From positions 434,001-498,000 of the forward strand of contig NZ_CP134159.1 of NCBI RefSeq assembly GCF_032197885.1: a DNA stretch of 64,000 nt, in the 5' to 3' direction. The notes beneath the pieces were generated by a model. It did no database searches. It was not told the DNA's origin and was given only the letters and a program-made list of their open reading frames with translations. The DNA comes from Levilactobacillus namurensis. GTDB lineage: Bacteria > Bacillota > Bacilli > Lactobacillales > Lactobacillaceae. The position numbers and the translations under genes are program-made. Positions 1-64,000 of this stretch are shown piece after piece (the first letter of the stretch is position 1; each line of letters starts with the position of its first letter).

Positions 1-1
1 A

Positions 2-1228
2 GCGTTAGGCTTCGCCGTATCGGGGTCGTTATTTCCCTTACTGGCAATTTTAGCGGTGGTGGTCACCCAAAGTGACGGCCTCTATGACCTGGCTAAGCCG
101 GTGGGGCGCCATTACGCGGCCTTCTTCTTGGTCTTAGTTCACCTAACCATCGGCCCGTTCTTCGGGACACCGCGGACCGCCGCGACGGCTTACCAGATGG
201 CCGCCGAGCCGTTTTTGCCCCAACGGTGGACCACGCTGGGTCAGTGGGTATTTACCGCAGTCTTCTTCGGGTTGGCTTACCTGATTGCGACCCATCAAAA
301 TAGTCTGATCAAGTGGGTCGGCAAGTACCTCAACGTCTGCTTCTTGGCATTACTGGCCGTCATCTTCGTGGTGGCTTTCTGGCACCCCATGGGCGGTTTG
401 GCGCACACGCCGACCGCAGCTTACCAGAGTGGCGCGACCATCAGCGGGTTGTTGGAAGGCTATAACACCATCGATGCCGTGGCGCTATTGGCGTTAAGTG
501 TCACCTTCGTTCACGCGGTGCGGGGATTAGGGTACCATGACCGGGAACTGACTAAGGTGACCGCCAAAGCGGGGATCTTAGCCATCGTGGTCGAAGTCTT
601 AGTGTACTTCGGGTTGGTCCTGTTAGGGGCCTTTAGCCTGGGGCAGTTGACGCTGTCAGCTAATGGTGGAGTTGCGTTGTCCCAGATTGTGGGCCACTAC
701 TTCAGTCGCTTTGGGACGGCGTTCTTAGGCGTCTTGGTCACGTTAGGGGTCTTCACCACGGCCTTGGGTCTGGTGACCTCGTTTGCCCAGGACTTCCACA
801 AGCTGTTCCCGAAAGTCAGTTACTTGACCTGGTTACGGATCACCACGGTGGCCTCGTTCGTGGTGGCCAACGCCGGTTTGGATAACATCATCGCCTGGTC
901 GTTACCAGTCTTGATGCTGTTATACCCGTTGTCCTTAGCATTGATCCTGGTTTCCCTGACGGTGGCCAAGTGGGCCTACGCGGGAGTGGTCTACAAGGCC
1001 ACGATTGCCTTCACGGCAGTGCCCGCCATCCTGGATCTGTTGGCGAACTCACCAGCCGTCGTGACCACTTGGGGTCCGGTCGCCCGGGTCTTACACCTCT
1101 ACCACACCTACGTGCCCTTGGCGAGCCTGGGCTTAGGTTGGTTGGTGCCGACCTTAGTGGGCTTTGTCTTGGGCCTAGGTTGGGGGTACTGGCGGTTAGT
1201 CGTCGAACGCAACGCGCAGGAGGCTTAG
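2..1228 (+). CDS. brnQ: Branched-chain amino acid carrier (LIVCS family), 5' partial
   Basis: The frame is open from base 2 at the window edge, so the N-terminus is missing; 408 codons are seen, while family members usually have about 440-460. The protein is hydrophobic throughout, with about eleven membrane segments and short charged loops. The segment FFGTPRTAATAYQMA near the start matches the conserved region of BrnQ sodium- or proton-coupled Leu/Ile/Val symporters of the plasma membrane. The stop overlaps the convergent adenylyltransferase stop by 4 bases, leaving no room for a separate terminator. The family call is from recognition of sequence style; substrate preference is inferred. 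Confidence 0.88.
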   Translation, partial: ALGFAVSGSLFPLLAILAVVVTQSDGLYDLAKPVGRHYAAFFLVLVHLTIGPFFGTPRTAATAYQMAAEPFLPQRWTTLGQWVFTAVFFGLAYLIATHQNSLIKWVGKYLNVCFLALLAVIFVVAFWHPMGGLAHTPTAAYQSGATISGLLEGYNTIDAVALLALSVTFVHAVRGLGYHDRELTKVTAKAGILAIVVEVLVYFGLVLLGAFSLGQLTLSANGGVALSQIVGHYFSRFGTAFLGVLVTLGVFTTALGLVTSFAQDFHKLFPKVSYLTWLRITTVASFVVANAGLDNIIAWSLPVLMLLYPLSLALILVSLTVAKWAYAGVVYKATIAFTAVPAILDLLANSPAVVTTWGPVARVLHLYHTYVPLASLGLGWLVPTLVGFVLGLGWGYWRLVVERNAQEA

Positions 1229-2058
1229 AGCCGGTTGATCCAGTCGTCTAGTTGCCGCATCCGGGTCGCTAAGTAGCTGGGCAGCGCCAGATTCGTCTTT
1301 TGAATCACCTGTTGTTGCGCCCAGATCATCAGGGCGGCTTCGATCAACGTGCTGTGGCGGAGCTTTTTGAGGTTCTCTTGCCGGTAGGTCTGCTGTAGGC
1401 GGACCCGCACGTCCTTGGTGAGTTCGGGTTCTAAGTATTTGTCGTAAACTCCGGGATTAAAGCCCTCGGGGTGGTCACAAGCGACGGTCCAGACCAACAT
1501 CTGGAGCAGTTGGGGCCGGACGTGTTGCGCGTTCATTTCACTAGCATAGAGAAATTGTTTACGGGCCAAGCCCTTGGCCACGTTGCCCACGCACCAGTAG
1601 AATTCGTTTAGAACGGCGTTGAACGCAGCCTGGGTGGGCGCGAATTGCCGGTGACTGTGGTCGTCGGTCGGCCGGGAGCTGAGGGCCGGATCCTGGGCCC
1701 ACACGATGGTGTTGAGCGAGTCGTTCTTCAGGTAGGAGGACAGGTCGGCCATGGGCGCAATCTTGAGGTCGATGCGCGTGGAGTTCATGAACTGGACCAA
1801 AAAGATGCGCCACTGGTTCGAGTGGGTGCCGAACAGATTGCTGTGCTCGGCATGCTGGCAGATGCTGGGTTGCCCGAACTCGGTGACCCACGTGGTGAAG
1901 TCGAACGCGGTTGGATTGGCGACAAAGTAAGTCACGTCGATATCCTGCCAGCTATCTGAACCGGTGGCGGTATCGTTGACTGACCCCTCGGTGCCCACGG
2001 CTTGGATAAAGGTGTGATTTTGGGCATAATTAATGAGATGAGTTAAGATTTCAGACAT
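1225..2058 (-). CDS. ANT(6)/AadE-like aminoglycoside adenylyltransferase family protein
   Basis: 277 residues. The N-terminal nucleotidyltransferase signature is visible as GSVND followed after ten residues by WQDIDVTYFV, which supplies the metal-binding D-x-D of the streptomycin 6-adenylyltransferase family. The usual length is about 285-300 residues, so it is near full length. The ATG at 2058 is chosen because GGAGTG lies at the right distance; a TTG two codons upstream is the alternative. Chromosomal members in Lactobacillaceae are often annotated as aminoglycoside adenylyltransferases, but whether this one gives resistance cannot be read from sequence. It lies alone, convergent with brnQ. 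Confidence 0.75.
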   Translation of the reverse strand: MSEILTHLINYAQNHTFIQAVGTEGSVNDTATGSDSWQDIDVTYFVANPTAFDFTTWVTEFGQPSICQHAEHSNLFGTHSNQWRIFLVQFMNSTRIDLKIAPMADLSSYLKNDSLNTIVWAQDPALSSRPTDDHSHRQFAPTQAAFNAVLNEFYWCVGNVAKGLARKQFLYASEMNAQHVRPQLLQMLVWTVACDHPEGFNPGVYDKYLEPELTKDVRVRLQQTYRQENLKKLRHSTLIEAALMIWAQQQVIQKTNLALPSYLATRMRQLDDWINRL

Positions 2059-2284
2059 CAAAGATCACTCCAATTTCTCTAAACTAAGCAGTCAAACAAT
2101 GGGGGTAAATGATTTACCCTAATAGATTGATACCCATCAACATTATATGACTTGTCCGAATTGATAGCGAGAACTTGTCTCGGGAAAATGTTAAGAGGTT
2201 GGGCTATTGACGCAATGGAAATAAGGGGCTTAATTGCACTCATCGGTTGGACGAGCGGCAATGAATCACTTACCACAACTGGAG

Positions 2285-2315
2285 CCAGCCTACTAAAAAA
2301 TGTAGGCTGGTTTTT
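2285..2315 (+). terminator. Intrinsic terminator without an upstream + strand gene
   Basis: A perfect 9-bp stem CCAGCCTAC/GTAGGCTGG with loop TAAAAAAT is followed by TTTTT. No + strand gene ends here, because the nearest upstream + gene stops at 1228 behind a minus-strand gene. It may end a small RNA starting near 2150 (which contains the hairpin CGAGAacttgTCTCG) or block read-through into xylR. Confidence 0.6.
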
Positions 2316-2387
2316 GGGTTGCCGGTCCCCCGTTAGCAGCCAAACCCCACTTTAATGGGGAAGTTTGAACGGAAATCGGAAAAACGG

Positions 2388-2440
2388 TTGAATTTTTAGA
2401 GCGAGAGGACGATACTAGGGTTAGTTGGTTCGCCCAACCA
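2388..2440 (+). promoter_or_regulatory. xylR promoter with XylR-type operator
   Basis: TTGAAT (2388-2393), 17-base spacer, GATACT (2411-2416). Immediately downstream is TTAGTTGGTTcgcCCAACCAT (about 2421-2440), which resembles the operators in front of xylA and the transporters, so autoregulation is likely. The -10-then-operator layout matches the other xyl promoters in this window. Confidence 0.55.
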
Positions 2441-2552
2441 TCGTCGCCGAACTGCAATCGCTTTCAACCGGGGATCGGTCCCGGTTGCTGAAGAACGAAG
2501 TTAGTTGGGATTTTGACCAGGGCGCATCAACGGATTAAAGGAGGGAATGCGT

Positions 2553-3752
2553 ATGGTTCGTCGCAGTATGAATCGTAATCAGTTGCACGACCAGAATCTA
2601 AAACTGGTCCTACAACAAATTTTTAACAACCATCCAACCTCCCGTATCGAAATTTCTCACCAGTTAAACTTGAACAAATCCACGGTCTCCTCACTCTACA
2701 ACACCCTGATGGCCGATGGGTACCTGTCCGAGCTGGGATTAGGGGATGCTTCGACGGCGGGGGGCCGCAAACCAACGTTAGTCGCAATCAACCAAGACTA
2801 CGGTTACACGTTGACGTTTGACCTGGGCTACCGTCACCTGCACGCGCTAGCCACTAACTTGAACGGGCACATCTGGCAGTATGACCGCATTGACACTAAG
2901 GGTCAGACCATCCATGACATGATCGACCGGATCAACCAGTACATCGCCCAACTCCAGGAGACCGATACCACCAGCCACGGCTTACTGGGCATCTGTTTCT
3001 CGATTCACGGGATCGTGAATCAGAATCGGGTGCAGACTTCGCCGTTTATCGACATGGATGGGGTGGACCTGGAACAGGTCTTTAGTGACCGGTACCAGGT
3101 TCCCGTGGTGTTGGAGAACGAAGCCAACCTATCGGCCATCTATGAGCGTGACTTTAACGGCGCCCGGCAGCTCAACAGTACCGTCACCATCAGTATTCAC
3201 CGAGGAATCGGGGCCGGGGTCATTCTGCACCGCGACCTGTTCCGCGGGGAGCACGGGGATGCTGGCGAAATTGGGCAGACGATTCTGAACGTGACCACCA
3301 ATGACCAAGGCCGGTTGACGCCGATTCGGGCCGAAGAAATTAGTTCCGAAGACGCCATCATTCGCCAGGTCGAAGAGCAGAAGGGCCTGGATAACTTGGA
3401 TCGATCCGATATCGTGCGCCTGTACCGCGACCACGACACGGATCTGGCGGTGATTCTCCAGCGGGCCACGATTGCCATCAGCAGTCTGATCTACAACACC
3501 ATGCGGACTCTCGATCCCGACGCGTTCTTCCTGAACTCGCCGTTGATCGAAGAGTTGCCGGACCTGCTGACCCAGATTCGAGCGGGCTACCAGAAGTTGG
3601 CCCAAAACGACGTGACCATCGACCTGACCACCAACGCGCGGTTGGCGACGGTCTTGGGGGGCTGTTCTTTGATTACCCATAAGGCCTTAGCCTTGGACGG
3701 GTACGAACTGACCTTTGAACGGCCAGAAGCGTCAACGCCGACGGAACAGTAA
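2553..3752 (+). CDS. xylR: Xylose-responsive ROK-family repressor XylR
   Basis: 399 residues. An N-terminal winged helix-turn-helix (about residues 12-70, with SRIEISHQLNLNKSTVSSL) is followed by a ROK sugar-kinase-like domain that contains GIGAGVI and GEIGQT. Known XylR proteins bind palindromic operators and release them with xylose. The start at 2553 is chosen because AAGGAGGG ends seven bases upstream; the ATG at 2547 is only one base from it. The gene is the first of the xylose block and lies just ahead of xylA. A terminator at 3954-3985 separates it from xylA. Confidence 0.93.
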   Translation: MVRRSMNRNQLHDQNLKLVLQQIFNNHPTSRIEISHQLNLNKSTVSSLYNTLMADGYLSELGLGDASTAGGRKPTLVAINQDYGYTLTFDLGYRHLHALATNLNGHIWQYDRIDTKGQTIHDMIDRINQYIAQLQETDTTSHGLLGICFSIHGIVNQNRVQTSPFIDMDGVDLEQVFSDRYQVPVVLENEANLSAIYERDFNGARQLNSTVTISIHRGIGAGVILHRDLFRGEHGDAGEIGQTILNVTTNDQGRLTPIRAEEISSEDAIIRQVEEQKGLDNLDRSDIVRLYRDHDTDLAVILQRATIAISSLIYNTMRTLDPDAFFLNSPLIEELPDLLTQIRAGYQKLAQNDVTIDLTTNARLATVLGGCSLITHKALALDGYELTFERPEASTPTEQ

Positions 3753-3953
3753 GCGATATTCGGACTGACTGGTAGTGCTAGTCAGCGCCCGGTAAGGCTA
3801 ATAACTGTGTTGAATTGGAATCGTCCCATCATGGGCTAAAGCGAGTGACTAGGGCGACTTCTGAGTTATCGCGGTTAGTCAATTAAGCAGTCTGCACAAT
3901 TGGCGAATTGGTGTGGCGAAAATTAGCTTACTTTATATAGAAGAAACGCATTC

Positions 3954-3985
3954 GGCGGTCCCACATTAACGGGGACCGCCTTTTT
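3954..3985 (+). terminator. xylR terminator
   Basis: Stem GGCGGTCCC/GGGACCGCC with loop ACATTAACG, followed by TTTTT. The 200 bases between the xylR stop and this hairpin hold no gene that I can support. Confidence 0.8.
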
Positions 3986-4093
3986 GGACGGATTTAAAAT
4001 TTGAAAAACTAGGGAGAACCGGTCCGGCTTACGGCCAGTTGGGATTAGCGGGGGCATGTGTGAAACCGGATACAAAAAGTTGAACTTTTTGTC

Positions 4094-4164
4094 CGAAAAC
4101 GCTTGCACCAAAAAAGAACCCGTGTATAATAAGATTTGTAAGTTGGTTGTAACAACGAACTAAC
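4094..4164 (+). promoter_or_regulatory. xylA promoter with cre and XylR operator
   Basis: The cre-like site CGAAAACGCTTGCA (4094-4107) overlaps a -35 TTGCAC (4103-4108); a 16-base spacer leads to -10 TATAAT (4125-4130). The operator AGTTGGTTGTaaCAACGAACT (4141-4162) is nearly perfectly palindromic and sits just after the -10. It is preceded by TTTGTA, so the sequence TTGTAAGTTGGTT is the reverse complement of the AACCAACTTACAA element found at three other promoters here. Confidence 0.8.
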
Positions 4165-4184
4165 CCAAAGGAGCTAAATTAATT

Positions 4185-5534
4185 ATGACTGAAGAATATT
4201 GGAAAGGCGTCGACAAGATTCAATACGTCGGCCACAGCGACAAAAAATCAGGTTTAGGTTTTCAATACTACAATCCAGACGAAGTTATCGGCGGCAAGAA
4301 GATGCGCGACTGGTTACGGTTCGCCGTTGCCTACTGGCACACCTTTGACCAACGCTTAGTTGACCCATTCGGTGACGGGACTGCGCAACGTCCTTACGAC
4401 AAGTACACCGACCCAATGGACTTAGCTTTAGCTAAGGTTGACGCAGCGTTCGAATTCTACGACAAGTTGGGCGTTGACTACCTGTGCTTCCACGACCGTG
4501 ACTTGGCACCTGAAGGCGACACCTTACGTGAAACCAACAAGAACCTGGACAAGGTCGTTGACAAGATCGTTGACTACCAAAAGACTTCTGGCATGAAGGT
4601 TCTTTGGAACACGTCAAACATGTTCACCAACCCACGCTTCGTTGAAGGGGCCGCAACGTCACCATACGCTGACATTTACGCTTACTGTGCTGCTCAATTG
4701 AAGCACAGCCTGGAAATTGGTAAGCGGGTTGGTTCTGAAAACTATGTCTTCTGGGGTGGCCGTGAAGGTTACGAATCACTTTGGAACACTAACATGAAGG
4801 AAGAACAAGAACACGCAGCGAAGTTCTTCCACATGGCTAAGGACTACGCCAACGAAATTGGCTTCGACGCACAAATGTTGCTCGAACCAAAGCCAAAGGA
4901 ACCAACCACGTTCCAATACGACTTCGACGCCGCAACCACGATCGCCTTCATGAAGGAATACGGTCTGGACAAAGACTTCAAGTTGAACTTGGAAGGTAAC
5001 CACGCCAACTTGGCTGGTCACACTTACCAACACGAAATCCGCGTTGCCCGTGAAGCTGGCGTCTTAGGTTCTCTGGATGCCAACCAAGGTGACAAGTTGA
5101 TCGGCTGGGATATTGATGAATACCCATCCAACTTGTACGAAACGACGGCTGCAATGTACGAAGTCGTTGAAAACGGCTCAATCGGCCCTCGCGGTGGGTT
5201 GAACTTCGATGCTAAGCCTCGTCGTTCATCCTTCGAACCAAACGACCTGTTCTACGGCCACATCGTCGGTATGGACAGCTTCGCCGCTGGTTTGCGGGTT
5301 GCCGTTGCCATGAAGGAAGACGGCTTCTTAGACCAAATCAAGAAGGACCGTTACAGCTCATACGAATCCGGTATCGGTGCTGATATCGAAAGCGGCAAGG
5401 CTGACTTCAAGTCCCTTGAAAAGTACGCAATCGACAAGCCACAATCCGAATTATTGGCCGCAACGCACTCCGACCACTTGGAAGCAATCAAAGACACCAT
5501 CAACCACTACATCATCGACACGCTGAGCAAGTAA
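4185..5534 (+). CDS. xylA: Xylose isomerase
   Basis: 449 residues, the normal length for a class II enzyme. It converts D-xylose to D-xylulose in the cytosol. The metal and substrate residues are seen in [32 protein letters not shown] and [10 protein letters not shown]. The start follows AAAGGAG at a good distance. Codon use is strongly biased, as expected for a highly expressed gene. The promoter carries cre and XylR sites, so induction by xylose and glucose repression are likely. A terminator directly follows the gene, so XylB needs its own promoter or read-through. Confidence 0.97.
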
Positions 5535-5567
5535 TGCGGTGATCGCGGTTAACTGAACACACGAAAG

Positions 5568-5602
5568 ATGGAGGATGGACGGTGGTCCGTTCTCCATTTT
5601 TC
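5568..5602 (+). terminator. xylA terminator
   Basis: Stem ATGGAGgATGGAC/GTCCgTtCTCCAT with loop GGTG and a run of T (5596-5601), 34 bases after the xylA stop. It may attenuate rather than end transcription, because xylB follows in the same direction. Confidence 0.75.
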
Positions 5603-5880
5603 GTCAAAGAACCCCTGAATTTCGGGGGTTGAACCACCACAAGCACCCCGTGTGTGCTGCACGGGTCGAACCAGATTGCTCCGGACGCCTTTGGACTGGT
5701 CAGTCAGGAACAGAATGCGGTTTTCTCGTCGTCATGCTTGGGTATACGATCAACTTACAGGCTCTGCCACGAAGATGAGTGGTGCCGAGTTAGGACTGAT
5801 CAGAAGGCGTACGGCTTAAACGGGCTTGTGGGGGTTCAGCTTCCGAAACGGGGACGTACGACGCATCGTCAGTGATTATC
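5603..5880 (+). other. Non-coding xylA-xylB gap
   Basis: About 280 bases separate the xylA terminator from xylB. I see no gene. A small hairpin CCCGTGTGTGCTGCACGGG lies near 5647-5665, and CAACTTACA near 5752 partly matches the 13-bp element of the xyl promoters. No convincing promoter or full operator was found. Confidence 0.35.
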
Positions 5881-5896
5881 AGCAGGAGGGTTATTA

Positions 5897-7405
5897 ATGG
5901 GGAAGTATGTACTGGGGGTCGACCTAGGCACGAGTGCCGTCAAGGTCTCCGCCCTCGACCACAGCGGGCAGATCGTTGCCCAAGAAAGCTTCGGCTACGA
6001 CTTGATTCAGAAGCAACCAGGCTATAATGAACAGAATCCAGAAGACTGGGTCTCCGGGACCACGGTCGCCATTGTGCGGTTGATCTTAAACGACCACTTG
6101 GCAGCCGAAGACATTGAAGGATTGAGCTTCTCCGGGCAAATGCACGGGTTGGTCCTTTTGGACGAAAACAAGAAGGTCTTACGGCCATCCATCCTCTGGA
6201 ACGATACCCGGAGTACGCCCCAACGGGAAGAGATCGAAGCGAAGATGGGCGACGAATTTGTCGACATCACGCGGAACCGGCCCCTGGAAGGCTTTACGTT
6301 GACCAAGCTGTTATGGGTCAAGGAGAATGAACCGGACATCTGGGCTAAGGCTAAGTACTTTGTATTGCCCAAAGACTACGTGCGTTACCGGATGACCGGG
6401 AACCTAGCCATGGACTACTCCGACGCCACCGGGACGGTGCTGTTGGACGTGGCTAAGGGCGAATGGAGCCAACGAATCTGTGACGTCTTCGACATTCCGA
6501 TGAGCATGTGCCCACCGTTGATCAAGTCGATTGATTTGGCGGGGACGGTCACGCCCGCATACGCTGAATTCTCCGGGTTGACCACGGACACTAAGGTCTT
6601 TGGTGGGGCCGCCGATAACGCGGCCGGTGCCGTGGGGGCCGGAATCTTACAGCCTAACATGGTGCTCTCTAGCATTGGGACGTCTGGGGTGGTCTTGAAG
6701 TACGAAGACAACGCGGACGTCAATTATCACGGGGTCTTGCAGTTTGAAGACCACGCCATCCCAGACAAGTTCTACTCGATGGGGGTTACTCTGGCGGCGG
6801 GCTATTCGTTGAGCTGGTTCAAGAAGACCTTCGCGCCAGTGGAAGACTTCACGGACTTTGTCTCCAGTGCCGCGAAATCGACGGTCGGGGCTAACGGCTT
6901 GCTCTACACGCCGTACATCGTGGGTGAACGGGCACCGTACGCGGACGCTGACATCCGGGGGAGCTTTACCGGGGTCGATGGGACGGACCAACGCCATGAC
7001 TTTGTGCGGGCCGTGCTGGAAGGCATCACCTTCTCGTTCCGGGACATCTTCGACATCTATGAAGAAAATGGTGGCGACTTCGATACGGTGGTTTCCATTG
7101 GTGGTGGCGCGAAGAGCCCACTCTGGCTGCAGATTCAGGCCGACATCTTTAACCGTAAGGTCGTCAGCCTGAAGAACGAGCAGGGACCAGGCATGGGGGC
7201 CGCGATGATGGCCGCCACTGGACTGGGCTGGTTCGATTCGCTGCAGGACTGTGCCAAGACCTTCGTCGACTTTGGGAAGGTCTACGAACCAAACCCAGAG
7301 AACGTCAAGAAGTACGCTGAATTACACCAGATCTACAAGCAGGTCTACGCACAGACCAAGTCGATCAGTGCCCAACTGTTGGACTACCGGCGGAATAATC
7401 TGTAG
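5897..7405 (+). CDS. xylB: Xylulokinase
   Basis: 502 residues, FGGY family. It phosphorylates D-xylulose to xylulose 5-phosphate, the entry point of the phosphoketolase pathway in heterofermentative lactobacilli. [10 protein letters not shown] at the N-terminus is the phosphate-1 motif; SGQMHGLV, the ATP-site segment IGTSGVV and the C-terminal GGGAKSPLW fit the family. AGGAGG precedes the ATG. It lies downstream of xylA with a 360-base gap that contains a terminator, so its expression relative to xylA is probably tuned. Confidence 0.95.
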
Positions 7406-7489
7406 TGATTGGCTGCAATCGTGGCCTAGAAAAAGCACGGTTTTGGTATTCGTAAATTAAGAAACAGAACATCTCAAAAAGTAAAGACT

Positions 7490-7524
7490 AAGCGAGTTCG
7501 ACAATCCTGTTGAACCCGCTTCTT
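7490..7524 (+). terminator. Possible xylB terminator
   Basis: Imperfect stem AAGCGaGTTC/GAACcCGCTT followed by only a short T-rich tail, so this is a weak intrinsic terminator call. The rest of 7406-7656 is AT-rich without a visible gene. Confidence 0.45.
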
Positions 7525-7656
7525 GTGCTAAAATTTAAAATTGGTATAGAGTGAATTATATCAGAAATAGTAATGTCATTACACTTGATTATATCAAGAA
7601 ATTATTACATTTTATTAAGTGAGAATATAAGTGTAAAAATTCAATTGGTATATTTA

Positions 7657-7742
7657 AAAAAGCGCTTTCATTTTTAACGATTCTATGATAAACTATTTTT
7701 TGGTTAGTTGTGAGTGACAACTAACTCAACCAACTTACAATA
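7657..7742 (+). promoter_or_regulatory. First xylose transporter promoter: cre, operator, 13-bp element
   Basis: A cre site (7657-7670, AAAAAGCGCTTTCA) overlaps -35 TTTCAT (7666-7671); 17 bases later lies -10 TAAACT (7689-7694). The operator GTTAGTTGTgagtgACAACTAAC (7703-7725) follows, then AACCAACTTACAA (7729-7741). The order and spacing match the second transporter promoter. Confidence 0.7.
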
Positions 7743-7836
7743 AGAATCATGGACAGAGCATCATCGTGGAGAATCAGAGGTGATTCACCGCACATTCGTC
7801 TGTAAGACAACTCACCACACAGTTAGGAGCGTTACT

Positions 7837-9210
7837 ATGCGAAAAGTATCGACAGGGTTTGTGTACTTCTTCGGGGCCCTTGGAGGGCTGCTGTTTGGAT
7901 ACGACACCGGGGTTATTTCTGGGGCTATCCTTTTTATTCAGAAACAAATGCATCTGGGTTCTTGGCAACAAGGCTGGGTCGTTAGTGCTGTTTTGTTAGG
8001 AGCCATTTTAGGTGCTGCCATCATTGGACCATCTTCTGACCGTTACGGCCGGCGTAAGTTATTGTTAGTTTCTGCTATTATTTTCTTCGTGGGGGCATTA
8101 GGTTCTGCATTCTCACCTGAATTCTGGACGTTGATTATCTCACGAATTATTTTGGGAATGGCTGTTGGGGCCGCTTCTGCGTTAATCCCGACTTACTTGG
8201 CCGAATTGGCACCCGCGGATAAACGTGGGACCGTATCTAGTTTGTTCCAGCTGATGGTCATGACTGGAATCTTCTTGGCATATGTCACCAACTACACGTT
8301 CTCTGGGATGTACACAGGGTGGCGCTGGATGTTAGGATTAGCTGCGGTTCCGGCAGCTCTTCTTTTCTTAGGAGGATTGGTTCTACCGGAAAGTCCTCGA
8401 TTCTTAGCGAAAACGGGACGGCTTAGTGAAGCTAAGGCAGTTCTGACGAACATGAATAAAAATGATAGCGCTGCCGTTGATCAAGAACTTCATGATATTG
8501 AAGAACAAGCTAAGATTAAGAGCGGCGGTTGGTCTGAACTCTTTGGTCCGGCTGTTCGTCCGGCATTGATTATTGGGATTGGGTTAGCCATTTTCCAACA
8601 AGTCATGGGATGTAATACGGTGCTTTACTACGCGCCAACTATCTTTACGGATGTCGGTTTTGGTGTTTCTGCAGCCTTGATTGCTCATATTGGGATTGGA
8701 ATCTTTAATGTGATTGTTACCGCCGTGGCAGTGGCCATTATGGACAAGATTGACCGGCGCAAGATGTTGAACATCGGATCGGTTGGTATGGGAATTTCTC
8801 TGTTCGTTATGAGTATTGCGATGAAATTCTCCGGTGATTCTTTCGCCGCTGCTATCGTCTGTGTCATTGCTCTGACGATTTACATTGCATTCTTCTCGGC
8901 TACCTGGGGCCCCGTGATGTGGGTCATGATTGGGGAAGTCTTCCCGCTGAACATTCGGGGCTTAGGGAACTCCTTTGCTAGTGTGATTAACTGGTCAGCC
9001 AACATGGTGGTTTCGTTGACCTTCCCATCCCTGTTAGACTTCTTTGGTACTGGGAGTCTGTTTATTGGTTACGGTGTCTTGTGCTTCTTGGCAATCTGGT
9101 TTGTTCAAAAGAAAGTCTTCGAAACACGGAACCGTTCGTTGGAAGAAATCGAAGCAACGTTACGGGAACGTGCTACGGTAGGACACGTGACAACGGAATC
9201 AACTAAATAA
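7837..9210 (+). CDS. xylT: Xylose/proton symporter (MFS sugar porter), first copy
   Basis: 457 residues, twelve predicted membrane segments. Sugar-porter signatures are visible: GYDTGVISGA near the N-terminus, DRYGRRK, PESPRFL before the central loop and a PSLLDF segment in the C-terminal half. The start at 7837 follows TTAGGAG and aligns with the second copy; an in-frame ATG at 7780 is rejected. It is very similar to the protein encoded at 9469, yet the codons are clearly AT-richer. That points to acquisition from a related genome rather than a fresh tandem duplication. It is probably controlled by CcpA and XylR. Confidence 0.88.
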   Translation: MRKVSTGFVYFFGALGGLLFGYDTGVISGAILFIQKQMHLGSWQQGWVVSAVLLGAILGAAIIGPSSDRYGRRKLLLVSAIIFFVGALGSAFSPEFWTLIISRIILGMAVGAASALIPTYLAELAPADKRGTVSSLFQLMVMTGIFLAYVTNYTFSGMYTGWRWMLGLAAVPAALLFLGGLVLPESPRFLAKTGRLSEAKAVLTNMNKNDSAAVDQELHDIEEQAKIKSGGWSELFGPAVRPALIIGIGLAIFQQVMGCNTVLYYAPTIFTDVGFGVSAALIAHIGIGIFNVIVTAVAVAIMDKIDRRKMLNIGSVGMGISLFVMSIAMKFSGDSFAAAIVCVIALTIYIAFFSATWGPVMWVMIGEVFPLNIRGLGNSFASVINWSANMVVSLTFPSLLDFFGTGSLFIGYGVLCFLAIWFVQKKVFETRNRSLEEIEATLRERATVGHVTTESTK

Positions 9211-9223
9211 TCTTAGGTTTTGA

Positions 9224-9251
9224 AAGTCCGAGTGAAAGCTCGGGCTTTTTT
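9224..9251 (+). terminator. Terminator after first xylose transporter
   Basis: Perfect stem AAGTCCGAG/CTCGGGCTT (one G-U pair), loop TGAAAG, tail TTTTTT. Confidence 0.85.
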
Positions 9252-9330
9252 GGTACTTGTTTAAATGGCGAGGGTACCGAACGATTGGCCTTGAGGGATG
9301 TAAGCGAAAACAAACTTATGAAATCATCTT

Positions 9331-9428
9331 AGAAAGCGCTTACCAAATCTAGTTAAAAGTGGTAGAGTTAACATAGTTGGTTTGAGAGACCAACTAACAG
9401 AATGAACTTGTTCGCAACCAACTTACAA
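9331..9428 (+). promoter_or_regulatory. Second xylose transporter promoter: cre, operator, 13-bp element
   Basis: A cre site (9331-9344, AGAAAGCGCTTACC) overlaps -35 TTACCA (9340-9345); 17 bases later -10 TAGAGT (9363-9368). The operator AGTTGGTttgagagACCAACT (9375-9395) lies after the -10, and AACCAACTTACAA recurs at 9416-9428. Confidence 0.72.
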
Positions 9429-9468
9429 TTGTTGATCAAGTCATTCGAATTAGTAAGGAGTTAAAAGC

Positions 9469-10857
9469 ATGCATAAAATATCAACAGGGTTTGTGTACTT
9501 CTTCGGTGCACTCGGCGGGTTGTTGTTTGGTTACGATACCGGGGTCATCTCCGGCGCCATCCTCTTCATCCAACGCCAGATGCACCTGGGATCCTGGCAA
9601 CAGGGCTGGGTCGTAAGTGCCGTCTTATTAGGGGCCATCTTAGGGGCCGCCATCATTGGCCCGTCGTCAGACCGGTATGGTCGGCGTAAACTCCTATTGC
9701 TTTCTGCCATTATTTTCTTTATCGGGGCGTTAGGTTCGGCGTTTTCGCCAGAGTTCTGGACCCTGATTATTTCCCGGATCATCTTGGGGATGGCCGTGGG
9801 GGCCGCTTCGGCGTTGATTCCCACTTACCTGGCCGAATTGGCACCCGCTGATAAGCGGGGGACGGTTTCTAGCCTCTTCCAGTTAATGGTCATGACGGGG
9901 ATTTTCATCGCCTACGTGACCAATTACACGTTTGCCGGGATGTACACCGGTTGGCGGTGGATGTTGGGGTTCGCCGCGATTCCAGCCGCCTTACTCTTCT
10001 TAGGTGGGTTGATCTTACCAGAAAGTCCCCGGTTCTTAGTCAAGACGGGGAAGGTTGATGAAGCGCGGGCCGTTTTGGATACCATGAACAAACACGACCA
10101 AGCAGCGGTGAACGCCGAAATCACCCAGATTAAAAAGCAAGCGCAAATCGTCAGTGGCGGTTGGACCGAACTCTTTGGTAAGACGGTGCGGCCAGCCCTG
10201 ATTATTGGGATCGGATTAGCCATTTTCCAACAAGTCATGGGATGCAACACCGTGTTGTACTACGCGCCAACCATCTTTACGGATGTTGGTTTCGGGGTCT
10301 CGGCCGCGTTACTGGCGCACATCGGTATCGGTATCTTTAACGTGATCGTGACGGCGGTGGCCGTTTCTATCATGGATAAGATCGACCGGAAGAAGATGCT
10401 AATCATTGGTGCCGTGGGCATGGGGATTTCCCTGTTCATCATGAGTATCGCCATGAAGTTCTCCGGGGGCTCGTTTGCCGCCGCTGTGGTCTGTGTGATT
10501 GCCCTGACAGTCTACATTGCGTTCTTCTCCGCCACCTGGGGTCCCGTGATGTGGGTCATGATTGGGGAAGTCTTCCCGTTGAACATTCGGGGGTTAGGGA
10601 ACTCCTTTGCCAGTGTGATCAACTGGACGGCGAACATGGTGGTTTCGTTGACCTTCCCATCCTTACTGGACTTCTTCGGTACGGGGAGCTTGTTCATCGG
10701 CTACGGTGTCCTGTGCTTCTTGTCCATCTGGTTCGTCCACAAGATGGTCTTCGAGACGCGGAACCGGTCGTTGGAAGAGATTGAAGCCACGTTGCGTGAA
10801 CGGAGTGGTGAAACGGTGTCAGCAACCGTTGCGCCCGCGACGCATAGCGCGAATTAA
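9469..10857 (+). CDS. xylT: Xylose/proton symporter (MFS sugar porter), second copy
   Basis: 462 residues with the same twelve-helix sugar-porter fold and motifs as the copy at 7837 (GYDTGVISGA, DRYGRRK, PESPRFL). Its GC-richer codons match xylA/xylB and the chromosomal background, so this is probably the resident gene. TAAGGAG precedes the ATG. It has its own cre/operator promoter and terminator, so the two symporters form separate transcription units that can respond in parallel. Substrate specificity for xylose is inferred from context. Confidence 0.9.
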   Translation: MHKISTGFVYFFGALGGLLFGYDTGVISGAILFIQRQMHLGSWQQGWVVSAVLLGAILGAAIIGPSSDRYGRRKLLLLSAIIFFIGALGSAFSPEFWTLIISRIILGMAVGAASALIPTYLAELAPADKRGTVSSLFQLMVMTGIFIAYVTNYTFAGMYTGWRWMLGFAAIPAALLFLGGLILPESPRFLVKTGKVDEARAVLDTMNKHDQAAVNAEITQIKKQAQIVSGGWTELFGKTVRPALIIGIGLAIFQQVMGCNTVLYYAPTIFTDVGFGVSAALLAHIGIGIFNVIVTAVAVSIMDKIDRKKMLIIGAVGMGISLFIMSIAMKFSGGSFAAAVVCVIALTVYIAFFSATWGPVMWVMIGEVFPLNIRGLGNSFASVINWTANMVVSLTFPSLLDFFGTGSLFIGYGVLCFLSIWFVHKMVFETRNRSLEEIEATLRERSGETVSATVAPATHSAN

Positions 10858-10878
10858 CTGAATTGAATACCAGTTTTT

Positions 10879-10905
10879 GGGCCGTTCCGGTGAGGACGGT
10901 CCTTT
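10879..10905 (+). terminator. Terminator after second xylose transporter
   Basis: Stem GGGCCGT/ACGGTCC with a 10-base loop and a short T tail. Base composition becomes markedly AT-richer just after this point, which marks the left edge of the xylo-oligosaccharide island. Confidence 0.55.
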
Positions 10906-11011
10906 CTGCTGTTCTTTAACAAATGGATTTACCCTTGGGAAAGCTTGTAAGAATTTTGAATTAAACGAATATATAAAAAAGGTTTGCTAATATGCAAACC
11001 AATTTTAAATG

Positions 11012-11620
11012 CTATTTAGTAATTGTTTTATCACGACTGTAGATAACTTTGGTATGTTTAATTTGTTGCTGACCGATTAATTCTTTTAGCGAACAACATT
11101 TGAAATCTAAAGAGTGAAGAGTTTTTAAGATGTCTTCGATTGCAGATGAATCTGCCGGTTGAAAGTCGTGCATTAAAATGACATCACCATCTTTAGCCTT
11201 ATGAATGTTCTGAATAACTTTTTTAGGATCGTGATGGTCCCAACTCTTAGTGTCTAGTGACCAGATTACAGCTGGACGGTCGAATATCGCTAGTAATTCA
11301 TCGTTAAATTCACCATAAGGGGGGCGAATGTATTCTGGTTCTCGTCCGATAATGCTTTTAATTAAATGATCGTTTTTATCCAGTTGGTCCTGTGCTTCTG
11401 AAAGAGACACATTTGGCAAGTGTAGGTGATCATATGTATGATTGCCAAAGGCAAACAATGGATTTTGTGCCTCACGTTTTAATAAATCAGGATATTTTTG
11501 GGCGTGCTGTCCCCATATCATAAAAGTTGCGGGGATATGGTGTTTGGTTAGAACATCGATAACATGAGGTGTTGTTGGTTCCCAGGGGCCATCATCAAAT
11601 GTTAGAGCAATATTTTTCAT
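11012..11620 (-). CDS. Cytosolic CE4 polysaccharide deacetylase (NodB domain), putative acetyl-xylo-oligosaccharide esterase
   Basis: 202 residues, a single NodB domain. All five CE4 motifs are present: TFDDG (7-11; D9 base, D10 metal), HTYDH (61-65; metal histidines), RPPYG (99-103), DTKSWDH (123-129) and LMHD (149-152; catalytic His). No signal peptide or membrane segment is seen, so it should act in the cytosol. The start at 11620 is set by AAAGGA upstream and by the family N-terminus; an in-frame ATG at 11686 overlaps the cre/promoter. The promoter has a cre site and the neighbours degrade xylo-oligosaccharides, so deacetylation of imported oligomers is likelier than peptidoglycan editing. 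Confidence 0.8.
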   Translation of the reverse strand: MKNIALTFDDGPWEPTTPHVIDVLTKHHIPATFMIWGQHAQKYPDLLKREAQNPLFAFGNHTYDHLHLPNVSLSEAQDQLDKNDHLIKSIIGREPEYIRPPYGEFNDELLAIFDRPAVIWSLDTKSWDHHDPKKVIQNIHKAKDGDVILMHDFQPADSSAIEDILKTLHSLDFKCCSLKELIGQQQIKHTKVIYSRDKTITK

Positions 11621-11657
11621 TTTGTATGCATTCCTTTGATTGGATTTTACAGTAGTT

Positions 11658-11695
11658 AATATATTACGTTTGATTTCTTTTGGCAAGCGCTTTCA
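11658..11695 (-). promoter_or_regulatory. Deacetylase promoter with cre
   Basis: Read on the minus strand: a near-perfect cre TGAAAGCGCTTGCC (11695-11682) overlaps -35 TTGCCA (11686-11681); 17 bases later -10 TATATT (11663-11658). This is the same cre-on-(-35) design as the other xyl promoters, but no XylR-type operator follows. Confidence 0.7.
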
Positions 11696-11962
11696 TTAAT
11701 TGTAAAATAGAATACAGTACACATGGTATTAATGAATTATTACATAGCACAATGTTTGCTTAAATAGCCTCGAGACGACGACTAGAAAGGTATGAGGTTA
11801 AAATGACTAATTATTTTGTAGCAATTCCAAGCCTGGAATCAAATATTCGATTATTTGGCGGTCATACTAGGACGGTTGCTGGTGGGTGGAAGTTTTTTGG
11901 TCAAATACATCAATCATTTGAATTAATGTGTGTTACTCATGGCAAACAAATTACTAGAATGA

Positions 11963-11970
11963 AAAATTTA
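11963..11970. repeat. Left target-site duplication of the IS256-family element
   Basis: AAAATTTA directly before the left inverted repeat; identical to 13323-13330. Eight bases is typical for IS256-family transposition. Confidence 0.92.
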
Positions 11971-13322
11971 GAGAGCGTAAAATATCTTGTGTAAATGCAT
12001 AAAAGATTTCTGAATTGTATAGAAATAGGGAATGCCTTCCCTTATGATATTTAGTAACCACAGAAAACATCACAGGAGGCATTCCCCATGAATGAACTTA
12101 CCACAGAAATTATCGCTGCACTAGCCCAAAAGCAAGATTTGGACGAAGTTTTTCGTCACCACCTCGAAATTGCGATTAACCAGCTGCTTCAAACCGAATT
12201 GGCAGAGTTTTTGGGTTACGAACGCTACTCATACGCTGGGATTAACACTGGTAATAACCGCAACGGCAGTTATGAGCGCTCGTTTGATACGAAGTACGGC
12301 CAACTTAGCTTAACCATTCCTCGAGATCGCAATGGCCGGTTTGAAAATCATACCTTGCCAGCCTACGGTCGGCACAGTGATAATTTAGAAACAACGGTCA
12401 TTCAGTTGTATACCAAGGGAATTACCACTGCTGAAATTGCCGAACTCATTGAGAAAATGTACGGTGCTCACTACTCCAAAGCCACGGTTTCCAACATGAC
12501 TAAAGCCGTCAATGAACAGGTTCAAGCTTTCCAGCAACGGCGACTGGCTTCACAATATGCGGCCATCTTCTTAGATGCCACTTACTTGCCGTTAAAGCGG
12601 GATACCGTTCAAAAAGAAGCCGTTCATATTGCGATTGGCATTCGTCCAGATGGTACGAAAGAAGTGCTGAACTACCAAGTGGCGCCAACGGAATCGACTG
12701 GAATCTGGACTGAACTGCTGGGAACCCTGATTAAGCAAGGTGTCAAAGATGTGCTGTTGTTTGTGGCCGATGGTTTAGTTGGTTTGGATGAAGGCTTAAA
12801 TCGGCATTTTCCCAAAGCTAAACGACAACGTTGCCTGGTTCATGTTGGGCGTAATTTGATGAACAAAGTTCGTGTGAAAGACCGCAAGGCCGTGATCAGT
12901 GACTTTAAACAAGTTCATCGGGCCGCCAACCGTGAAGCAGCCGAACTGAAACTGAATGAGTTCGCCAACAACTGGCATCAGACCTATCCCAAATTAATCA
13001 AAGATCTGCTTAAAATGCCGAATTTACTCACTTTCATGGACTTTCCACCAGCTATCCGGCAATCACTATACTCCACTAACCTGATTGAGAACTTTAATAA
13101 GCATCTCAAGCGCACCACCCACCACAAAGAACAATTTCCAACGGAAGATTCACTGGATCGCTTCCTGGTTTCTCAGTTTAATGTTTATAACGAGAAGTCT
13201 CTGAAGCGGATCCACCGAGGGTTCAAAGGACTACAGGACACCTTGGAAGCATCATTTATTTAAGTTAGATACATATTATATGTACGAAGGCATTTCATTT
13301 ACACAAGATTCTTGACGCTACC
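11971..13322 (+). mobile_element. IS256-family insertion sequence, complete, 1352 bp
   Basis: The terminal inverted repeats are about 27 bp: the left end begins GAGAGCGT and the right end, read inward, GGTAGCGT; both run into ATCTTGTGTAAATG. The element is flanked by AAAATTTA on both sides. It holds one transposase gene. The perfect duplication and intact transposase suggest a fairly recent, possibly active insertion. Confidence 0.93.
12088..13263 (+). CDS. IS256-family (mutator-type) transposase
   Basis: 391 residues, full length. The DDE catalytic domain is recognisable: FLDATYLPLKRD holds the first Asp, LFVADGLVGLDEG the second, and the Glu lies in STNLIENFNKHLKR near the C-terminus. ACAGGAGG precedes the ATG. 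It has higher GC than the flanking island genes, consistent with an independent origin. It acts on the inverted repeats at 11971 and 13322 by copy-out/paste-in, as known for the family. Confidence 0.93.
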   Translation: MNELTTEIIAALAQKQDLDEVFRHHLEIAINQLLQTELAEFLGYERYSYAGINTGNNRNGSYERSFDTKYGQLSLTIPRDRNGRFENHTLPAYGRHSDNLETTVIQLYTKGITTAEIAELIEKMYGAHYSKATVSNMTKAVNEQVQAFQQRRLASQYAAIFLDATYLPLKRDTVQKEAVHIAIGIRPDGTKEVLNYQVAPTESTGIWTELLGTLIKQGVKDVLLFVADGLVGLDEGLNRHFPKAKRQRCLVHVGRNLMNKVRVKDRKAVISDFKQVHRAANREAAELKLNEFANNWHQTYPKLIKDLLKMPNLLTFMDFPPAIRQSLYSTNLIENFNKHLKRTTHHKEQFPTEDSLDRFLVSQFNVYNEKSLKRIHRGFKGLQDTLEASFI

Positions 13323-13330
13323 AAAATTTA
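13323..13330. repeat. Right target-site duplication of the IS256-family element
   Basis: AAAATTTA directly after the right inverted repeat; identical to 11963-11970. Confidence 0.92.
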
Positions 13331-14161
13331 CCGCCAATGATTTATGGTACCGGAGAAGTCTTAATTATTTCTCCGGGGACTTGGCATGTAAACGAGAATG
13401 CAAGTCAGCAAGATAGTATGACGTATATAACTTGTCATTTTGATATTGGTGATTTGGAATTAAAGGCAGAGATTATTAGCAAGATTGCTAACGTGGTGTT
13501 TTCATCAGATAGTTTTTTTGCTAAGGAAACGTGTAAGATAGCCAAGAAATTTATTCAAATTAGTGCTGATAAAGGAATGACCCTCGAGGAACAGCGATTG
13601 GAAATTCAGATGACGTTCTTAGAATTTTTATTGCTAATTGTAAAAAATAAAGATAAATTCAGTGAGTCAACTGCAAAGTATACTGATAGGGAAGCGCAAC
13701 TAGCTAGGTCTTTGGCGACATTAATTGCGGATGATTTAAAGTCGGATCATCCAAGTTTAAGTAGTTTCGAGGATAATTGTCAGATATTAAATATAAGTAC
13801 GGGATATGGACATAGAGTTTTTAAGAAAGTTTACGGGATAACACCCTTACACTATTTGGAAGAGAAAAAATATAGTAAAGCGAAGATACTATTAGGGTCA
13901 CCAGAGTACAGCATTGAACAAGTTTCACAAATGATTGGGGCGCAAAGTTTATCTAGTTTTAGTAAACAGTTTAAGAAGTGGTCAGGAAGTACACCAAGCA
14001 AGTATCAACAAAATATTTTACATAAGAGAAGTGTAACAACTATTAAGGGGAGCGGCTATTTCGAGTAAATCAGTTCATTAATGGACAAAATCAAGTTACG
14101 ACAAGCCTAAAAGGTTATAATTTGACAAAATCTCGTTACATCTGAATATTCCATTCAGCTC

Positions 14162-14175
14162 TGTAAGCGATTACA
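14162..14175 (+). promoter_or_regulatory. Perfect cre site ahead of the GH43/GPH operon
   Basis: TGTAAGCGATTACA matches the 14-base CcpA consensus at every defined position. It abuts the terminator hairpin of the AraC gene. A possible promoter TTACAC (14171-14176) with GATAAG about 18 bases on is weak. Confidence 0.65.
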
Positions 14176-14228
14176 CTGGTATTGAAGGTTAAGGGATAAG
14201 CCTTCAGCTCCAGTGTTTTTATTTTTTT
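14173..14228 (+). terminator. Terminator of the AraC-family gene
   Basis: Two-part stem ACACTGG...GAAGG / CCTTC...CCAGTGT followed by a long T-rich run. It separates the regulator from the GH43 operon. Confidence 0.75.
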
Positions 14229-14237
14229 AATTTTAAT

Positions 14238-14328
14238 AGTTGGTTCATTCAACAAACCATATTGTTCTGATGGATTGTGTGAATATTATTAAAGTTAAAG
14301 GAGCCATTATTTTAAACCAACTTACAAA
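14238..14328 (+). promoter_or_regulatory. XylR-like operator and 13-bp element before the GH43 operon
   Basis: AGTTGGTTcattcAACAAACC (14238-14258) resembles the xyl operators but is less symmetric. AACCAACTTACAA recurs at 14315-14327, the same 13 bases found at 7729 and 9416 and inverted at xylA. This suggests the imported operon shares the resident XylR control. Confidence 0.5.
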
Positions 14329-14425
14329 ATATGAGTACATAGGAGGCATGGAAACGTAGTTATTTTGAGTTGCTGAGATTAAAGCTTTAGTTTTGATTCT
14401 TAATTTTGAAAGGATGCGGAAGTTT

Positions 14426-16060
14426 ATGTTGAAGATTAAAAACCCTGTTTTACCTGGTTTTAATCCAGATCCAAGTATGTTACGGGTAGATGATACATAC
14501 TACATTGCCAACTCTACGTTTGAATGGTTCCCTGGAGTTAGACTTCACTCGTCTAAGGACATGGTTCATTGGAAGTTGTTACCATCACCGTTATCTAGCA
14601 AGAAGTTATTGAACATGGTAGGTAACCCGGCTTCAGGTGGTATTTGGGCACCAGATTTGACATATTCTGACGGAAAATTCTGGCTAATTTATACGGATGT
14701 AAAGGTTACTGAAGGGCCATTTAAAGACTGTGCAAATTACTTAACGACGGCTACCAATATCGAAGGGCCATGGACTAATCCAATTCGTGTAGATGGTGTT
14801 GGGTTTGATGCATCATTGTTCCACGATGATAATGGTCGTAAATACTTGGTACAACAGACGTGGGATCACCGAGAATATAAACATCCATTCCATGGTATTA
14901 CCTTAACCGAGTTTGATACTGAAACGATGCATTTGAAGCCACATACTGCCCGGACTATCTATCGCGGAACGGATGTAAAGTTGGTCGAAGGTCCACACCT
15001 TTATAAGAAGGATGGGTACTATTACTTATTTGCTGCACAAGGTGGGACAGTTTGGACCCACCAAGAAGTTGTTTCTCGGTCTAAGACATTAGATGCGGAC
15101 TCGTTTGAAACGGAGCCGGGTGATCCATTTATTACTAACTTTGATACACCGGACTTTTACATTCAAAAGCAAGGCCATGGGGCGTTAGTTAATACTCCAG
15201 GTGGCGAGTGGTACTATGCTTCGTTAATGGGCCGTCCTTGGAACCATGATACGGAGTCAGCTTGGGATCCACGCGGTTGGTGCTCACTGGGACGTGAAAC
15301 TTCCATTCAAAAGGTTGAATGGGATGAGCAAGGTTGGCCAAGAGTCGTAGGTGGTCATGGTGGTCAAGTTGAAGTGGATGCGCCTAAAGACGCCATCGAA
15401 ACTGATGCACCGCTGGAACATTCACGGCATGATGACTTTACTGAAGCGAAACTAGATAATGACTGGCAGACATTACGTAAACCATTTGATGACCATATGG
15501 GACAGACTGGTGATGGTAAGTTAGTCTTGACCGGGCATGATTCTTTGAGCTCAACGTTTGATGTTTCATTCTTAGCAAGTCGTTGGCAAGCCTTTAATTT
15601 TGATGCTGAAACGAAAGTTAAATTTGATCCTTACAGTTATCAACAGATGGCTGGGTTGGTTAACTTCTACAACGACAAACATTATTCTTGGGTCTTTGTT
15701 ACTTATGATGAAGATCGTAAGAAGCGGGTTATTGAAGTTGCACAAAATGATAACAATAATTACGTTTCATATTTGAAAGATAATGCTATTGAAATTCCAG
15801 AAGATACGGAATACGTCTGGTTCAAGACAAAAGTTCGTAAAGAATCATATACTTATGAGTATTCATTTGACGGTAAAGAATGGCATGAAATTCCAGTTAA
15901 GTTGGATGCAGCTGTTCTGTCTGATGATTATGTTCTTCAAACGTATGGTGGATTCTTTACAGGTGCCATGGTTGGTTTAGCTGCAGTTGATTATTCTGGA
16001 TTTAACCAGAAGGCTGAATTCAAGTTCTTTGATTATAAAGAGCTTGGCGACGGCGAATAG
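14426..16060 (+). CDS. GH43 beta-xylosidase / alpha-L-arabinofuranosidase (first)
   Basis: 544 residues: an N-terminal five-bladed propeller (about 1-310) and a C-terminal concanavalin-like domain (about 345-544), as in XynB-type enzymes. The catalytic triad is visible: D15 in GFNPDPS (base), D128 in GFDASLF (pKa modulator) and E188 in VEGPHLY (acid). No signal peptide is seen, so it cuts imported xylo-oligosaccharides in the cytosol. The start at 14426 follows GAAAGGATG; an upstream in-frame start at 14393 lacks a ribosome site. It is first of a four-gene operon. Codon use is AT-rich. Its C-terminal domain is closely matched by the stub at 20807. Confidence 0.9.
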   Translation: MLKIKNPVLPGFNPDPSMLRVDDTYYIANSTFEWFPGVRLHSSKDMVHWKLLPSPLSSKKLLNMVGNPASGGIWAPDLTYSDGKFWLIYTDVKVTEGPFKDCANYLTTATNIEGPWTNPIRVDGVGFDASLFHDDNGRKYLVQQTWDHREYKHPFHGITLTEFDTETMHLKPHTARTIYRGTDVKLVEGPHLYKKDGYYYLFAAQGGTVWTHQEVVSRSKTLDADSFETEPGDPFITNFDTPDFYIQKQGHGALVNTPGGEWYYASLMGRPWNHDTESAWDPRGWCSLGRETSIQKVEWDEQGWPRVVGGHGGQVEVDAPKDAIETDAPLEHSRHDDFTEAKLDNDWQTLRKPFDDHMGQTGDGKLVLTGHDSLSSTFDVSFLASRWQAFNFDAETKVKFDPYSYQQMAGLVNFYNDKHYSWVFVTYDEDRKKRVIEVAQNDNNNYVSYLKDNAIEIPEDTEYVWFKTKVRKESYTYEYSFDGKEWHEIPVKLDAAVLSDDYVLQTYGGFFTGAMVGLAAVDYSGFNQKAEFKFFDYKELGDGE

Positions 16061-16079
16061 ATCATCGGAGGGATTAATT

Positions 16080-17495
16080 ATGGATAATAGTGTTGAAAAG
16101 AGTGCTGTCGCTCCACAAAAACATAAGTTAGTTTTTAGTGAAAAGCTAGGTTATGGTTTTGTTAATATGGCGGTTAACCTGATTTTTAACGTTGTAAGTA
16201 CGTATTTGCTTTTCTTCTATACCAACGTTTATGGATTGCGGCCGGCTGACTCTGCGTTAATGTTCTTAATTGTTAAATTGGTTGATGCTGTTGGGAATCC
16301 GTTATGGGGAACTTGGGTTGATAAGCGAACCACTAAATTTGGTAAGTACCGTGGTTACTTACTTTACTTATCTATTCCGTATGCCTTCCTATCCGTTATT
16401 GCGTTTATTACGCCAGCTACGGGTTACACATTGAAGCTGATTTATGCTTACACGACGTATGTTCTTTTATCGTTACTAAATGTTGGGTTATGTATTAATG
16501 GTGCTTTACCAGCCGCAATGACCCGTGATAACGATGAAATTGCGGTTTTGAATTCATACAGTTTGTTCTGCTCAAATACCGGTGGTGTATTAGTTTCCTT
16601 CTGTGTACCATTGTTGGTTACGAGTATTTCAGGTTCTTATACTGGTCCTAACTCACAAATGGGTTGGACATTAACAATGGGTATCTTCGCACTCCTTGGA
16701 TTGTTTGGCCTTCTATTTGGGTTTAAGACTGTTAAGGAACATTATCACATGGCAGCCGAAGAAGCAGATCAGGTTCAATTAAAGGATATCTTAGTTCAAG
16801 CTAAGGTTAATAAGCCATTTGTTTTAATCTTTATTTACATGGTATTGGCCTTTATCTTTATGACGATGGTTAACTCTGGTGGATCATATTATGTTACTTA
16901 TAACATGGCTAACCCCGATATGTTGAAGTGGTTTAATGTTTTGGGTACTGCCCCTTCATTCATCATTGTTCCGTTTATGCCATGGATGAAGAAGAAAATG
17001 GGACGTAAAGGTATGATGCATTTGTTCAGTATCATCTTAATTATTGGATTACTGATTATGTACTTTATCAACGCCCACAATATCGTATTGGCCATGATTG
17101 GTAAGCTGTTAGCTTCCATGGGAATGATTGTGACGACTGGTTACATGTGGTCATTTGTTCCAGAAATTACGAACTATGGTGAATGGAAGACTGGTAAGCG
17201 TGAAAACGGGATTATCAGTTCAATTTATCAATTTGCCGTTGCTTTAGGTATGGCTATTGGTGGTGTTATTCCAGGCTATATTTTGCAAGGCACTGGCTTT
17301 AACGCGAAATTAGCAACTCAATCAGCTAGTGCTTTAAGTGGTATTGGAATGTTGATGTGTGTTGTTCCTGCAGTTCTGATTGTTATCAGTATGGTAGTTA
17401 TGCAAATGTACCCAATTACCGATGAATTAATGAACCGGATGAACAAGGAAATTGATGAACGGAAAGCTAAAGAAGCTGCTGCCAAAGCTAACTAG
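16080..17495 (+). CDS. GPH-family xyloside/xylo-oligosaccharide cation symporter
   Basis: 471 residues, twelve predicted membrane segments. The N-terminus (KLGYGFVNMAVNL) and the charged loop WVDKRTTKFGKYRGYLL are typical of the glycoside-pentoside-hexuronide:cation symporters, to which XylP and XynC belong. GGAGGG lies ahead of the ATG, and the gap to the GH43 stop is 19 bases. Placed between two GH43 genes, it most likely imports xylo-oligosaccharides. No IIA-like domain is attached, so regulation by PTS phosphorylation is not indicated. Confidence 0.88.
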   Translation: MDNSVEKSAVAPQKHKLVFSEKLGYGFVNMAVNLIFNVVSTYLLFFYTNVYGLRPADSALMFLIVKLVDAVGNPLWGTWVDKRTTKFGKYRGYLLYLSIPYAFLSVIAFITPATGYTLKLIYAYTTYVLLSLLNVGLCINGALPAAMTRDNDEIAVLNSYSLFCSNTGGVLVSFCVPLLVTSISGSYTGPNSQMGWTLTMGIFALLGLFGLLFGFKTVKEHYHMAAEEADQVQLKDILVQAKVNKPFVLIFIYMVLAFIFMTMVNSGGSYYVTYNMANPDMLKWFNVLGTAPSFIIVPFMPWMKKKMGRKGMMHLFSIILIIGLLIMYFINAHNIVLAMIGKLLASMGMIVTTGYMWSFVPEITNYGEWKTGKRENGIISSIYQFAVALGMAIGGVIPGYILQGTGFNAKLATQSASALSGIGMLMCVVPAVLIVISMVVMQMYPITDELMNRMNKEIDERKAKEAAAKAN

Positions 17496-17527
17496 TGCGA
17501 ACTTGGTTGAGAAAGGATGAAGAAATT

Positions 17528-19078
17528 ATGACGAGTACTCAATTTCATAATCCAGTTCTTCATGGCTTCTATCCAGATCCATCGATTTGTTCGGTTGGTC
17601 GAGACTTTTATCTAGTGAATTCGACGTTCTCCTATTTTCCTGGAATTCCAATTTTCCATAGTCAGGATTTAGCACACTGGGAACAGATTGGCAATGCCTT
17701 GACGGATAACTTGCAAGTAAATTTACTTGGTAATGATGATCATGAAGGGATTTATGCACCTTCAATTCGTTATTATCAAGGGACTTACTACATTATTGCA
17801 GATCACGAAACACAGAAAAATCATGCAGGGATGTTTATTATTACTGCAAAGGATCCTCGTGGACCGTGGTCTAAACCAACCTTTATTAAAGGAGCAGATG
17901 GGATTGATCCAAGCCTGTTCTTCGATAATGGAAAATGCTATTTCGTTGCCACTCATGACAACTCAGAGGGATCTAAGTATTTTGGTGATAATGAAATTTA
18001 TTTAGCCGAAATTGACTTGGAAACGAAACAATTTATTAGTAAAAAGAAGCCATTATGGCGTGGTGCATTGCGAAACGTTACTTGGCCAGAAGGACCGCAT
18101 CTGTATAAGCATGGTAATTATTATTACCTTCTCATTGCGGAGAGTGGCACGGAGTCACATCATGCAATGACAATTGCTAGAAGCCAATCAATTGCTGGAC
18201 CGTATGAAGGAAATCCTAATAATCCGATTATGACTCACCGGTTTTTGGGAGAAAATTATCCGGTTCAAAATGTTGGACATGGTGATTTTGTTAAATCTTT
18301 TGACGGAAACTGGTATTTTGTATGTTTAGGTAGTCGGAAGTTCAAAGGCTATGTAAACACGGGTCGAGAAACGTTTATCGGTCGTGTTGTTTGGGAGGAT
18401 GATTGGCCCGTACTAAATCCTGGTGTTGGGAAACTAGAAGAAAGTGGTGTCATTGATTTACCTAAAAAAGAAATGGTTAAACCTTCTTCTGTAATTGACT
18501 TTGATCAGGACAAGTTTGATTTGCGATGCTTGTTCTTACGTAATCCTAAGAAGCAGAATTATATTCCACAAAAAGATGGAAGTATCACTTTATTGGGATC
18601 TAAGAATGAACTGTCGGGAACTGAATCGCCAACCTTCCTAGGAATTCGTGAAAGTTCAGTTAATTCCTACTTCAGTATTCAGATGGGAAAAGCTGACTTA
18701 GAAGGTGGGCAGTTTGGAATTGCTGTCTACCAGAATCGCACACATTTTATAACGTTTATGTTGAAAGCTGTTCATCAGTATTTTGAATTAGTCGTGCAAA
18801 AGAATGTGGATGGCGTTGTGAGTGTGATTGCTTCTAAGCAGTTACAAGTTATGCCCCGAGGATTGATAGTTCGGCAAAAAGGTGATCAACTCATGGTTGG
18901 AATCTTTAGTGAGAAAGATGGCCAATATGAATGGTTGCAACAACGTGTTAACACACAATTCTTAAGTACTGAGGTTGCAGGCGGTTTTGTCGGGTGCGTT
19001 GTAGGTACCTACTTCCCGAACGAAAATAACTTGGGTAAGGTTCAGGTAACAAAAATCGAAACTGATAATTGTTATTAA
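17528..19078 (+). CDS. GH43 glycosidase (second)
   Basis: 516 residues: a propeller domain plus a C-terminal beta-sandwich. The catalytic residues are D17 (GFYPDPS), D127 (GIDPSLFF) and E188 (PEGPHLY). It is only distantly similar to the GH43 enzyme at 14426, so the two probably differ in linkage or side-chain preference, for example xylosidase versus arabinofuranosidase. AAAGGATG precedes the ATG at 17528; an in-frame ATG at 17495 overlaps the GPH stop and is less likely. No signal peptide, so cytosolic. Confidence 0.87.
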   Translation: MTSTQFHNPVLHGFYPDPSICSVGRDFYLVNSTFSYFPGIPIFHSQDLAHWEQIGNALTDNLQVNLLGNDDHEGIYAPSIRYYQGTYYIIADHETQKNHAGMFIITAKDPRGPWSKPTFIKGADGIDPSLFFDNGKCYFVATHDNSEGSKYFGDNEIYLAEIDLETKQFISKKKPLWRGALRNVTWPEGPHLYKHGNYYYLLIAESGTESHHAMTIARSQSIAGPYEGNPNNPIMTHRFLGENYPVQNVGHGDFVKSFDGNWYFVCLGSRKFKGYVNTGRETFIGRVVWEDDWPVLNPGVGKLEESGVIDLPKKEMVKPSSVIDFDQDKFDLRCLFLRNPKKQNYIPQKDGSITLLGSKNELSGTESPTFLGIRESSVNSYFSIQMGKADLEGGQFGIAVYQNRTHFITFMLKAVHQYFELVVQKNVDGVVSVIASKQLQVMPRGLIVRQKGDQLMVGIFSEKDGQYEWLQQRVNTQFLSTEVAGGFVGCVVGTYFPNENNLGKVQVTKIETDNCY

Positions 19079-19095
19079 AAGGTGAGGTGAAATAA

Positions 19096-20649
19096 ATGTC
19101 ACTAAAATTACCGGCAATTTTTCAAGACGGAATGGTTTTACAACGTGATGCGCCAATAAGAATTTGGGGGGATGTTACACCTAATTCAATTCTTGAAGTT
19201 GGAATTGATGAGGAAACCCCAAAAATGGCTGGTGTTTCAAACGACGGGAGCTTTACGGTTTACCTTTCTGAACATGCTGCACAAAAGGACGGAACCTTAA
19301 AGTTTATTGTTAACGGAACTTGCGTTCAAAAAATTAAAATTAGTATCGGTGAGGTTTGGCTATTAGCTGGGCAGTCGAATATGGATTTTAATTTAGTTAA
19401 TGATGGGCAGTATCAAGAGTCAGCAAAAAAGGTTTTAGAGTTACTTGATCAAAGCGAAAAAATTAGCTTTTTTAAAGTTCCTCAAAAAATTACTCCCGAT
19501 TCTGAAGCAGATCAGACGGGCGAACCTGGTAAATGGCATTCGTTGAATCATGATAATGCCGCCATGTTTAGTGCGATTGGTTATTACTTTGGACTTAAAC
19601 TTTCTAAATTGCTTAGTCATGTTCCTGTTGGGTTAGTCTGGATGACTTACGGTGGAACAACGGCATCTACGTGGACTTCGAAGGAAGCCTTGGAAGATGA
19701 TCCTGTATTGAAGAAGACATATTTGGATAGTTATAATCAACTGTTGTCTACACGACCCGCTGGAGAGTATGAAGCCTTTTTGAAGATGGTTGCTGCTCAA
19801 AGTAGTCGTCCGGAAGTCGGACCATTTTGGGATAATGTTGTTGCGGGACGTGTGGATCATGAGACTTTGTCAAATGCTTATAAGGAACACCATGAGCTAT
19901 TCGTTGATTATGTTTTAGGTCCACAGTCTGAAAACAGACCGCACGGCTTATTCGATACAATGGTAAAAACCATTATTGGCTACCGCTTTAAGGCTTGTTT
20001 ATGGTATCAAGGAGAATCCGATGATCAGCATGCTGAAGTCTATAACCATCTTTTAACAGCGATGATTAAGGACTGGTGGCACCGTTGGGACTATCATTTT
20101 CCTGTGTTGGTAATGCAGCTGGCGCCATTTGAAGAATGGTTTGGTGTATTTGACGGAACATTTTACCCCGAACTACGTAGACAGCAGGGAAGAGTTGCCG
20201 ATGCATTGCCGGGTGTGTATTTAACAAATGTTTTAGATGATGGTATGCAGTATGATATTCATCCAAAGAATAAGCAGCTTGCTGCGGAGCGGTTCTATCT
20301 GCTTGCCTTGGATAAAGTATATCATCAGCAAGAACACGGACAGGCACCTAAGGTAATTTCCACAGAGTTTGTGGATCATACCATTCAGCTGAAATTTAAT
20401 GAGTGCCAGCAGCTTCAGTGTCAGAAACTACAGTTAGAAAACGTTATGAAGTTAACTGTAAATGGAGTTGCTATGCCCGTGACGGATGTTAAAGTTAATG
20501 ATGATAAGTTGATTATTGGTCTGAGTCAAAGTATTACACCAGATAAGGTGCTTGAAATTAGTTATCAAAATCAACCATTTAGTCATGCGGCATTGTTTAA
20601 TGAACATCAAATTCCAGTTCGACCATTTGATGTGACTGTCAGTGCGTAG
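19096..20649 (+). CDS. SGNH-type carbohydrate acetylesterase (sialate O-acetylesterase-like)
   Basis: 517 residues. LLAGQSNMDF is block I with the nucleophilic Ser; WYQGESD and DIHPKNKQ (catalytic Asp and His) complete the SGNH fold of the sialate O-acetylesterase-like / CE6-type family. There is no signal peptide. GGTGAGG precedes the ATG 17 bases after the GH43 stop. As last gene of a GH43-GPH-GH43 operon it probably removes acetyl groups from xylo-oligosaccharides, working alongside the CE4 enzyme at 11012. Activity on sialic acid is unlikely from context. Confidence 0.85.
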   Translation: MSLKLPAIFQDGMVLQRDAPIRIWGDVTPNSILEVGIDEETPKMAGVSNDGSFTVYLSEHAAQKDGTLKFIVNGTCVQKIKISIGEVWLLAGQSNMDFNLVNDGQYQESAKKVLELLDQSEKISFFKVPQKITPDSEADQTGEPGKWHSLNHDNAAMFSAIGYYFGLKLSKLLSHVPVGLVWMTYGGTTASTWTSKEALEDDPVLKKTYLDSYNQLLSTRPAGEYEAFLKMVAAQSSRPEVGPFWDNVVAGRVDHETLSNAYKEHHELFVDYVLGPQSENRPHGLFDTMVKTIIGYRFKACLWYQGESDDQHAEVYNHLLTAMIKDWWHRWDYHFPVLVMQLAPFEEWFGVFDGTFYPELRRQQGRVADALPGVYLTNVLDDGMQYDIHPKNKQLAAERFYLLALDKVYHQQEHGQAPKVISTEFVDHTIQLKFNECQQLQCQKLQLENVMKLTVNGVAMPVTDVKVNDDKLIIGLSQSITPDKVLEISYQNQPFSHAALFNEHQIPVRPFDVTVSA

Positions 20650-20726
20650 ATTAGCGAGAATATGTGGGTTGATTGTCCATTAGCTTGTGCAGTTTGCATA
20701 ATGGATGCTCATCTGTATTACTAGAG

Positions 20727-20770
20727 GCGATAGGTGCAGCTTTTGTAGTTGTACCCATCGCTTTTAGTTT
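20727..20770 (+). terminator. Terminator of the xylo-oligosaccharide operon
   Basis: Stem GCGATaGGTGCA/TGTACCcATCGC with one mismatch and a G-U pair, followed by TTTTAGTTTT. It lies near the right edge of the AT-rich island. Confidence 0.75.
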
Positions 20771-20792
20771 TACTTTTTCAATTAATACCTGG

Positions 20793-20806
20793 ATTAATCA
20801 TTGAGC
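20793..20806. repeat. 14-bp direct repeat, left copy, at the GH43 stub junction
   Basis: ATTAATCATTGAGC ends exactly where similarity of the following stub to GH43 begins. The same 14 bases recur at 22195-22208. Confidence 0.6.
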
Positions 20807-21259
20807 GATGCGGAGACCAAGGTCAAGTTTGACCCAGCCCGTTACGAAAACATGGCCGGCTTGGTCAACTTCTACAACGACAAGCACTACTCGTGGGTCT
20901 ACATTACCCGTGACGAGAACCGGGGGCCAGTGATTGAAGTTGCGCAAAACGACAACAACAATTACACGTCCTTCTTGAAAGACCAAGCTATTCAGATTCC
21001 AGCCGGAACGGAATATGTCTGGTTCAAGACTAAGGTGCGGAAGCAATCCTACACTTACGAATACTCCTTCGACGGTTCAGAATGGCACGAAATTCCAGTT
21101 GAACTGGATGCCGCAATTCTTTCCGACGACTACGTCTTACAGACGTACGGTGGGTTCTTCACCGGAGCCTTCGTGGGTCTGGCAGCGGTCGACTACGCTG
21201 GCTACGGCCAAACCGCAGAATTCGACTACTTCGATTACAAGGAATTGGGCGACGACTAA
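20807..21259 (+). pseudogene. 3' stub of a GH43 beta-xylosidase gene
   Basis: About 150 codons encode only the C-terminal sandwich domain. They match the C-terminus of the GH43 protein at 14426 nearly residue for residue (for example DAETKVKFDP, NFYNDKHYSW, TKVRKxSYTYEYSFDG). The catalytic propeller is missing. The only in-frame start is a TTG at 20801 without a ribosome site. Its codons are GC-rich like the resident chromosome, unlike the intact AT-rich copy, so it looks like what is left of the original gene after the island arrived. Confidence 0.9.
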
Positions 21260-21290
21260 CGTTGCTTGAGACCAGCATATAGATGTTATG

Positions 21291-21330
21291 ATCAGCCCTC
21301 AGAAGGTTTGCCTTCTGGGGGCTGATTTTG
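21291..21330 (+). terminator. Terminator after the GH43 stub
   Basis: Long stem ATCAGCCCtCAGAAGG/CCTTCTGgGGGCTGAT with loop TTTG, then TTTTG. It is probably the original terminator of the lost GH43 gene. Confidence 0.8.
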
Positions 21331-21491
21331 TGGAAGCAAGGCTGTGGACGGTAAGAAGTCTACAAAAGTTATAACGACATACATGCGATTTGGTAGAAGG
21401 ACTATGGAATGGTTGATATTTTACGTTATAACATTAAAATGAAGTCTAACTTATGATTCTGTTGAAAAAGGATTCCTGATAAGGGGGGCTA

Positions 21492-21749
21492 ATGGCTATG
21501 GATAATGGCAAAGACAACCTCAAAAAAAACGTCATTCGTGTTGGTAATTCCATTGGGATGACCATTCCCAAGAAAATTGCTGATGAAATGGACCTTTCTA
21601 CAAATTCAAAAATCCAAATTGTACCCACTGACCAGGGCTTCTTGGTGACCAAGTTAGAAGATGCAGATCCTGATTTTGTAAAAGCCATGAATGATTCATT
21701 TGATAAGTATCACGATACTTTGGGAATGCTTCGTAAGGGCGATGAATAA
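21492..21749 (+). CDS. AbrB/MazE-type antitoxin
   Basis: 85 residues. The swapped-hairpin AbrB-like DNA-binding fold is seen in VIRVGNSIGMTIPKKIADEMDL, followed by an acidic C-terminal tail that would wrap a toxin partner. AAGGGGGG lies ahead of the ATG. The stop overlaps the start of the next frame (TAATG), the usual coupling of type II toxin-antitoxin pairs. The downstream doc-like gene is frameshifted, so this antitoxin may be an orphan. Confidence 0.8.
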   Translation: MAMDNGKDNLKKNVIRVGNSIGMTIPKKIADEMDLSTNSKIQIVPTDQGFLVTKLEDADPDFVKAMNDSFDKYHDTLGMLRKGDE

Positions 21750-22134
21750 TGCGTTACTTAGCAGCGAATGAGCTTATTCAACTCAATCAAAAAGCACTTT
21801 CAGTATCGAATCAAGCTTCTCAAATTCAAAGGGATTAGGGTCAATTGTGGTGTTACCGCGTCAATCGTTTTTGGGTACGGAAGCCTATCCCAAGCTTACC
21901 CAAAAGTTAAGAATCGTCTTTATTAAAATCATCAATCTACACCCATTTGTGGATGGAAATAAACGGACCGCGGTCCTTGCTTTGTCAGTTATGGCGCAAC
22001 TAAATAACCATGATTTAACTTTTTCGGTTGTTGAATTAAATGATCTTGCTCTAATGGTTGCACTGTTGGAGGATGGACAATTAGATTATGATTGCGTCTT
22101 TCAAGTAATTGCGAGTCACTTAAAACAGATATAA
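21749..22134 (+). pseudogene. doc: Doc/Fic-type toxin gene, frameshifted
   Basis: The first 29 codons (MRYLAANELIQLNQ...) end at a TAG at 21836. The family sequence continues in another frame as SNSKGLGSIVVLPRQSFLGT and carries the Fic/Doc motif HPFVDGNKRTA. A single-base change between about 21790 and 21835 would restore about 128 residues, the normal Doc length. Doc proteins phosphorylate elongation factor Tu. A programmed shift cannot be excluded (a run CAAAAAG lies at about 21790), but decay is the simpler reading. Confidence 0.78.
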
Positions 22135-22194
22135 CCATAACCTTGCCAGATTCGTGCAAAAGTAGGGTGCTTCGCCAGGTCAACCATCACCTAA

Positions 22195-22208
22195 ATTAAT
22201 CATTGAGC
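22195..22208. repeat. 14-bp direct repeat, right copy
   Basis: ATTAATCATTGAGC, identical to 20793-20806; the 1.4 kb between them holds the GH43 stub and the damaged toxin-antitoxin pair. Confidence 0.55.
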
Positions 22209-22238
22209 AACCCGGTACGAATCCCGGAATAAAAGCTA

Positions 22239-22275
22239 AGTTACCGCTTTCATTAAGCTGTAATTCTGGTAGAAT
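22239..22275 (+). promoter_or_regulatory. Promoter of the butanediol dehydrogenase gene with weak cre
   Basis: -35 TTTCAT (22248-22253), 16-base spacer, -10 TAGAAT (22270-22275). AGTTACCGCTTTCA (22239-22252) matches 10 of the 12 defined cre positions. Confidence 0.55.
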
Positions 22276-22302
22276 AGGAGATGTACAAAGTTTCATTCAT
22301 AA

Positions 22303-23100
<798 letters not shown>

Positions 23101-23127
23101 CCGCTTAATGCTTAACTAATGATTTTG

Positions 23128-23164
23128 ATAGCCGCTGTAATCTGCTGGATTACGGCGGCTATTT
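23128..23164 (+). terminator. Terminator after budC
   Basis: Stem ATAGCCGCtGTAATC/GATTACgGCGGCTAT with loop TGCTG; the T tail is short. A diverged copy of this sequence is fused to the toxin stub at 24930-24970. Confidence 0.65.
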
Positions 23165-23232
23165 GCGTAGCAGGGCAAGTTATGGCGGAGAACGGGAGTA
23201 AGGGGCAAATTGCGGCGCACTCATATGGGAGA

Positions 23233-23262
23233 AATTAAAAGAAGCCCTGTGAACAGGACTTC
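23233..23262 (-). terminator. Minus-strand terminator related to the type I antitoxin 5' hairpin
   Basis: On the minus strand GAAGTCCTG/CAGGGCTTC with loop TTCA (one G-U-type mismatch) is followed by TTTTAATTT. The same hairpin sequence starts the two antitoxin RNAs at 24755 and 25051, so this looks like a third, partial copy reused as terminator of the gene at 23282. Confidence 0.6.
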
Positions 23263-23281
23263 CAGTATGGCGTTGTTCATG

Positions 23282-23710
23282 TCATCCAGCATGGGATGTG
23301 GAAGTTTCTACATACGATTTTAATAGTATCAGATTTCGTTTAAAAGCATGTTTGGTAATTGGGGCCATAAAACGAATTGGTAATTTAATTCCGTGTTGTT
23401 CAATCAGGTCTAACTGTTCAGTGACTTCGGTCGTCTGACCTTGTGCTTTCACCGAAATTGTTAGGGTATAGTCGATGCGATTACCGGTGGCTACGAGGGA
23501 GACGTAATCTGCCCCTGAAGTGATGGTCATGAATTCGTCTGAATTGATAGCGTCGGTTTTGCGGTTAACGTGAAACTTCACTTCATCAACTGGGGTAACG
23601 GTTGAGATAGCTGGGTTCCACATTGCTAGTTGCGTCAAATCAGAAATCTTCCGTAAGATGATTTCCGGTGAGGCCGCAATCAAAATTGAATGAGAAAATA
23701 GTTTTTCCAT
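23282..23710 (-). CDS. SRPBCC/polyketide-cyclase-like lipid-binding protein
   Basis: 142 residues. The pattern HSILIAASPEIILRKISDLTQLAMWNP, a strand-helix-helix opening with a conserved WNP, and a long C-terminal helix fit the START/SRPBCC hydrophobic-pocket fold. The start at 23710 follows AAAGGAGGA. It lies just downstream of the regulator at 23780 on the same strand with a 70-base gap, so the two may be co-expressed. No ligand or activity can be assigned. Confidence 0.6.
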   Translation of the reverse strand: MEKLFSHSILIAASPEIILRKISDLTQLAMWNPAISTVTPVDEVKFHVNRKTDAINSDEFMTITSGADYVSLVATGNRIDYTLTISVKAQGQTTEVTEQLDLIEQHGIKLPIRFMAPITKHAFKRNLILLKSYVETSTSHAG

Positions 23711-23779
23711 AATGTCCTCCTTTACTTGTAGGATCATCATAGAAGAATTAGCATCTGGTTTAAAATCAGTATTCTGATA

Positions 23780-24598
23780 TCAAAAATCTTTGTAGATACC
23801 GTCACGGTAGATATCTTCTAAGACGCGGCTACGTGTTCGAGCGGTATGCGCCAAGTCACCCTTTTGCATTCGAATCGCCAACTCTGCCAACAAAAAATAG
23901 CAATTAGCTAACATGTGGTGTGAATCGTGGGCAACAATTAGCGTAATCCCATCCGTAATCGTTAAAAAGGCTCGTTCAACTTCCCCGTGCTTAAAGTAAA
24001 TCAAGGCAGACAGGTAATATAAGACGTGCAAATTTTCTTCGTAAGCAACGGTTTTTAAGTCGGAAATGGCGGAATTCAGCGCGGTTAAAGCTTGTGACCA
24101 ATGGCCTTTTTCAGAACAAACCAACGCCACAGAAATCAAGCATAACCGCGACAAAGTGCTTAAATGAGACAAGTTAGCTTCAGCCATAGCCAACTTAAGT
24201 GATGCCAGCGCTGAATCAAAATCACGAGCATGGTATTGCGAAACAGCTAAATAATAGTAATAGGCTTGGGTCTGAACAGCCGATTCTAAATTATCCAAAA
24301 CGGTCTGTTGACGCAAAAAATTACCCAACTCAGCGTAACAATGGTCGTTGCAAAGCTGATGACAAGTTGCGTTGATCTCGGGTTCATGACTCACTAAATA
24401 CCCACGAGCCAAAGAAATTGAATTCACGTCAATGTTCAATCGTTGAGCCAATGCCAGCAGCAAAGCGGCATTAGGAACGTACTTCCCATTCTCAAGGCCA
24501 GAAATCATAGACTGAGCACAAATTCCCGCAGCTAGCTCAGCCTGAGAAAGGCCTAAAGCTACCCGAGATGCTTTGATCGTCGACCCAATGTCTCTCAT
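23780..24598 (-). CDS. XRE-type helix-turn-helix regulator with TPR-like domain (Rgg/PlcR style)
   Basis: 272 residues. An N-terminal HTH (GLSQAELAAGICAQSMISGLENG, about 14-36) is followed by helical repeats to the C-terminus, the layout of Rgg/MutR/PlcR regulators that sense peptides or act as stand-alone stress regulators. The start at 24598 is chosen because AAGGATGGGG lies before it; the ATG at 24610 overlaps that site. No small peptide gene was recognised next to it. The target is unknown; the gene at 23282 is a candidate. Confidence 0.72.
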   Translation of the reverse strand: MRDIGSTIKASRVALGLSQAELAAGICAQSMISGLENGKYVPNAALLLALAQRLNIDVNSISLARGYLVSHEPEINATCHQLCNDHCYAELGNFLRQQTVLDNLESAVQTQAYYYYLAVSQYHARDFDSALASLKLAMAEANLSHLSTLSRLCLISVALVCSEKGHWSQALTALNSAISDLKTVAYEENLHVLYYLSALIYFKHGEVERAFLTITDGITLIVAHDSHHMLANCYFLLAELAIRMQKGDLAHTARTRSRVLEDIYRDGIYKDF

Positions 24599-24719
24599 AA
24601 TTAGCCCCATCCTTCAAAAGTTTTAAACAATATAGTCTAAAGGTATCTTTTCTTTTAGCCGAATACAAATAATAGGAATTCAGTCGGTCAAAATCAGCTA
24701 TTCGTCTGGTTAAAAATGG

Positions 24720-24748
24720 TCGAAAGTTAGGTGGTGACATGCTATACT
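24720..24748 (+). promoter_or_regulatory. Promoter of antitoxin RNA copy A
   Basis: -35 TCGAAA (24720-24725), 17-base spacer, extended -10 TGCTATACT (TATACT at 24743-24748). Nearly identical to the promoter at 25016-25044. Confidence 0.6.
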
Positions 24749-24754
24749 GCGGGT

Positions 24755-24862
24755 AAGCAAAAGAAGCCCTGTGTGAACAGGACTTCCGATGTAGAGCCGT
24801 TTAAGACGGTGGATTAAGGGTTAAATAACCGCTAGCTGTCCAGAGCTAAGGCGGTTATTTTT
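24755..24862 (+). ncRNA. Type I antitoxin RNA, copy A
   Basis: The RNA would begin with the hairpin GAAGCCCTG/CAGGACTTC and end at the terminator AACCGC...GCGGTT with a T run (24858-24862). Its 3' end overlaps the 3' end of the facing toxin stub, the arrangement of TxpA/RatA-type type I systems. It is highly similar to copy B at 25051-25167. The partner toxin is truncated, so this RNA may now act only on copy B. Confidence 0.55.
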
Positions 24863-24929
24863 GCTGATTTTTGATCAGCTCAACAATCAATGCAATTAGG
24901 GCGATGGTAAAGGTCCCAAAAGCTAGCAT
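24855..24929 (-). pseudogene. Truncated Hol_Tox-type toxin, copy A
   Basis: From an internal ATG it encodes MLAFGTFTIALIALIVELIK plus NQQK, the membrane helix and basic tail of the toxin at 25157. The first nine codons and the ribosome site are replaced by a sequence like that after budC (23137-23175). So the copy is a recombinant remnant without a translation start. Confidence 0.7.
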
Positions 24930-25015
24930 AATCTGCTGAATTCTGGCGGCTATTTGGTTAACAGGGTGGGCCTGCCAATCAGCTCTGAGCATCACTAGAG
25001 GCTAGTTAAAAATAG

Positions 25016-25044
25016 TCGAAAGTTGGGTGGCGACATGCTATACT
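25016..25044 (+). promoter_or_regulatory. Promoter of antitoxin RNA copy B
   Basis: -35 TCGAAA (25016-25021), 17-base spacer, extended -10 TGCTATACT (TATACT at 25039-25044); strong and constitutive in appearance, as expected for a labile antisense RNA. Confidence 0.65.
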
Positions 25045-25050
25045 GTGGAT

Positions 25051-25167
25051 AAGCAAAAGAAGCCCTGCGTGAACAGGGCTTCCAATGTAGAGCCGTTTAA
25101 GATGGTGGCAGCTTAATATTGGTTAAATAACCGCTAGCTGGTCAGAGCTAAGGCGGTTATTTTTTTT
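25051..25167 (+). ncRNA. Type I antitoxin RNA, copy B
   Basis: Predicted RNA of about 115 nt. It starts with a perfect hairpin GAAGCCCTG/CAGGGCTTC and ends at the terminator AACCGC...GCGGTT followed by eight T (25160-25167). The last bases are antisense to the end of the toxin frame (25157-25167), so pairing would start at the 3' ends of both RNAs. Confidence 0.65.
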
Positions 25168-25261
25168 GCTGATTTTTGATCAGCTCAACAATCAATGCAA
25201 TCAGGACGATGGTAAAGGTCCCGAAAGCTAGCATTAATTGTAACGCGTCCGAAATGGACAC
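25157..25261 (-). CDS. Small membrane toxin, Hol_Tox/TxpA-like (type I toxin-antitoxin)
   Basis: 34 residues, GTG start. The peptide has a short polar N-terminus (MSISDALQ), one hydrophobic helix (LMLAFGTFTIVLIALIVELI) and a basic tail KNQQKK, the layout of the putative holin-like toxins of lactobacilli, which insert in the membrane. AAAGGAG lies eight bases before the GTG. An upstream TTCCTTT at about 25299-25305 can pair with this ribosome site. A facing antisense RNA overlaps the 3' end. Family knowledge plus layout support the call; toxicity is not shown. Confidence 0.72.
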   Translation of the reverse strand: MSISDALQLMLAFGTFTIVLIALIVELIKNQQKK

Positions 25262-25365
25262 TACGGCTACTCCTTTCGTTAGGATTTTGGGGTGCTAAAG
25301 GAATTATCCCATGAGCACCACCCCCAATCGGAAATAGCCACCGCCTTAACTGCTCTACGAAATCT

Positions 25366-25395
25366 AGTATACAGGGACTGGGGACAACCAGCCAA
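25366..25395 (-). promoter_or_regulatory. Toxin mRNA promoter
   Basis: On the minus strand: -35 TTGGCT (25395-25390), 18-base spacer, extended -10 TGTATACT (TATACT at 25371-25366). It gives a leader of about 100 bases, long enough for the ribosome-site sequestration seen in type I systems. Confidence 0.5.
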
Positions 25396-25490
25396 GCCTT
25401 GAAGCTTACAATAATAGTTATTGTGGGCGAATCGGTGCCAGACGGTTTTGATGGGAAAAGTACGCATGATGCCGGCTGGTTAAGTTCCCC

Positions 25491-25533
25491 AAAGAGACTT
25501 CTTTTAGTGTTCAGCTAAGGGAAGTCTCTTTTT
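25491..25533 (+). terminator. Intrinsic terminator, owner unclear
   Basis: Stem AAAGAGACTTC/GAAGTCTCTTT followed by TTTTTG on the + strand. No + strand gene ends here; it may shield the usp gene from antisense transcription. Confidence 0.6.
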
Positions 25534-25549
25534 GATTTCACGATGGCTC

Positions 25550-25581
25550 AAAAAGGCGCCCCAACAAACTAGCGGGGCGCC
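25550..25581 (-). terminator. Terminator of the PEBP-usp operon
   Basis: On the minus strand GGCGCCCC/GGGGCGCC with an 11-base loop, then TTTTT; 14 bases past the usp stop. Confidence 0.85.
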
Positions 25582-25594
25582 ATTAATTAACGAA

Positions 25595-26113
25595 TTATAG
25601 TTTTGGTTGTTCCTGGTTCTCCGTCGCAACCTGTTGCATATCGACCGGTTCGCCGGTCAGGGTGGTCCGGACGACGAAGACGTCGACTTGGGCCATCCGG
25701 CTGACGTAAGCCGTAACGGACCCTTCGACCATGCGGGCCACGGCACTCAGTCCGGTGGCCCCCAGCATGATCAGGTCATTTTGGTGGTCACGGACGAATT
25801 CGTGGGCGATGACGGTCTTGGGGTTCCCGAACCGAACGTGGTAGTCGAGATCCTTGAAGCCGGTCGCGGCCGACGTGGTCTGCACTAGCGATTTCAGGTA
25901 GGACGTGGCGTCCTGAGTCAACTCATGGATCACGTCACCGGGCATGGAGCCACTGGCGTAAAAGCCGTAATGGTTGATGCGCAACACGTTCAAGAGGTCG
26001 ATGTGGGCGTGATTGGCCTGAGCGACCGCCACGGCCTTTTTGAGGGCCAACTCAGCTTGAACGGAGCCATCGATGGGCACTAAGATACGTTGATAACTGG
26101 TTTGTTCTGCCAT
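25595..26113 (-). CDS. Universal stress protein, UspA family
   Basis: 172 residues, one Usp domain. RILVPIDGS opens the domain, and GATGLSAVARMVEGSVTAYV is the ATP-binding G-x2-G-x9-G-S motif, so this is probably an ATP-binding member. A 25-residue C-terminal extension (after VFVVRTT) is longer than usual. It starts nine bases after the PEBP gene and is therefore its operon partner. GGAGGA precedes the ATG. Confidence 0.9.
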   Translation of the reverse strand: MAEQTSYQRILVPIDGSVQAELALKKAVAVAQANHAHIDLLNVLRINHYGFYASGSMPGDVIHELTQDATSYLKSLVQTTSAATGFKDLDYHVRFGNPKTVIAHEFVRDHQNDLIMLGATGLSAVARMVEGSVTAYVSRMAQVDVFVVRTTLTGEPVDMQQVATENQEQPKL

Positions 26114-26122
26114 AGCGTCCTC

Positions 26123-26632
26123 CTAAGCCCGGCCGCGAAGCGTGATCGTGGCGGTGTCTAAGACGTGGCCGTTGATTTGGTGTAACAGGTCGTTCAACCA
26201 GAACCCATCCTTGAGGTCCAGGACCGTGTCTAGCGCGTAGACGGTCAGACTGTAGTCGTGGTCCTTATCAGGTGGGAAGGGCCCCGTGTAGTTTTGGAAG
26301 ACGGCGGGGTCGGTGTTGCCGACCAGTGAGCCAGCGTTACTGTTCCGGCCGTGGATGTGGGGAACCGCATTGGTCCGGGAAACGTCCGCGGGAATCTCGC
26401 GGGTCATGCCGGGAAAGTTCGCGGCGACCCAGTGGATCCAGGGGAACCCGGAGACGGGGACGGCGTCGAAGTCGATGAGGTTCAACGCTAAGGTTTTTGT
26501 TTTCTTGGGTAATTTACTGAGACTGATGGGAAACGACGTCACGGGTTGACCACCGTAGACGTTGTCACCGGTGGCGTACTTACTGTAGTCATCGGCAAGG
26601 TACCCGTTTTCTGTCGGTACAAAGATACGCAT
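26123..26632 (-). CDS. YbhB/YbcL-type phosphatidylethanolamine-binding protein family
   Basis: 169 residues. DFDAVPVSGFPWIHWVAANF and the later segment with NYTGPFPPDKDHDYSLTVYALD are the conserved anion-pocket motifs of the bacterial Raf-kinase-inhibitor-like family. GGAGGG precedes the ATG. It is upstream of the usp gene in one operon. The physiological role of this family in lactobacilli is not established. Confidence 0.9.
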   Translation of the reverse strand: MRIFVPTENGYLADDYSKYATGDNVYGGQPVTSFPISLSKLPKKTKTLALNLIDFDAVPVSGFPWIHWVAANFPGMTREIPADVSRTNAVPHIHGRNSNAGSLVGNTDPAVFQNYTGPFPPDKDHDYSLTVYALDTVLDLKDGFWLNDLLHQINGHVLDTATITLRGRA

Positions 26633-26765
26633 GAAATCCCTCCTAAGTCGTGGTGCATACCCCCATTATACCGCAGATACCAGGCTCCTCGCGAGTCTTG
26701 CGGGGGAACTCCTAGACGATAGTTGAATAATTCCGGCCCCGGTAGCGTTGGGCATCCGCCTTACC

Positions 26766-26901
26766 GGGCGCCCAGACAGGGCTGGAACACCGTGGGCACC
26801 ACTTCGAGCCACAGAGCGGTCTCGAAGCTGGACCTTTTCCTAGGCGAGCTGAAGAACGCTCGCCAAGGAAAATTTCACGGCTGAGCCCTGTCTGGGCGCC
26901 C
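26766..26901 (-). ncRNA. Structured RNA unit a1 (novel-looking motif)
   Basis: An 18-bp perfect closing helix (GGGCGCCCAGACAGGGCT and its complement) encloses CCGTG/CACGG, a long hairpin TTTTCCTTGGCGAGC/GCTCGCCTAGGAAAA, and CTTCGAG/CTCGAAG. The single-stranded-looking segment AAGTGGTGCCCAC is shared with the three other units. The 3' side continues into CCGGTAAGGCGG. Confidence 0.6.
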
Positions 26902-26964
26902 TCTCGGCTCACCGTAGTGCTTAAATCATCGACAGTCTTAGTTATGGGCCAGCACCAACGTGAG

Positions 26965-27117
26965 GCCCCGGTAGCCGATAGGGCCCAGCCAGTGAAGTTG
27001 GCGTTAGCCGAGTGGTCCTCTCGGCTTAGGCCAAGGCCGAGCTTTAAGACGGGCGGGTTTTGCGCGGCTTAAAGTCGTGCCCACTGGCGTCACGGCCCTG
27101 CCATCGGCTACCGGGGC
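26965..27117 (+). ncRNA. Structured RNA unit b (novel-looking motif)
   Basis: Same architecture as unit a1 with different paired bases. The closing helix is GCCCCGGTAGCCGAT-AGGGCC, then CCAGTG/CACTGG, the hairpin TTGGCGTTAGCCGAG/CTCGGCTTAGGCCAA, and CTTTAAG/CTTAAAG. The conserved segment AAGTCGTGCCCAC is retained. The changes are compensatory, so RNA (or single-strand DNA) structure is selected. Confidence 0.6.
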
Positions 27118-27265
27118 CGGAATATCCCCACTAATATTCATTTATAATGTATAAAAACTCATATATTTAAATAAACTAGCATAATCTTGCGAAAATGATT
27201 GATTTTTAGGATGATGAGCGTATGCTGGTAACATCTTACGTGTTTGGTGAAGGGATGGATGTGTA

Positions 27266-28423
27266 GTGACACCAGAGAAAAAGCTGACGATTTTGCAGGA
27301 CTTGATTCAGATTCCCTCGGTCAATGACCATGAAGCCGACGTGGCGGATTACATTGCGGACCTATTTGCGCCATATCCCCAGGCTAAGGTCGAACGCCTG
27401 ACCTATGCGCCCGGGCGAGATAACCTGATTGTGACCATTGGCAACGCCGCGGGTCCGCGTCTGGGACTGTCCGGGCACATGGACGTGGTCGCCCCCGGCG
27501 ATACCACGGCTTGGCACCACGATCCCTTTGGCGGCGAGATAGTCGACGGCCGGATGTACGGTCGCGGGACTTCAGACATGAAGAGTGGCCTGGCTGCTTT
27601 AGTGGTCACCATGCTGGACCTCTTAGACCAGGGTGTCGACTTGCCGGGAAGCGTCCGGTTACTGGCGACGGTGGGCGAGGAGACCGGTGAATACGGTGCC
27701 GCCCAACTGACCGACGCTGGCTATGCAGATCATCTGGCTGGCTTGGTCATCGCCGAGCCCAGCGGCCTGGACAACGTGGTCTACACGGCCCGGGGCGTCA
27801 TCGACTACAAGGTGGTGTCGACCGGGAGAGCCAGCCACAGTGCCAGTCCGGAAAAGGGCATCAACGCCATCGACAACCTGATGACCTTCTATAACGCGGT
27901 CCGGCCCCTGATGGCGCAACACACCAAAGTTGATCCTGTTTTGGGTGGCCTGTTACATAACGTCGACCTGATTTCCGGTGGTGAGCAGATCAATTCGATT
28001 CCCGCCCATGCCGAATTGATGGCTAACATGCGGACGATTCCGGCATACCCCAACCGCGTCCTGTACGCCGAATTGGAGGGCTTGATCGCCCAGCTGAACC
28101 AACAGCCCGGCGTTCAGTTGGCGTTGAGTTACAGTTATCCTGAAGAGGCGATTCCGGGTGACCCGAACGCGCCGTTGGTCCAACTGGCCAAGCAGGTCAG
28201 CGACCAGGTCTGCGGCCACGATACCCAGATTGTGGGGTCCGGCGGGGCCAACGATGGCGCCGAATTCTTGCGGGCCAAGGGGGACTTCACCAGTATCGAA
28301 ATTGGTCCCGGCAGCGCAACGTCGCACCAGGTAGACGAGTACGTGGACTTGGACGACTATCTGCAAGCCATTCAGATTTACCAGCAGTTGATCCCCACAT
28401 TTTTCGCCCAATTTACGAAATAA
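27266..28423 (+). CDS. M20 deacylase, ArgE/DapE family
   Basis: 385 residues. The di-zinc motifs SGHMDVV, GRGTSDMKSG, GEETGEYGA and EPSG are all present, with a lid domain in the middle (about 180-295), so the enzyme should be complete. Members hydrolyse N-acyl amino acids, for example N-succinyl-diaminopimelate or acetylornithine. The start is a GTG at 27266 preceded by AAGGGATGG at a slightly long distance. No lysine-pathway genes are nearby, so the substrate is open. Confidence 0.85.
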   Translation: MTPEKKLTILQDLIQIPSVNDHEADVADYIADLFAPYPQAKVERLTYAPGRDNLIVTIGNAAGPRLGLSGHMDVVAPGDTTAWHHDPFGGEIVDGRMYGRGTSDMKSGLAALVVTMLDLLDQGVDLPGSVRLLATVGEETGEYGAAQLTDAGYADHLAGLVIAEPSGLDNVVYTARGVIDYKVVSTGRASHSASPEKGINAIDNLMTFYNAVRPLMAQHTKVDPVLGGLLHNVDLISGGEQINSIPAHAELMANMRTIPAYPNRVLYAELEGLIAQLNQQPGVQLALSYSYPEEAIPGDPNAPLVQLAKQVSDQVCGHDTQIVGSGGANDGAEFLRAKGDFTSIEIGPGSATSHQVDEYVDLDDYLQAIQIYQQLIPTFFAQFTK

Positions 28424-28464
28424 CCGACTTAACTGATTCCTGAAAATAATCATCTGAAAACTTG

Positions 28465-28499
28465 AGAAGTTCCCGTTTTTAGCGGGAGCTTCTTTTTTT
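28465..28499 (+). terminator. Terminator after the M20 deacylase gene
   Basis: Stem GAAGtTCCCG/CGGGAgCTTC with a short loop and TTTTTTT. Confidence 0.85.
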
Positions 28500-28504
28500 G
28501 AAAT

Positions 28505-28527
28505 AACCTATCATTAAATGATAGGTT
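28505..28527. promoter_or_regulatory. Perfect 23-nt palindrome overlapping a promoter
   Basis: AACCTATCATT-a-AATGATAGGTT, followed at once by TATAGTATACAT, which offers a -10. A palindrome at the -35 position is typical of a repressor operator for the surface-protein gene at 28670. The regulator is unknown. Confidence 0.5.
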
Positions 28528-28669
28528 TATATAGTATACATTTAATCGCAAATCATGTATGATGCTATCAGCAATAATCGGGCAATTGACCAACGGTGTT
28601 CGACACCTTTTTTGAAACCGCTTAATCGGGAGCTGAAAGGGTGCGCAAAATTAAATGGGGGGAAACAAC

Positions 28670-30514
28670 ATGCGGATGAAAACGACCACGGCATTACTCT
28701 TGGCGGGCTTACTTTTGGGGGGCAGTCAGGCCGGTAACTTGACCAAGCAAGCCCTAACGCTGACCACGCCCATCGTGGCTCAGGCAGCCACCACTAAGGA
28801 TGCCCTGAGTGGCACCATCGGAACGGCGACCTGGCAGGTTTCCAGTGACGGCAATCTGACCCTAAGCAACGGGACCTTACCGGCAACTACGGCGCAAACG
28901 AGTCCGCTGCGGGCCATTGTCGACCAGTTGGCGGCGGACCCGACTAATATCACGGTGACGCAATTGACGATTGGGGAGCAGGTTAAGGCGCCTACGAGTG
29001 CACACTATCTCTTTGCAGACCTGCCGACGGTGACGCAGTTCAACCATTTAACGAACTTAGACGTCAGTGATGTCACCGATATGTCGGGGATGTTCGCGAA
29101 TAATCCCGGAGTGACCACCATGGCTATCACGGGGTGGGACACCCGCAACGTGACCAGCATGGATGCGATGTTTAACTCGAACTCCGCGTTGGAGACGGTG
29201 AAGCTGGGACGCTTGGAGACCCCGAAGCTGACCCGGATGCAGATCATGTTTGCCCTGGATAGTCACCTGACGGACCTGGACTTATCTGGATTGGACACAG
29301 CGGGCGTGACCAACAACTACATGATGTTATCGAACGACTATAACTTGGAGAACCTGAACCTGGGAAACTGGCAAGGGACCGGGTCGACGTCCTACTTGAT
29401 GGGCTACACGCAGATCAGCAACTTGCATCAATTGACTCTGAGCCCGCAGATCAAGTTGACTAAGGGAACGTTCTTTAACCTGGACACCACGCACTATCCG
29501 TTATTGGATACCGAAATCTATACGGGCAAGTGGGAGAACGTTCAGGATAAGTACGTGCCTGCGGGGACGCCGGGTAAACGGGCGTACACCACTAGCGAAC
29601 TGGAAGCGCTCTATGACGGCACCCATACGGATGAGCTGAGTGGCAATGAGACCTACCAATGGGAACCGCTACTGACGCCGGAAAAGGAAAATGGTGCGGC
29701 GGTCACGGTCCACTATCACGACCAAAACGGGAAGACCATTAAGGAAGACGACCAATTGACGGGTAAGCTGGATGAGACTTTTACCGTCGAAGCGCCAACC
29801 ATTGACGGCTACACGTTACAGGATACCCAAGGTGTCACTTCTGGAACCTACACCACGGAACCCCAGAGCGTGACCTTCGTGTACCACAAGGACGCGGACG
29901 AGTCGTCGGATTCTTCGAGTTCATCCAGCGCCACGACCCCATCCGGTGATACTAATTCGGGTGGTGGCTCCAGTGCGGATTCGTCCAGTACCACCGGCTC
30001 ATCGTCTGCCGAAAGTTCCAGTAGTCTCGAATCGTCGGGATCGGCCAACTTGGTTCAACCTAAGATGAGTGTGACGGCGGTCAAGAAGATCGGCTTCTAC
30101 CGGACGGCGAATTTCTCGGTGAAGAACCGGTTGAAGTGGTTCCCTAAGCAGACGCGGACCAAGCGGCCGCAGTTCGTAGTGGTCAAGACGGCTTACTCGA
30201 AGAAGGGGCTCTTACGCTACCAGGTCAAGGACGTGAATAAGGGCTCCAAGACTTACGGTAAGCGCGGTTATATCACGACTCAGCAATCTTACGTCAAGGG
30301 AACTTACGCCACGACCAAGCCTAAGGCCATCAAGGTGGTCAAGGGGCTGAACGGCTACCGGGATGTGAAGTTAAGCCGCAAGCAGACCCACTACCGGCAG
30401 GGCCAACGCCTAGCGGTCAAGAAGCTGGTTCGGCATAACCTGACCACACGGTACCTGTTGAAGAACGGGCAATACGTGTCCGCGAACCTGAACTTTAGTC
30501 AGGCAGTGAAATAA
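28670..30514 (+). CDS. BspA-like surface protein with MucBP and C-terminal wall-binding-like domain
   Basis: 614 residues. A signal peptide (about 1-37, ending near AQA) precedes BspA/DUF285-type leucine-rich units (about 90-260; LDVSDVTDMSGMF, WDTRNVTSMDAMF). Then come a MucBP domain (about 345-405), a Ser-rich linker (about 405-465) and a basic repeat region (about 465-614; IGFYRTANFSVKNRL, LNGYRDVKLSRKQT) of the DUF5776 kind, which probably binds the cell wall non-covalently. There is no LPXTG motif. The start at 28670 follows GGGGGG; an ATG at 28655 lies before that site. Probably an adhesin. It sits between the two structured RNA elements. Confidence 0.82.
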   Translation: MRMKTTTALLLAGLLLGGSQAGNLTKQALTLTTPIVAQAATTKDALSGTIGTATWQVSSDGNLTLSNGTLPATTAQTSPLRAIVDQLAADPTNITVTQLTIGEQVKAPTSAHYLFADLPTVTQFNHLTNLDVSDVTDMSGMFANNPGVTTMAITGWDTRNVTSMDAMFNSNSALETVKLGRLETPKLTRMQIMFALDSHLTDLDLSGLDTAGVTNNYMMLSNDYNLENLNLGNWQGTGSTSYLMGYTQISNLHQLTLSPQIKLTKGTFFNLDTTHYPLLDTEIYTGKWENVQDKYVPAGTPGKRAYTTSELEALYDGTHTDELSGNETYQWEPLLTPEKENGAAVTVHYHDQNGKTIKEDDQLTGKLDETFTVEAPTIDGYTLQDTQGVTSGTYTTEPQSVTFVYHKDADESSDSSSSSSATTPSGDTNSGGGSSADSSSTTGSSSAESSSSLESSGSANLVQPKMSVTAVKKIGFYRTANFSVKNRLKWFPKQTRTKRPQFVVVKTAYSKKGLLRYQVKDVNKGSKTYGKRGYITTQQSYVKGTYATTKPKAIKVVKGLNGYRDVKLSRKQTHYRQGQRLAVKKLVRHNLTTRYLLKNGQYVSANLNFSQAVK

Positions 30515-30541
30515 AAGGTGACACGCAAACATCCTAAGATT

Positions 30542-30578
30542 AGCGCTGTAAAACTGTCTTGGTTTTACAGCGCTTCCT
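30542..30578 (+). terminator. Hairpin after the BspA-like gene
   Basis: Perfect 12-bp stem AGCGCTGTAAAA/TTTTACAGCGCT with a 9-base loop; the tail TTCCTTG is poor in T, so termination may be inefficient. Confidence 0.6.
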
Positions 30579-30651
30579 TGAGTGACATTGCGATAGCTTT
30601 ATTAGAACCGGCCTTAAAACAAAAACGTGGTGATTGTCACCCGCCTTACCG

Positions 30652-30785
30652 GACGGCCAGACAAGGCTGGAACGCCGTGGGCACCACTTCGAGCCACAGA
30701 GCGGTCTCGAAGCCGGGCCTTTTCCTAGGCGAGCTGAAAAACGCTCACCAAGGAAAATTTCACGGCTGAGCCTTGTCTGACCGTC
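30652..30785 (-). ncRNA. Structured RNA unit a2 (novel-looking motif)
   Basis: Very similar to unit a1. The closing helix pairs CAGACAAGGCT with AGCCTTGTCTG where a1 has a G-C pair in place of the A-T pair, a compensatory change. The hairpin TTTTCCTTGG...CCTAGGAAAA and the segment AAGTGGTGCCCAC are kept. Confidence 0.6.
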
Positions 30786-31043
30786 TAACCATAGTGTTCA
30801 CCATTAGGTCACGGTACTCAAGCATATTATTGACGACTATGATCACTTAAAAAACCTCATCCTAAACAGGATAAGGTCACAGTGGTCGTTTGCGTGAATC
30901 AGACCGTCAAACGTTTGCAACATCAAGTGGATGATGACGTGTACCATTGATTCGAAGCCCAATAAGGCTGGTCTGATCAGCAGTCACGCATGTTGTTCAA
31001 ACTTCAGAAAGTACTGTTTTGGGTACGCTCAATTTAGCCGTGA

Positions 31044-31185
31044 GGTTGGTCCTGAAGAGGCTCAGTGGTGTCGTTTGGGTTAGTCAGCGTTTTGGGCTGG
31101 CTTACCCAAAGGCCGAGCTTGAAGACCTGGGGCTTTCAGGGCTCCAAGTCGTGCCCACCACGTTCCAGCCTCTTCAGGGTCAACC
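31044..31185 (+). ncRNA. Structured RNA unit c (novel-looking motif)
   Basis: The closing helix is CCTGAAGAGGCT/AGCCTCTTCAGG plus GGTTG/CAACC, then GTGGTG/CACCAC, the hairpin TTTGGGTTAGTCAGC/GCTGGCTTACCCAAA, and CCTG/CAGG. AAGTCGTGCCCAC is conserved. It is followed by CCGGTAAGGCGG, as on the 3' side of a1 and a2. Confidence 0.6.
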
Positions 31186-31234
31186 GGTAAGGCGGATGAT
31201 TGCTACCATCTATCCCTTGACTAAATGTAAGAAA

Positions 31235-31267
31235 GGAGCCTGGGACAAAGCGCCCAGGCTCCTTTTA
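31235..31267. terminator. Bidirectional terminator
   Basis: Perfect stem GGAGCCTGGG/CCCAGGCTCC with loop ACAAAGCG and T-rich tails on both strands (TTTTATT and TTTCTT). Confidence 0.75.
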
Positions 31268-31305
31268 TTCTTGACGATAACGATACGATGCTGAAACGTG
31301 CGACC

Positions 31306-31349
31306 GAAGGCAACCAACGAGCATTAACCGCCATTGGTTGCCTTCGTTT
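31306..31349. terminator. Hairpin after the membrane protein gene at 31353
   Basis: Perfect 12-bp stem GAAGGCAACCAA/TTGGTTGCCTTC with a 16-base loop, directly past the minus-strand stop. The T tail is weak on both sides. Confidence 0.55.
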
Positions 31350-31352
31350 GGG

Positions 31353-31979
31353 TTACCGGACGAACTGTAAGTTGTAGTTACCTTGACCATCGGACGTGAT
31401 GGTGTAGTTGTTGTACCCGGCTTGCAACCACTGGTTCTTCGAGGCCTGGGCCCAGTTCTGGGCGTCACCTACGGACGAGAAGGTGTGGGTGGTGTCGAAG
31501 GTCGTAGGGTTCTGACTGGTCTTCTTAGCCGACGAGGTTGCGGGTGCAGACGAACTGCTGCTGGTCGTGGCGGTGCTGGAGACCTTAGTCTGATCCAATA
31601 ACTTCTGTTCGCGTTTCTGGACAGCTTGATTGGATTCTTGATCGATCATTTTTTGTAATTTTTGCTTTTGCGTGACGGTAATCCCATTGTCGTTGTACGC
31701 ATCGAGCCGTTTTTGGAACTGGCTGTACGCGGATGCTTGCGATGCCGATGACGCGTGGGCCAGCATCGCGGAGTCCGAGCTGGAAGCCGTGGTCGAATGT
31801 GTGCTGACGGCCTTGTGCCCGTTGATGGCCAGGACTAGCAGGATGGCGATGGCCAGCGTGAGCAGGGTCATGATCCAGGGCCACCACCGCCGTTGACGGT
31901 GCCGACGACGCAGTGGCCGTTGGTCATCGGCATTAAAGTTATACCGTTGTACGCGTGATTTTGGTTCTTGGTTGTTCAA
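31353..31979 (-). CDS. Single-pass membrane protein of unknown function
   Basis: 208 residues from the TTG at 31979, chosen because GGAGG lies eight bases upstream; that site overlaps an in-frame ATG at 31994. A very basic cytosolic N-terminus (RRRHRQRRWWPW) leads into one membrane helix (about 39-58). The outside part is Ser/Ala-rich with a coiled-coil-like stretch (KQKLQKMIDQESNQAVQKREQ split over about 115-140). It ends in a small domain (DAQNWAQASKNQWLQAGYNN) resembling C-terminal domains of other lactobacillar envelope proteins. I do not recognise a function. Confidence 0.65.
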   Translation of the reverse strand: MNNQEPKSRVQRYNFNADDQRPLRRRHRQRRWWPWIMTLLTLAIAILLVLAINGHKAVSTHSTTASSSDSAMLAHASSASQASAYSQFQKRLDAYNDNGITVTQKQKLQKMIDQESNQAVQKREQKLLDQTKVSSTATTSSSSSAPATSSAKKTSQNPTTFDTTHTFSSVGDAQNWAQASKNQWLQAGYNNYTITSDGQGNYNLQFVR

Positions 31980-32185
31980 CTGAAAAACCTCCATGTTCAA
32001 AACGGTGTAAAAAACGAGCCTGCCGAACCGACGGCAAACTACCACACCCTTCATAGTAACGCAAAAGCGTCGTGGTGAAAAATCTAAACGCCCTAATTGC
32101 GGAAAAAACGGGGAATGATTTTCGGAACGGTCCCGGATATTGTATGATAGACCTGTAATCAAGTTTGAAAGGTGGTTTTTTTGTC

Positions 32186-33049
32186 ATGCATAATGATATT
32201 CCCAGCTTACCGTTGAATAACGGTAACCAGATTCCCCAATTAGGCTTGGGCGTCTTCCAAGTCGATAACGCTGAAGATACGAAGAATGCTGTGAAGTGGG
32301 CCTTGAAAGCCGGCTACCGGCACATTGATACGGCGTCCTATTACGGTAACGAGCAGTGGGTCGGCGAGGCTATTCGGGAGAGTGGCGTCAAGCGCGAAGA
32401 CGTCTTCGTGACGTCTAAGTTGTGGAACAACGTTCGGGGCTACGATGAGACTAAAGCAGCCTTTCAGACCACGCTGGATAAGCTCGGATTCGATTACCTG
32501 GATATGTATCTGATCCACTGGCCAGCTCCGGGTTACGCGGAGAGTTGGCGGGCCATGGAAGACCTGTATCAGGCCGGCAAGATCAAGAACATCGGGGTCT
32601 CCAACTTCCAGAAATCACAGTTAGAGACGTTGATGAAGACGGCCAAAGTCAAGCCAGTGGTCGACCAGATCGAAACGCACCCGTACTTCCAGCAAAATGA
32701 CCTGCACGCTTACCTAGAAACTCAGGGAATCTTGCATGAATCCTGGAGTCCGCTAGGTGGCGGCCGAAATAATGCGCTGACCGACCCCGTGATCAACGAA
32801 TTGGCGGCGGCCCACGACGTGAGTGCGGCGCAGATTATCTTGCGGTGGCACGTCCAACGGGAAGAAATTGTGATTCCTAAGTCGACCCATGAAGCACGGA
32901 TTGCCCAGAACCGCGACATCTTTGCCTTTGGCTTAGACGAAGACGAGATGCACCAGATCAGCGACCTCGACGCCGGTAAGCGGGTCGGTCCCGACCCCGA
33001 CGATGCGGCTTGGTTGAAGCAGTCGCAGAGTTATTCAACGGGTAAATAA
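32186..33049 (+). CDS. Aldo/keto reductase (2,5-diketo-D-gluconate reductase type)
   Basis: 287 residues, full-length TIM barrel. The catalytic tetrad is in place: Asp and Tyr in DTASYYGNE, Lys in TSKLWN, His in LIHWP. The NADPH-binding end IPKSTHEARIAQN is present. The start at 32186 follows GAAAGGTGG. It reduces small aldehydes, ketones or keto sugars with NADPH; the physiological substrate is not evident. It stands alone between a divergent membrane protein gene and a terminator. Confidence 0.9.
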   Translation: MHNDIPSLPLNNGNQIPQLGLGVFQVDNAEDTKNAVKWALKAGYRHIDTASYYGNEQWVGEAIRESGVKREDVFVTSKLWNNVRGYDETKAAFQTTLDKLGFDYLDMYLIHWPAPGYAESWRAMEDLYQAGKIKNIGVSNFQKSQLETLMKTAKVKPVVDQIETHPYFQQNDLHAYLETQGILHESWSPLGGGRNNALTDPVINELAAAHDVSAAQIILRWHVQREEIVIPKSTHEARIAQNRDIFAFGLDEDEMHQISDLDAGKRVGPDPDDAAWLKQSQSYSTGK

Positions 33050-33062
33050 ACGATTAATGACC

Positions 33063-33102
33063 AAAGACCACTCATTGGTATTCAGCCAGTGGGTGGTCTT
33101 TT
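33063..33102 (+). terminator. Terminator after the aldo/keto reductase
   Basis: Stem AAAGACCACTCATTGG/CCAGTGGGTGGTCTTT with loop TATTCAG and TTTT. Confidence 0.85.
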
Positions 33103-33106
33103 GCAG

Positions 33107-33505
33107 TTATTTGTAGCGGGGAATGTGTTGTTCATCCGCCTGGGGTAAGAGCTGGTCGGTCAGAGCGTTCACCACGGTGATGGGGACCTGGGCGAAGGGA
33201 CTCAAAAAGCTCGGATGGTCCGGGTCCGGGACGTCTTGGTTGTGCTTTAGATCCGGCGCCATTTCCAACAGGTCAGTTTTGTGCAAGCCCAATTTTTGGG
33301 CGTAGTAAATCACTTCGCGGTAGCTGTAGTTCTTGAAGTAGAAGTAGTAAGCCAGGCCGGCGCCGGTGAAGTACCAGAAGATGGTCCATTGCAGGCCAAT
33401 CTTGCTGGGGTCCAGGAAGCCGGTGGTGATGGCGGCAATAACAAACACCAGGTAGAGGACCACGGAGACCGCGGCCCACCGTTGTTTGTGCGTCAATTTA
33501 ATCAT
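33107..33505 (-). CDS. Small membrane protein of unknown function
   Basis: 132 residues with two predicted membrane helices in the first half (WAAVSVVLYLVFVIAAITTG and IFWYFTGAGLAYYFYF) and a soluble C-terminal tail of about 65 residues. No family is recognised. It shares the terminator hairpin region with the convergent reductase gene. Confidence 0.6.
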   Translation of the reverse strand: MIKLTHKQRWAAVSVVLYLVFVIAAITTGFLDPSKIGLQWTIFWYFTGAGLAYYFYFKNYSYREVIYYAQKLGLHKTDLLEMAPDLKHNQDVPDPDHPSFLSPFAQVPITVVNALTDQLLPQADEQHIPRYK

Positions 33506-33588
33506 CTCACTTCATTAAGGGTTGCTCCTAGTGTACGGGGTTTTGCGGATGGATTTCAAGCGATTTCGTAAAAATCAAACCAGAAAGC

Positions 33589-33616
33589 GTCAATTCAAGA
33601 CTTAAACGTGTATAAT
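33589..33616 (+). promoter_or_regulatory. Promoter of the leader/GNAT gene
   Basis: A perfect -10 TATAAT (33611-33616) with a weak -35 GTCAAT (33589-33594), 16-base spacer. It starts a 125-base leader. Confidence 0.6.
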
Positions 33617-33628
33617 GGCACAGTATTA

Positions 33629-33701
33629 TTGGGTAATGGGATTGTGGTTTGCCAGGTCACTCACTGGCTTTTGAGACAAAGTAACCACGCCAATTACCCA
33701 A
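33629..33701 (+). ncRNA. Structured leader RNA upstream of a GNAT gene
   Basis: Nested helices: TTGGGTAAT/ATTACCCAA (33629-33637 with 33693-33701), GTGGTT/AACCAC (33644-33649 with 33683-33688) and GCCAG/CTGGC (33651-33655 with 33664-33668). I do not recognise the class. No terminator follows, so any control would act on translation or stability. Confidence 0.45.
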
Positions 33702-33747
33702 CCCGTTAGACAAGACCCTAGCCGCTAGGAAATGAGAGGTAAAAATA

Positions 33748-34284
33748 GTGAATTTAAGTTTTGAAACGATTCAACCCACGGATTTTGACCAAGTCGACCA
33801 GCTGGTGACGGATGCGTTTGCGCCGCTCCCTGAAAGTGACGGTTCCGAGGTTGATTTGATTCATCAACTACGGACCAGTTATGACTACCAGCCTAGTTTT
33901 GAAATGGTGGTCCGGCCGGGCGATGGCAGCATCGTGGGTCACGGCTTGCTGACGCCGGTCACGGTCCGCGGCAACGTCCACACCACCAGTATCTTGGCCT
34001 TGGCGCCGTTAGCTGTTGCACCCGATTGGCAGGGGAACGGCGTCGGGACTCAGCTGATGCAGGAGCTGGAATCCCGGGCCCAGTTGGCGGGGTATCCGGC
34101 CATCAGCGTGGTGGGGGATTCACGGTACTACGGACGGCACGGATACGTGATGGCGGAAGATTTTGCCATCCATAATTCGCTGCACGTGCCGATGGGGAAC
34201 CACCTGATCAAGACCTTACGCGCCGGGGCGTTGGCCCACGTCGGCGGGATGCTGGAATACCCCGCAGCCTTTAACAAATTTTAA
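33748..34284 (+). CDS. GNAT-family N-acetyltransferase
   Basis: 178 residues. The acetyl-CoA motif LAVAPDWQGNGVGTQLM (V/I-x-P-x-x-Q-G-x-G-x-G) is clear, followed by GDSRYYGRHGY, which is typical of a common lactobacillar GNAT group. GTG start after GAGAGGT. The substrate is unknown. A structured leader precedes it and a tyrosine T-box unit follows on the same strand. Confidence 0.85.
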   Translation: MNLSFETIQPTDFDQVDQLVTDAFAPLPESDGSEVDLIHQLRTSYDYQPSFEMVVRPGDGSIVGHGLLTPVTVRGNVHTTSILALAPLAVAPDWQGNGVGTQLMQELESRAQLAGYPAISVVGDSRYYGRHGYVMAEDFAIHNSLHVPMGNHLIKTLRAGALAHVGGMLEYPAAFNKF

Positions 34285-34292
34285 ATTACTGG

Positions 34293-34321
34293 TTGACGGT
34301 GATTTGTGAGCGTGGTAGTAT
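34293..34321 (+). promoter_or_regulatory. Promoter of the T-box/nhaC unit
   Basis: -35 TTGACG (34293-34298), 17-base spacer, -10 TAGTAT (34316-34321). Confidence 0.7.
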
Positions 34322-34337
34322 CTAAGTCAATCAAATA

Positions 34338-34601
34338 AATGAACGCTAAATTCCATTACCAAGTAGCGGATTATCTGGGTGTCAGGAAGTCGGTGGGTGC
34401 TGCGAACCGATCAGGGTAATTACGACGAAATACAGTGGAACGTCCTGGTCCGCCAGGCGGAAAAACTAGAGCCGTTAACTTCTAGAGAGTGGAATAACTG
34501 GACCTTCGGCGTCCGGTCTATTCAAGCTAGGTGGTACCACGGTCCTTAATTCGAGAATCGTCCTTGTTGCAAGTCAAATCTTGCGGCAGGGACGATTTTT
34601 T
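34338..34601 (+). ncRNA. T-box riboswitch, probable tyrosine specifier
   Basis: The base of stem I pairs TTCCA (34351-34355) with TGGAA (34436-34440). The T-box sequence AGGTGGTACCACGG is at 34529-34542. The terminator ATCGTCCTTG/CAGGGACGAT with TTTTTT lies at 34557-34601 and competes with the antiterminator. The codon TAC occurs at 34421 and again at 34431 in the specifier region, so uncharged tRNA-Tyr is the likely ligand by either reading. Confidence 0.88.
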
Positions 34602-34631
34602 ATTAGAGAGAAATTAAGGAGTGTGATTGGT

Positions 34632-36089
34632 ATGAAGCAAGCAACTGAGAAGAAACAATGGCAACCGGTAAAGTTGGGTGAAGCGTTGACGGTCTTACTG
34701 GTGATGTTACTCATCATGGGGACTGGCGTGATCAAGTTTGGGTTGTCTCCGCAGACGCCCGTAATGTTGGTCATCGCGTTGGTCATGCTGTGGGCGCGGG
34801 TCCGCGGCGCAAGTTGGGATACCATTCATGCCGGCATTACGGATGGGGTCAAGACCGGGATTGTGCCATTATTCATCTTTATTTTAATCGGGGTCTTGAT
34901 CGGGGTGTGGATTCAAGCTGGTATCATTCCTTCCATGATGGTCTTCGGCTTCCACATGATCTCTGCAAAATGGTTCGTGCCATCCGTCTTCCTGGTCTGC
35001 GCGATCATCGGGTCATCCATCGGGAGTGCCTTTACCATCATCTCAACGATTGGGATCGCCTTGTTCGGGATGGGGACCACCATGGGGATGAACCCCGCAC
35101 TGGTTGCTGGGGCCATCATTTCCGGATCCATCTTCGGTGATAAGACTTCACCGCTGTCCGATTCCACTAACCTGGCATCGGCCATGGCCGAATCCGACCT
35201 CTTCAGTCACATCAAGAACCTGATGTGGTCCACGATTCCCGCCTTCTTAGTTTCGCTAGTCCTTTACACGATTATCGGGTCCGGGGCCGCTACGGACGCC
35301 GGCATGGGCAAGATTGGCACGACCTTAGCCGTCTTGAACCAGCACTTCACGATTACCTGGTGGGCCGCTTTGCCACTGGTCATCATGCTGGTGTGTGCGT
35401 TGATGAAGGTGCCCGCCATTGCCACGTTGTTCTTAAACATCGGGGTGGCCATCGTGATGATTTTCATTGAACAGCCTAAGACCTCTTTATCTGGTTTGGC
35501 GGCCACGATTGAAAGTGGCTTCGTCTCCAAGACCGGTAACGCCGGCGTCGATGCCTTGCTCTCCCGGGGCGGGGTGGCGTCCATGATGGGTACCGTTTCC
35601 TTAATCATCCTGACGCTTTCCTTAGGGGGCCTGTTGATGAAGTTCGACTTGATCCAGACGGCCATGGCACCGTTAGTGAAGCGGCTGGTTCGTCCGGGTT
35701 CTCTGATCACCTCCGCCATCGTTGCGGGGATCGGGGTCAACGTCTTCGTTGGGGAACAGTACTTATCCGTCATCTTACCAGGGAAGGCGTTCAAGCAGGC
35801 CTTCAATCAACGGGGCTTAGCTAACCTGGCGTTGAGCCGGGTCCTCGAAGATGGTGGGACCGTCATCAACTACTTGATTCCTTGGGGGGTCGCCGGTGCG
35901 TTCGCGGCCAACACCCTGGGCGTCTCCACGTTGGCTTACCTACCATTCTGCTTCTTCAGTCTCTTATCCCCAGTCTTCTCCATCTTAAGTGGGTTCACGG
36001 GAATTGGTCTGAAGCGGCAGAATCCAACGGTCAAGACGACCGCGGCCAGCGAAGTTGTGATGCCGGATCCAGAAGCTTCTGGCCGGTAA
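34632..36089 (+). CDS. nhaC: NhaC-family transporter, likely tyrosine uptake
   Basis: 485 residues, about eleven membrane helices. The NhaC signature is seen in the FGDKTSPLSDSTNLASAMAESDLFSHI region. Such proteins are annotated as Na+/H+ antiporters, but here the gene sits behind a tyrosine-type T-box, and T-boxes control amino-acid genes. So tyrosine transport is the better inference; comparable NhaC genes under Tyr T-boxes are known in Lactobacillales. The start at 34632 follows AAGGAGTG; the upstream in-frame start at 34581 lies inside the T-box terminator. Confidence 0.85.
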   Translation: MKQATEKKQWQPVKLGEALTVLLVMLLIMGTGVIKFGLSPQTPVMLVIALVMLWARVRGASWDTIHAGITDGVKTGIVPLFIFILIGVLIGVWIQAGIIPSMMVFGFHMISAKWFVPSVFLVCAIIGSSIGSAFTIISTIGIALFGMGTTMGMNPALVAGAIISGSIFGDKTSPLSDSTNLASAMAESDLFSHIKNLMWSTIPAFLVSLVLYTIIGSGAATDAGMGKIGTTLAVLNQHFTITWWAALPLVIMLVCALMKVPAIATLFLNIGVAIVMIFIEQPKTSLSGLAATIESGFVSKTGNAGVDALLSRGGVASMMGTVSLIILTLSLGGLLMKFDLIQTAMAPLVKRLVRPGSLITSAIVAGIGVNVFVGEQYLSVILPGKAFKQAFNQRGLANLALSRVLEDGGTVINYLIPWGVAGAFAANTLGVSTLAYLPFCFFSLLSPVFSILSGFTGIGLKRQNPTVKTTAASEVVMPDPEASGR

Positions 36090-36200
36090 ACCAATCCCAT
36101 CCCCGACCACTGTGGGCAGTGAGTTATTGGTAAGTTGGGGACGGTTAAGGATAGTTCCGTCAACCGCCAAGCGTTTTGACGTCATAAGCTGAAATTAATT

Positions 36201-36262
36201 AAAAAAAGTCGCGTTAACGGTTACTTCCAATTACGGAAGAGCTCGTTAACGCGGCCTTTTTT
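36201..36262. terminator. Bidirectional terminator between nhaC and a GNAT gene
   Basis: GCGTTAACG/CGTTAACGC arms enclose a second hairpin (CTTCCaattacGGAAG). A-run on the left and T-run on the right serve both strands. Confidence 0.8.
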
Positions 36263-36266
36263 CGCA

Positions 36267-36749
36267 TTAAAGCTCGTTAACCAGGTCATACCAAGTTTCA
36301 CCGGCATGCTGGGAGGTCGAGACGCCGACGACTTGGTAGCCGTTCTTTTGGTAGAAGGGGATGCGGTCAGCCAAGCAGGTCAGCGCAATGGACTGGCAGT
36401 GGCGTGCGGTGGCCGATTCGGCGAAGGCGCTTAGGAGCCGACTGCCGATGCCACGACCTCGAGCGGTGGGCGCTACGGCGATGGTTAGAATCATCTGGTG
36501 ACCGCCAGTCGGAAGGTTGGTGGGCGCTTGGTCGTACATCCAATCGGCGACCAGGTCGTCAGCGACGATGGGGCCGCAAACGAAGCCTAATAGGGTGTCA
36601 CGCTCTTCGGCCACGAGAAAGGTGTCCGGAAAGGCTTGAATCCGGGCCGCGTAAGCCTCGGGGGTGCCCGCTTCGGCAGCGGTGAATCCGGCGTGTTCAA
36701 TCTCTAGAATCGCGGGTAAATCAGCGGGAACGACTTGACGTAAATGCAT
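36267..36749 (-). CDS. GNAT-family N-acetyltransferase, AANAT-like
   Basis: 160 residues. ILTIAVAPTARGRGIGSRLL is the acetyl-CoA loop, and CLADRIPFYQKNGYQ is the conserved C-terminal part of the group related to arylalkylamine/spermidine acetyltransferases. The start at 36749 is chosen because MHLRQVVPADLPAILEIE is the usual beginning; the ribosome site there is weak. The open frame upstream to 36896 is not typical of the family. Substrate unknown. Confidence 0.78.
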   Translation of the reverse strand: MHLRQVVPADLPAILEIEHAGFTAAEAGTPEAYAARIQAFPDTFLVAEERDTLLGFVCGPIVADDLVADWMYDQAPTNLPTGGHQMILTIAVAPTARGRGIGSRLLSAFAESATARHCQSIALTCLADRIPFYQKNGYQVVGVSTSQHAGETWYDLVNEL

Positions 36750-36915
36750 TAAATCAGCTACTTTCAGGAAATTTGGATTCGAGTTTAGGCCGCGTGAGTG
36801 CCCCGCTTGAAGGGCTAAAGTGTCCCATTCTTTTGTCAGCCATGAATTAAGCAGAAATCCGTAGCTTAGAATACCATGCCATCTCAACACCAACAACGGG
36901 GAATCGGCTGGGCGG

Positions 36916-37260
36916 TCATAGGAAGGGTTTAAAATCCAAGAGCTTATCGCGCTGATGGTCGAGCTTTGGTTGATTCCAACCTTGGACGGAAAAGGTTATT
37001 GAGTCCGGCAAGACTTGAGATTGGGTAACAGCCTCTGGCGAGACTAGCTGGTCATAGTTTAAGTCCAGGGAAAAATCTGCTTCAATTTCCCCCAAAGCAG
37101 CCGCAACGCGAAACGAGGCGGTGACCTTGGTCACGTTGAAGGTCACGGTTGCGTGAGTCACGCTAAACTCGCTCAAGAAATCGGTGGCATTATAACGTTG
37201 ATCAAAATTAAAGAGAACGAGCTTAATGTAAAGAAAGAATAGCTCTTGGTTTGGTTCCAT
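36916..37260 (-). CDS. Conserved-looking protein of unknown function
   Basis: 114 residues, mostly alternating short beta-strand-like stretches (ATVTFNVTKVTASFRVAAAL, ADFSLDLNYDQL) without membrane helices or a signal. TTAGGAG precedes the ATG. It has some resemblance to SecB-like DUF1149 proteins of lactobacilli, but I cannot confirm that. It lies alone between a GNAT gene and the mntH leader. Confidence 0.5.
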   Translation of the reverse strand: MEPNQELFFLYIKLVLFNFDQRYNATDFLSEFSVTHATVTFNVTKVTASFRVAAALGEIEADFSLDLNYDQLVSPEAVTQSQVLPDSITFSVQGWNQPKLDHQRDKLLDFKPFL

Positions 37261-37585
37261 AGTCGATCTCCTAACTGGTATGCGTGATGGTCATCGCGGT
37301 AATGGGGGATTGCCATCAGTGAATCTCCCGATGGCCTTATGCCCACTGTGACCATTAAACCATGGTAATTAAGCAAGGTGGTGGCCAAACGAAAATAGGA
37401 TTTCAATCTAACGAAAATTCGGCGCACGACCAAGCTGGAATGGGGCGATGAGATGGATTTAAGGTGCGGGTTAACGACCTAGTCAGCCGCCGACCAACAT
37501 TCCTACTGAGCTAAGTTCGTAAAGTATGGAAACAACGTGCTTTAAACGCTTATTTAACCATTCGGACTGGCTTTCTTTGTAAACT

Positions 37586-37700
37586 ATGGGCGATTAAGGA
37601 AGGAGTAGAAGTAAGTCAAACAGTTGGACTGATAGTGAGGTGACGAGTCACCGTAACGCTCGTTTCTGAGTGATGCGATCTTTCGCCCATCCCTCAATGG
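37586..37700 (+). ncRNA. Structured leader of the first mntH
   Basis: An 8-bp closing helix ATGGGCGA (37586-37593) / TCGCCCAT (37683-37690) encloses GGAAGGAGTAG and the hairpin GTGAggtgacgaGTCAC (near 37635). The layout recalls the yybP-ykoY manganese riboswitch (purine-rich GGAGTAG after P1), but the match is partial. The ribosome site AAAGGAG follows directly. Confidence 0.3.
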
Positions 37701-37716
37701 AAAGGAGCTTGTCGTG

Positions 37717-39351
37717 ATGCAAGACGAAACCACCGAAAAGAAACATAAATTAATCCAGTACGCCAACGGGCGGTCGCTGGAGGAAATTAACGGGACCGTA
37801 GAAGTGCCGCATGACATTAGTTTCATGAAGGCCCTTTTTATGTACTCTGGACCAGGTGCGTTGGTTGCCGTGGGGTACATGGATCCCGGGAATTGGTCAA
37901 CGTCGATCACTGGGGTGCAAAACTTCCAGTACCTGTTAATGTCTGTCATCTTGATTTCAAGTTTAGTTGCGATGCTGCTGCAGTACATGGCTGCTAAACT
38001 TGGCATCGTGAGTCAAATGGACTTGGCCCAAGCCATTCGGGCGCGGACCAGTAAAGCCCTGGGCATTGTGTTGTGGCTGATGACGGAATTCGCCATCATG
38101 GCCACGGATATTGCGGAAGTTATCGGGGCGGCGATTGCGCTGTACCTGCTCTTCCATATTCCATTAGTCATTGCGGTCTTTATCACCGTCTTTGACGTGT
38201 TGCTGTTACTGTTGCTGACCAAGATTGGGTTCCGAAAGATCGAAGCTATCGTGGTCTGCTTGATTATGGTGATCTTGGTGGTCTTTGCCTACCAGGTCGC
38301 CTTGTCGAACCCGAACTGTGGCGGCGTCTTTGCCGGCTTGATTCCGACGAGTAAGACCTTCGCCCAGTCGCCAACTATCGGGGGCAATAACCCGTTACAG
38401 GGGGCGTTAGGGATCATCGGGGCTACGGTGATGCCACATAACCTGTACCTGCACTCCGCGATTTCTCAAACGCGGAAGATTAACCACCACGACGAAAAGG
38501 ATATCGCTCGGACCGTTAAGTTTGCCAGCTGGGATTCCAACATTCAACTGACCCTGGCGTTCTTCGTTAACGCGTTGCTCCTGATCATGGGGGTCGCGGT
38601 CTTCAAGTCGGGTGCCGTTAAAGATCCTTCCTTCTTCGGCCTGTTCCAGGCGTTGTCGGATACCTCAACCATGAGTAACGGGGTCTTAGCCAGTGTGGCC
38701 AAGACCGGGATCCTGTCCACGCTGTTTGCGGTCGCCCTGTTAGCTTCCGGGCAGAACTCGACCATTACGGGGACGTTGACCGGGCAAGTGATCATGGAAG
38801 GCTTTGTGCACATGCGGATGCCATTGTGGCTACGGCGGTTAGTTACCCGGGTGATCTCCGTGATTCCGGTATTGATTTGCGTGGGGATGACCAGTGGTGA
38901 AAGTGCCATCGACGAACACGTGGCCTTGAACGATTTGATGAACAACTCGCAAGTCTTTCTGGCGTTTGCGCTACCGTTCTCCATGTTGCCGTTATTGATG
39001 ATGACGGACAGTAAGATGGAAATGGGAAAGTTCAAGAATTCCTTGTGGGTCAAGATTCTTGGCTGGATCTCCGTGATTGGGCTGACGTTCTTGAACATGC
39101 AAGGGTTGCCCGACCAAGTCACGGGCTTCTTCGGCGCGAACCCGTCGGCCAGTGAAGTCGCGTTAGCGCACAGCATTGCGGATGCGTTGATTTTGGTTAT
39201 CATTGCGTTGTTAGTCTGGACCATCGTGGAACTCCACCACGGGAATCAACGGTTGGCGAAGCACTTAAAGGCGGAAGGTCAACCATCCGCGGTTGAAGCG
39301 GCCATGGTAGAAGGCGTCGAAAACCATGAAGAGGGAGGCGCGGCGAAATGA
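37717..39351 (+). CDS. mntH: Nramp-family Mn2+/H+ symporter MntH, first copy
   Basis: 544 residues, about eleven helices. The metal-binding motifs YMDPGNWSTSITG (helix 1) and MPHNLYLHS (helix 6) are intact. A hydrophilic N-terminal extension of about 35 residues is shared with the copy at 40183; such MntH proteins are known in hop-tolerant L. brevis (HitA-like). AAAGGAG precedes the ATG, with a GTG one codon upstream. It imports manganese, which lactobacilli accumulate. The stop overlaps the start of the usp gene. Confidence 0.93.
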   Translation: MQDETTEKKHKLIQYANGRSLEEINGTVEVPHDISFMKALFMYSGPGALVAVGYMDPGNWSTSITGVQNFQYLLMSVILISSLVAMLLQYMAAKLGIVSQMDLAQAIRARTSKALGIVLWLMTEFAIMATDIAEVIGAAIALYLLFHIPLVIAVFITVFDVLLLLLLTKIGFRKIEAIVVCLIMVILVVFAYQVALSNPNCGGVFAGLIPTSKTFAQSPTIGGNNPLQGALGIIGATVMPHNLYLHSAISQTRKINHHDEKDIARTVKFASWDSNIQLTLAFFVNALLLIMGVAVFKSGAVKDPSFFGLFQALSDTSTMSNGVLASVAKTGILSTLFAVALLASGQNSTITGTLTGQVIMEGFVHMRMPLWLRRLVTRVISVIPVLICVGMTSGESAIDEHVALNDLMNNSQVFLAFALPFSMLPLLMMTDSKMEMGKFKNSLWVKILGWISVIGLTFLNMQGLPDQVTGFFGANPSASEVALAHSIADALILVIIALLVWTIVELHHGNQRLAKHLKAEGQPSAVEAAMVEGVENHEEGGAAK

Positions 39352-39779
39352 CCACGCAATTTAAGCACATCCTAGTCGGCGTTGATGATTCGCCGGATGC
39401 GTTACTGGCCTTCAAGTACGCGATTCATCAGGCCAGCCAAGACCACGCCGAACTAGATATCGTCTTGGTCTTGGAGAACCAGGCCATCAACGTCTATCAG
39501 GCGCTGACGAAGGACTTTATTCACGGCAAACGTGAGGAACTGGAACGTCACATCCAAGGGTATGCGCACCAGGCAATAGCTGCGGGGGTGCACCCCGTCC
39601 ACACTATCGTGGTCGAAGGGGAACCCGGTGAAGCCATTGTGGGGGATGTGATTCCCCAGATTCACCCGGACCTGTTGATCGTGGGGTCGCGAGCCAAGAA
39701 GGGCGTCAGTCGCCACTTCGGGAGCCAAGCGGCCTACATGGCTAAGTACGCTCCGATTTCGGTGTTAGTGGTTCGGTAA
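39348..39779 (+). CDS. Universal stress protein, coupled to first mntH
   Basis: 143 residues. HILVGVDDSPDALLAFKYAI opens the Usp fold, and GSRAKKGVSRHFGSQAAYM holds the ATP-binding loop. The ATGA overlap with mntH implies translational coupling. The same pair is repeated at 40183-42263, and the two Usp proteins are close paralogues. A functional link between metal uptake and stress signalling is inferred from this repeated pairing only. Confidence 0.9.
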   Translation: MTTQFKHILVGVDDSPDALLAFKYAIHQASQDHAELDIVLVLENQAINVYQALTKDFIHGKREELERHIQGYAHQAIAAGVHPVHTIVVEGEPGEAIVGDVIPQIHPDLLIVGSRAKKGVSRHFGSQAAYMAKYAPISVLVVR

Positions 39780-39793
39780 AAAAGGACATGATG

Positions 39794-39834
39794 AAAGGAA
39801 TCTGCGCCTTAACCGGGTGGCAGGTTCCTTTTTT
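39794..39834 (+). terminator. Terminator after the first mntH-usp pair
   Basis: Stem AAAGGAAtCTGCgCC/GGGtGGCAGgTTCCTTT and TTTTTT. Confidence 0.8.
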
Positions 39835-39856
39835 GTTGCACCCAAAACACGATAGA

Positions 39857-39886
39857 TTAGGGTTACCTAATCTAAGGGTAACCTAG
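39857..39886. promoter_or_regulatory. Tandem MntR/DtxR-like palindromes
   Basis: TTAGGGTTACCTAA (39857-39870) is a 14-bp near-palindrome of the TTAGGnnnnCCTAA type seen for DtxR/MntR repressors. CTAAGGGTAACCTAG (39872-39886) is a second, diverged copy beside it. They lie about 200 bases upstream of the recognised promoter, so another promoter may exist. The remaining bases to 40090 hold only a hairpin (CCCCC...GGGGG near 40056-40077). Confidence 0.45.
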
Positions 39887-40093
39887 CGCTAACTTACTTG
39901 GAGAATAATTGGGGGATTAAAATTTTTATTCAAATATTTTTAATCGGTAAAATTAGGGCTCATAACACCGTAGAAATTGAGGACTTGGAATGCGGTAATA
40001 GCCACAAAGAAACCGGTTTCTAAAAAGTGAACCAATCGTTAACTTCAACTTCTTGTTCCCCCGAATAAAGTTTAGGGGGCTCTAAAAAAGTCT

Positions 40094-40121
40094 TTGCATG
40101 TGATTAGAATTAATGTACAAT
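40094..40121 (+). promoter_or_regulatory. Promoter of the second mntH-usp pair
   Basis: -35 TTGCAT (40094-40099), 16-base spacer, -10 TACAAT (40116-40121). Confidence 0.65.
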
Positions 40122-40182
40122 GAGGTCGTTGTTTAGTTCTAAAACACTTTACAAACTTCTAAGGAGAGAGGAGTTTTTTTAC

Positions 40183-41802
40183 GTGGCAGATAACACAGTA
40201 AAAAAGCATAAGTTGATCCAATACGCCAACGGGCGGTCACTCCAAGAGATCAACGGTACGGTAAAGGTTCCGCGCAACATCAGTTTCTGGAAGGCATTAT
40301 TCATGTATTCTGGTCCTGGTGCCCTGGTCGCGGTGGGGTACATGGATCCCGGGAACTGGTCAACGTCGATTACCGGTGGTCAGAATTTCCAATACTTATT
40401 GATGTCTGTTATCTTGATTTCAAGTTTAGTTGCGATGTTATTGCAATACATGGCGGCCAAACTTGGTATCGTGAGTCAGATGGATTTAGCCCAAGCGATT
40501 CGGGCACGGACTAGTAAACCCCTGGGAATTGTCCTATGGATCATGACGGAATTAGCCATCATGGCCACGGATATTGCCGAAGTTATTGGGGCTGCGATTG
40601 CCTTGTACTTATTATTCGATATTCCGTTGGTTATCTCGGTCTTCATTACGGTCTTCGATGTTTTGCTTTTGCTATTATTGACCAAGATCGGGTTCCGGAA
40701 GATCGAAGCCATCGTGGTCTGCTTGATCATGGTGATCCTGGTGGTCTTTGCTTACCAAGTTGCGTTGTCCAACCCTGACTGGGGTGGCGTCATCAAGGGC
40801 TTAGTGCCTAGCGCCGCTACTTTCTCAGACGGTCCAGTCATCGGGGGTAACAGCCCGTTGCAAGGTGCCTTAGGGATTATCGGGGCGACGGTTATGCCGC
40901 ATAACCTGTACCTGCACTCCGCGATTTCACAAACGCGGGAAATCGACCACAGCGATAAGAGCGACATTGCCCGGACGGTGCGGTTCGCGAGCTGGGATTC
41001 CAACATCCAGTTGACGTTGGCCTTCTTCGTGAACGCCTTGCTGTTGATCATGGGAGTTGCGGTCTTCAAGTCTGGTTCCGTTAAGGACCCATCCTTCTTC
41101 GGTTTGTTCCAAGCATTATCTGATACTTCAACCATGAGTAACGGGGTCTTAGCCGGCGTGGCCAAGACGGGGATCTTATCCACGTTGTTCGCCGTTGCCT
41201 TGTTAGCTTCTGGTCAAAACTCCACCATTACGGGGACGTTGACCGGGCAAGTTATCATGGAAGGGTTCGTTCACATGCGGATGCCGCTATGGTTACGGCG
41301 TCTGGTAACCCGGTTGATTTCTGTGATTCCAGTTTTGATTTGTGTCACCATGTTCAGTGGCAAGAGTGCGATTGAAGAGCACACGGCCTTGAACGATTTG
41401 ATGAACAATTCGCAAGTCTTCCTGGCGTTTGCCCTGCCGTTCTCCATGCTGCCGTTATTGATGATGACGGATAGTAAGATGGAAATGGGTGAGTTCAAGA
41501 ACTCGCTATGGGTCAAGATTTTAGGTTGGATTTCCGTCATTGGGTTGACCTTCTTGAACATGAAGGGCTTACCGGATCAGATTGCGGCGTTCTTTGGGAC
41601 GAACCCAACGGCCGCACAGACAGAAACGGCGAACATTATTGCGTACCTCTTGATTGCTGCCATCATGGCCCTGTTAGTCTGGACCATCTGGGAATTGCAC
41701 TTAGGTAACCAGCGATTAGCCAAGCACCTGGAATCCGAGGGTGTTGCTTCAGCTGTCGATGCTGTCCAGATTGACGGCATTGACAACCAAGAAGCTGAAT
41801 AG
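40183..41802 (+). CDS. mntH: Nramp-family Mn2+/H+ symporter MntH, second copy
   Basis: 539 residues, highly similar to the first copy along its whole length, with YMDPGNWSTSITG and MPHNLYLHS intact. The GTG at 40183 is preferred: it follows GAGAGGAG and matches the start of the first copy; the frame is open to 40120 but that part covers the promoter. It has its own promoter and possible MntR sites, so the two copies are probably regulated differently. It is followed after 29 bases by its usp partner. Confidence 0.93.
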   Translation: MADNTVKKHKLIQYANGRSLQEINGTVKVPRNISFWKALFMYSGPGALVAVGYMDPGNWSTSITGGQNFQYLLMSVILISSLVAMLLQYMAAKLGIVSQMDLAQAIRARTSKPLGIVLWIMTELAIMATDIAEVIGAAIALYLLFDIPLVISVFITVFDVLLLLLLTKIGFRKIEAIVVCLIMVILVVFAYQVALSNPDWGGVIKGLVPSAATFSDGPVIGGNSPLQGALGIIGATVMPHNLYLHSAISQTREIDHSDKSDIARTVRFASWDSNIQLTLAFFVNALLLIMGVAVFKSGSVKDPSFFGLFQALSDTSTMSNGVLAGVAKTGILSTLFAVALLASGQNSTITGTLTGQVIMEGFVHMRMPLWLRRLVTRLISVIPVLICVTMFSGKSAIEEHTALNDLMNNSQVFLAFALPFSMLPLLMMTDSKMEMGEFKNSLWVKILGWISVIGLTFLNMKGLPDQIAAFFGTNPTAAQTETANIIAYLLIAAIMALLVWTIWELHLGNQRLAKHLESEGVASAVDAVQIDGIDNQEAE

Positions 41803-41831
41803 AGACGAACACACTTTAAAGGGGAGATTAG

Positions 41832-42263
41832 ATGGCAACCAAGTTTGATCGAATCCTAGTGGGAGTCGACGATTCCGCCGATGCTTTACTAGCCTTTGAC
41901 TACGCACTGCATCAAGCCAAGCGAGACGATTCAGAACTCTACATCGTGTCGGTCTTGGAAGAAAATGACGTCAACATTTACCAGGCCTTGGACGATGACT
42001 TCGTTCACGGCAAACGCGATACGCTGGCCCAGCACCTGCAAGGGTACGCGGAGAAAGCGCAGAACGCGGGGATTAGTAAGGTTCACACGTTGGTCGCGGA
42101 GGGGAAACCGGCGGACACCATCGTTCGCGATGTGATTCCGCACGTTCAACCAGATTTGTTAATCATCGGATCAGAATCCAAGAAGGGCGTTAGTCGTCAC
42201 TTCGGGAGCCAAGCCGCTTACATGGCCAAATATGCGCCGATTTCGGTTTTGGTGATTCGTTAA
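41832..42263 (+). CDS. Universal stress protein, paired with second mntH
   Basis: 143 residues, close paralogue of the protein at 39348 with the same opening (RILVGVDDSADALLAFDYAL) and the same C-terminal block KKGVSRHFGSQAAYMAKYAP. GGGGAG precedes the ATG. Here the genes do not overlap, unlike the first pair. Confidence 0.9.
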   Translation: MATKFDRILVGVDDSADALLAFDYALHQAKRDDSELYIVSVLEENDVNIYQALDDDFVHGKRDTLAQHLQGYAEKAQNAGISKVHTLVAEGKPADTIVRDVIPHVQPDLLIIGSESKKGVSRHFGSQAAYMAKYAPISVLVIR

Positions 42264-42283
42264 AAACTGCATAACAAACACTT

Positions 42284-42333
42284 GTGGCGGTCTAAGCCAT
42301 GTCCAGATGGGCATGGTTTAGGCCGCCATTTTT
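42284..42333 (+). terminator. Terminator after the second mntH-usp pair
   Basis: Long stem TGGCGGtCTAAgCCATG/CATGGtTTAGgCCGCCA with TTTTT. Confidence 0.85.
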
Positions 42334-42370
42334 GGATCAAGTAATGGGGAACGTCTGGAGGAGACCTTGA

Positions 42371-43057
42371 ATGAATAATCAATTCTGGAACGAGTATCAG
42401 ATTTACCAAACGTGTTTTGGAACCCGAAAGGAGCGGGAAAAGATGCCAGCATCAATTCATCCGTTAGCACAACAAGGATTGCGAATCGAGTACGTTTCGG
42501 TGGCCTGGATGGCCTTCGAATGTCTAGTGGGCCTGTATTCCGGGTGGCAAACGGGCTCAATTCTCTTGGTGGCCTTTGGGTTAGATAGTTTCTTGGAGAT
42601 CATCGCGGGGAGTGTGTTGATTTGGAGACTCCGGAAGTCGGTGACCGGCGGAACTGCCGCCGGAATTCAACGGGCGGAGCAACGGTCGTCGCTGATTGTG
42701 GGGAGCGTCTTATTACTCCTGGCCGTTTACGTGACGGGGACCTCGTTAGGTCATTTAGTCACCCATCAAGCCGCGGATGCCAGTTGGTCGGGCCTGGCGA
42801 TTGCCGGTGCCTCTGTGGTGTTGATGCCGTTCTTGACGGTGGGCAAACGCCGAATTGGCCGGGCACTACATTCCGCCGCGTTAATGGAGGATGGCATGTG
42901 TAACCTGACCTGTGCTTATATGGCGGGGACGGTTCTGTTAGGTGCCGGTCTAACGGCTTGGCTGGGTTGGTGGTGGGCCGATTCGGTCGCGGCACTAGTC
43001 TTGGTCTACTTTATCGCCAGTGAGGGGTGGGAAGCCATCCAAAAGGGTCGTGCTTAG
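42371..43057 (+). CDS. Cation diffusion facilitator-like membrane protein
   Basis: 228 residues, five to six membrane helices. FGLDSFLEIIAGSVLIWRLR and HSAALMEDGMCN, followed by WWADSVAALVLVYF, correspond to the helices that carry the metal ligands in CDF transporters; the cytosolic C-terminal domain is absent, as in short members. Two starts each have a strong ribosome site: ATG at 42371 (GGAGGAG) and ATG at 42443 (AAAGGAG); the second matches the family better. It follows the manganese uptake genes, so metal export or balance is plausible. Confidence 0.72.
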   Translation: MNNQFWNEYQIYQTCFGTRKEREKMPASIHPLAQQGLRIEYVSVAWMAFECLVGLYSGWQTGSILLVAFGLDSFLEIIAGSVLIWRLRKSVTGGTAAGIQRAEQRSSLIVGSVLLLLAVYVTGTSLGHLVTHQAADASWSGLAIAGASVVLMPFLTVGKRRIGRALHSAALMEDGMCNLTCAYMAGTVLLGAGLTAWLGWWWADSVAALVLVYFIASEGWEAIQKGRA

Positions 43058-43078
43058 GAGAATTGACCTGAACAGTAC

Positions 43079-43124
43079 CCAAAAAGCCTGCGGAAATGCG
43101 CTGACATTTCCGCAGGCTTTTTCG
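43079..43124. terminator. Bidirectional terminator between the CDF-like gene and guaC
   Basis: Perfect stem AAAAAGCCTGCGGAAAT/ATTTCCGCAGGCTTTTT with loop GCGCTGAC; works on both strands. Confidence 0.9.
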
Positions 43125-43174
43125 TTTAAGTTATTCGGCAGAAGGAGCAAAGAATGAATCTGCAGGTGGGACGC

Positions 43175-44089
43175 TTAGTAATGGTCCCCGTTGGTGATGG
43201 AGTTCTTCACAATCACGTAGTCGACTGTCCGGATGTCCAGCAGGTTGCGCCCACCGGCGTACGAGATGGAGGACTGAAGATCTTGATGGATCTCCTGGAG
43301 CGTGTCCGCAATGTCGCCGCGGTATGGAACCAGCATCTGCTTGCCTTCCACGTTACGGTAGGCACCCTTTTGTTTCTCAGACGCAGAGCCCCAGTATTGC
43401 TTGTAGACCCGACCGTCGATGGTCAGCTTACTACCGGGGGATTGTTCGTGGCCGGCCAGCTTAGAGCCAATCATGACCATGCTGGCACCGAAGCGAATCG
43501 ACTTGGCGATATCGCCGTTGTAGCGAATCCCGCCGTCAGCCACGATGGGTTTCCGGGCCGCCTTGGCGCAGAGCCGCAGGGCCGCGAGTTGCCAACCACC
43601 GGTACCGAAACCGGTCTTGAGCTTGGTGATGCAGGCCTTACCCGGTCCGATGCCGACCTTAGTGGCGTCCGCGCCGGCGTTTTCAAGTTCCCGCACGGCT
43701 TCGGGGGTACCGACGTTCCCGGCAATCACGAAGCTGCCCGGTAAGGTCTCTTTAATCTTCTGAATCATCCGAATTACCGAATTGGCATGGCCGTGGGCGA
43801 TGTCGATGGTGATGTATTCAGGCGTCAGGTCTGCGGCGGCCAGTTCGTCGATGAAGCCGCGTCGTTCGGCTGGCTGGAAACGGTGCATCACGTAGAAGTA
43901 GTCGTTCTGTGCGAGCCAGACGGCCAAGGGTTCGTTGATCACGGTTTCCATGTTCGCGGGAACCACGGGGATCCGGAAGGTCCGACCGCCGAAGTTAATC
44001 GTGGTATCGGCTTCGGAACGGCTTTCTAAGACACATTTGTTAGGAATCAATTGAATGTCTTCATAATCAAAGACTTCGGCTGGATGCAT
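43175..44089 (-). CDS. guaC: GMP reductase
   Basis: 304 residues. NADPH-dependent deamination of GMP to IMP. The IMPDH/GMPR barrel is seen with the catalytic Cys in [15 protein letters not shown] and the substrate loops [13 protein letters not shown] and [14 protein letters not shown]. The start at 44089 follows AAGGAGG; a TTG two codons before is too close to it. It lies 18 bases after purA in one operon, so AMP and GMP interconversion are expressed together. Confidence 0.93.
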
Positions 44090-44107
44090 GGGCAAGTCCT
44101 CCTTAGG

Positions 44108-45403
44108 TTAGTCAGCTGGGCTGTCCCAGATGTGATGTAAGATGTTAGTTTGTTCCCGGTCTGGGCCGACGGATAAGGTCGCAACGGGGACGCCGACCAG
44201 TTCTTCCAAGCGCTTCACGTAGTTCCGGGCGTTGGCTGGCAGGTCTTCTAGCGACTGGCAATGGGTGATGTCTTCATCCCAGCCAGGGAGTTCTTCGTAA
44301 ATCGGGTGGCAGTTCTCCAGGTCTTTCAGGCTAGCGGGGTAATGGTAGATGGTCTCACCATTGAGTTCGTAGGCCTTGCAGAGCTTGACGGTCTTCAGAC
44401 CAGTCAGGACGTCCAGGCAGTTTAAGGACAGGTTGGTCAGGCCGGAAACGCGCTTGGCGTGCCGTAAGACCACACTGTCGAACCAACCGATCCGCCGGGG
44501 GCGCTTGGTAACGGTACCGTATTCGTGGCCAGTCTCCCGGATGGTGTCCCCAATCTCGTCATGCAATTCCGTCGGGAAGGGACCGTCGCCGACCCGGGAC
44601 GTGTAGGCCTTGCAGACGCCGACCACGTGGTTGATCTTGGTTGGGCCCACGCCGGCACCGATGGTTACCCCACCGGCAACGGGGTTCGAGGACGTCACGA
44701 ACGGGTAGGTCCCGTGGTCGATGTCCAACATGACGCCTTGGGCCCCTTCGAACAGGACGTTCTTGCCCTGGTCGATGGCGTCGTTGATGACCACTGACGT
44801 GTCGGTCACGTAGGACTTCAAGAGTTGGCCGTATTGGAAGTAGGTGTCGAAGATTTCGTTGAAGTCTAACGGTTGTTCATCGTAGAGTTTGACGAAGAGG
44901 TCGTTTTTTTCTTCCAGGTTTTGTTTTAATTTTGCAGCAAACGTGTCGTGGTCGAGTAAGTCAGCGACCCGGATGCCGACCCGTTCGGCTTTATCCATGT
45001 AAGCGGGGCCGATGCCTTTATTAGTGGTCCCGATTTTATTGGTCTTGGTTTTTTCTTGGCATTTATCCAAGAGAATATGGTAGGGCAGAATCACGTGGGC
45101 CCGGTCAGAGATGCGCAGGTTATCCGTGTTCACACCGTTTTCGTTGAGGTAGTGCAGTTCTTGCACTAACGACTTCGGGTTGAGGACCACACCGTTACCG
45201 ATCACACTGGTCTTGTCGGCGTAGAAGATCCCGGATGGAATCAACCGCAGCTTGAACGTTTGACCATTGAAGACGATGGTGTGGCCGGCGTTGTCACCGC
45301 CTTGGTAGCGGGCGATAACGTCTGCTTTTTCACTGAGAAAGTCCGTGATTTTTCCTTTTCCTTCATCGCCCCATTGACTACCAACTACTACTATTGATGA
45401 CAT
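44108..45403 (-). CDS. purA: Adenylosuccinate synthetase
   Basis: 431 residues, full length. [16 protein letters not shown] is the GTP/IMP active-site signature with the catalytic Asp, and GGDNAGHT carries the catalytic His. It makes adenylosuccinate from IMP, Asp and GTP. GGGGTG lies six bases before the ATG. It is divergent from purB, which encodes the next enzyme, and forms an operon with guaC. Confidence 0.96.
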
Positions 45404-45463
45404 AACAACACCCCATCGTTTTATTTTGCCAAGCCGAACGCTCAGCAAGAATTAGTTTATCAA

Positions 45464-45649
45464 GTTCGTAAATAAAAAGCAAGGTAAAAACGAACAATTA
45501 TAAAATTTATTGCGGCTAAAGTTCTAATTAATTGCGGTGAAAACGAATTAATACCCCTAATCATTCTCTATAGAGTGGCGTTCTCCCGATAATCTATGGT
45601 ATAATGCCTGGTGTTGAAAAACCGTAAATTCGAAATAATGTTCGTGTTT
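45464..45649. promoter_or_regulatory. purA-purB divergent control region
   Basis: purB has an extended -10 TGGTATAAT (TATAAT at 45600-45605). AAAACCGTAAATT (45617-45629) and AATGTTCGTGTTT (45637-45649, reverse complement AAACACGAACATT) resemble PurR boxes of Bacillus. GTTCGT (45464-45469) and ACGAAC (45490-45495) form a further inverted pair on the purA side. PurR control of both directions is plausible but the spacing is not classical. Confidence 0.4.
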
Positions 45650-45675
45650 TGAACAAACTTATGGAGGGACTGCCA

Positions 45676-46983
45676 GTGCTATCACGTTATACACGCCCGG
45701 AAATGGGCCACATTTGGTCGTTGCAGAACCAATACGCCGCTTGGCTAGCCGTCGAGATCGCCATTGACGAAGCTTGGGCTAAGCTGGGGGAGATACCAGA
45801 AGAAGATGTGCGCAAGATTAAGGAGAACGCCCGCTTTGACGTGGACCGGATCGCCGAGATCGAAGCCGTGACCCACCATGACGTGGTGGCCTTCACGCGG
45901 GATGTGTCGGAGTCGTTGGGCCCGGAACGCAAGTGGATTCACTTTGGGGTCACCAGTACGGACGTGGTCGACACTGCGCAGGGCTACCGCTTGAAGCAGG
46001 CCAACGCCCAGTTGCGCCAAGGCATCGTCACGCTGACGGCAACGTTGAAGAAGATGGCGTTAACTTATAAGGATACGGTGATGATTGGCCGGACGCATGG
46101 CGTCCAAGCGGAACCGACCACCTTTGGGCTGAAGATTGCCCGCTGGTATTCGGAGATGCAACGCAACTTGGCCCGTTTCGACCGGGCGGCCAAGGGCGTG
46201 GAAGCTGGTAAAATCAGTGGAGCCGTGGGGACGTTTGCCAACGTGCCACCGGAGATCGAAGAATTCGTCTGCGAGCGCTTAGGTATCACGGCCCAGCCAA
46301 TCAGTAGTCAGGTCCTGCCACGGGACCTGCACGCTGATTACATCGCGACTTTGGCGTTGATTGGGACCAGTATCGAAGAGTTTGCCACGGAGATCCGTAG
46401 CTTGCAGCGTTCGGAAATCCACGAAGTTGAAGAACACTTCAATCCGGGCCAGAAGGGTTCCTCGGCCATGCCACATAAACGGAATCCGATTGGTTCGGAA
46501 AACGTGACGGGGTTGGCGCGGGTCCTGCGGGGCAACGTGATTACGGCTTACGAGAACGTGAGTCTCTGGCATGAGCGGGACATCTCCCACTCTTCCGCCG
46601 AACGGATCATTTTACCGGAGAGTACCACGTTGCTGGACTACATGCTGCACCGGTTCAACCGGATTCTGACCAACTTGGACGTCTTCCCGGAGACCATGAA
46701 GGCCAACATGGGACGGACCTACGGCTTGATTTATAGTCAACGGCTCTTGTTGAAGCTGATTGAAGCGGGGATGAGCCGCGAAGCCGCTTATGACCTGGTC
46801 CAACCCTTGACGGCGCAGGCCTGGGACCAACAGGTACAATTCCGGCCGCTGGTGGAGGCCAGCGTGGGGATTACTCAGCGGTTGAGTCCGGCAGAAATCG
46901 CTGATGCGTTTGACTACCACTACCATTTACGCCGAGTCGATGATATTTTTCGGCGTTTGGGCTTGTTACCAGCCGCAAAATAA
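45676..46983 (+). CDS. purB: Adenylosuccinate lyase
   Basis: 435 residues. GSSAMPHKRNP is the fumarase/aspartase superfamily signature with the catalytic Ser loop, and GVTSTDVVDTA and GRTHGVQAEP hold the catalytic His regions. It cleaves SAICAR and adenylosuccinate. The GTG at 45676 follows GGAGGG and gives the usual N-terminus LSRYTRPEMGHIW; an ATG at 45649 lies in a PurR-like box. A terminator follows. Confidence 0.96.
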   Translation: MLSRYTRPEMGHIWSLQNQYAAWLAVEIAIDEAWAKLGEIPEEDVRKIKENARFDVDRIAEIEAVTHHDVVAFTRDVSESLGPERKWIHFGVTSTDVVDTAQGYRLKQANAQLRQGIVTLTATLKKMALTYKDTVMIGRTHGVQAEPTTFGLKIARWYSEMQRNLARFDRAAKGVEAGKISGAVGTFANVPPEIEEFVCERLGITAQPISSQVLPRDLHADYIATLALIGTSIEEFATEIRSLQRSEIHEVEEHFNPGQKGSSAMPHKRNPIGSENVTGLARVLRGNVITAYENVSLWHERDISHSSAERIILPESTTLLDYMLHRFNRILTNLDVFPETMKANMGRTYGLIYSQRLLLKLIEAGMSREAAYDLVQPLTAQAWDQQVQFRPLVEASVGITQRLSPAEIADAFDYHYHLRRVDDIFRRLGLLPAAK

Positions 46984-47006
46984 TTTAAGATAGATGAGTT
47001 GAAAAA

Positions 47007-47043
47007 TCCGCCACTGGACGAGCACCTAGTGGCGGACTTTTTA
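47007..47043 (+). terminator. purB terminator
   Basis: Stem TCCGCCACT/AGTGGCGGA with a 12-base loop, then TTTTT. Confidence 0.88.
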
Positions 47044-47116
47044 CGTTTCCAAGTCATTTTGAGATAGCGTATAATCAGAAGTAACGAATACAAGAGCGAA
47101 GGGAGTCGAAGCACGC

Positions 47117-48598
47117 ATGGAACAGCTTGATCAGGGATTGGACCAGCAACTACGGGAGTTGGTCAAGATGCCGAACCCTCAGGGAAAAATTGCGGATTAT
47201 CGCAACCTGGTGGTGGGCTTGGTCGGCCTGCGTTTTCTCGCGCAGCGCTGGGAACGGGGGCTTGCTCAGCACGTGGTACCAGCAACGTTGGCGCGCCAAT
47301 TAGGGTTCTCATTACCGGTTGACCAGACTTGGGCGGCGTTGGTTGCGCAACCGGAACCCACCCGGTTATCCCAGATGCTGGCCCATTTTGCGACTGAACC
47401 TGAGCCGTTTTTTAAGGGCCTATTTAAGCCAGTCAATCTGCAAAGTAAGTGCTTAGGCAGTACGGCAACGGCACGGCAGGCGGCGTTACGGGCCGTGATT
47501 GCGCAAGTCGATGACTTGACCGTATCGGCGACGGCCTGGGGAACGGTGGCCGACCAGCTGATTACGCGGTTTGCCTGGGTGATGCAGAAACAACGCGAAG
47601 CACCGTTTTACACGCCCCAAACCATTTCGGCGGTCTTGACGGGCGTGATTGGGGCACACACGACAGCTCTTGATAGCGTCTACGATCCGACCATGGGAAC
47701 GGCCTCGCTTCTGTTGGCATTAGGCCAACGGGTGACCGTCGATCACTATGTGGGGCAGGAAGTCGATGAGGCCGTGGCAATGATTGGCCGGCTGAATTTG
47801 TTGTTGCATGGGATCTCGTATCAGCAATGTACGACTTATCTGGGGGATGTCTTAACTGCGGATCAAGCGGGGACCCAACAGTTCTCGGCCATTATTGCCA
47901 ACCCACCTTATTCCGTGCATTGGGCGGCCAATCCGGCAGCCGATGATCCCCGGTTTGCGGCCTACGATAAGTTGCCACCGAAGTCCAAGGCCGACTTGGC
48001 GTTTATTGAACAGATGGTGTATCACTTAGACGATGCCGGAGGGGTCATGGCGGTGGCGCTACCTCACGGGGTGTTGTTCCGACAGGCGGCCGAAGGGGCT
48101 ATCCGGCGGACCATGATTGAACGGGATAACCTGATAGACGCGGTAATCGGCTTGCCAGCCAACCTGTTTCCGGGGACGACTTTGCCCATGATGGTCCTGG
48201 TCCTTAAGAAGCACCGAACGATGCAGGACATTTTCTTCATGGATGCCTCGAAATTAGGTCGTAAGGGGAAAAACCAGACCGTACTAACGGCTGAACAGGT
48301 GGACCGAATCGTGACGACCTATCGTCAGCGCATCGATGTGCCTAATCTTGCGCACGTGGCATCGGCGGCGGAAGTGGCGGCCAACCAGTATAACCTGAAT
48401 ATTCCACGTTACGTGGACACCTATGTGGGGGAACCTCCCGTTGATTTGCAGCGGGTCACGCAAGAACTCCAGGCGACGCAAGCGGACTTGTCGCGTACGC
48501 AACAGGCTTTCAATCAGATGTTGGGCGAGTTAGCGGATAAACTGGGTGACCCGCAGAAGTTGGCGGATTTACAGCAATTACTAAAGAAGAGAGATTAA
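47117..48598 (+). CDS. Solitary type I-like N6-adenine DNA methyltransferase (HsdM-like)
   Basis: 493 residues. The SAM-binding motif I is DPTMGTASLLL (190-200), the catalytic motif IV is NPPY (262-265), and FYTP (164-167) precedes them as in HsdM. The HsdM N-terminal helical domain is present but short, and the C-terminus has a coiled-coil-like stretch (about 450-490). A terminator follows at once, and no hsdS or hsdR gene is seen in the window. It is therefore a solitary enzyme or a housekeeping HsdM-like paralogue common in lactobacilli. Confidence 0.82.
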   Translation: MEQLDQGLDQQLRELVKMPNPQGKIADYRNLVVGLVGLRFLAQRWERGLAQHVVPATLARQLGFSLPVDQTWAALVAQPEPTRLSQMLAHFATEPEPFFKGLFKPVNLQSKCLGSTATARQAALRAVIAQVDDLTVSATAWGTVADQLITRFAWVMQKQREAPFYTPQTISAVLTGVIGAHTTALDSVYDPTMGTASLLLALGQRVTVDHYVGQEVDEAVAMIGRLNLLLHGISYQQCTTYLGDVLTADQAGTQQFSAIIANPPYSVHWAANPAADDPRFAAYDKLPPKSKADLAFIEQMVYHLDDAGGVMAVALPHGVLFRQAAEGAIRRTMIERDNLIDAVIGLPANLFPGTTLPMMVLVLKKHRTMQDIFFMDASKLGRKGKNQTVLTAEQVDRIVTTYRQRIDVPNLAHVASAAEVAANQYNLNIPRYVDTYVGEPPVDLQRVTQELQATQADLSRTQQAFNQMLGELADKLGDPQKLADLQQLLKKRD

Positions 48599-48600
48599 GA

Positions 48601-48634
48601 AAAATTCCTGAGCCGAATCGGTTCAGGAATTTTC
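48601..48634 (+). terminator. Terminator after the methyltransferase gene
   Basis: AAAAATTCCTGAgCC/GGtTCAGGAATTTT, T tail included in the stem. From here to 48810 I see no gene, only AT-rich sequence. Confidence 0.8.
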
Positions 48635-48810
48635 TGTCTTGGTGTATTTATTTTGTCCAAGTGGCTAACTTGATTTTAAAACTCGCCGTCATAATAAAAC
48701 AGAAAACTATATCTTTGTATCTCTGGACAAATCCGTAATCATATTATGCAATATTCTTGACACACCCCTATACTACTCAAATGCCATTTCTTTTATTTGA
48801 TTTCTGATAT

Positions 48811-48841
48811 AAAAAAAGTTCTGTCATTCATACAGAACTTT
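48811..48841 (-). terminator. Terminator of the split toxin gene
   Basis: On the minus strand AAAGTTCTGT/ACAGAACTTT with loop ATGAATG and seven T. It belongs to the toxin gene whose 3' part ends at 48840. Confidence 0.8.
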
Positions 48842-49019
48842 AATGGGTATTCTTAATAAAATCGAACAGATTAATGACGTCGGTATCAGCCATAACCCCA
48901 ATCGGCGGGGTTCTCAACATATACTCAGTGGACAAAGTGTACGTCTCATGAGTATCAACGAATGAAGCCTTGTCTAGCCCCGCTTCTCGCCAAAACTCAA
49001 TGGGATAGTAGAGCTTTTT
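48840..49019 (-). pseudogene. 3' part of a PemK/MazF-type toxin gene split by IS110
   Basis: 59 codons without a start: LYYPIEFWREAGLDKASF, then VDTHETYTLSTEYM and a C-terminal LFDFIKNTH. The pattern fits the C-terminal half of PemK/MazF-like RNA-cleaving toxins. The 5' half is found 3 kb away at 51990-52167 on the same strand, and the two join as ...AVIKK-LYYPIEF... through a run of A. An IS110-family element fills the gap. Confidence 0.7.
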
Positions 49020-50351
49020 CTACGTTTTGTCAATAAAGATGTTGTTAAATCAATGTTTTATGATGAGAAATTTAGGGTCTAGGTTCCGGAACGATGTTCT
49101 TCGTTCCGGAGCCTAGGCCCTATTGCTATTATTTTAGTGATTTATAGCCAGCTAAATAAGCCTTGGAGGTATCAAATTTTTTTCAAGGCTGGTATTATAA
49201 ACTATAATGAATGTTACTTCGATTGAGGGCTCAGCTCATAGGAGTAAGGTTGATTCGTTTTTATCAGGTATAGGATTGTTTTAATAAGACGATCCATTTG
49301 ACGGACGATGAGTTTCTTCTTTGAAGAAGAAGCTTCTCGTCTTTTTTCGTATGCATCGCGAATATGATTGTCGCCCATCTTAGGATTAAGCATAAGAACG
49401 ACCGTCCAATACAAGATTCGGCGTGCATGGGGATTACCGTGTTTGGTGATATGGCGAGCGGATTGATGGTCACCGGAGTCAACTTCCGTTGTGTCCAGGC
49501 CGACATAGCTGTTCAATTGCTGACGGGTATTGAACCGTCGGATATCACCTAATTCACTAATTAGCCGAATGGCGGTACTGCCACCAATACCAGGGATTGT
49601 TTGAAGAAGCGTAAACTCTGACAAGGATTTACCTAAGGCCATCATGCGCACGACCTGCTGGTCCTGCGCTGCTTCTAGGGTGAGAACTTGTTCCGCCAAA
49701 GCTTTCATTTGCCGCGTGTTATCCGAAGTAACGGGTACGGCGTCACCATTCTGAGCGGCCAGTTTCCATAACTTTCGTGCGGCATCGTGAATACGCCTAG
49801 CGTTCATCCCTTTGAAATGTGCTGCTGATATTCGTGCTTCTAACGCGTTAAGGTCGCCAATTTCACGAACGATTTGTGCATGCGGGAAGAGTGTTAGGAT
49901 CTTCCAAGCCAGCTTTGTATCGAAGTTAAAGCCACCCTTGGAGGCCCCAAATGACGCAAATACAAGCTGTAAGACACGATGAGCTCGATTGCGGGCCCGT
50001 TTCTTATCCTCATTGAGTTGGTCGTAATAACGGTTCATATCCGTTAATTCACGATAGATGGGATCCTGTTTGTAAGCTAGAAGATAGGGCTCTAACTGTT
50101 CGGTAAACTCGGTAATCGCCAATCGGCGCGCATCACGTTGATCGTTTTTTCTCATTCGCGTACCAGTGGCGATGCGATTCTTAGCCGCCAGGGGATTTAA
50201 AATATGGTAATTCAAATTTTCTTGTTGAAGGAAATACTCTAAGCGCCGGGAGTAAACACCAGTCGCTTCAAAGACGATTTCCGCTTTTCCGCCGAACTGA
50301 AGCTGGTCCCCTGTCAATAAAATAGACAATTTAAATAGAGACTTTTTTGTC

Positions 50352-51230
50352 CTATGCCACGACTAAATTTTGAATTTGAGTTTGATGCTCATCTTCAAGT
50401 TGCTTTGGTGATTTGAATCCACAGTGACTGTGAATTCTAACTGTGTTGTAAAACGTTTCAATGTACTGAAAAACTAGTCGTTTAGCTTCGGAGTATGAAT
50501 GGATTTTAAACCGATTTATCCATTCACGCTTAATCAAGGCATGAAACGACTCAATGCAGGCATTATCCCAAGGATAAGCTTTCTTTGAATAGCTTAATGT
50601 CATGTTAGCTGTAACTTGATTGTAAGCTTCAGACGTAAACTGACTACCACGATCACTGTGCATGATTAATGGCTTGCTAATATGGCGACTGTGCTTAGTC
50701 TTTTCAATAAGTGGGATGACATTCGATACCTCCAAGGTTTCAGATAAGTCCCAACCAATGATCCGTCGGGAGTACAAGTCCATAATACTGGTTAAATAAA
50801 CGAATCCGTCATGAACTGGAATATAAGTAGTGTCAATGCACCAAACGGCGTTTGGTCGCAATGGATTGAACTGCTCGTCTAAAATATTTATTAGCTGTTT
50901 ATCAAACTTAGAATTGCGAGTGGTAGTCGTCCAAGGGGTTAGGTAAACGGCGTGAATGCCAAGTTCACGCATATACTTACCAACAGTTCGTTCAGCAATC
51001 TTATATCCTTTTGAGCGAAGTTCTTGGGTGATTTTGCCGGCACCGTAAATACAAAGGCTTTTGAGCCAAATTGCTTTAATTTCACCTTGAATAAACTTCT
51101 TCCGAAGCTTTCGCGGTGATTGGTGATTATGACGCTTTTCTCGTTGATAGTAACCACTTCTTGAGATTCCAACATAATCACACATACCATTGATGGAAGG
51201 GTGGGATTCCAAAGCGTGCTGAACGTCCAT
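50352..51230 (-). CDS. IS3-family transposase OrfB (DDE integrase domain)
   Basis: 292 residues, complete. The DDE triad is visible in WCIDTTYIP, MHSDRGSQFTS and NACIESFHALIKRE. An HTH_21-like region (SRSGYYQREKR) is near the N-terminus. The frame is open upstream of the ATG back through a run of seven A inside orfA, which allows an OrfAB fusion by -1 frameshifting, as is usual in this family. Confidence 0.93.
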   Translation of the reverse strand: MDVQHALESHPSINGMCDYVGISRSGYYQREKRHNHQSPRKLRKKFIQGEIKAIWLKSLCIYGAGKITQELRSKGYKIAERTVGKYMRELGIHAVYLTPWTTTTRNSKFDKQLINILDEQFNPLRPNAVWCIDTTYIPVHDGFVYLTSIMDLYSRRIIGWDLSETLEVSNVIPLIEKTKHSRHISKPLIMHSDRGSQFTSEAYNQVTANMTLSYSKKAYPWDNACIESFHALIKREWINRFKIHSYSEAKRLVFQYIETFYNTVRIHSHCGFKSPKQLEDEHQTQIQNLVVA

Positions 51231-51253
51231 TTCTTGGTATACCTTTTCGGTAG

Positions 51254-51556
51254 TTACTTGCTCAGAATCCCGATTGATTTTTTTAACACTTCGATCGCTC
51301 CTTCAGCGTCACGAAGTTGACGCTTTAGTCGTGCAATCTCCTTGTCCTTATCGCTGGCAAAATTACCAGAGCCACGGCCAAACTCCCCAGTCTCAGTAAA
51401 CAGCTTAATCCATTTATGTAATGTACTAGCCCCAATACCTAGATTCTTACTTATTTCATTCATGGTCATGTGATCCTTGTTATCTAAGTAATACTGAACG
51501 GCCTGTTCCTTAAATTCCTTGTCATAACTGTGCTTCGTCATTATTTGATCCTCCAA
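51254..51556 (-). CDS. IS3-family transposase OrfA (helix-turn-helix)
   Basis: 100 residues. A transposase_8-type HTH (MTMNEISKNLGIGASTLHKW) is followed by a leucine-zipper-like end (DKDKEIARLKRQLRDAEGAIE split over about 70-90). The A7 run at 51278-51284 with both frames open is a candidate -1 frameshift site. GGAGG precedes the start. Confidence 0.92.
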   Translation of the reverse strand: MEDQIMTKHSYDKEFKEQAVQYYLDNKDHMTMNEISKNLGIGASTLHKWIKLFTETGEFGRGSGNFASDKDKEIARLKRQLRDAEGAIEVLKKSIGILSK

Positions 51557-51769
51557 TTTACTTCCTTAATTATACTAAATCAGAGTCTCTATTTAACTTG
51601 TACACTTTTTATTCTAGGCCCTAGCACGACGTGTTTCAGTTCATTAAATCCCAGTGCATCTAGAGGGACGGTCAGTTCTTTGGCGACGATTAAATCCGTC
51701 GCCACCGCAACGTTAGCTTTGTTTTTACTGACATCGATTCCAATAATTGTTCGCATAATCATATACCTG

Positions 51770-51935
51770 TCTTTCTGAAGTCTTCACGTCAGTTTTAGTA
51801 ATCTCGTTTTCAAAACACGGCTTCGAGAGCCCAAATACTTTGATCAAATTGACTAAAACCAGTGAAGCGGCCATTTTTTATTACGGTCTCAAGGACCCAA
51901 AGCGCCCACGGCCTGTCTTCACTACCACTATAAAG
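51770..51935 (-). ncRNA. Candidate IS110 bridge RNA region
   Basis: About 165 bases lie between the left end of the IS110 element and its transposase start. IS110-group recombinases use a bridge RNA encoded in this non-coding end. Paired segments are visible, for example CAGTTTTAGTAAT near 51791 against TTGACTAAAACCAGTG near 51850, and the repeated ACTAAAAC/GTTTTAGT. Position and folding fit; the guide loops were not resolved. Confidence 0.4.
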
Positions 51936-51937
51936 TA

Positions 51938-51980
51938 ATAGAGGCATAGGAGCACCCCGTCGGGTAACTTCTATGCCTCT
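51938..51980 (-). repeat. Hairpin at the IS110 end
   Basis: AGAGGCATAG and CTATGCCTCT form a 10-bp perfect inverted repeat about 20 bases apart, next to the element-toxin junction. It may belong to the element end. Confidence 0.5.
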
Positions 51981-51989
51981 AAGCTTAGT

Positions 51990-52167
51990 ATTTTTTTATT
52001 ACCGCTGATTTCGACTCATACTTAGTGGTAATTTTGAATACAGTAGCTTGTTGATCGTTGACTTTGACCAATAACGCTGGACGTGTTTTAATCGTCTTTC
52101 CATCGTCATAAGGGACGGCTGCTATGGCAATATCCATAAGATGGAACGAACTTTCGCTACTACTCAT
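51990..52167 (-). pseudogene. 5' part of a PemK/MazF-type toxin gene split by IS110
   Basis: Starting from the ATG at 52167 (MSSSESSFHLMDIAIAAVPY), it contains TRPALLVKV, the conserved strand of MazF/PemK toxins, and runs into the insertion after AVIKK. The start overlaps the antitoxin stop. The 3' half lies at 48840-49019. As it stands it would give about 60 residues, too short to be active. Confidence 0.75.
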
Positions 52168-52450
52168 CTTCACTCATCCATTCAGCAAAGTGGGGTGACT
52201 TACTAGCATTAACCGTACCATCTTCATTATAAGAAACCACCTCGTTAGGAATACCAGCAATTAAGTTCGACCAGTCGAGGGCTGTCGGCTTTTTCCGGAT
52301 TATAAGAGTTGCATCATCGCCTACAGTGATTTGTAGTGTAGTGCCACTAGATACGTCAATCATTTTTCGGATTTCAGCAGGAATCACTATCTGACCCTTC
52401 GTTGAAAGCTTAACGTTGAATACCTTTTGAGCTCCCCGTTTTTCAATCAT
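52160..52450 (-). CDS. AbrB/MazE-type antitoxin of the split toxin
   Basis: 96 residues. The SpoVT/AbrB fold is seen in VKLSTKGQIVIPAEIRKMID, and an acidic C-terminal tail (HFAEWMSEDE) is typical of antitoxins. GGGAGGA precedes the ATG. The last codons overlap the toxin start, showing a type II operon. With the toxin broken, this is an orphan antitoxin that may still autoregulate or cross-bind other toxins. Confidence 0.85.
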   Translation of the reverse strand: MIEKRGAQKVFNVKLSTKGQIVIPAEIRKMIDVSSGTTLQITVGDDATLIIRKKPTALDWSNLIAGIPNEVVSYNEDGTVNASKSPHFAEWMSEDE

Positions 52451-52569
52451 TGTGAGTATCCTCCCTTTTAAATTGACAGCCTTACAAGTAAGTCATCTTA
52501 CGTTCTTACTATTTATCAAAGTATTATACATCATTTTTAACTCATCTCCTAATTTTAGGTTCTTTCTTC

Positions 52570-52845
52570 TTAGTTTTCTATTTGCCGTAACTCACTAGGG
52601 GCAAAGTTTAGTGCCTCTAATGATAGGCCCTGGCGTAGTGCATAAGCTAGATCAGGATTTATTGCAATCAATAACTCCCGTTGCTCCTCGTCCAAATTAA
52701 CGACTACATCATCTCCAACATTCTCTGAAACGTGTTCAGGAGAACCAACAGAACGATAGCTAATGATCGTTCCAACCATCCCCGCAAAATCATCAGTTGG
52801 GTCTACTACTTGAACGCGTTGCCCGACTAAGTTTACTTCTTTCAT
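52570..52845 (-). CDS. Small acidic protein of unknown function
   Basis: 91 residues. VGQRVQVVDPTDDFAGMVGT resembles a KOW/SH3-like barrel opening; the rest is acidic and partly helical (REQ-like LDEEQRELLIAINPD). AAAAGGAG precedes the ATG. It is upstream of the antitoxin on the same strand with a 120-base gap. I do not recognise a family. Confidence 0.55.
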   Translation of the reverse strand: MKEVNLVGQRVQVVDPTDDFAGMVGTIISYRSVGSPEHVSENVGDDVVVNLDEEQRELLIAINPDLAYALRQGLSLEALNFAPSELRQIEN

Positions 52846-52929
52846 AGTTTTCTCCTTTTTTAACGCGTAGTGTTAGCTTTGTAATATTCAATTCATCACG
52901 TGATACTCAACCCACTTTTACCGGCTAAG

Positions 52930-53240
52930 ATTTGCTCATGCACATTGAGGGTCATCCAAAGGAACATGGACTCTAAGCGGGTGTTCAAAGTGACCAACGG
53001 AATTTAAGTTATTGAAGAACGTTTCGATGTGTTGCCTTAGGTCCTTGAGAAGACTGCTGTTCACGGTTTTATGGTGGGCCATATTCTTACGTAGTGGTGT
53101 CCATAGGTCGATATGGTAAAACCGAAGGAGCTGGGTTTTCAGGGCCTTACTGAGGTAACCATCATTAGCTTCGGATGTTTAAAATCCATCATTGTTGAGC
53201 TAGTCTATCGACAACAGCGTGCCCGTGACCTTTTCCAATT
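52930..53240 (-). pseudogene. IS982-type transposase relic
   Basis: On the minus strand the translation DGYLSKALKTQLLRFYHIDL, then WTPLRKNMAHHK and LLKDLRQHIETFFNNL, matches the C-terminal part of IS982-family transposases. Stops interrupt both sides and no N-terminal half is seen. It is an old fragment without inverted repeats. Confidence 0.65.
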
Positions 53241-53394
53241 GTAAGGGTTCACCTCAATTAATGGTTTGTTAACTTTAATAAAAAGCGTTGTGGTCTTAAC
53301 CACTTCGGCCTCCTCAACGTGGAATTTAAGACTTAAATGCGGTAATGCGATTAAATCGGCATTTTTAGATGGAACTTTTAAGCAACTTGGAATT

Positions 53395-53586
53395 AAAAAA
53401 AGACCGCTTCAGCCGTGCAGGGCCGAAGCGGTCTTCTCTGAGGAGTGCACTTCATTAGGGGGAGAAGTGCAATTTGAGGAGTGGTCAGGTTTGAGGGGTC
53501 CTGACCAAGATAAATTCTCTAAGGGGGAGAATTTAAGGGATTGGATATAGATTTTGACTAGTAATCGTTGTTGGCGAATTACTATG
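53395..53586 (-). ncRNA. Small RNA with four hairpins and C-rich loops
   Basis: Minus-strand order: TAAATTCTC/GAGAATTTA (53535-53511, loop CCCCTTA), GGTCAGG/CCTGACC (53506-53483, loop ACCCCTCAAA), TGCACTTC/GAAGTGCA (53471-53446, loop TCCCCCTAAT), then the terminator AGACCGCTTC/GAAGCGGTCT (53434-53401) with seven T. A possible -10 TATAGT is at 53598-53593. No ribosome site or frame fits. C-rich loops can pair with ribosome-binding sites, as in streptococcal csRNAs and staphylococcal Rsa RNAs. Confidence 0.7.
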
Positions 53587-53689
53587 ATGTTTACTATACC
53601 CGCCATTTGTGAACGAAAAAGGGGGTAAACCGTGACGACTTTTCGATAAAAGTCTAAAGGAAGTTTTAAAGCTTAAGAGGTCCTTAAAG

Positions 53690-54637
53690 CTAGTCTGACA
53701 GCAATTCCGGGTCGAAGTAGGTGGTCAAAAAGTCGAGGACTCGGGCCCGGTAGCGTTGTGGATTGATCCAAAAACTCTCAGCGTGAGTCGCATTTTTCAC
53801 AATCCATAATTGTTTAGCCGCGTGGGTCGCCGCGTAATTCTCGTACGCCATCCCGACCGGCACGTAGACGTCCTTCTCACCGTGGATGAACAGGATTGGC
53901 CGCCGGTTCTTCTTCAACTGGTCGATCGAGGTCACGTCGTTGAGGTAGTAGCCTAACCGCCGCTTCGAAATCGTACTGACCAGGGGTTCAATCGGGTATT
54001 TCGGCAAGTGGTACCAACGCTTCAAAAGGTAGACCAGCTCGGCCTCAACGCTGGAGTAGCCACAGTCGGCGATGATGGCCTTGACCTGGGGCGGTAACGT
54101 CTCACCCGAAAGCATCTCCATGGTCGCACCGCCCATCGAGACCCCGAACAGGAGAATCTGGACCTGGGAATTACTGCGGTCAATGACCTGTTGGATCCAT
54201 TGCAGGTAGTCCAGCCGGTCCAACCAGCCGAAGCTGATGTACTTACCGGCACTTTCACCGTGACCCCGGTCGTCGGGCAACAGGACGTTGAAGCCCAGGT
54301 TGTGGTACATCTGGGCGAAGTTCGCCATGGTCTCACCGTTGCCCTTGTAACCATGAGCGATGATCACCGTACGGTTGTGGGGCGTTGCCGCCGGGATGTA
54401 TTCGGCGACCATCCGGTTTTTGGGGTCGTGTTCGTGCAGGTACCAAGTTTCCTTAGGAACGGATTGGTACCAGTCCACGTAAGCGTAGTAGGCGTCCGCG
54501 TATTTTTGCTTCTCGGCGGACGTTTCGGGGACGTAGTTGACCCGTTTGAAGGCGAAGTTGAACAGGTGCTCGCTGGCCAATAAGGCAGTCGCGGCAGCAC
54601 CTAATAGGGGTAAAGCTAAAGTGGTTGATTTCTTCAA
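53690..54637 (-). CDS. Membrane-anchored alpha/beta hydrolase
   Basis: 315 residues. An N-terminal hydrophobic helix (about 5-25) serves as signal or anchor. The hydrolase core has HGYKGNG (oxyanion region), GVSMGG (nucleophile Ser), GEKDVYVP (acid) and THAESF (His). The start is the TTG at 54637 after AAAGGATGAG; the open frame upstream has no ribosome site. Members are often annotated as cell-surface hydrolases or esterases; the substrate is unknown. Confidence 0.83.
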   Translation of the reverse strand: MKKSTTLALPLLGAAATALLASEHLFNFAFKRVNYVPETSAEKQKYADAYYAYVDWYQSVPKETWYLHEHDPKNRMVAEYIPAATPHNRTVIIAHGYKGNGETMANFAQMYHNLGFNVLLPDDRGHGESAGKYISFGWLDRLDYLQWIQQVIDRSNSQVQILLFGVSMGGATMEMLSGETLPPQVKAIIADCGYSSVEAELVYLLKRWYHLPKYPIEPLVSTISKRRLGYYLNDVTSIDQLKKNRRPILFIHGEKDVYVPVGMAYENYAATHAAKQLWIVKNATHAESFWINPQRYRARVLDFLTTYFDPELLSD

Positions 54638-54766
54638 GGGGGACTCATCCTTTCTCAATATGCAAAATACTTGGTCATTATAGAAGAAGCGTTGCGGCAA
54701 CACAAGTTAGGCGATTGATGGTTAAGCTAAAAAGAGACGCGAAGGAAGAGCCTTCACGTCTGCGGA

Positions 54767-55561
54767 TTATACTAAATAAAGTTGTTTTAACCGGTCGAGT
54801 TCCTTGTTGGTCAGCCCCAGCACATCGTGCAGGTAATCTTGAACACCGCCATACTGGGTATTAATGATCTTTAAGGCGGTATCGAAGTAGTCGGGGTTGA
54901 CGCTTCCCAGCGCGGTCATATTCTGGATGAACGCGGCACTTTGACCCCGGTCTTGGGCATCGCGGGTCATCTGGTCTAGCTTGGGCTTTAAGTTCTGGTT
55001 AGTGGCCAGGTAGTCTTGACGAATCACCTGAGGATCCACCCCCAAAGCACTGAGAATCAAGAACGCCCCAATTCCCGTCCGGTCCTTGCCGGCGGTGCAG
55101 TGGAACAAGACGGCCGATTGGTCGCCGTCGTTAGCCAGCAGTACCTTAAAGAATTCCCGGTAAGCCGCTTGGGCACTGGACAGGGTCACTAGGTGCCGGT
55201 AGACCTCTAACATGTGCTGGTACCCCGCTTGCGGGTCCTGGGAGAATTGGCGCTCCAGGTCTTCACGCGCCGCGGAAGCGTCGGTCTGGTCGCCGTCGGG
55301 GAAGACGGGTAAGAACTGGTACTGCGCGCCAGCGGGCACCTTGTCAGGCGCTTGTTGACGTTCCTGCTTGGACCGGAAGTCCACGTCAGCCACCACGCCA
55401 TAGTCACTTAGAAGTTGCTGGTCCGCCGGGGTCAACCCAGCCAGACTGGCGGTGCGGACTAGTTTATGCCATTTAACGGTATGACCGTCAACGGTAGGAT
55501 ACCCCCCGAGTTCACGGAAGTTCAGGCCGCCCGTCACCTTTAGAATCCGATTCTGTGTCAT
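54767..55561 (-). CDS. Tyrosine-protein phosphatase (Y_phosphatase3 type)
   Basis: 264 residues. HCTAGKDRTG is the C-x5-R phosphatase loop with the extra KDR(T/A)G seen in bacterial lipid/tyrosine phosphatases. GGLNFRELGGYPT near the N-terminus is the family opening. AAGGGTGG precedes the ATG. It may act on phosphotyrosine or phosphoinositides; the cellular target is unknown. It is downstream of a divergent esterase gene and upstream of the hydrolase at 53690 on the same strand. Confidence 0.9.
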   Translation of the reverse strand: MTQNRILKVTGGLNFRELGGYPTVDGHTVKWHKLVRTASLAGLTPADQQLLSDYGVVADVDFRSKQERQQAPDKVPAGAQYQFLPVFPDGDQTDASAAREDLERQFSQDPQAGYQHMLEVYRHLVTLSSAQAAYREFFKVLLANDGDQSAVLFHCTAGKDRTGIGAFLILSALGVDPQVIRQDYLATNQNLKPKLDQMTRDAQDRGQSAAFIQNMTALGSVNPDYFDTALKIINTQYGGVQDYLHDVLGLTNKELDRLKQLYLV

Positions 55562-55729
55562 GCTTGAATACCACCCTTTCGTCGTGTTTCGCTGGCTCTA
55601 TTTTAACGGTTTTTGGATAAATTACCTAATGATTCATTTCGAGAGGGGAAGCGTTTTTGGCTTAAACGCTGTATACTGTCATTAAGAGCGAAAAGAACTG
55701 ATTAAGGTATAGAGAATAGGGTGGTAGTT

Positions 55730-56617
55730 GTGAGTTTGCGGGGGAAATGGTTACTTTTCAAAACCCAGCACAGTCAGCTGAAACGACAGCTTCAACAGGC
55801 CTTTTTAAAACCGAGTCGCCGGAATAACGCCGTCGTTCCAGACAAGTTTGCGACAGACATCGTTACCAAGGAGCGGCGGATCTTCGATGGCCGCATCTTT
55901 ACGGCCGATTCCGGATCGCCATTACCGCAACACGTCATCTTATTACACGGTGGGGCTTACGCCATGCAAGGTATTGCCAGCCACCGGGAGATTATGGAAG
56001 CGTTGATTCATCAGGCGAATCTGCGGATCACCTACGTGGACTTCCCGCTAGTGCCGGAAGCCACGGTGGACCAGACGCTGATCTTTACGCTGAACGTGTA
56101 CGATTATCTGCGGGCCCAGTACCCGGACGACCAGTTCTTCTTACTGGGAGATTCCGCGGGCGGGGGACTGGCACTCACGGTTCTCCAACAGTTGCGGGCC
56201 CAGCAAAAGCCGATGCCGGCGGGGAGTATCTTGATCTCGCCCTGGACCGACTTGAGCATGATGAATCCGGACCTCCAAACGGCCGCACGTCACGACCCGT
56301 ACTTGACGCTAGAGACGCTCAAGCAGATTGGGTATGCCTATGCCGGTGACCACGCGGTGACCGACCCGCGCGTCAGTCCCATCTACGGGTCGTTCGATGA
56401 GTTGGGCCCCATCTTGATGTACTTCGGGACCAACGAACTGTTGCACGCCGATGACCAGCGCTTATTGCAGAAGCTGCGGGAAGCCCCTGGGACTCCGGTG
56501 GCGGCCCATGAGATGCGGGCCATGTTGCACGATTATTTGTTGTGGACCAAGTTGCCGGAGTCGAAACGGACCCTTAAGGCAATTAAACAGTTTATTTTGA
56601 CCGGTCAGCTCGAGTAG
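55730..56617 (+). CDS. Alpha/beta hydrolase, hormone-sensitive-lipase-like
   Basis: 295 residues. LHGGAYAMQG is the HGG oxyanion motif and GDSAGGG the nucleophile elbow; the acid lies near YGSFDELGP and the His in HEMRAMLHDY, as in family IV carboxylesterases. The start GTG at 55730 follows AGGGTGG; an in-frame GTG at 55721 lies within that site. No signal peptide. Probably an esterase on short acyl esters. Confidence 0.85.
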   Translation: MSLRGKWLLFKTQHSQLKRQLQQAFLKPSRRNNAVVPDKFATDIVTKERRIFDGRIFTADSGSPLPQHVILLHGGAYAMQGIASHREIMEALIHQANLRITYVDFPLVPEATVDQTLIFTLNVYDYLRAQYPDDQFFLLGDSAGGGLALTVLQQLRAQQKPMPAGSILISPWTDLSMMNPDLQTAARHDPYLTLETLKQIGYAYAGDHAVTDPRVSPIYGSFDELGPILMYFGTNELLHADDQRLLQKLREAPGTPVAAHEMRAMLHDYLLWTKLPESKRTLKAIKQFILTGQLE

Positions 56618-56635
56618 GGCTGATCCATTCGATAA

Positions 56636-56674
56636 CGAGTCGTCCTGCTAACCAGTGCGGGCGGCTCGTTTTTG
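56636..56674 (+). terminator. Terminator after the esterase gene
   Basis: CGAGtCGtCctGC/GCggGCgGCTCG with TTTTT; imperfect stem. Confidence 0.7.
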
Positions 56675-56679
56675 CGTGC

Positions 56680-57050
56680 GTAATTGGGCGTGGAAAATAA
56701 TGGTCTAACTAATTTGTCAGCTAAACGGTTCGTCGATTTAGTCAGGTGGCTAACCCAACTTAGGGTGGTCGAGTGGTTGACAGATGACACGGTCGTGGGC
56801 CTGAATAGCTGGGTCGTGGGCGCGACCGGCCGGACGGTTGTGGGAACGGGCTCATCGGGGGCCCACTAGGGGGCTCAATGGTGGGGCGGTTTAATTAACT
56901 AACCGAACTTAATTAACCAAAAGGTTGCGACCAAAGACCGAATGAATGAGCCGAATGCGATAATCTTAACGTGAACCCTGCTATACCGGAATTGTAAGGG
57001 GAGCTGGTTCGCAATCTTGGGACTGGTGCCCAATTAAGAGAGGAAGCGTG
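56680..57050 (+). other. Gene-free region before the adhesin
   Basis: About 370 bases. I see no gene. A direct repeat of TTAATTAA with CTAACCGAA/CCAAAAGG around it lies at about 56890-56920 and could be a regulator site. A -35-like TTGACA occurs at 56777 with no good -10 at the right distance. Confidence 0.3.
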
Positions 57051-57055
57051 GTTTG

Positions 57056-60000
57056 ATGCGTTTACAAAAGTTACAACAAGTAGAAACGATCACCACCAAT
57101 TTTCGGCTTCACCAATTCAAGAAGAGTTGGGCGACGGCGGCGATCTTATTAGTCAGTACCGGATTAGGCATGGCCGGGCTAAGTCAACCCGCCCACGCGA
57201 GTACGGTTAGCGATGCAGATTCGACGGCGCAGGTGACCTCAACGGCGTCCACGACGCCAACGAGTGCCACGTTGCGGTCCACCACGACTAGCCAACCCAC
57301 GGCCACCAGTTCGTCAACGGTGACCAGTGCAACGACCACGACCACAACCAGTGGTTCGGGGACGCAGAGCAGTACGGCGACCGCCACTTTGACGGTTCCT
57401 CCGGTTAGTGGCCCGACTAGCCCTACGACCACGACGGATACCACGACCGGTTCAACTGCTAGCACCCCGACTAGTGCGCCGACTACGACCACTAGCACGG
57501 CGACTAGCGGTACGACGGCCAGCACCCCGACCACTACCACCAGTTCAACCACGGCGGGGACTAGTGTGACGACTGGCACAACTACGGGAACTGCAACGAG
57601 TACGACTGGCACAACTACGAGAACGACCACTGACACGACGGGGACCACTACCGGAACTACGTCGACCACGAACCCAGCCACGTCGTTGTCCACGACTACG
57701 GACGTTCAGCCCAATAGCGCCGCGGCTTTACCGGACAATACGGTGGTTACCTTTGGCGATAGCGGCATCGCACAGAACGTACAAACGGACTTAGGGGTCA
57801 CGGGTTCCGTGACCTTAGGGGATCTGCGGCACTTCACGGGAACGACCCTGAACATCGGGACCGTGAACACAGCGTTGCCGGTGACGGGGACCTTAGCGGG
57901 GATGCAGTACTTACAGGCACTTCCCCAGACGTCTAAAGTCAGTCTGTACATGACCTATCCGTCGGCGAACCTCGACCTGTCGCCGTTAATGCCCGTCCAC
58001 TTTAGCCAGTTGAGCCTGATGATTCACGACATGGGTCAGGTCAACCTGGCGCCTCTGAAGCAAGTCGACCCGTCCGATATCAGCCTGCTACAGATCTACG
58101 GATCAACGCGTTCTGACTTACAGGACTATCAACAAAACGCCAATGGATTGACCAACGCCCAACTGGCACAGTTGGGACCTTGGTTGACGGCAATCGATGA
58201 AGCCGGGCACAACACGACGTTTAACTTTAACGATAACTCGCTCACGGACTTTTCACCGTTGAAGGGGTTCACTAAGCCAGCGTTAGTCACGGGCTTGGGA
58301 CAACGGGTCAACTTGAACGCGACGCCGGTCAACTTCGTTGTGGGCCAACCTGGCGTCTTCACCGCGACGCCGTTGACGGGCCTGCAGGGCGAAGACCTGA
58401 CCAGTCACTATCAAAGCACTTGGAACAACTATCCGACCCAGACCACGATGGCGCAATCCCAAGAGCTCTTCTTGACGCCGGTCAGTGGGCATGAATTCAA
58501 GATTGCGACGGCGTACCCCACGATTCCGGACGCCAACTGGTTTGCCTACGGGTTACGGGGCTACTACCATTTCGAAACCACGGCGGATTACCCGAACTTC
58601 ATCATGTTGACCTACCCGAATGGCGTGACCTTCAACTACGACGTGATGGTCTATCAACCCGCTAACTGGTTACCGGCACCCGAAGTCTACGTTCGCTACC
58701 TGGACGGTAATACCGGCCAAGCCTTACGGACTGCGACGGTGACCTACGGGACCAATATCGGGGACAGCTATGACCTCAGTCAACAGGCGCAATTGCCGAA
58801 CTATCAACTGGATACCACGCGGAGTGCACCTTTGACAGGGAACTACACCCAGGATCCACAATACTTGACCATGACCTACACGCCGGAAGTGGCGGGCGGC
58901 ATCACGGTCAACTACCTGGATGCGGCCGGCCACGACATCGCACCGGCGACCCAGTTGACCGGTAATGTGGGTACGGCCTACACGGCGACGCCCGCGACCG
59001 TTGCCGGGTATACTGCTGGTGCGCCGTTGACCGGTAGCCTGCCCGTGAGTGGGACGTTGTCGTTAGCGGCTGGGGAAATCAGCTATTCGTACACGCCGAA
59101 TACCCTGACGCGCACGATCCAGTACCTGGATACCACGACGGGGCAGGTCTTGAAGACGCAGACGGTGACCGGTCCTTACCTGAGTACAGCTGACTACCAG
59201 CCGACGACCCAACTCGACCAGTATCTGGCTGAAGGGTACCGGTTGGTGGCTAATCCTTACAGTGCCACGGCGGCGTTTACCACGCCTGAGCCGACAGCGA
59301 CCTACCAGATTGAGCTGGCCCATCAGTTGACCACGTTGACACCAACCACGCCGGACTTGCCGAGTGACGTGGATCTGACGCACACCGTGACCCGGACAAT
59401 CCAATACCAGGACCTCTTTGGAGAAACGCTGGCGCCTAGCACGCAACAGGCCGTGACCTTTACCCGCACGGCAACCCGCGATGACGTCACGGGTGCGCTG
59501 ACCTACACGCCGTGGCAAGCGGTGGGCGCGAGCGACTTTGCGGCCCAACCGGTTCCGGCGATTGACGGCTACTTGCCAGAAATGACCACGGTTCCGGCAA
59601 TCGCCGCCATCACGGCAACCAGTCCCGATGTTACCACGACCGCGTGGTACCAAGGTATCCCGGAAAGCGCGCCGCAAGAACCCCAAGGTACGCCGACTAC
59701 ACCATCCACGCAGCCTACGACCGATACCACGACCACGCCAAGCCCGTCCGTAACGTCGCCGGCGCCAAGTACGCCAATCACCACGCCAACCACGACACCG
59801 ACGCGACCAACCTTGGGCCAGGTCATCGTGATTACCGTGGGACCGGAAGGCACACCATTGCGGCCAGTCCAGACCTTGCAAGGCCCACTGGCGACCCCTT
59901 ACCAGATCACGGCGCCTAAGCTGACCGGTTACCGGTTGACCAGTCCGACGACCATCACGGGGACCTACACGGCCACGCCGAAGACGGTCCGCTTGGTTTA

Positions 60001-60277
60001 TGCGGCCAGCGCGACCGACGCGACCACGCCGGTCAGCCAGTCCGTACCAACGTTAACGAAGACGTCGACCGCAACGGCCCCGGCAACGGGAACTACGGCG
60101 GCACCAGCCAAGACCTTGACCGCAACGCCGACCGCGGAACGGCTCACGCCACAGTCGCCGCGCTTGCCACAAACCGCAGAGCACCGTTCAGCTACGAGTC
60201 GGTGGGGTTGGTTGCTCTTAGGATTGACCGGCTTGCTGGCCAGCGTGAAGGGTTGGTTCCGCCGCGTTAAGGACTAG
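57056..60277 (+). CDS. LPQTA-anchored MucBP adhesin
   Basis: 1073 residues. The order is a long signal peptide (about 1-50, ending PAHA), a Thr/Ser-rich stalk (about 55-222), a globular region (about 223-540), four MucBP-like units (about 541-615, 620-690, 690-775, 775-865), a Pro/Thr linker, a fifth MucBP-like unit (about 920-985), a second Thr-rich stretch, then LPQTA (about 1038), a hydrophobic helix and a basic tail. LPQTA is the sortase motif form common in lactobacilli. AGGAAG precedes the ATG at 57056. It should bind mucus glycans or other surfaces. Confidence 0.9.
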   Translation: MRLQKLQQVETITTNFRLHQFKKSWATAAILLVSTGLGMAGLSQPAHASTVSDADSTAQVTSTASTTPTSATLRSTTTSQPTATSSSTVTSATTTTTTSGSGTQSSTATATLTVPPVSGPTSPTTTTDTTTGSTASTPTSAPTTTTSTATSGTTASTPTTTTSSTTAGTSVTTGTTTGTATSTTGTTTRTTTDTTGTTTGTTSTTNPATSLSTTTDVQPNSAAALPDNTVVTFGDSGIAQNVQTDLGVTGSVTLGDLRHFTGTTLNIGTVNTALPVTGTLAGMQYLQALPQTSKVSLYMTYPSANLDLSPLMPVHFSQLSLMIHDMGQVNLAPLKQVDPSDISLLQIYGSTRSDLQDYQQNANGLTNAQLAQLGPWLTAIDEAGHNTTFNFNDNSLTDFSPLKGFTKPALVTGLGQRVNLNATPVNFVVGQPGVFTATPLTGLQGEDLTSHYQSTWNNYPTQTTMAQSQELFLTPVSGHEFKIATAYPTIPDANWFAYGLRGYYHFETTADYPNFIMLTYPNGVTFNYDVMVYQPANWLPAPEVYVRYLDGNTGQALRTATVTYGTNIGDSYDLSQQAQLPNYQLDTTRSAPLTGNYTQDPQYLTMTYTPEVAGGITVNYLDAAGHDIAPATQLTGNVGTAYTATPATVAGYTAGAPLTGSLPVSGTLSLAAGEISYSYTPNTLTRTIQYLDTTTGQVLKTQTVTGPYLSTADYQPTTQLDQYLAEGYRLVANPYSATAAFTTPEPTATYQIELAHQLTTLTPTTPDLPSDVDLTHTVTRTIQYQDLFGETLAPSTQQAVTFTRTATRDDVTGALTYTPWQAVGASDFAAQPVPAIDGYLPEMTTVPAIAAITATSPDVTTTAWYQGIPESAPQEPQGTPTTPSTQPTTDTTTTPSPSVTSPAPSTPITTPTTTPTRPTLGQVIVITVGPEGTPLRPVQTLQGPLATPYQITAPKLTGYRLTSPTTITGTYTATPKTVRLVYAASATDATTPVSQSVPTLTKTSTATAPATGTTAAPAKTLTATPTAERLTPQSPRLPQTAEHRSATSRWGWLLLGLTGLLASVKGWFRRVKD

Positions 60278-60310
60278 TTCCGTAAAATCATGAGTATTGA
60301 ACGTAAAAAA

Positions 60311-60358
60311 ACGAGGAATCGATTCGCTTTGAGAATCGGTCCCTCGTTTGGTTTTATT
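60311..60358. terminator. Bidirectional terminator between adhesin and YczE-like gene
   Basis: ACGAGGaatCGATTC/GAATCGgtCCCTCGT with T-rich tail on the + strand and an A-run (T-run on the minus strand) before it. Confidence 0.8.
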
Positions 60359-60361
60359 TCG

Positions 60362-61018
60362 TTAAACGTCCACGTGGTGTTTCAGACTCGGGAAGACGTG
60401 CTGGTCGGCCCAGGCCATCACGATGCCTTGGGTGACTAGGGCCCAGACGGTCCCGAAGCCGATAGCGTGCAGCTGACCGGTCATCAGGTAGGACAGCACG
60501 ATGATGATCACCGGCGGCAGGTAGCTGGCCCATTGTGCAATCACCGCCGACCCGTGTAAGAATCGGAAACGGATGATGTAGGACAGGTCGTCGTTGGGGT
60601 GCATGATGATGTTGCAGCGCTGGTAGATCGAGACGGCGAACGCCACTCCGAACAGGCCGATGATGTCGACGATGACCCGACCGGTCAGACTCAAGTGGCC
60701 CACACCCAGCCAGTCCCAGAAGTAGCCGATCCATTCGACCAGGTAGCTAAAGGGGACGATGTACAGCAGGTTGGAGATCAGCCGCCGCCGGTCGAACTTC
60801 CCCAATAAGAGTTGGTTCATCAGGGTGATTACGATGCCGTAGCCGAAGAGCGTGGTCCCTAGGGGCACGTGGATCCAGTTGGCGAGGTTGACGGACGACC
60901 CGGTCCACACGGCACTCCCCAGGTTAGTGGAGATGGTCAGGGCGTTGGCCGCGGAGTTCAGGACGATGGAGAATGCCAAAAAACGCATCCGTTGTCCAAA
61001 GTCCTGCATCTTCGCCAC
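60362..61018 (-). CDS. YczE/YitT-type integral membrane protein
   Basis: 218 residues, five to six membrane helices. RMRFLAFSIVLNSAANALTI, then LGSAVWTGSSVNL and GYGIVITLMNQLLL fit the YczE/YyaS/YitT-like family, whose function is not settled. The GTG at 61018 is chosen because GGAGAGG lies eight bases upstream; an ATG at 61039 overlaps that site. Confidence 0.75.
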   Translation of the reverse strand: MAKMQDFGQRMRFLAFSIVLNSAANALTISTNLGSAVWTGSSVNLANWIHVPLGTTLFGYGIVITLMNQLLLGKFDRRRLISNLLYIVPFSYLVEWIGYFWDWLGVGHLSLTGRVIVDIIGLFGVAFAVSIYQRCNIIMHPNDDLSYIIRFRFLHGSAVIAQWASYLPPVIIIVLSYLMTGQLHAIGFGTVWALVTQGIVMAWADQHVFPSLKHHVDV

Positions 61019-61265
61019 GATTGTCACCTCTCCTCTCAAGTTTGTCCAATTTAAAGTCTAGCTGAATGCTTGTGAAAAGAAAAGGGCAAATCCCAAATTG
61101 CCGGCTTTTTCGCCCGGTGCACGCAAAATGAGACGGATTAGCTGGAAGATTCTGGGGAGGCGGCGGTCCTCCAAGTCAACGAAAGAATTCAGATGGAATA
61201 GTTAACAAAAGGCGCAAAGAACCTTATATTAGAGGTGTAACTAAAATTAAAGCGAGGTATAAATC

Positions 61266-61511
61266 ATGACAGAACGGCAGTTGATTCAAGAAATCTTGAA
61301 CTCCGAAGCGATTGAATACCACTTCGAAAACGTAGACGAGGATTCGAAGGAATACACGCTATTATTAAAGCGCTTAGATAAAGACGTGCGGCCCGTTGAA
61401 GAGCTCAATGAGGAAATCAAGCACTACTTTAAGAGTGCGGATTTCAGCTACCAAGAAGAGCTCAATCCCAAGGGTGTCGATGCCGACATTCGTCTGGTGA
61501 TCAAGCGGTAA
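61266..61511 (+). CDS. Small charged protein of unknown function
   Basis: 81 residues, rich in Glu, Asp and Lys, with no membrane helix. It seems to fold as beta-alpha-beta (YHFENVDEDSKEYTLLLKRL; ADIRLVIKR). GCGAGG precedes the ATG, and a TATATT -10 is visible near 61227. A terminator follows. Compact lactobacillar genes of this kind are common, but I do not recognise this one. Confidence 0.6.
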   Translation: MTERQLIQEILNSEAIEYHFENVDEDSKEYTLLLKRLDKDVRPVEELNEEIKHYFKSADFSYQEELNPKGVDADIRLVIKR

Positions 61512-61526
61512 TCATAGAATCGAGGA

Positions 61527-61557
61527 GTGGTCGGTCGCGTTGGTGGCCGACCATTTT
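61527..61557 (+). terminator. Terminator after the gene at 61266
   Basis: TGGTCGG/CCGACCA with a 12-base loop and TTTTT. Confidence 0.8.
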
Positions 61558-61616
61558 TAGTGGGTGCGCGGCGTGTGGTATCCTAAAAGCAGTCACTTGA
61601 ACAAGGAGGCTCACGT

Positions 61617-62264
61617 ATGACCCTAGAAGAACTGTACCGCACCATGGCCCAAACGATGGGGCCGCAACCCTGGTTGCGACCGGGGACCCCGTGGGCGGAG
61701 ACGCCGGTCGAAATCATGCTGGGCGCCATTCTGGTCCAGAACACCAACTGGCGTAACGTGGAACCATCGTTACGTCAGCTCAAACGGGTGACTGGTTTTG
61801 CCCCCGCCAAGTTACGGTCCTTAACGCTAGACGACCTAGTCCCGTTAATTCGGACCAGCGGGTTCTACCAACGTAAGGCCGCAGCGATTCTGGCACTGGC
61901 GACGTGGTTGGGCCAGCACCACGACGACTTGGCTGCGCTGCGTCAGATGCCGGGCGACCAGTTACGGACCGAACTTTTGGCAATCACCGGCATCGGCAAC
62001 GAGACGGCTGACTACATCTTGATGTACACCCTCGACCACGGGACCTTCATGGTCGACACCTACGCCCGGCGGCTCTTTACCTGGCTGGGCGCGACCATGC
62101 CCAAGACCTACCCGGCGTTTCAAAAGCGGGTCCGTTCCCAGTTGGACCTGCCGTTAAGCGATTGGCAGGAGTTTCACGCCTTGATCGACGAGTTCGGCAA
62201 GGCCCATAAGACCGCAGCCGACTTTGCGGCGTCCTTCTTAGCGGGACACCAGTTGACGGTCTGA
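61617..62264 (+). CDS. HhH-GPD base-excision DNA glycosylase without iron-sulfur cluster
   Basis: 215 residues. The helix-hairpin-helix is ITGIGNETADYIL, and the catalytic Asp is in VDTYARRL. It belongs to the endonuclease III superfamily. At the place of the catalytic Lys of endonuclease III (GxGxKTA) it has Glu (GIGNETA), so it is probably a monofunctional glycosylase. The C-terminal cysteines of the 4Fe-4S loop are absent, which is unusual for close relatives. AAGGAGG precedes the ATG. Confidence 0.82.
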   Translation: MTLEELYRTMAQTMGPQPWLRPGTPWAETPVEIMLGAILVQNTNWRNVEPSLRQLKRVTGFAPAKLRSLTLDDLVPLIRTSGFYQRKAAAILALATWLGQHHDDLAALRQMPGDQLRTELLAITGIGNETADYILMYTLDHGTFMVDTYARRLFTWLGATMPKTYPAFQKRVRSQLDLPLSDWQEFHALIDEFGKAHKTAADFAASFLAGHQLTV

Positions 62265-62353
62265 ATCCTTAAGCAACGGTAAAGGAACTGCACGACTCAG
62301 CACTTATTGGAAGCACCCACCCAGGCTTCGTGATATGATAGGTGCAATTGAAA

Positions 62354-62367
62354 TGTAACCGTTTCCT
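62354..62367 (+). promoter_or_regulatory. cre-like site before glpK
   Basis: TGTAACCGTTTCCT matches 10 of the 12 defined CcpA-site positions and lies just after a -10-like TATGAT (62334-62339), so glucose repression is plausible. Confidence 0.45.
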
Positions 62368-62398
62368 TATGAAGCGGTATTCTGGAGGGAGTTTGAAC

Positions 62399-63916
62399 AT
62401 GTCACTGAAGCAACCTGAGAATTATATTTTAGCGATCGACCAAGGGACCAGTAGCACGCGGGCACTGATCTTCGACCACACCGGCCGGAAAGTTATCGAG
62501 GGCTACAAGGAAGTTCCCCAGTACTATCCCCACGCTGGTTGGGTCGAATCTGACGCCAATGAAATCTGGAATAGTGTGTTGTCGGTGATTGCCAGTGCGC
62601 TAATCGATGCGTCGATTCACCCGGAAAACATCCAGGCCATCGGGATCAGTAGTCAACGGGAAACCACGATCGTGTGGGACAAGGCGACTGGCGAACCCAT
62701 CTACCACGCCATTGGGTGGCAAAGTCAGCAAACGGCCAAGTACGCCAAGCAACTCGCGGCCGACCACGGTCAGGAGATTCAAGACAAGACGGGCCTGGTG
62801 GTCAACGCCTACTTCAGTGCCACCAAGGTTCGGTGGATTCTCGACCACGTGGCCGGCGCGCGTGAACGGGCGGAAAACGGTGAGTTGGCCTTCGGAACGG
62901 TCGACAGCTGGTTGGCTTGGAAGCTGTCTGGTGGCCGGATCCACGTGACCGACTACAGTAACGCCAGTCGAACCATGTTGTTTAACATTCACGACCTACA
63001 GTGGGACGCCGACATCTTAAGTTGGCTGGACATTCCGGCGGCGATGTTGCCGGAGGTCAAGTCCAGTTCCGAAATCTACGGCGTGACCCAGAACTTCCAG
63101 TTCTACGGCGTGGAAGTCCCAATCGCCGGGCTAATCGGGGACCAATCGGCCGCTTTACTGGGCCAGTTGGCCTTGAAGCCGGGGATGGTCAAGAACACCT
63201 ATGGTGACGGGGCCTTCGCCATGATGAACACGGGGACACAACCGCAGACGTCCAAGCATAACCTGTTGACCACGATTGCGTACAAGTTGGATGGTGACGT
63301 GACCTACGCCCTAGAAGGGTCCATCATGGTGGCCGGGACCGCGCTGGCCTGGCTCCACGATAGTCTGAAAATCATTGACAACGTTCCCGAGTCGCGGCAG
63401 GCTGCCATGGCCTCGACCGACGATGACGAAGTGTACGTGGTACCGGCCTTCAACGGGTTGGGGGCGCCGTACTGGGACCCCGATGCCCGCGGTGCGGTCT
63501 TCGGGTTGACCCGGGGGAGTAACCGCAACGACTTCGTGAAGGCTACGTTGCAGTCAATCGCCTACCAGACCCGCGATGTCTTGACCACCATGACGCAGGA
63601 CACGGGCATCACCATCTCCGAATTGATGGCCGACGGGGGCGCCTCACGGAACCGTTACTTGATGCAGTTCCAAGCCGACATCTTGAACACGCCGGTGCAA
63701 CGGTCGTCGGATGAAGAGACCACGGCCTTGGGGGCCGCGATTGCAGCGGGCCTCGCGGTTGGCTACTGGCAGGACCTGGAAGAGGTCAAGCAGATTCGCC
63801 AGGCCGGTCGGTTATTCACGCCCGATATGACCAGCGAACGCCGGGAACGACTCTACGCGGGCTGGCAACAGGCCGTCTCCGCCACGCGGGCGTTCAAGCC
63901 ACAGCCTAAGGACTAG
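62399..63916 (+). CDS. glpK: Glycerol kinase
   Basis: 505 residues, FGGY family. [15 protein letters not shown] is the phosphate-binding start; the family signatures [13 protein letters not shown] and [17 protein letters not shown] are present. It makes glycerol 3-phosphate in the cytosol. The start at 62399 follows GGAGGGAG; the longer frame from 62342 covers the cre-like site. A terminator follows, so no glpD or glpF gene is co-transcribed within this window. Confidence 0.96.
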
Positions 63917-63941
63917 TAAAAGTAACAATAAAACGACAAAA

Positions 63942-63988
63942 AGAAATCGGTTCGCAGTGCCCATCCAAGGCATTGCGGACCGATTTTG
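63942..63988 (+). terminator. glpK terminator
   Basis: AAATCGGTtCGCAgTGC/GCAtTGCGgACCGATTT with a 9-base loop and TTTTG. Confidence 0.8.
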
Positions 63989-64000
63989 AGTTGAGTGGGA

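Follow-up and report, generated by a model that had tools for sequence, protein, structure and literature searches.

Two divergent pairs of structured units lie in the window, by which we mean the whole 64,000-nucleotide stretch of DNA that was analysed. The question that they raise is whether they belong to a family of structured RNAs, to a mobile repeat resembling BIMEs or MITEs, or to both. The original prediction had offered the two readings side by side, and each of them is found to hold in part.

Two composites in the window

The four units were located with model R1 where they had been predicted (positions were converted from C1 coordinates), and all four have a common fold that consists of a long closing helix, an internal loop, an inner helix and two hairpins on a three-way junction. 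Each unit was shuffled 200 times, and none of the 200 shuffled sequences folded as well for any of the four. The first composite is made up of a type A arm on the minus strand (26756-26911; C1:460756-460911; R1 score 152.6 bits; fold -103.1 kcal/mol, z -10.2) and a type C arm on the plus strand (26961-27120; 132.0 bits; -103.6 kcal/mol, z -7.8), with a spacer of ~50 nt between the divergent arms (26912-26960). The second is made up of a type A arm on the minus strand (30641-30793; 146.3 bits; -89.6 kcal/mol, z -10.0) and a type B arm on the plus strand (31034-31195; 156.4 bits; -87.3 kcal/mol, z -6.9), and its spacer is ~241 nt (30794-31033). A consensus scan detected no sigma-70-like promoter inside either composite.

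Inverted repeats bound each pair, as had been predicted. In the first composite the left copy of a 17-bp terminal repeat (26730-26746) is complementary at 17 of 17 nucleotides (100%) to the right copy (27107-27123), which is the 3' end of arm C. The left copy lies outside arm A, is identical in sequence to the end of a C arm and also starts the orthologous element in L. namurensis DSM 19117. The terminal repeats of the second composite (30637-30652 and 31184-31199) are complementary at 15 of 16 nucleotides (94%). The outer end of arm A in the first composite (26753-26767, minus strand; CATCCGCCTTACCGG, with the outward reading CCGGTAAGGCGGATG) is found again at numerous other arm ends of the source genome, and CATCCG ends together with CGCCTTACCGG repeats are found at many sites. 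The 3' tag CCGGTAAGGCGG is indeed present in three of the four units. The segment AAGTnGTGCCCAC, which had been described as invariant, is so among the four units but not across the family, since in both L108 and L111 the galK-galE composite has one arm that carries AAGTCGTGTCGGC instead.

A terminator-like hairpin with a 13-pair stem lies just past the outer end of arm B (31232-31265) and is probably a host terminator. Many of the 27 B arms precede terminator-like hairpins of differing sequence, as judged by eye.

Structure and covariation of the arms

The arms share one conserved three-way-junction structure. Compensatory changes maintain it, and the outward-reading strand is favoured. Compensatory change in the stems had been proposed for the four units, and strong covariation is now seen both in alignments of source-genome sequences and across genera. 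In an alignment of 150 cross-species arms, which was fitted to the model, 95.8% of cells are paired and 37 of 38 pairs have two-sided changes; the cells with two-sided changes number 1338, compared with 383 after shuffling and 84-174 in the slid controls. When 25 source-genome units were aligned by sequence only, two-sided change was seen at 23 of the 38 pairs. The inferred events from Watson-Crick pairs to G-U outnumber those to A-C by 69 to 33 within the source genome's own families (p = 2e-4) and by 94 to 38 across species (p = 6e-7), and this asymmetry between wobble and mismatch indicates that the outward-reading strand is kept folded.

None of the 4227 Rfam families matched any window unit at the gathering cut-off. 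At E <= 10 only sub-threshold matches at chance level were obtained, the nearest of which covers the 3' edge of arm B, and six loci from other species likewise had no match over their arms. A known RNA family was rejected on these results. A covering Rfam family had been named beforehand as the outcome that would speak against the prediction; none was found, and the covariation analysis likewise left the prediction standing. With strong covariation and no Rfam family over the units, the suggestion of an unclassified structured-RNA family is partly upheld.

Family size and distribution

A search with model R1 found 136 arms in the source genome, which is 0.77% of its 2.78 Mb. Blast gave 123 places, of which 17 short or weak ones were dropped to leave 106 full units. 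An annotation gap is filled here because ~0.8% of the source genome is a structured family that is absent from Rfam 15. The arms are ~160 nt long, and each composite has two that point outward. Adjacent arms in the source genome are divergent in 48 cases, convergent in none, and in tandem in two (one '--' and one '++'). Among stretches of GTDB genomes, 117 of 120 contain arms, with 63 divergent adjacencies versus 8 tandem and 0 convergent; a weak R1 match (L193 1600-1702, plus strand) was left out of these arm counts and of the clustering of neighbouring ORFs described below. In the source genome the gaps of A/C composites are mostly 41-66 nt, with two exceptions (146 and 184), and those of A/B composites are mostly ~175-285 nt. 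Overlap with an ORF was flagged at 2 of 60 classified sites, and 24 of the 60 lie between convergent genes compared with 79 of 312 gaps overall (by simple ORF calls, the 312 including the sites themselves).

The family occurs across genera of the Lactobacillaceae, with tens of arms in several relatives, and R1 had no match outside the Lactobacillaceae among the genomes sampled. R1 matches are absent from two of 35 genomes of the genus (G012 and G024), and copy number is uneven between species. An origin-proximal bias was rejected as a general rule: the source chromosome has no R1 arm from 929 to 1717 kb, but the matches in G005, many of them weak, are chromosome-wide. At limited sensitivity, blastn matched neither composite in plasmids nor the second composite, the one that was searched, in phages, and an exact pattern search of IMG/VR, also of limited sensitivity, had no match; a phage, plasmid or viral origin was rejected at the sensitivities used. 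The arms form a large dispersed lactobacillar repeat family that apparently has not been described previously.

Inversion in place between sister species

Two features lay beyond the view of the original prediction, namely the more than 100 copies in the genome and the inversion of composites in place between sister species. Whole composites are found in opposite orientations at fixed sites in the source genome and L. namurensis DSM 19117. Of 86 source-genome clusters, 10 were without flank sequence and 27 without an available orthologue, and the 49 compared comprise 17 inverted, 29 unchanged, 2 unclear and 1 absent. A strict set was limited to the 15 sites with a match of at least 94% for each arm, a threshold that was picked after the results were seen; of these, 7 are inverted and 8 have the same orientation. 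This set includes a cluster at 1840 kb that was judged on its first two arms, the third matching at 78%, and for which the best copy elsewhere scores 322 versus 326 for the orthologue. None of the controls was inverted (0 of 55 unit-free gaps and 0 of 48 random blocks).

The first pair of the window is among the inverted sites. The segment 26753-27123 has an inverted match of 96.5% identity in L. namurensis DSM 19117, where the order is C(-) then A(+), and the collinear flanks are 96.6 and 98.1% identical. Over four inverted sites, identity is 96.5-97.7% in the inverted segment and 89-98% in the nearest flanks. Inversion was called at one of nine A/B sites and at none of four A/D sites, so not all composites share the property of flipping. 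For 9 of the 17 inverted sites, another source-genome copy outscores the orthologue against the L. namurensis segment (a guide only, as core lengths differ), and several arms at the compared sites look replaced or converted from other copies; those sites may therefore represent replacement instead of simple inversion. The junctions of pair 1 are not strictly conservative, with the 17-nt end present twice in the source genome.

Inversion has been seen in only one species pair. A scan of two trios (G002/G007/G009, ~83-85% identity, and G015/G017/G029, ~90-91%) made no inversion call, but it also bridged the known inversions that served as a positive control, so its negatives are uninformative. 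In another species pair, represented by L108 and L111, the galK-galE site is not inverted.

Gain, loss and candidate enzymes

Between the two species there has been little gain or loss of composites, as L. namurensis is empty at one of the 49 source-genome sites and, in the reverse direction, of the 25 L. namurensis clusters that were mapped, 2 have no R1 arm at the source-genome site. The one clear presence/absence site (C1:362 kb) has a target region that differs between the species as well, and no target-site duplication was defined there. Where the source genome has a gap of 633 nt at the pair 1 site, 27 of 29 congener loci have one of 187-306 nt, and by coordinates none of those 27 short gaps holds an R1 match. 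This difference is taken as support for mobility of the composites on a longer scale than that of the two-species comparison.

The 342 ORFs that lie within 900 nt of arms at 117 loci were clustered, and the 12 widest clusters were inspected and named by eye. None of the 12 looked like a recombinase, no recurring transposase was seen near the arms, and a cis-encoded mobiliser was rejected on this basis. The link to a surface-protein gene that had been proposed for the two pairs looks incidental, as the family found most widely among the neighbours, an ABC-transporter-like protein, occurs at 7 of the 117 loci, in other genomes. The Y1 transposase (PF01797) had no match in the source genome or in L. 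namurensis (G018) and was matched in 23 of the 35 genus genomes, including G012 and G024, both of which are without R1 matches. Serine recombinases number two in the source genome (on small contigs), one in G018, five in G012 and none in G024, and a serine invertase, although conceivable, is not supported as the flipping enzyme. Tyrosine recombinases are present in all four genomes, with and without arms.

Origin and function of the composites

We lean towards reading each pair as a single copy of a two-arm repeat of the Lactobacillaceae that is non-autonomous, dispersed, invertible and mobile. The folded arms would be the ends of the element, and a putative trans-acting recombinase or transposase would recognise the folded arm together with the CATCCG.../...CGGATG termini. 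The form of the arm that is recognised may be RNA, or single-stranded DNA in which the 3' end is the outer end. Such an enzyme would spread copies rarely and flip them in place often, and each flip would exchange which arm faces which adjacent gene. It is possible that the arms, as RNA, regulate neighbouring transcripts. A more far-reaching proposal, which we put forward tentatively and regard as rather improbable, is a new class of mobile element with folded modules as its ends, in which a dedicated enzyme reads the outward-strand arm as RNA or single-stranded DNA and both spreads and flips the composite, giving each genome dozens of independent two-state switches that exchange the structured arm facing each neighbouring gene.

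There is a minor but real chance that the composites are a pure by-product, that is, selfish or relic MITEs whose quasi-palindromes are flipped and homogenised by template switching or inverted-repeat recombination with neither a dedicated enzyme nor an RNA function. Palindrome correction by template switching would also make paired changes, and 438 double changes from one Watson-Crick pair to another without an intermediate were inferred across species, versus 94 + 38 steps to G-U or A-C. The neighbour clusters, which associate no recombinase gene with the arms, the pair 1 junctions and the arms that look converted from other copies at several sites are also in keeping with it. However, palindrome correction should not distinguish G-T from A-C, yet wobble steps exceed A-C steps by about 2:1 on the outward strand, and the same fold recurs across genera.

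That the arms are regulatory RNAs in their own right is likewise doubtful. An arm would be transcribed outward or lie in the 3' untranslated part of a neighbour, acting, for instance, through an effect on termination or stability or by protein binding, and the paired symmetric layout would guarantee one correctly oriented arm for either direction of transcription. The strand-specific wobble bias is consistent with this, as are the position of many B arms directly before terminator-like hairpins (by eye) and the higher frequency of sites between convergent genes; the uneven copy number and the two genus genomes without a match speak against an essential role, however, and the promoter scan of the composites gave no signal.

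An assembly artefact is very unlikely. Draft assemblies might orient segments between inverted repeats at random, L. namurensis DSM 19117 is a many-contig draft and the repeats are high in copy number, but the two arms differ in sequence, the shared terminal repeats of at most ~24 bp are shorter than a typical sequencing read, and the inverted segments of the strict set are orthologues of the same site. Least probable are REP doublets mobilised by RAYT (a Y1 HUH transposase), which have the same general layout of high-copy palindromic units arranged between genes as inverted pairs (available excerpt of PMC3116915), as PF01797 is absent from the arm-rich source genome and L. namurensis and present in the arm-free G012 and G024, and the units are three-way junctions of ~160 nt compared with REPs that are 20-40 bp palindromes in the excerpted text of PMC3733652. 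RAYT/REPIN mobilisation was therefore rejected as the current mechanism, barring a Y1 enzyme that has diverged beyond recognition by PF01797, and of the suggested BIME/MITE-like mobile repeat the general idea stands in part while strict BIME/REPIN membership does not.

The two-arm repeat family provides a testable system for asking how a folded structure may serve both as a mobile-element end and as a conserved RNA-like object. The source genome, whose genus comprises food bacteria, supplies more than 100 natural variants, and there are known sites at which sister species have opposite orientations.

Comparison with known systems

EFAR, BOX and RUP are dispersed stem-loop repeats of enterococci and streptococci, of which BOX is modular. 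The bcr1 repeat is a dispersed structured repeat with mobile-element traits that is confined to one bacterial group, and it is a single unit that is not known to form obligate divergent pairs. We know of no in-place inversion of bcr1. The composites resemble it in unit length and in being dispersed and structured, and differ from it as divergent pairs that invert. The enterococcal and streptococcal repeats are alike as dispersed stem-loop repeats in related Firmicutes, and R1 was unmatched outside the Lactobacillaceae in the genomes sampled. In the portion of PMC2267715 available, the bcr1 repeats of the Bacillus cereus group have a size of 147-167 and Efa-1 is listed as an enterococcal small repeat.

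REPINs and BIMEs with RAYT are, like the composites, high-copy intergenic inverted doublets of palindromic units with a short spacer, and the REPIN doublet is the replicating unit, according to the same excerpt of PMC3116915. Inverted doublets are represented here by the 48 divergent pairs among 136 arms; the composites differ in their ~160 nt three-way-junction units, in a genome without a Y1 transposase and in their in-place inversion. With DDE-transposon MITEs the composites share the presence of terminal inverted repeats.

Invertons, invertible promoters and phase-variable switches are short segments with terminal inverted repeats that can occupy their fixed site in either orientation, and the median number of invertons per genome is 0 in Bacillus-like Firmicutes, as given in the accessible text of PMC11892184. 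The composites differ in that no invertase gene was found nearby, that they have two structured arms and that each genome contains many related copies. Should the inversions be confirmed, one lactobacillus genome could contain dozens of these small invertible segments, in a group of Firmicutes in which invertons are reportedly rare. As in invertons, both orientations occur at one site, here at 17 of 49 sites between the two species; the strict set has 7 such sites out of 15.

Fold of the Four Units

The original prediction described four structured units of one architecture, arranged as two divergent pairs bounded by inverted repeats; the positions, the common architecture and the inverted repeats at the bounds of both pairs were all borne out. 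When each unit (hereafter an arm, ~160 nt) was folded singly, the same general shape emerged: a three-way junction bearing two hairpins, its inner helix separated by an internal loop from a closing helix of ~17-20 pairs. Pair 1 consists of an arm of sequence type A at 26756-26911(-) and one of type C at 26961-27120(+), with minimum energies of -103.1 and -103.6 kcal/mol, respectively, and pair 2 consists of a type A arm at 30641-30793(-) and a type B arm at 31034-31195(+), with minimum energies of -89.6 and -87.3 kcal/mol. None of 200 dinucleotide shuffles matched the native folding energy of any of the four arms. The search for an existing family found no Rfam 15 match over the units at gathering scores and, at E up to 10, only sub-threshold matches that covered no whole unit. 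Arms at six loci of other species were likewise not covered by any Rfam family.

A Dispersed Family in the L. namurensis Genome

In a blastn-type search, each single unit found at least ~40 places in its own genome. From 123 blast places, 17 of them short or weak and therefore excluded, 106 full units were taken (50 A, 27 B, and 29 C). A covariance model, R1, was built from 25 own-genome units and run on lactobacillar genomes, as had been proposed. In the own genome R1 found at least 136 arms (best 150 of 1269 candidates scored), which span 21,472 bases or 0.77% of the genome. Adjacencies of arms within 600 nt were divergent in 48 cases, '--' in one, '++' in one and convergent in none, and 40 arms are not in divergent pairs. 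In these two-arm composites the gap between the arms is mostly 41-66 nt for A/C and mostly ~175-285 nt for A/B. The partner of A at positions 554479, 2378832, 2430461 and 2672421 of the chromosome contig, C1, is a fourth type of arm, D, whose outer end resembles CGCCGGAGGGCG.

R1 found no arm in C1:929190-1716838, a 787-kb stretch whose midpoint is close to that of the contig, and 20,000 uniform simulations never gave a gap larger than 425 kb. As the contig begins with a dnaA-like gene (named by eye), this gap lies near the expected terminus. Genome G005, which holds 77 arms, is without a comparable gap.

Covariation and Strand Preference

The covariation that had been suggested for the stems was examined across homologues, and 37 of 38 pairs had two-sided change in 150 cross-species arms aligned by fitting to R1. 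Standard pairing was found in 95.8% of cells of this alignment, and two-sided-change cells numbered 1338 vs 383 in shuffles and 84-174 when the partners were slid. In a sequence-only alignment of own-genome units, two-sided change was observed at 23 of 38 pairs, and pairing was high in sequence-only alignments within A, B and C each.

If a palindrome's role were confined to double-stranded DNA, G-T mismatches should be tolerated as readily as A-C ones. Tree-counted changes in the own-genome families, limited to pairs predicted from both strands, gave 69 changes from Watson-Crick to GU vs 33 to AC (p 2e-4), and those across species on the R1 structure gave 94 vs 38 (p 6e-7). The outward-reading strand of each arm is therefore the strand kept folded, and the kept-folded strands of a composite's two arms are opposite strands. 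In DNA hairpins, too, G-T is better tolerated than A-C; since, in addition, wobble pairs are scarce (232 of 5421 cells), the strand bias alone does not separate RNA from single-stranded DNA.

Across species, 438 double changes had no intermediate, and these, together with arms that look converted from other copies, point to sequence exchange between copies. In one composite (locus L047, C1:840989-841578) an unusual hairpin-2 sequence, AGCTTGGRGACTATGGAYTTGGG, is common to the B arm and the A arm, consistent with copying of one onto the other.

Inversion of Composites Relative to L. namurensis DSM 19117

The pair 1 site reads A(-) C(+) in the own genome and C(-) A(+) in L. namurensis DSM 19117. 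The inverted segment, 26753-27123, is 96.5% identical between the two, and the nearest flanks are collinear at 96.6 and 98.1%. In the own genome pair 1 has two copies of a 17-nt end, and the event was thus not conservative in the strict sense. Of 86 own-genome clusters 49 could be compared (10 were excluded without flanks and 27 without an orthologue in the compared sequence), and of these the orientation agrees at 29, while 17 are inverted, 2 are unclear and 1 is absent. Applied to unit-free places, the same procedure called none inverted among 55 mapped intergenic gaps (150 tried) and none among 48 mapped random blocks (120 tried).

At 9 of the 17 inverted sites the L. namurensis DSM 19117 segment scores better with another copy from the own genome than with the orthologue, so that not all 17 are simple inversions. 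A strict set, which demands a ≥94% match to the counterpart for two arms, has 15 sites, of which seven are inverted (C1 366, 460, 499, 1840, 2325, 2393 and 2418 kb) and eight are in the same orientation (320, 381, 554, 2187, 2200, 2364, 2378 and 2430 kb). By eye, A/C composites are split about evenly, and inversion was called at 1 of 9 A/B sites and 0 of 4 A/D sites; the D arm at C1:2672421 matches its counterpart poorly (67%) though its site was called same. At clean sites the inverted segment spans from close to one outer end to close to the other. Many composite ends read CATCCG inward, and longer shared inverted repeats around CGCCTTACCGG, up to ~24 bp, occur at several sites (by eye). Only one of the 49 sites differs clearly in the presence of an element. 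This element, at C1:362019-362615, is absent from L. namurensis DSM 19117 and has, at a terminator (by eye), a B arm partnered by a short hairpin instead of an A arm. Flipping has been seen so far only in this pair of genomes; a scan of two other trios was uninformative because it failed its positive control.

Possible Mechanism of Movement

In the REPIN/RAYT model, inverted palindrome doublets are mobilised by a Y1 transposase (PF01797). Neither the own genome nor L. namurensis DSM 19117 has this family, and both genomes of the genus without R1 matches have it, so the model was discarded. Serine recombinases are few among the four genomes tested, tyrosine recombinases occur in all four, and no one protein family is widespread in the neighbourhood of arms. 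In the proposed mechanism the arms would be the ends of the element and would be recognised in the folded state, and flipping could be the work of a dedicated enzyme or result from replication or recombination at inverted repeats. No description of the arm family or of flipping of such repeats was found in the largely open-access literature searched (including PMC3116915, PMC2267715 and PMC11892184) on lactobacillar MITE/REP-like and structured-RNA repeats, invertible DNA, small inversions, bcr1 and enterococcal repeats.

Distribution and Genomic Surroundings

When GTDB genome contigs were scanned with a DNA pattern for the conserved core, at least 120 stretches matched. R1 confirmed arms in 117 of the 120 listed, all from Lactobacillaceae by record title: Levilactobacillus, Companilactobacillus, Pediococcus, Lacticaseibacillus, Schleiferilactobacillus and Lactiplantibacillus, as well as MAGs labelled Lactobacillus or Limosilactobacillus. 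The sole listed match outside the family, a Dinoroseobacter MAG, had no R1 match. The core pattern had no match in IMG/VR, and by blastn neither composite matched plasmids and the second, the one tried there, did not match phages. In whole-genome searches R1 found arms in 33 of 35 genomes of the genus (own genome counted), in at least 24 of 395 in the order sample (all Lactobacillaceae, 7 of 80 genera) and in at least 1 of 398 in the class sample (the own genome), the last two being lower bounds due to stricter filters and the use of the best 7 candidates per genome. Arm counts vary among species (77 in G005, 39 in G034, and 14 in G256). Four congener genomes (G005, G015, G017 and G029) carry a diverged subfamily, with many arms of ~175-190 nt that score ~25-60 bits with R1, and a separate model would be required for it; low best R1 scores suggest that G003, G006, G025 and G030 may carry it too.

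Simple ORF calls placed 60 arm sites between convergent (24), '--' (21), '++' (10) or divergent (5) genes, vs 79, 97, 66 and 70, respectively, for all 312 gaps, arm sites included; a 61st site has no near neighbour, and two sites were flagged as overlapping a called ORF. Divergent genes flank pair 1: 26123-26632 encodes a PEBP-family protein and 27266-28423 an M20 peptidase. Pair 2 has convergent neighbours, with a gene for a MucBP/DUF285 surface protein at 28655-30514 and, at 31353-32162, an ORF for which Pfam gave no convincing match. Terminator-like hairpins directly follow many of the 27 B arms, with a sequence that differs per copy (by eye); the one beyond arm B of pair 2 lies at 31232-31265.

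In three species of Levilactobacillus a galK-like and a galE-like gene, both named by eye, flank a composite (L108 4985-5327, L111 4594-4940 and L144 5772-6166), and the arms of L108 and L111 are orthologous and equal in orientation. Two Rfam matches to the type I antitoxin RNA RatA, 24745-24827(+) and 25041-25129(+), and one to rli28, 25192-25378(-), are clustered in the window and possibly represent a type I toxin-antitoxin array.
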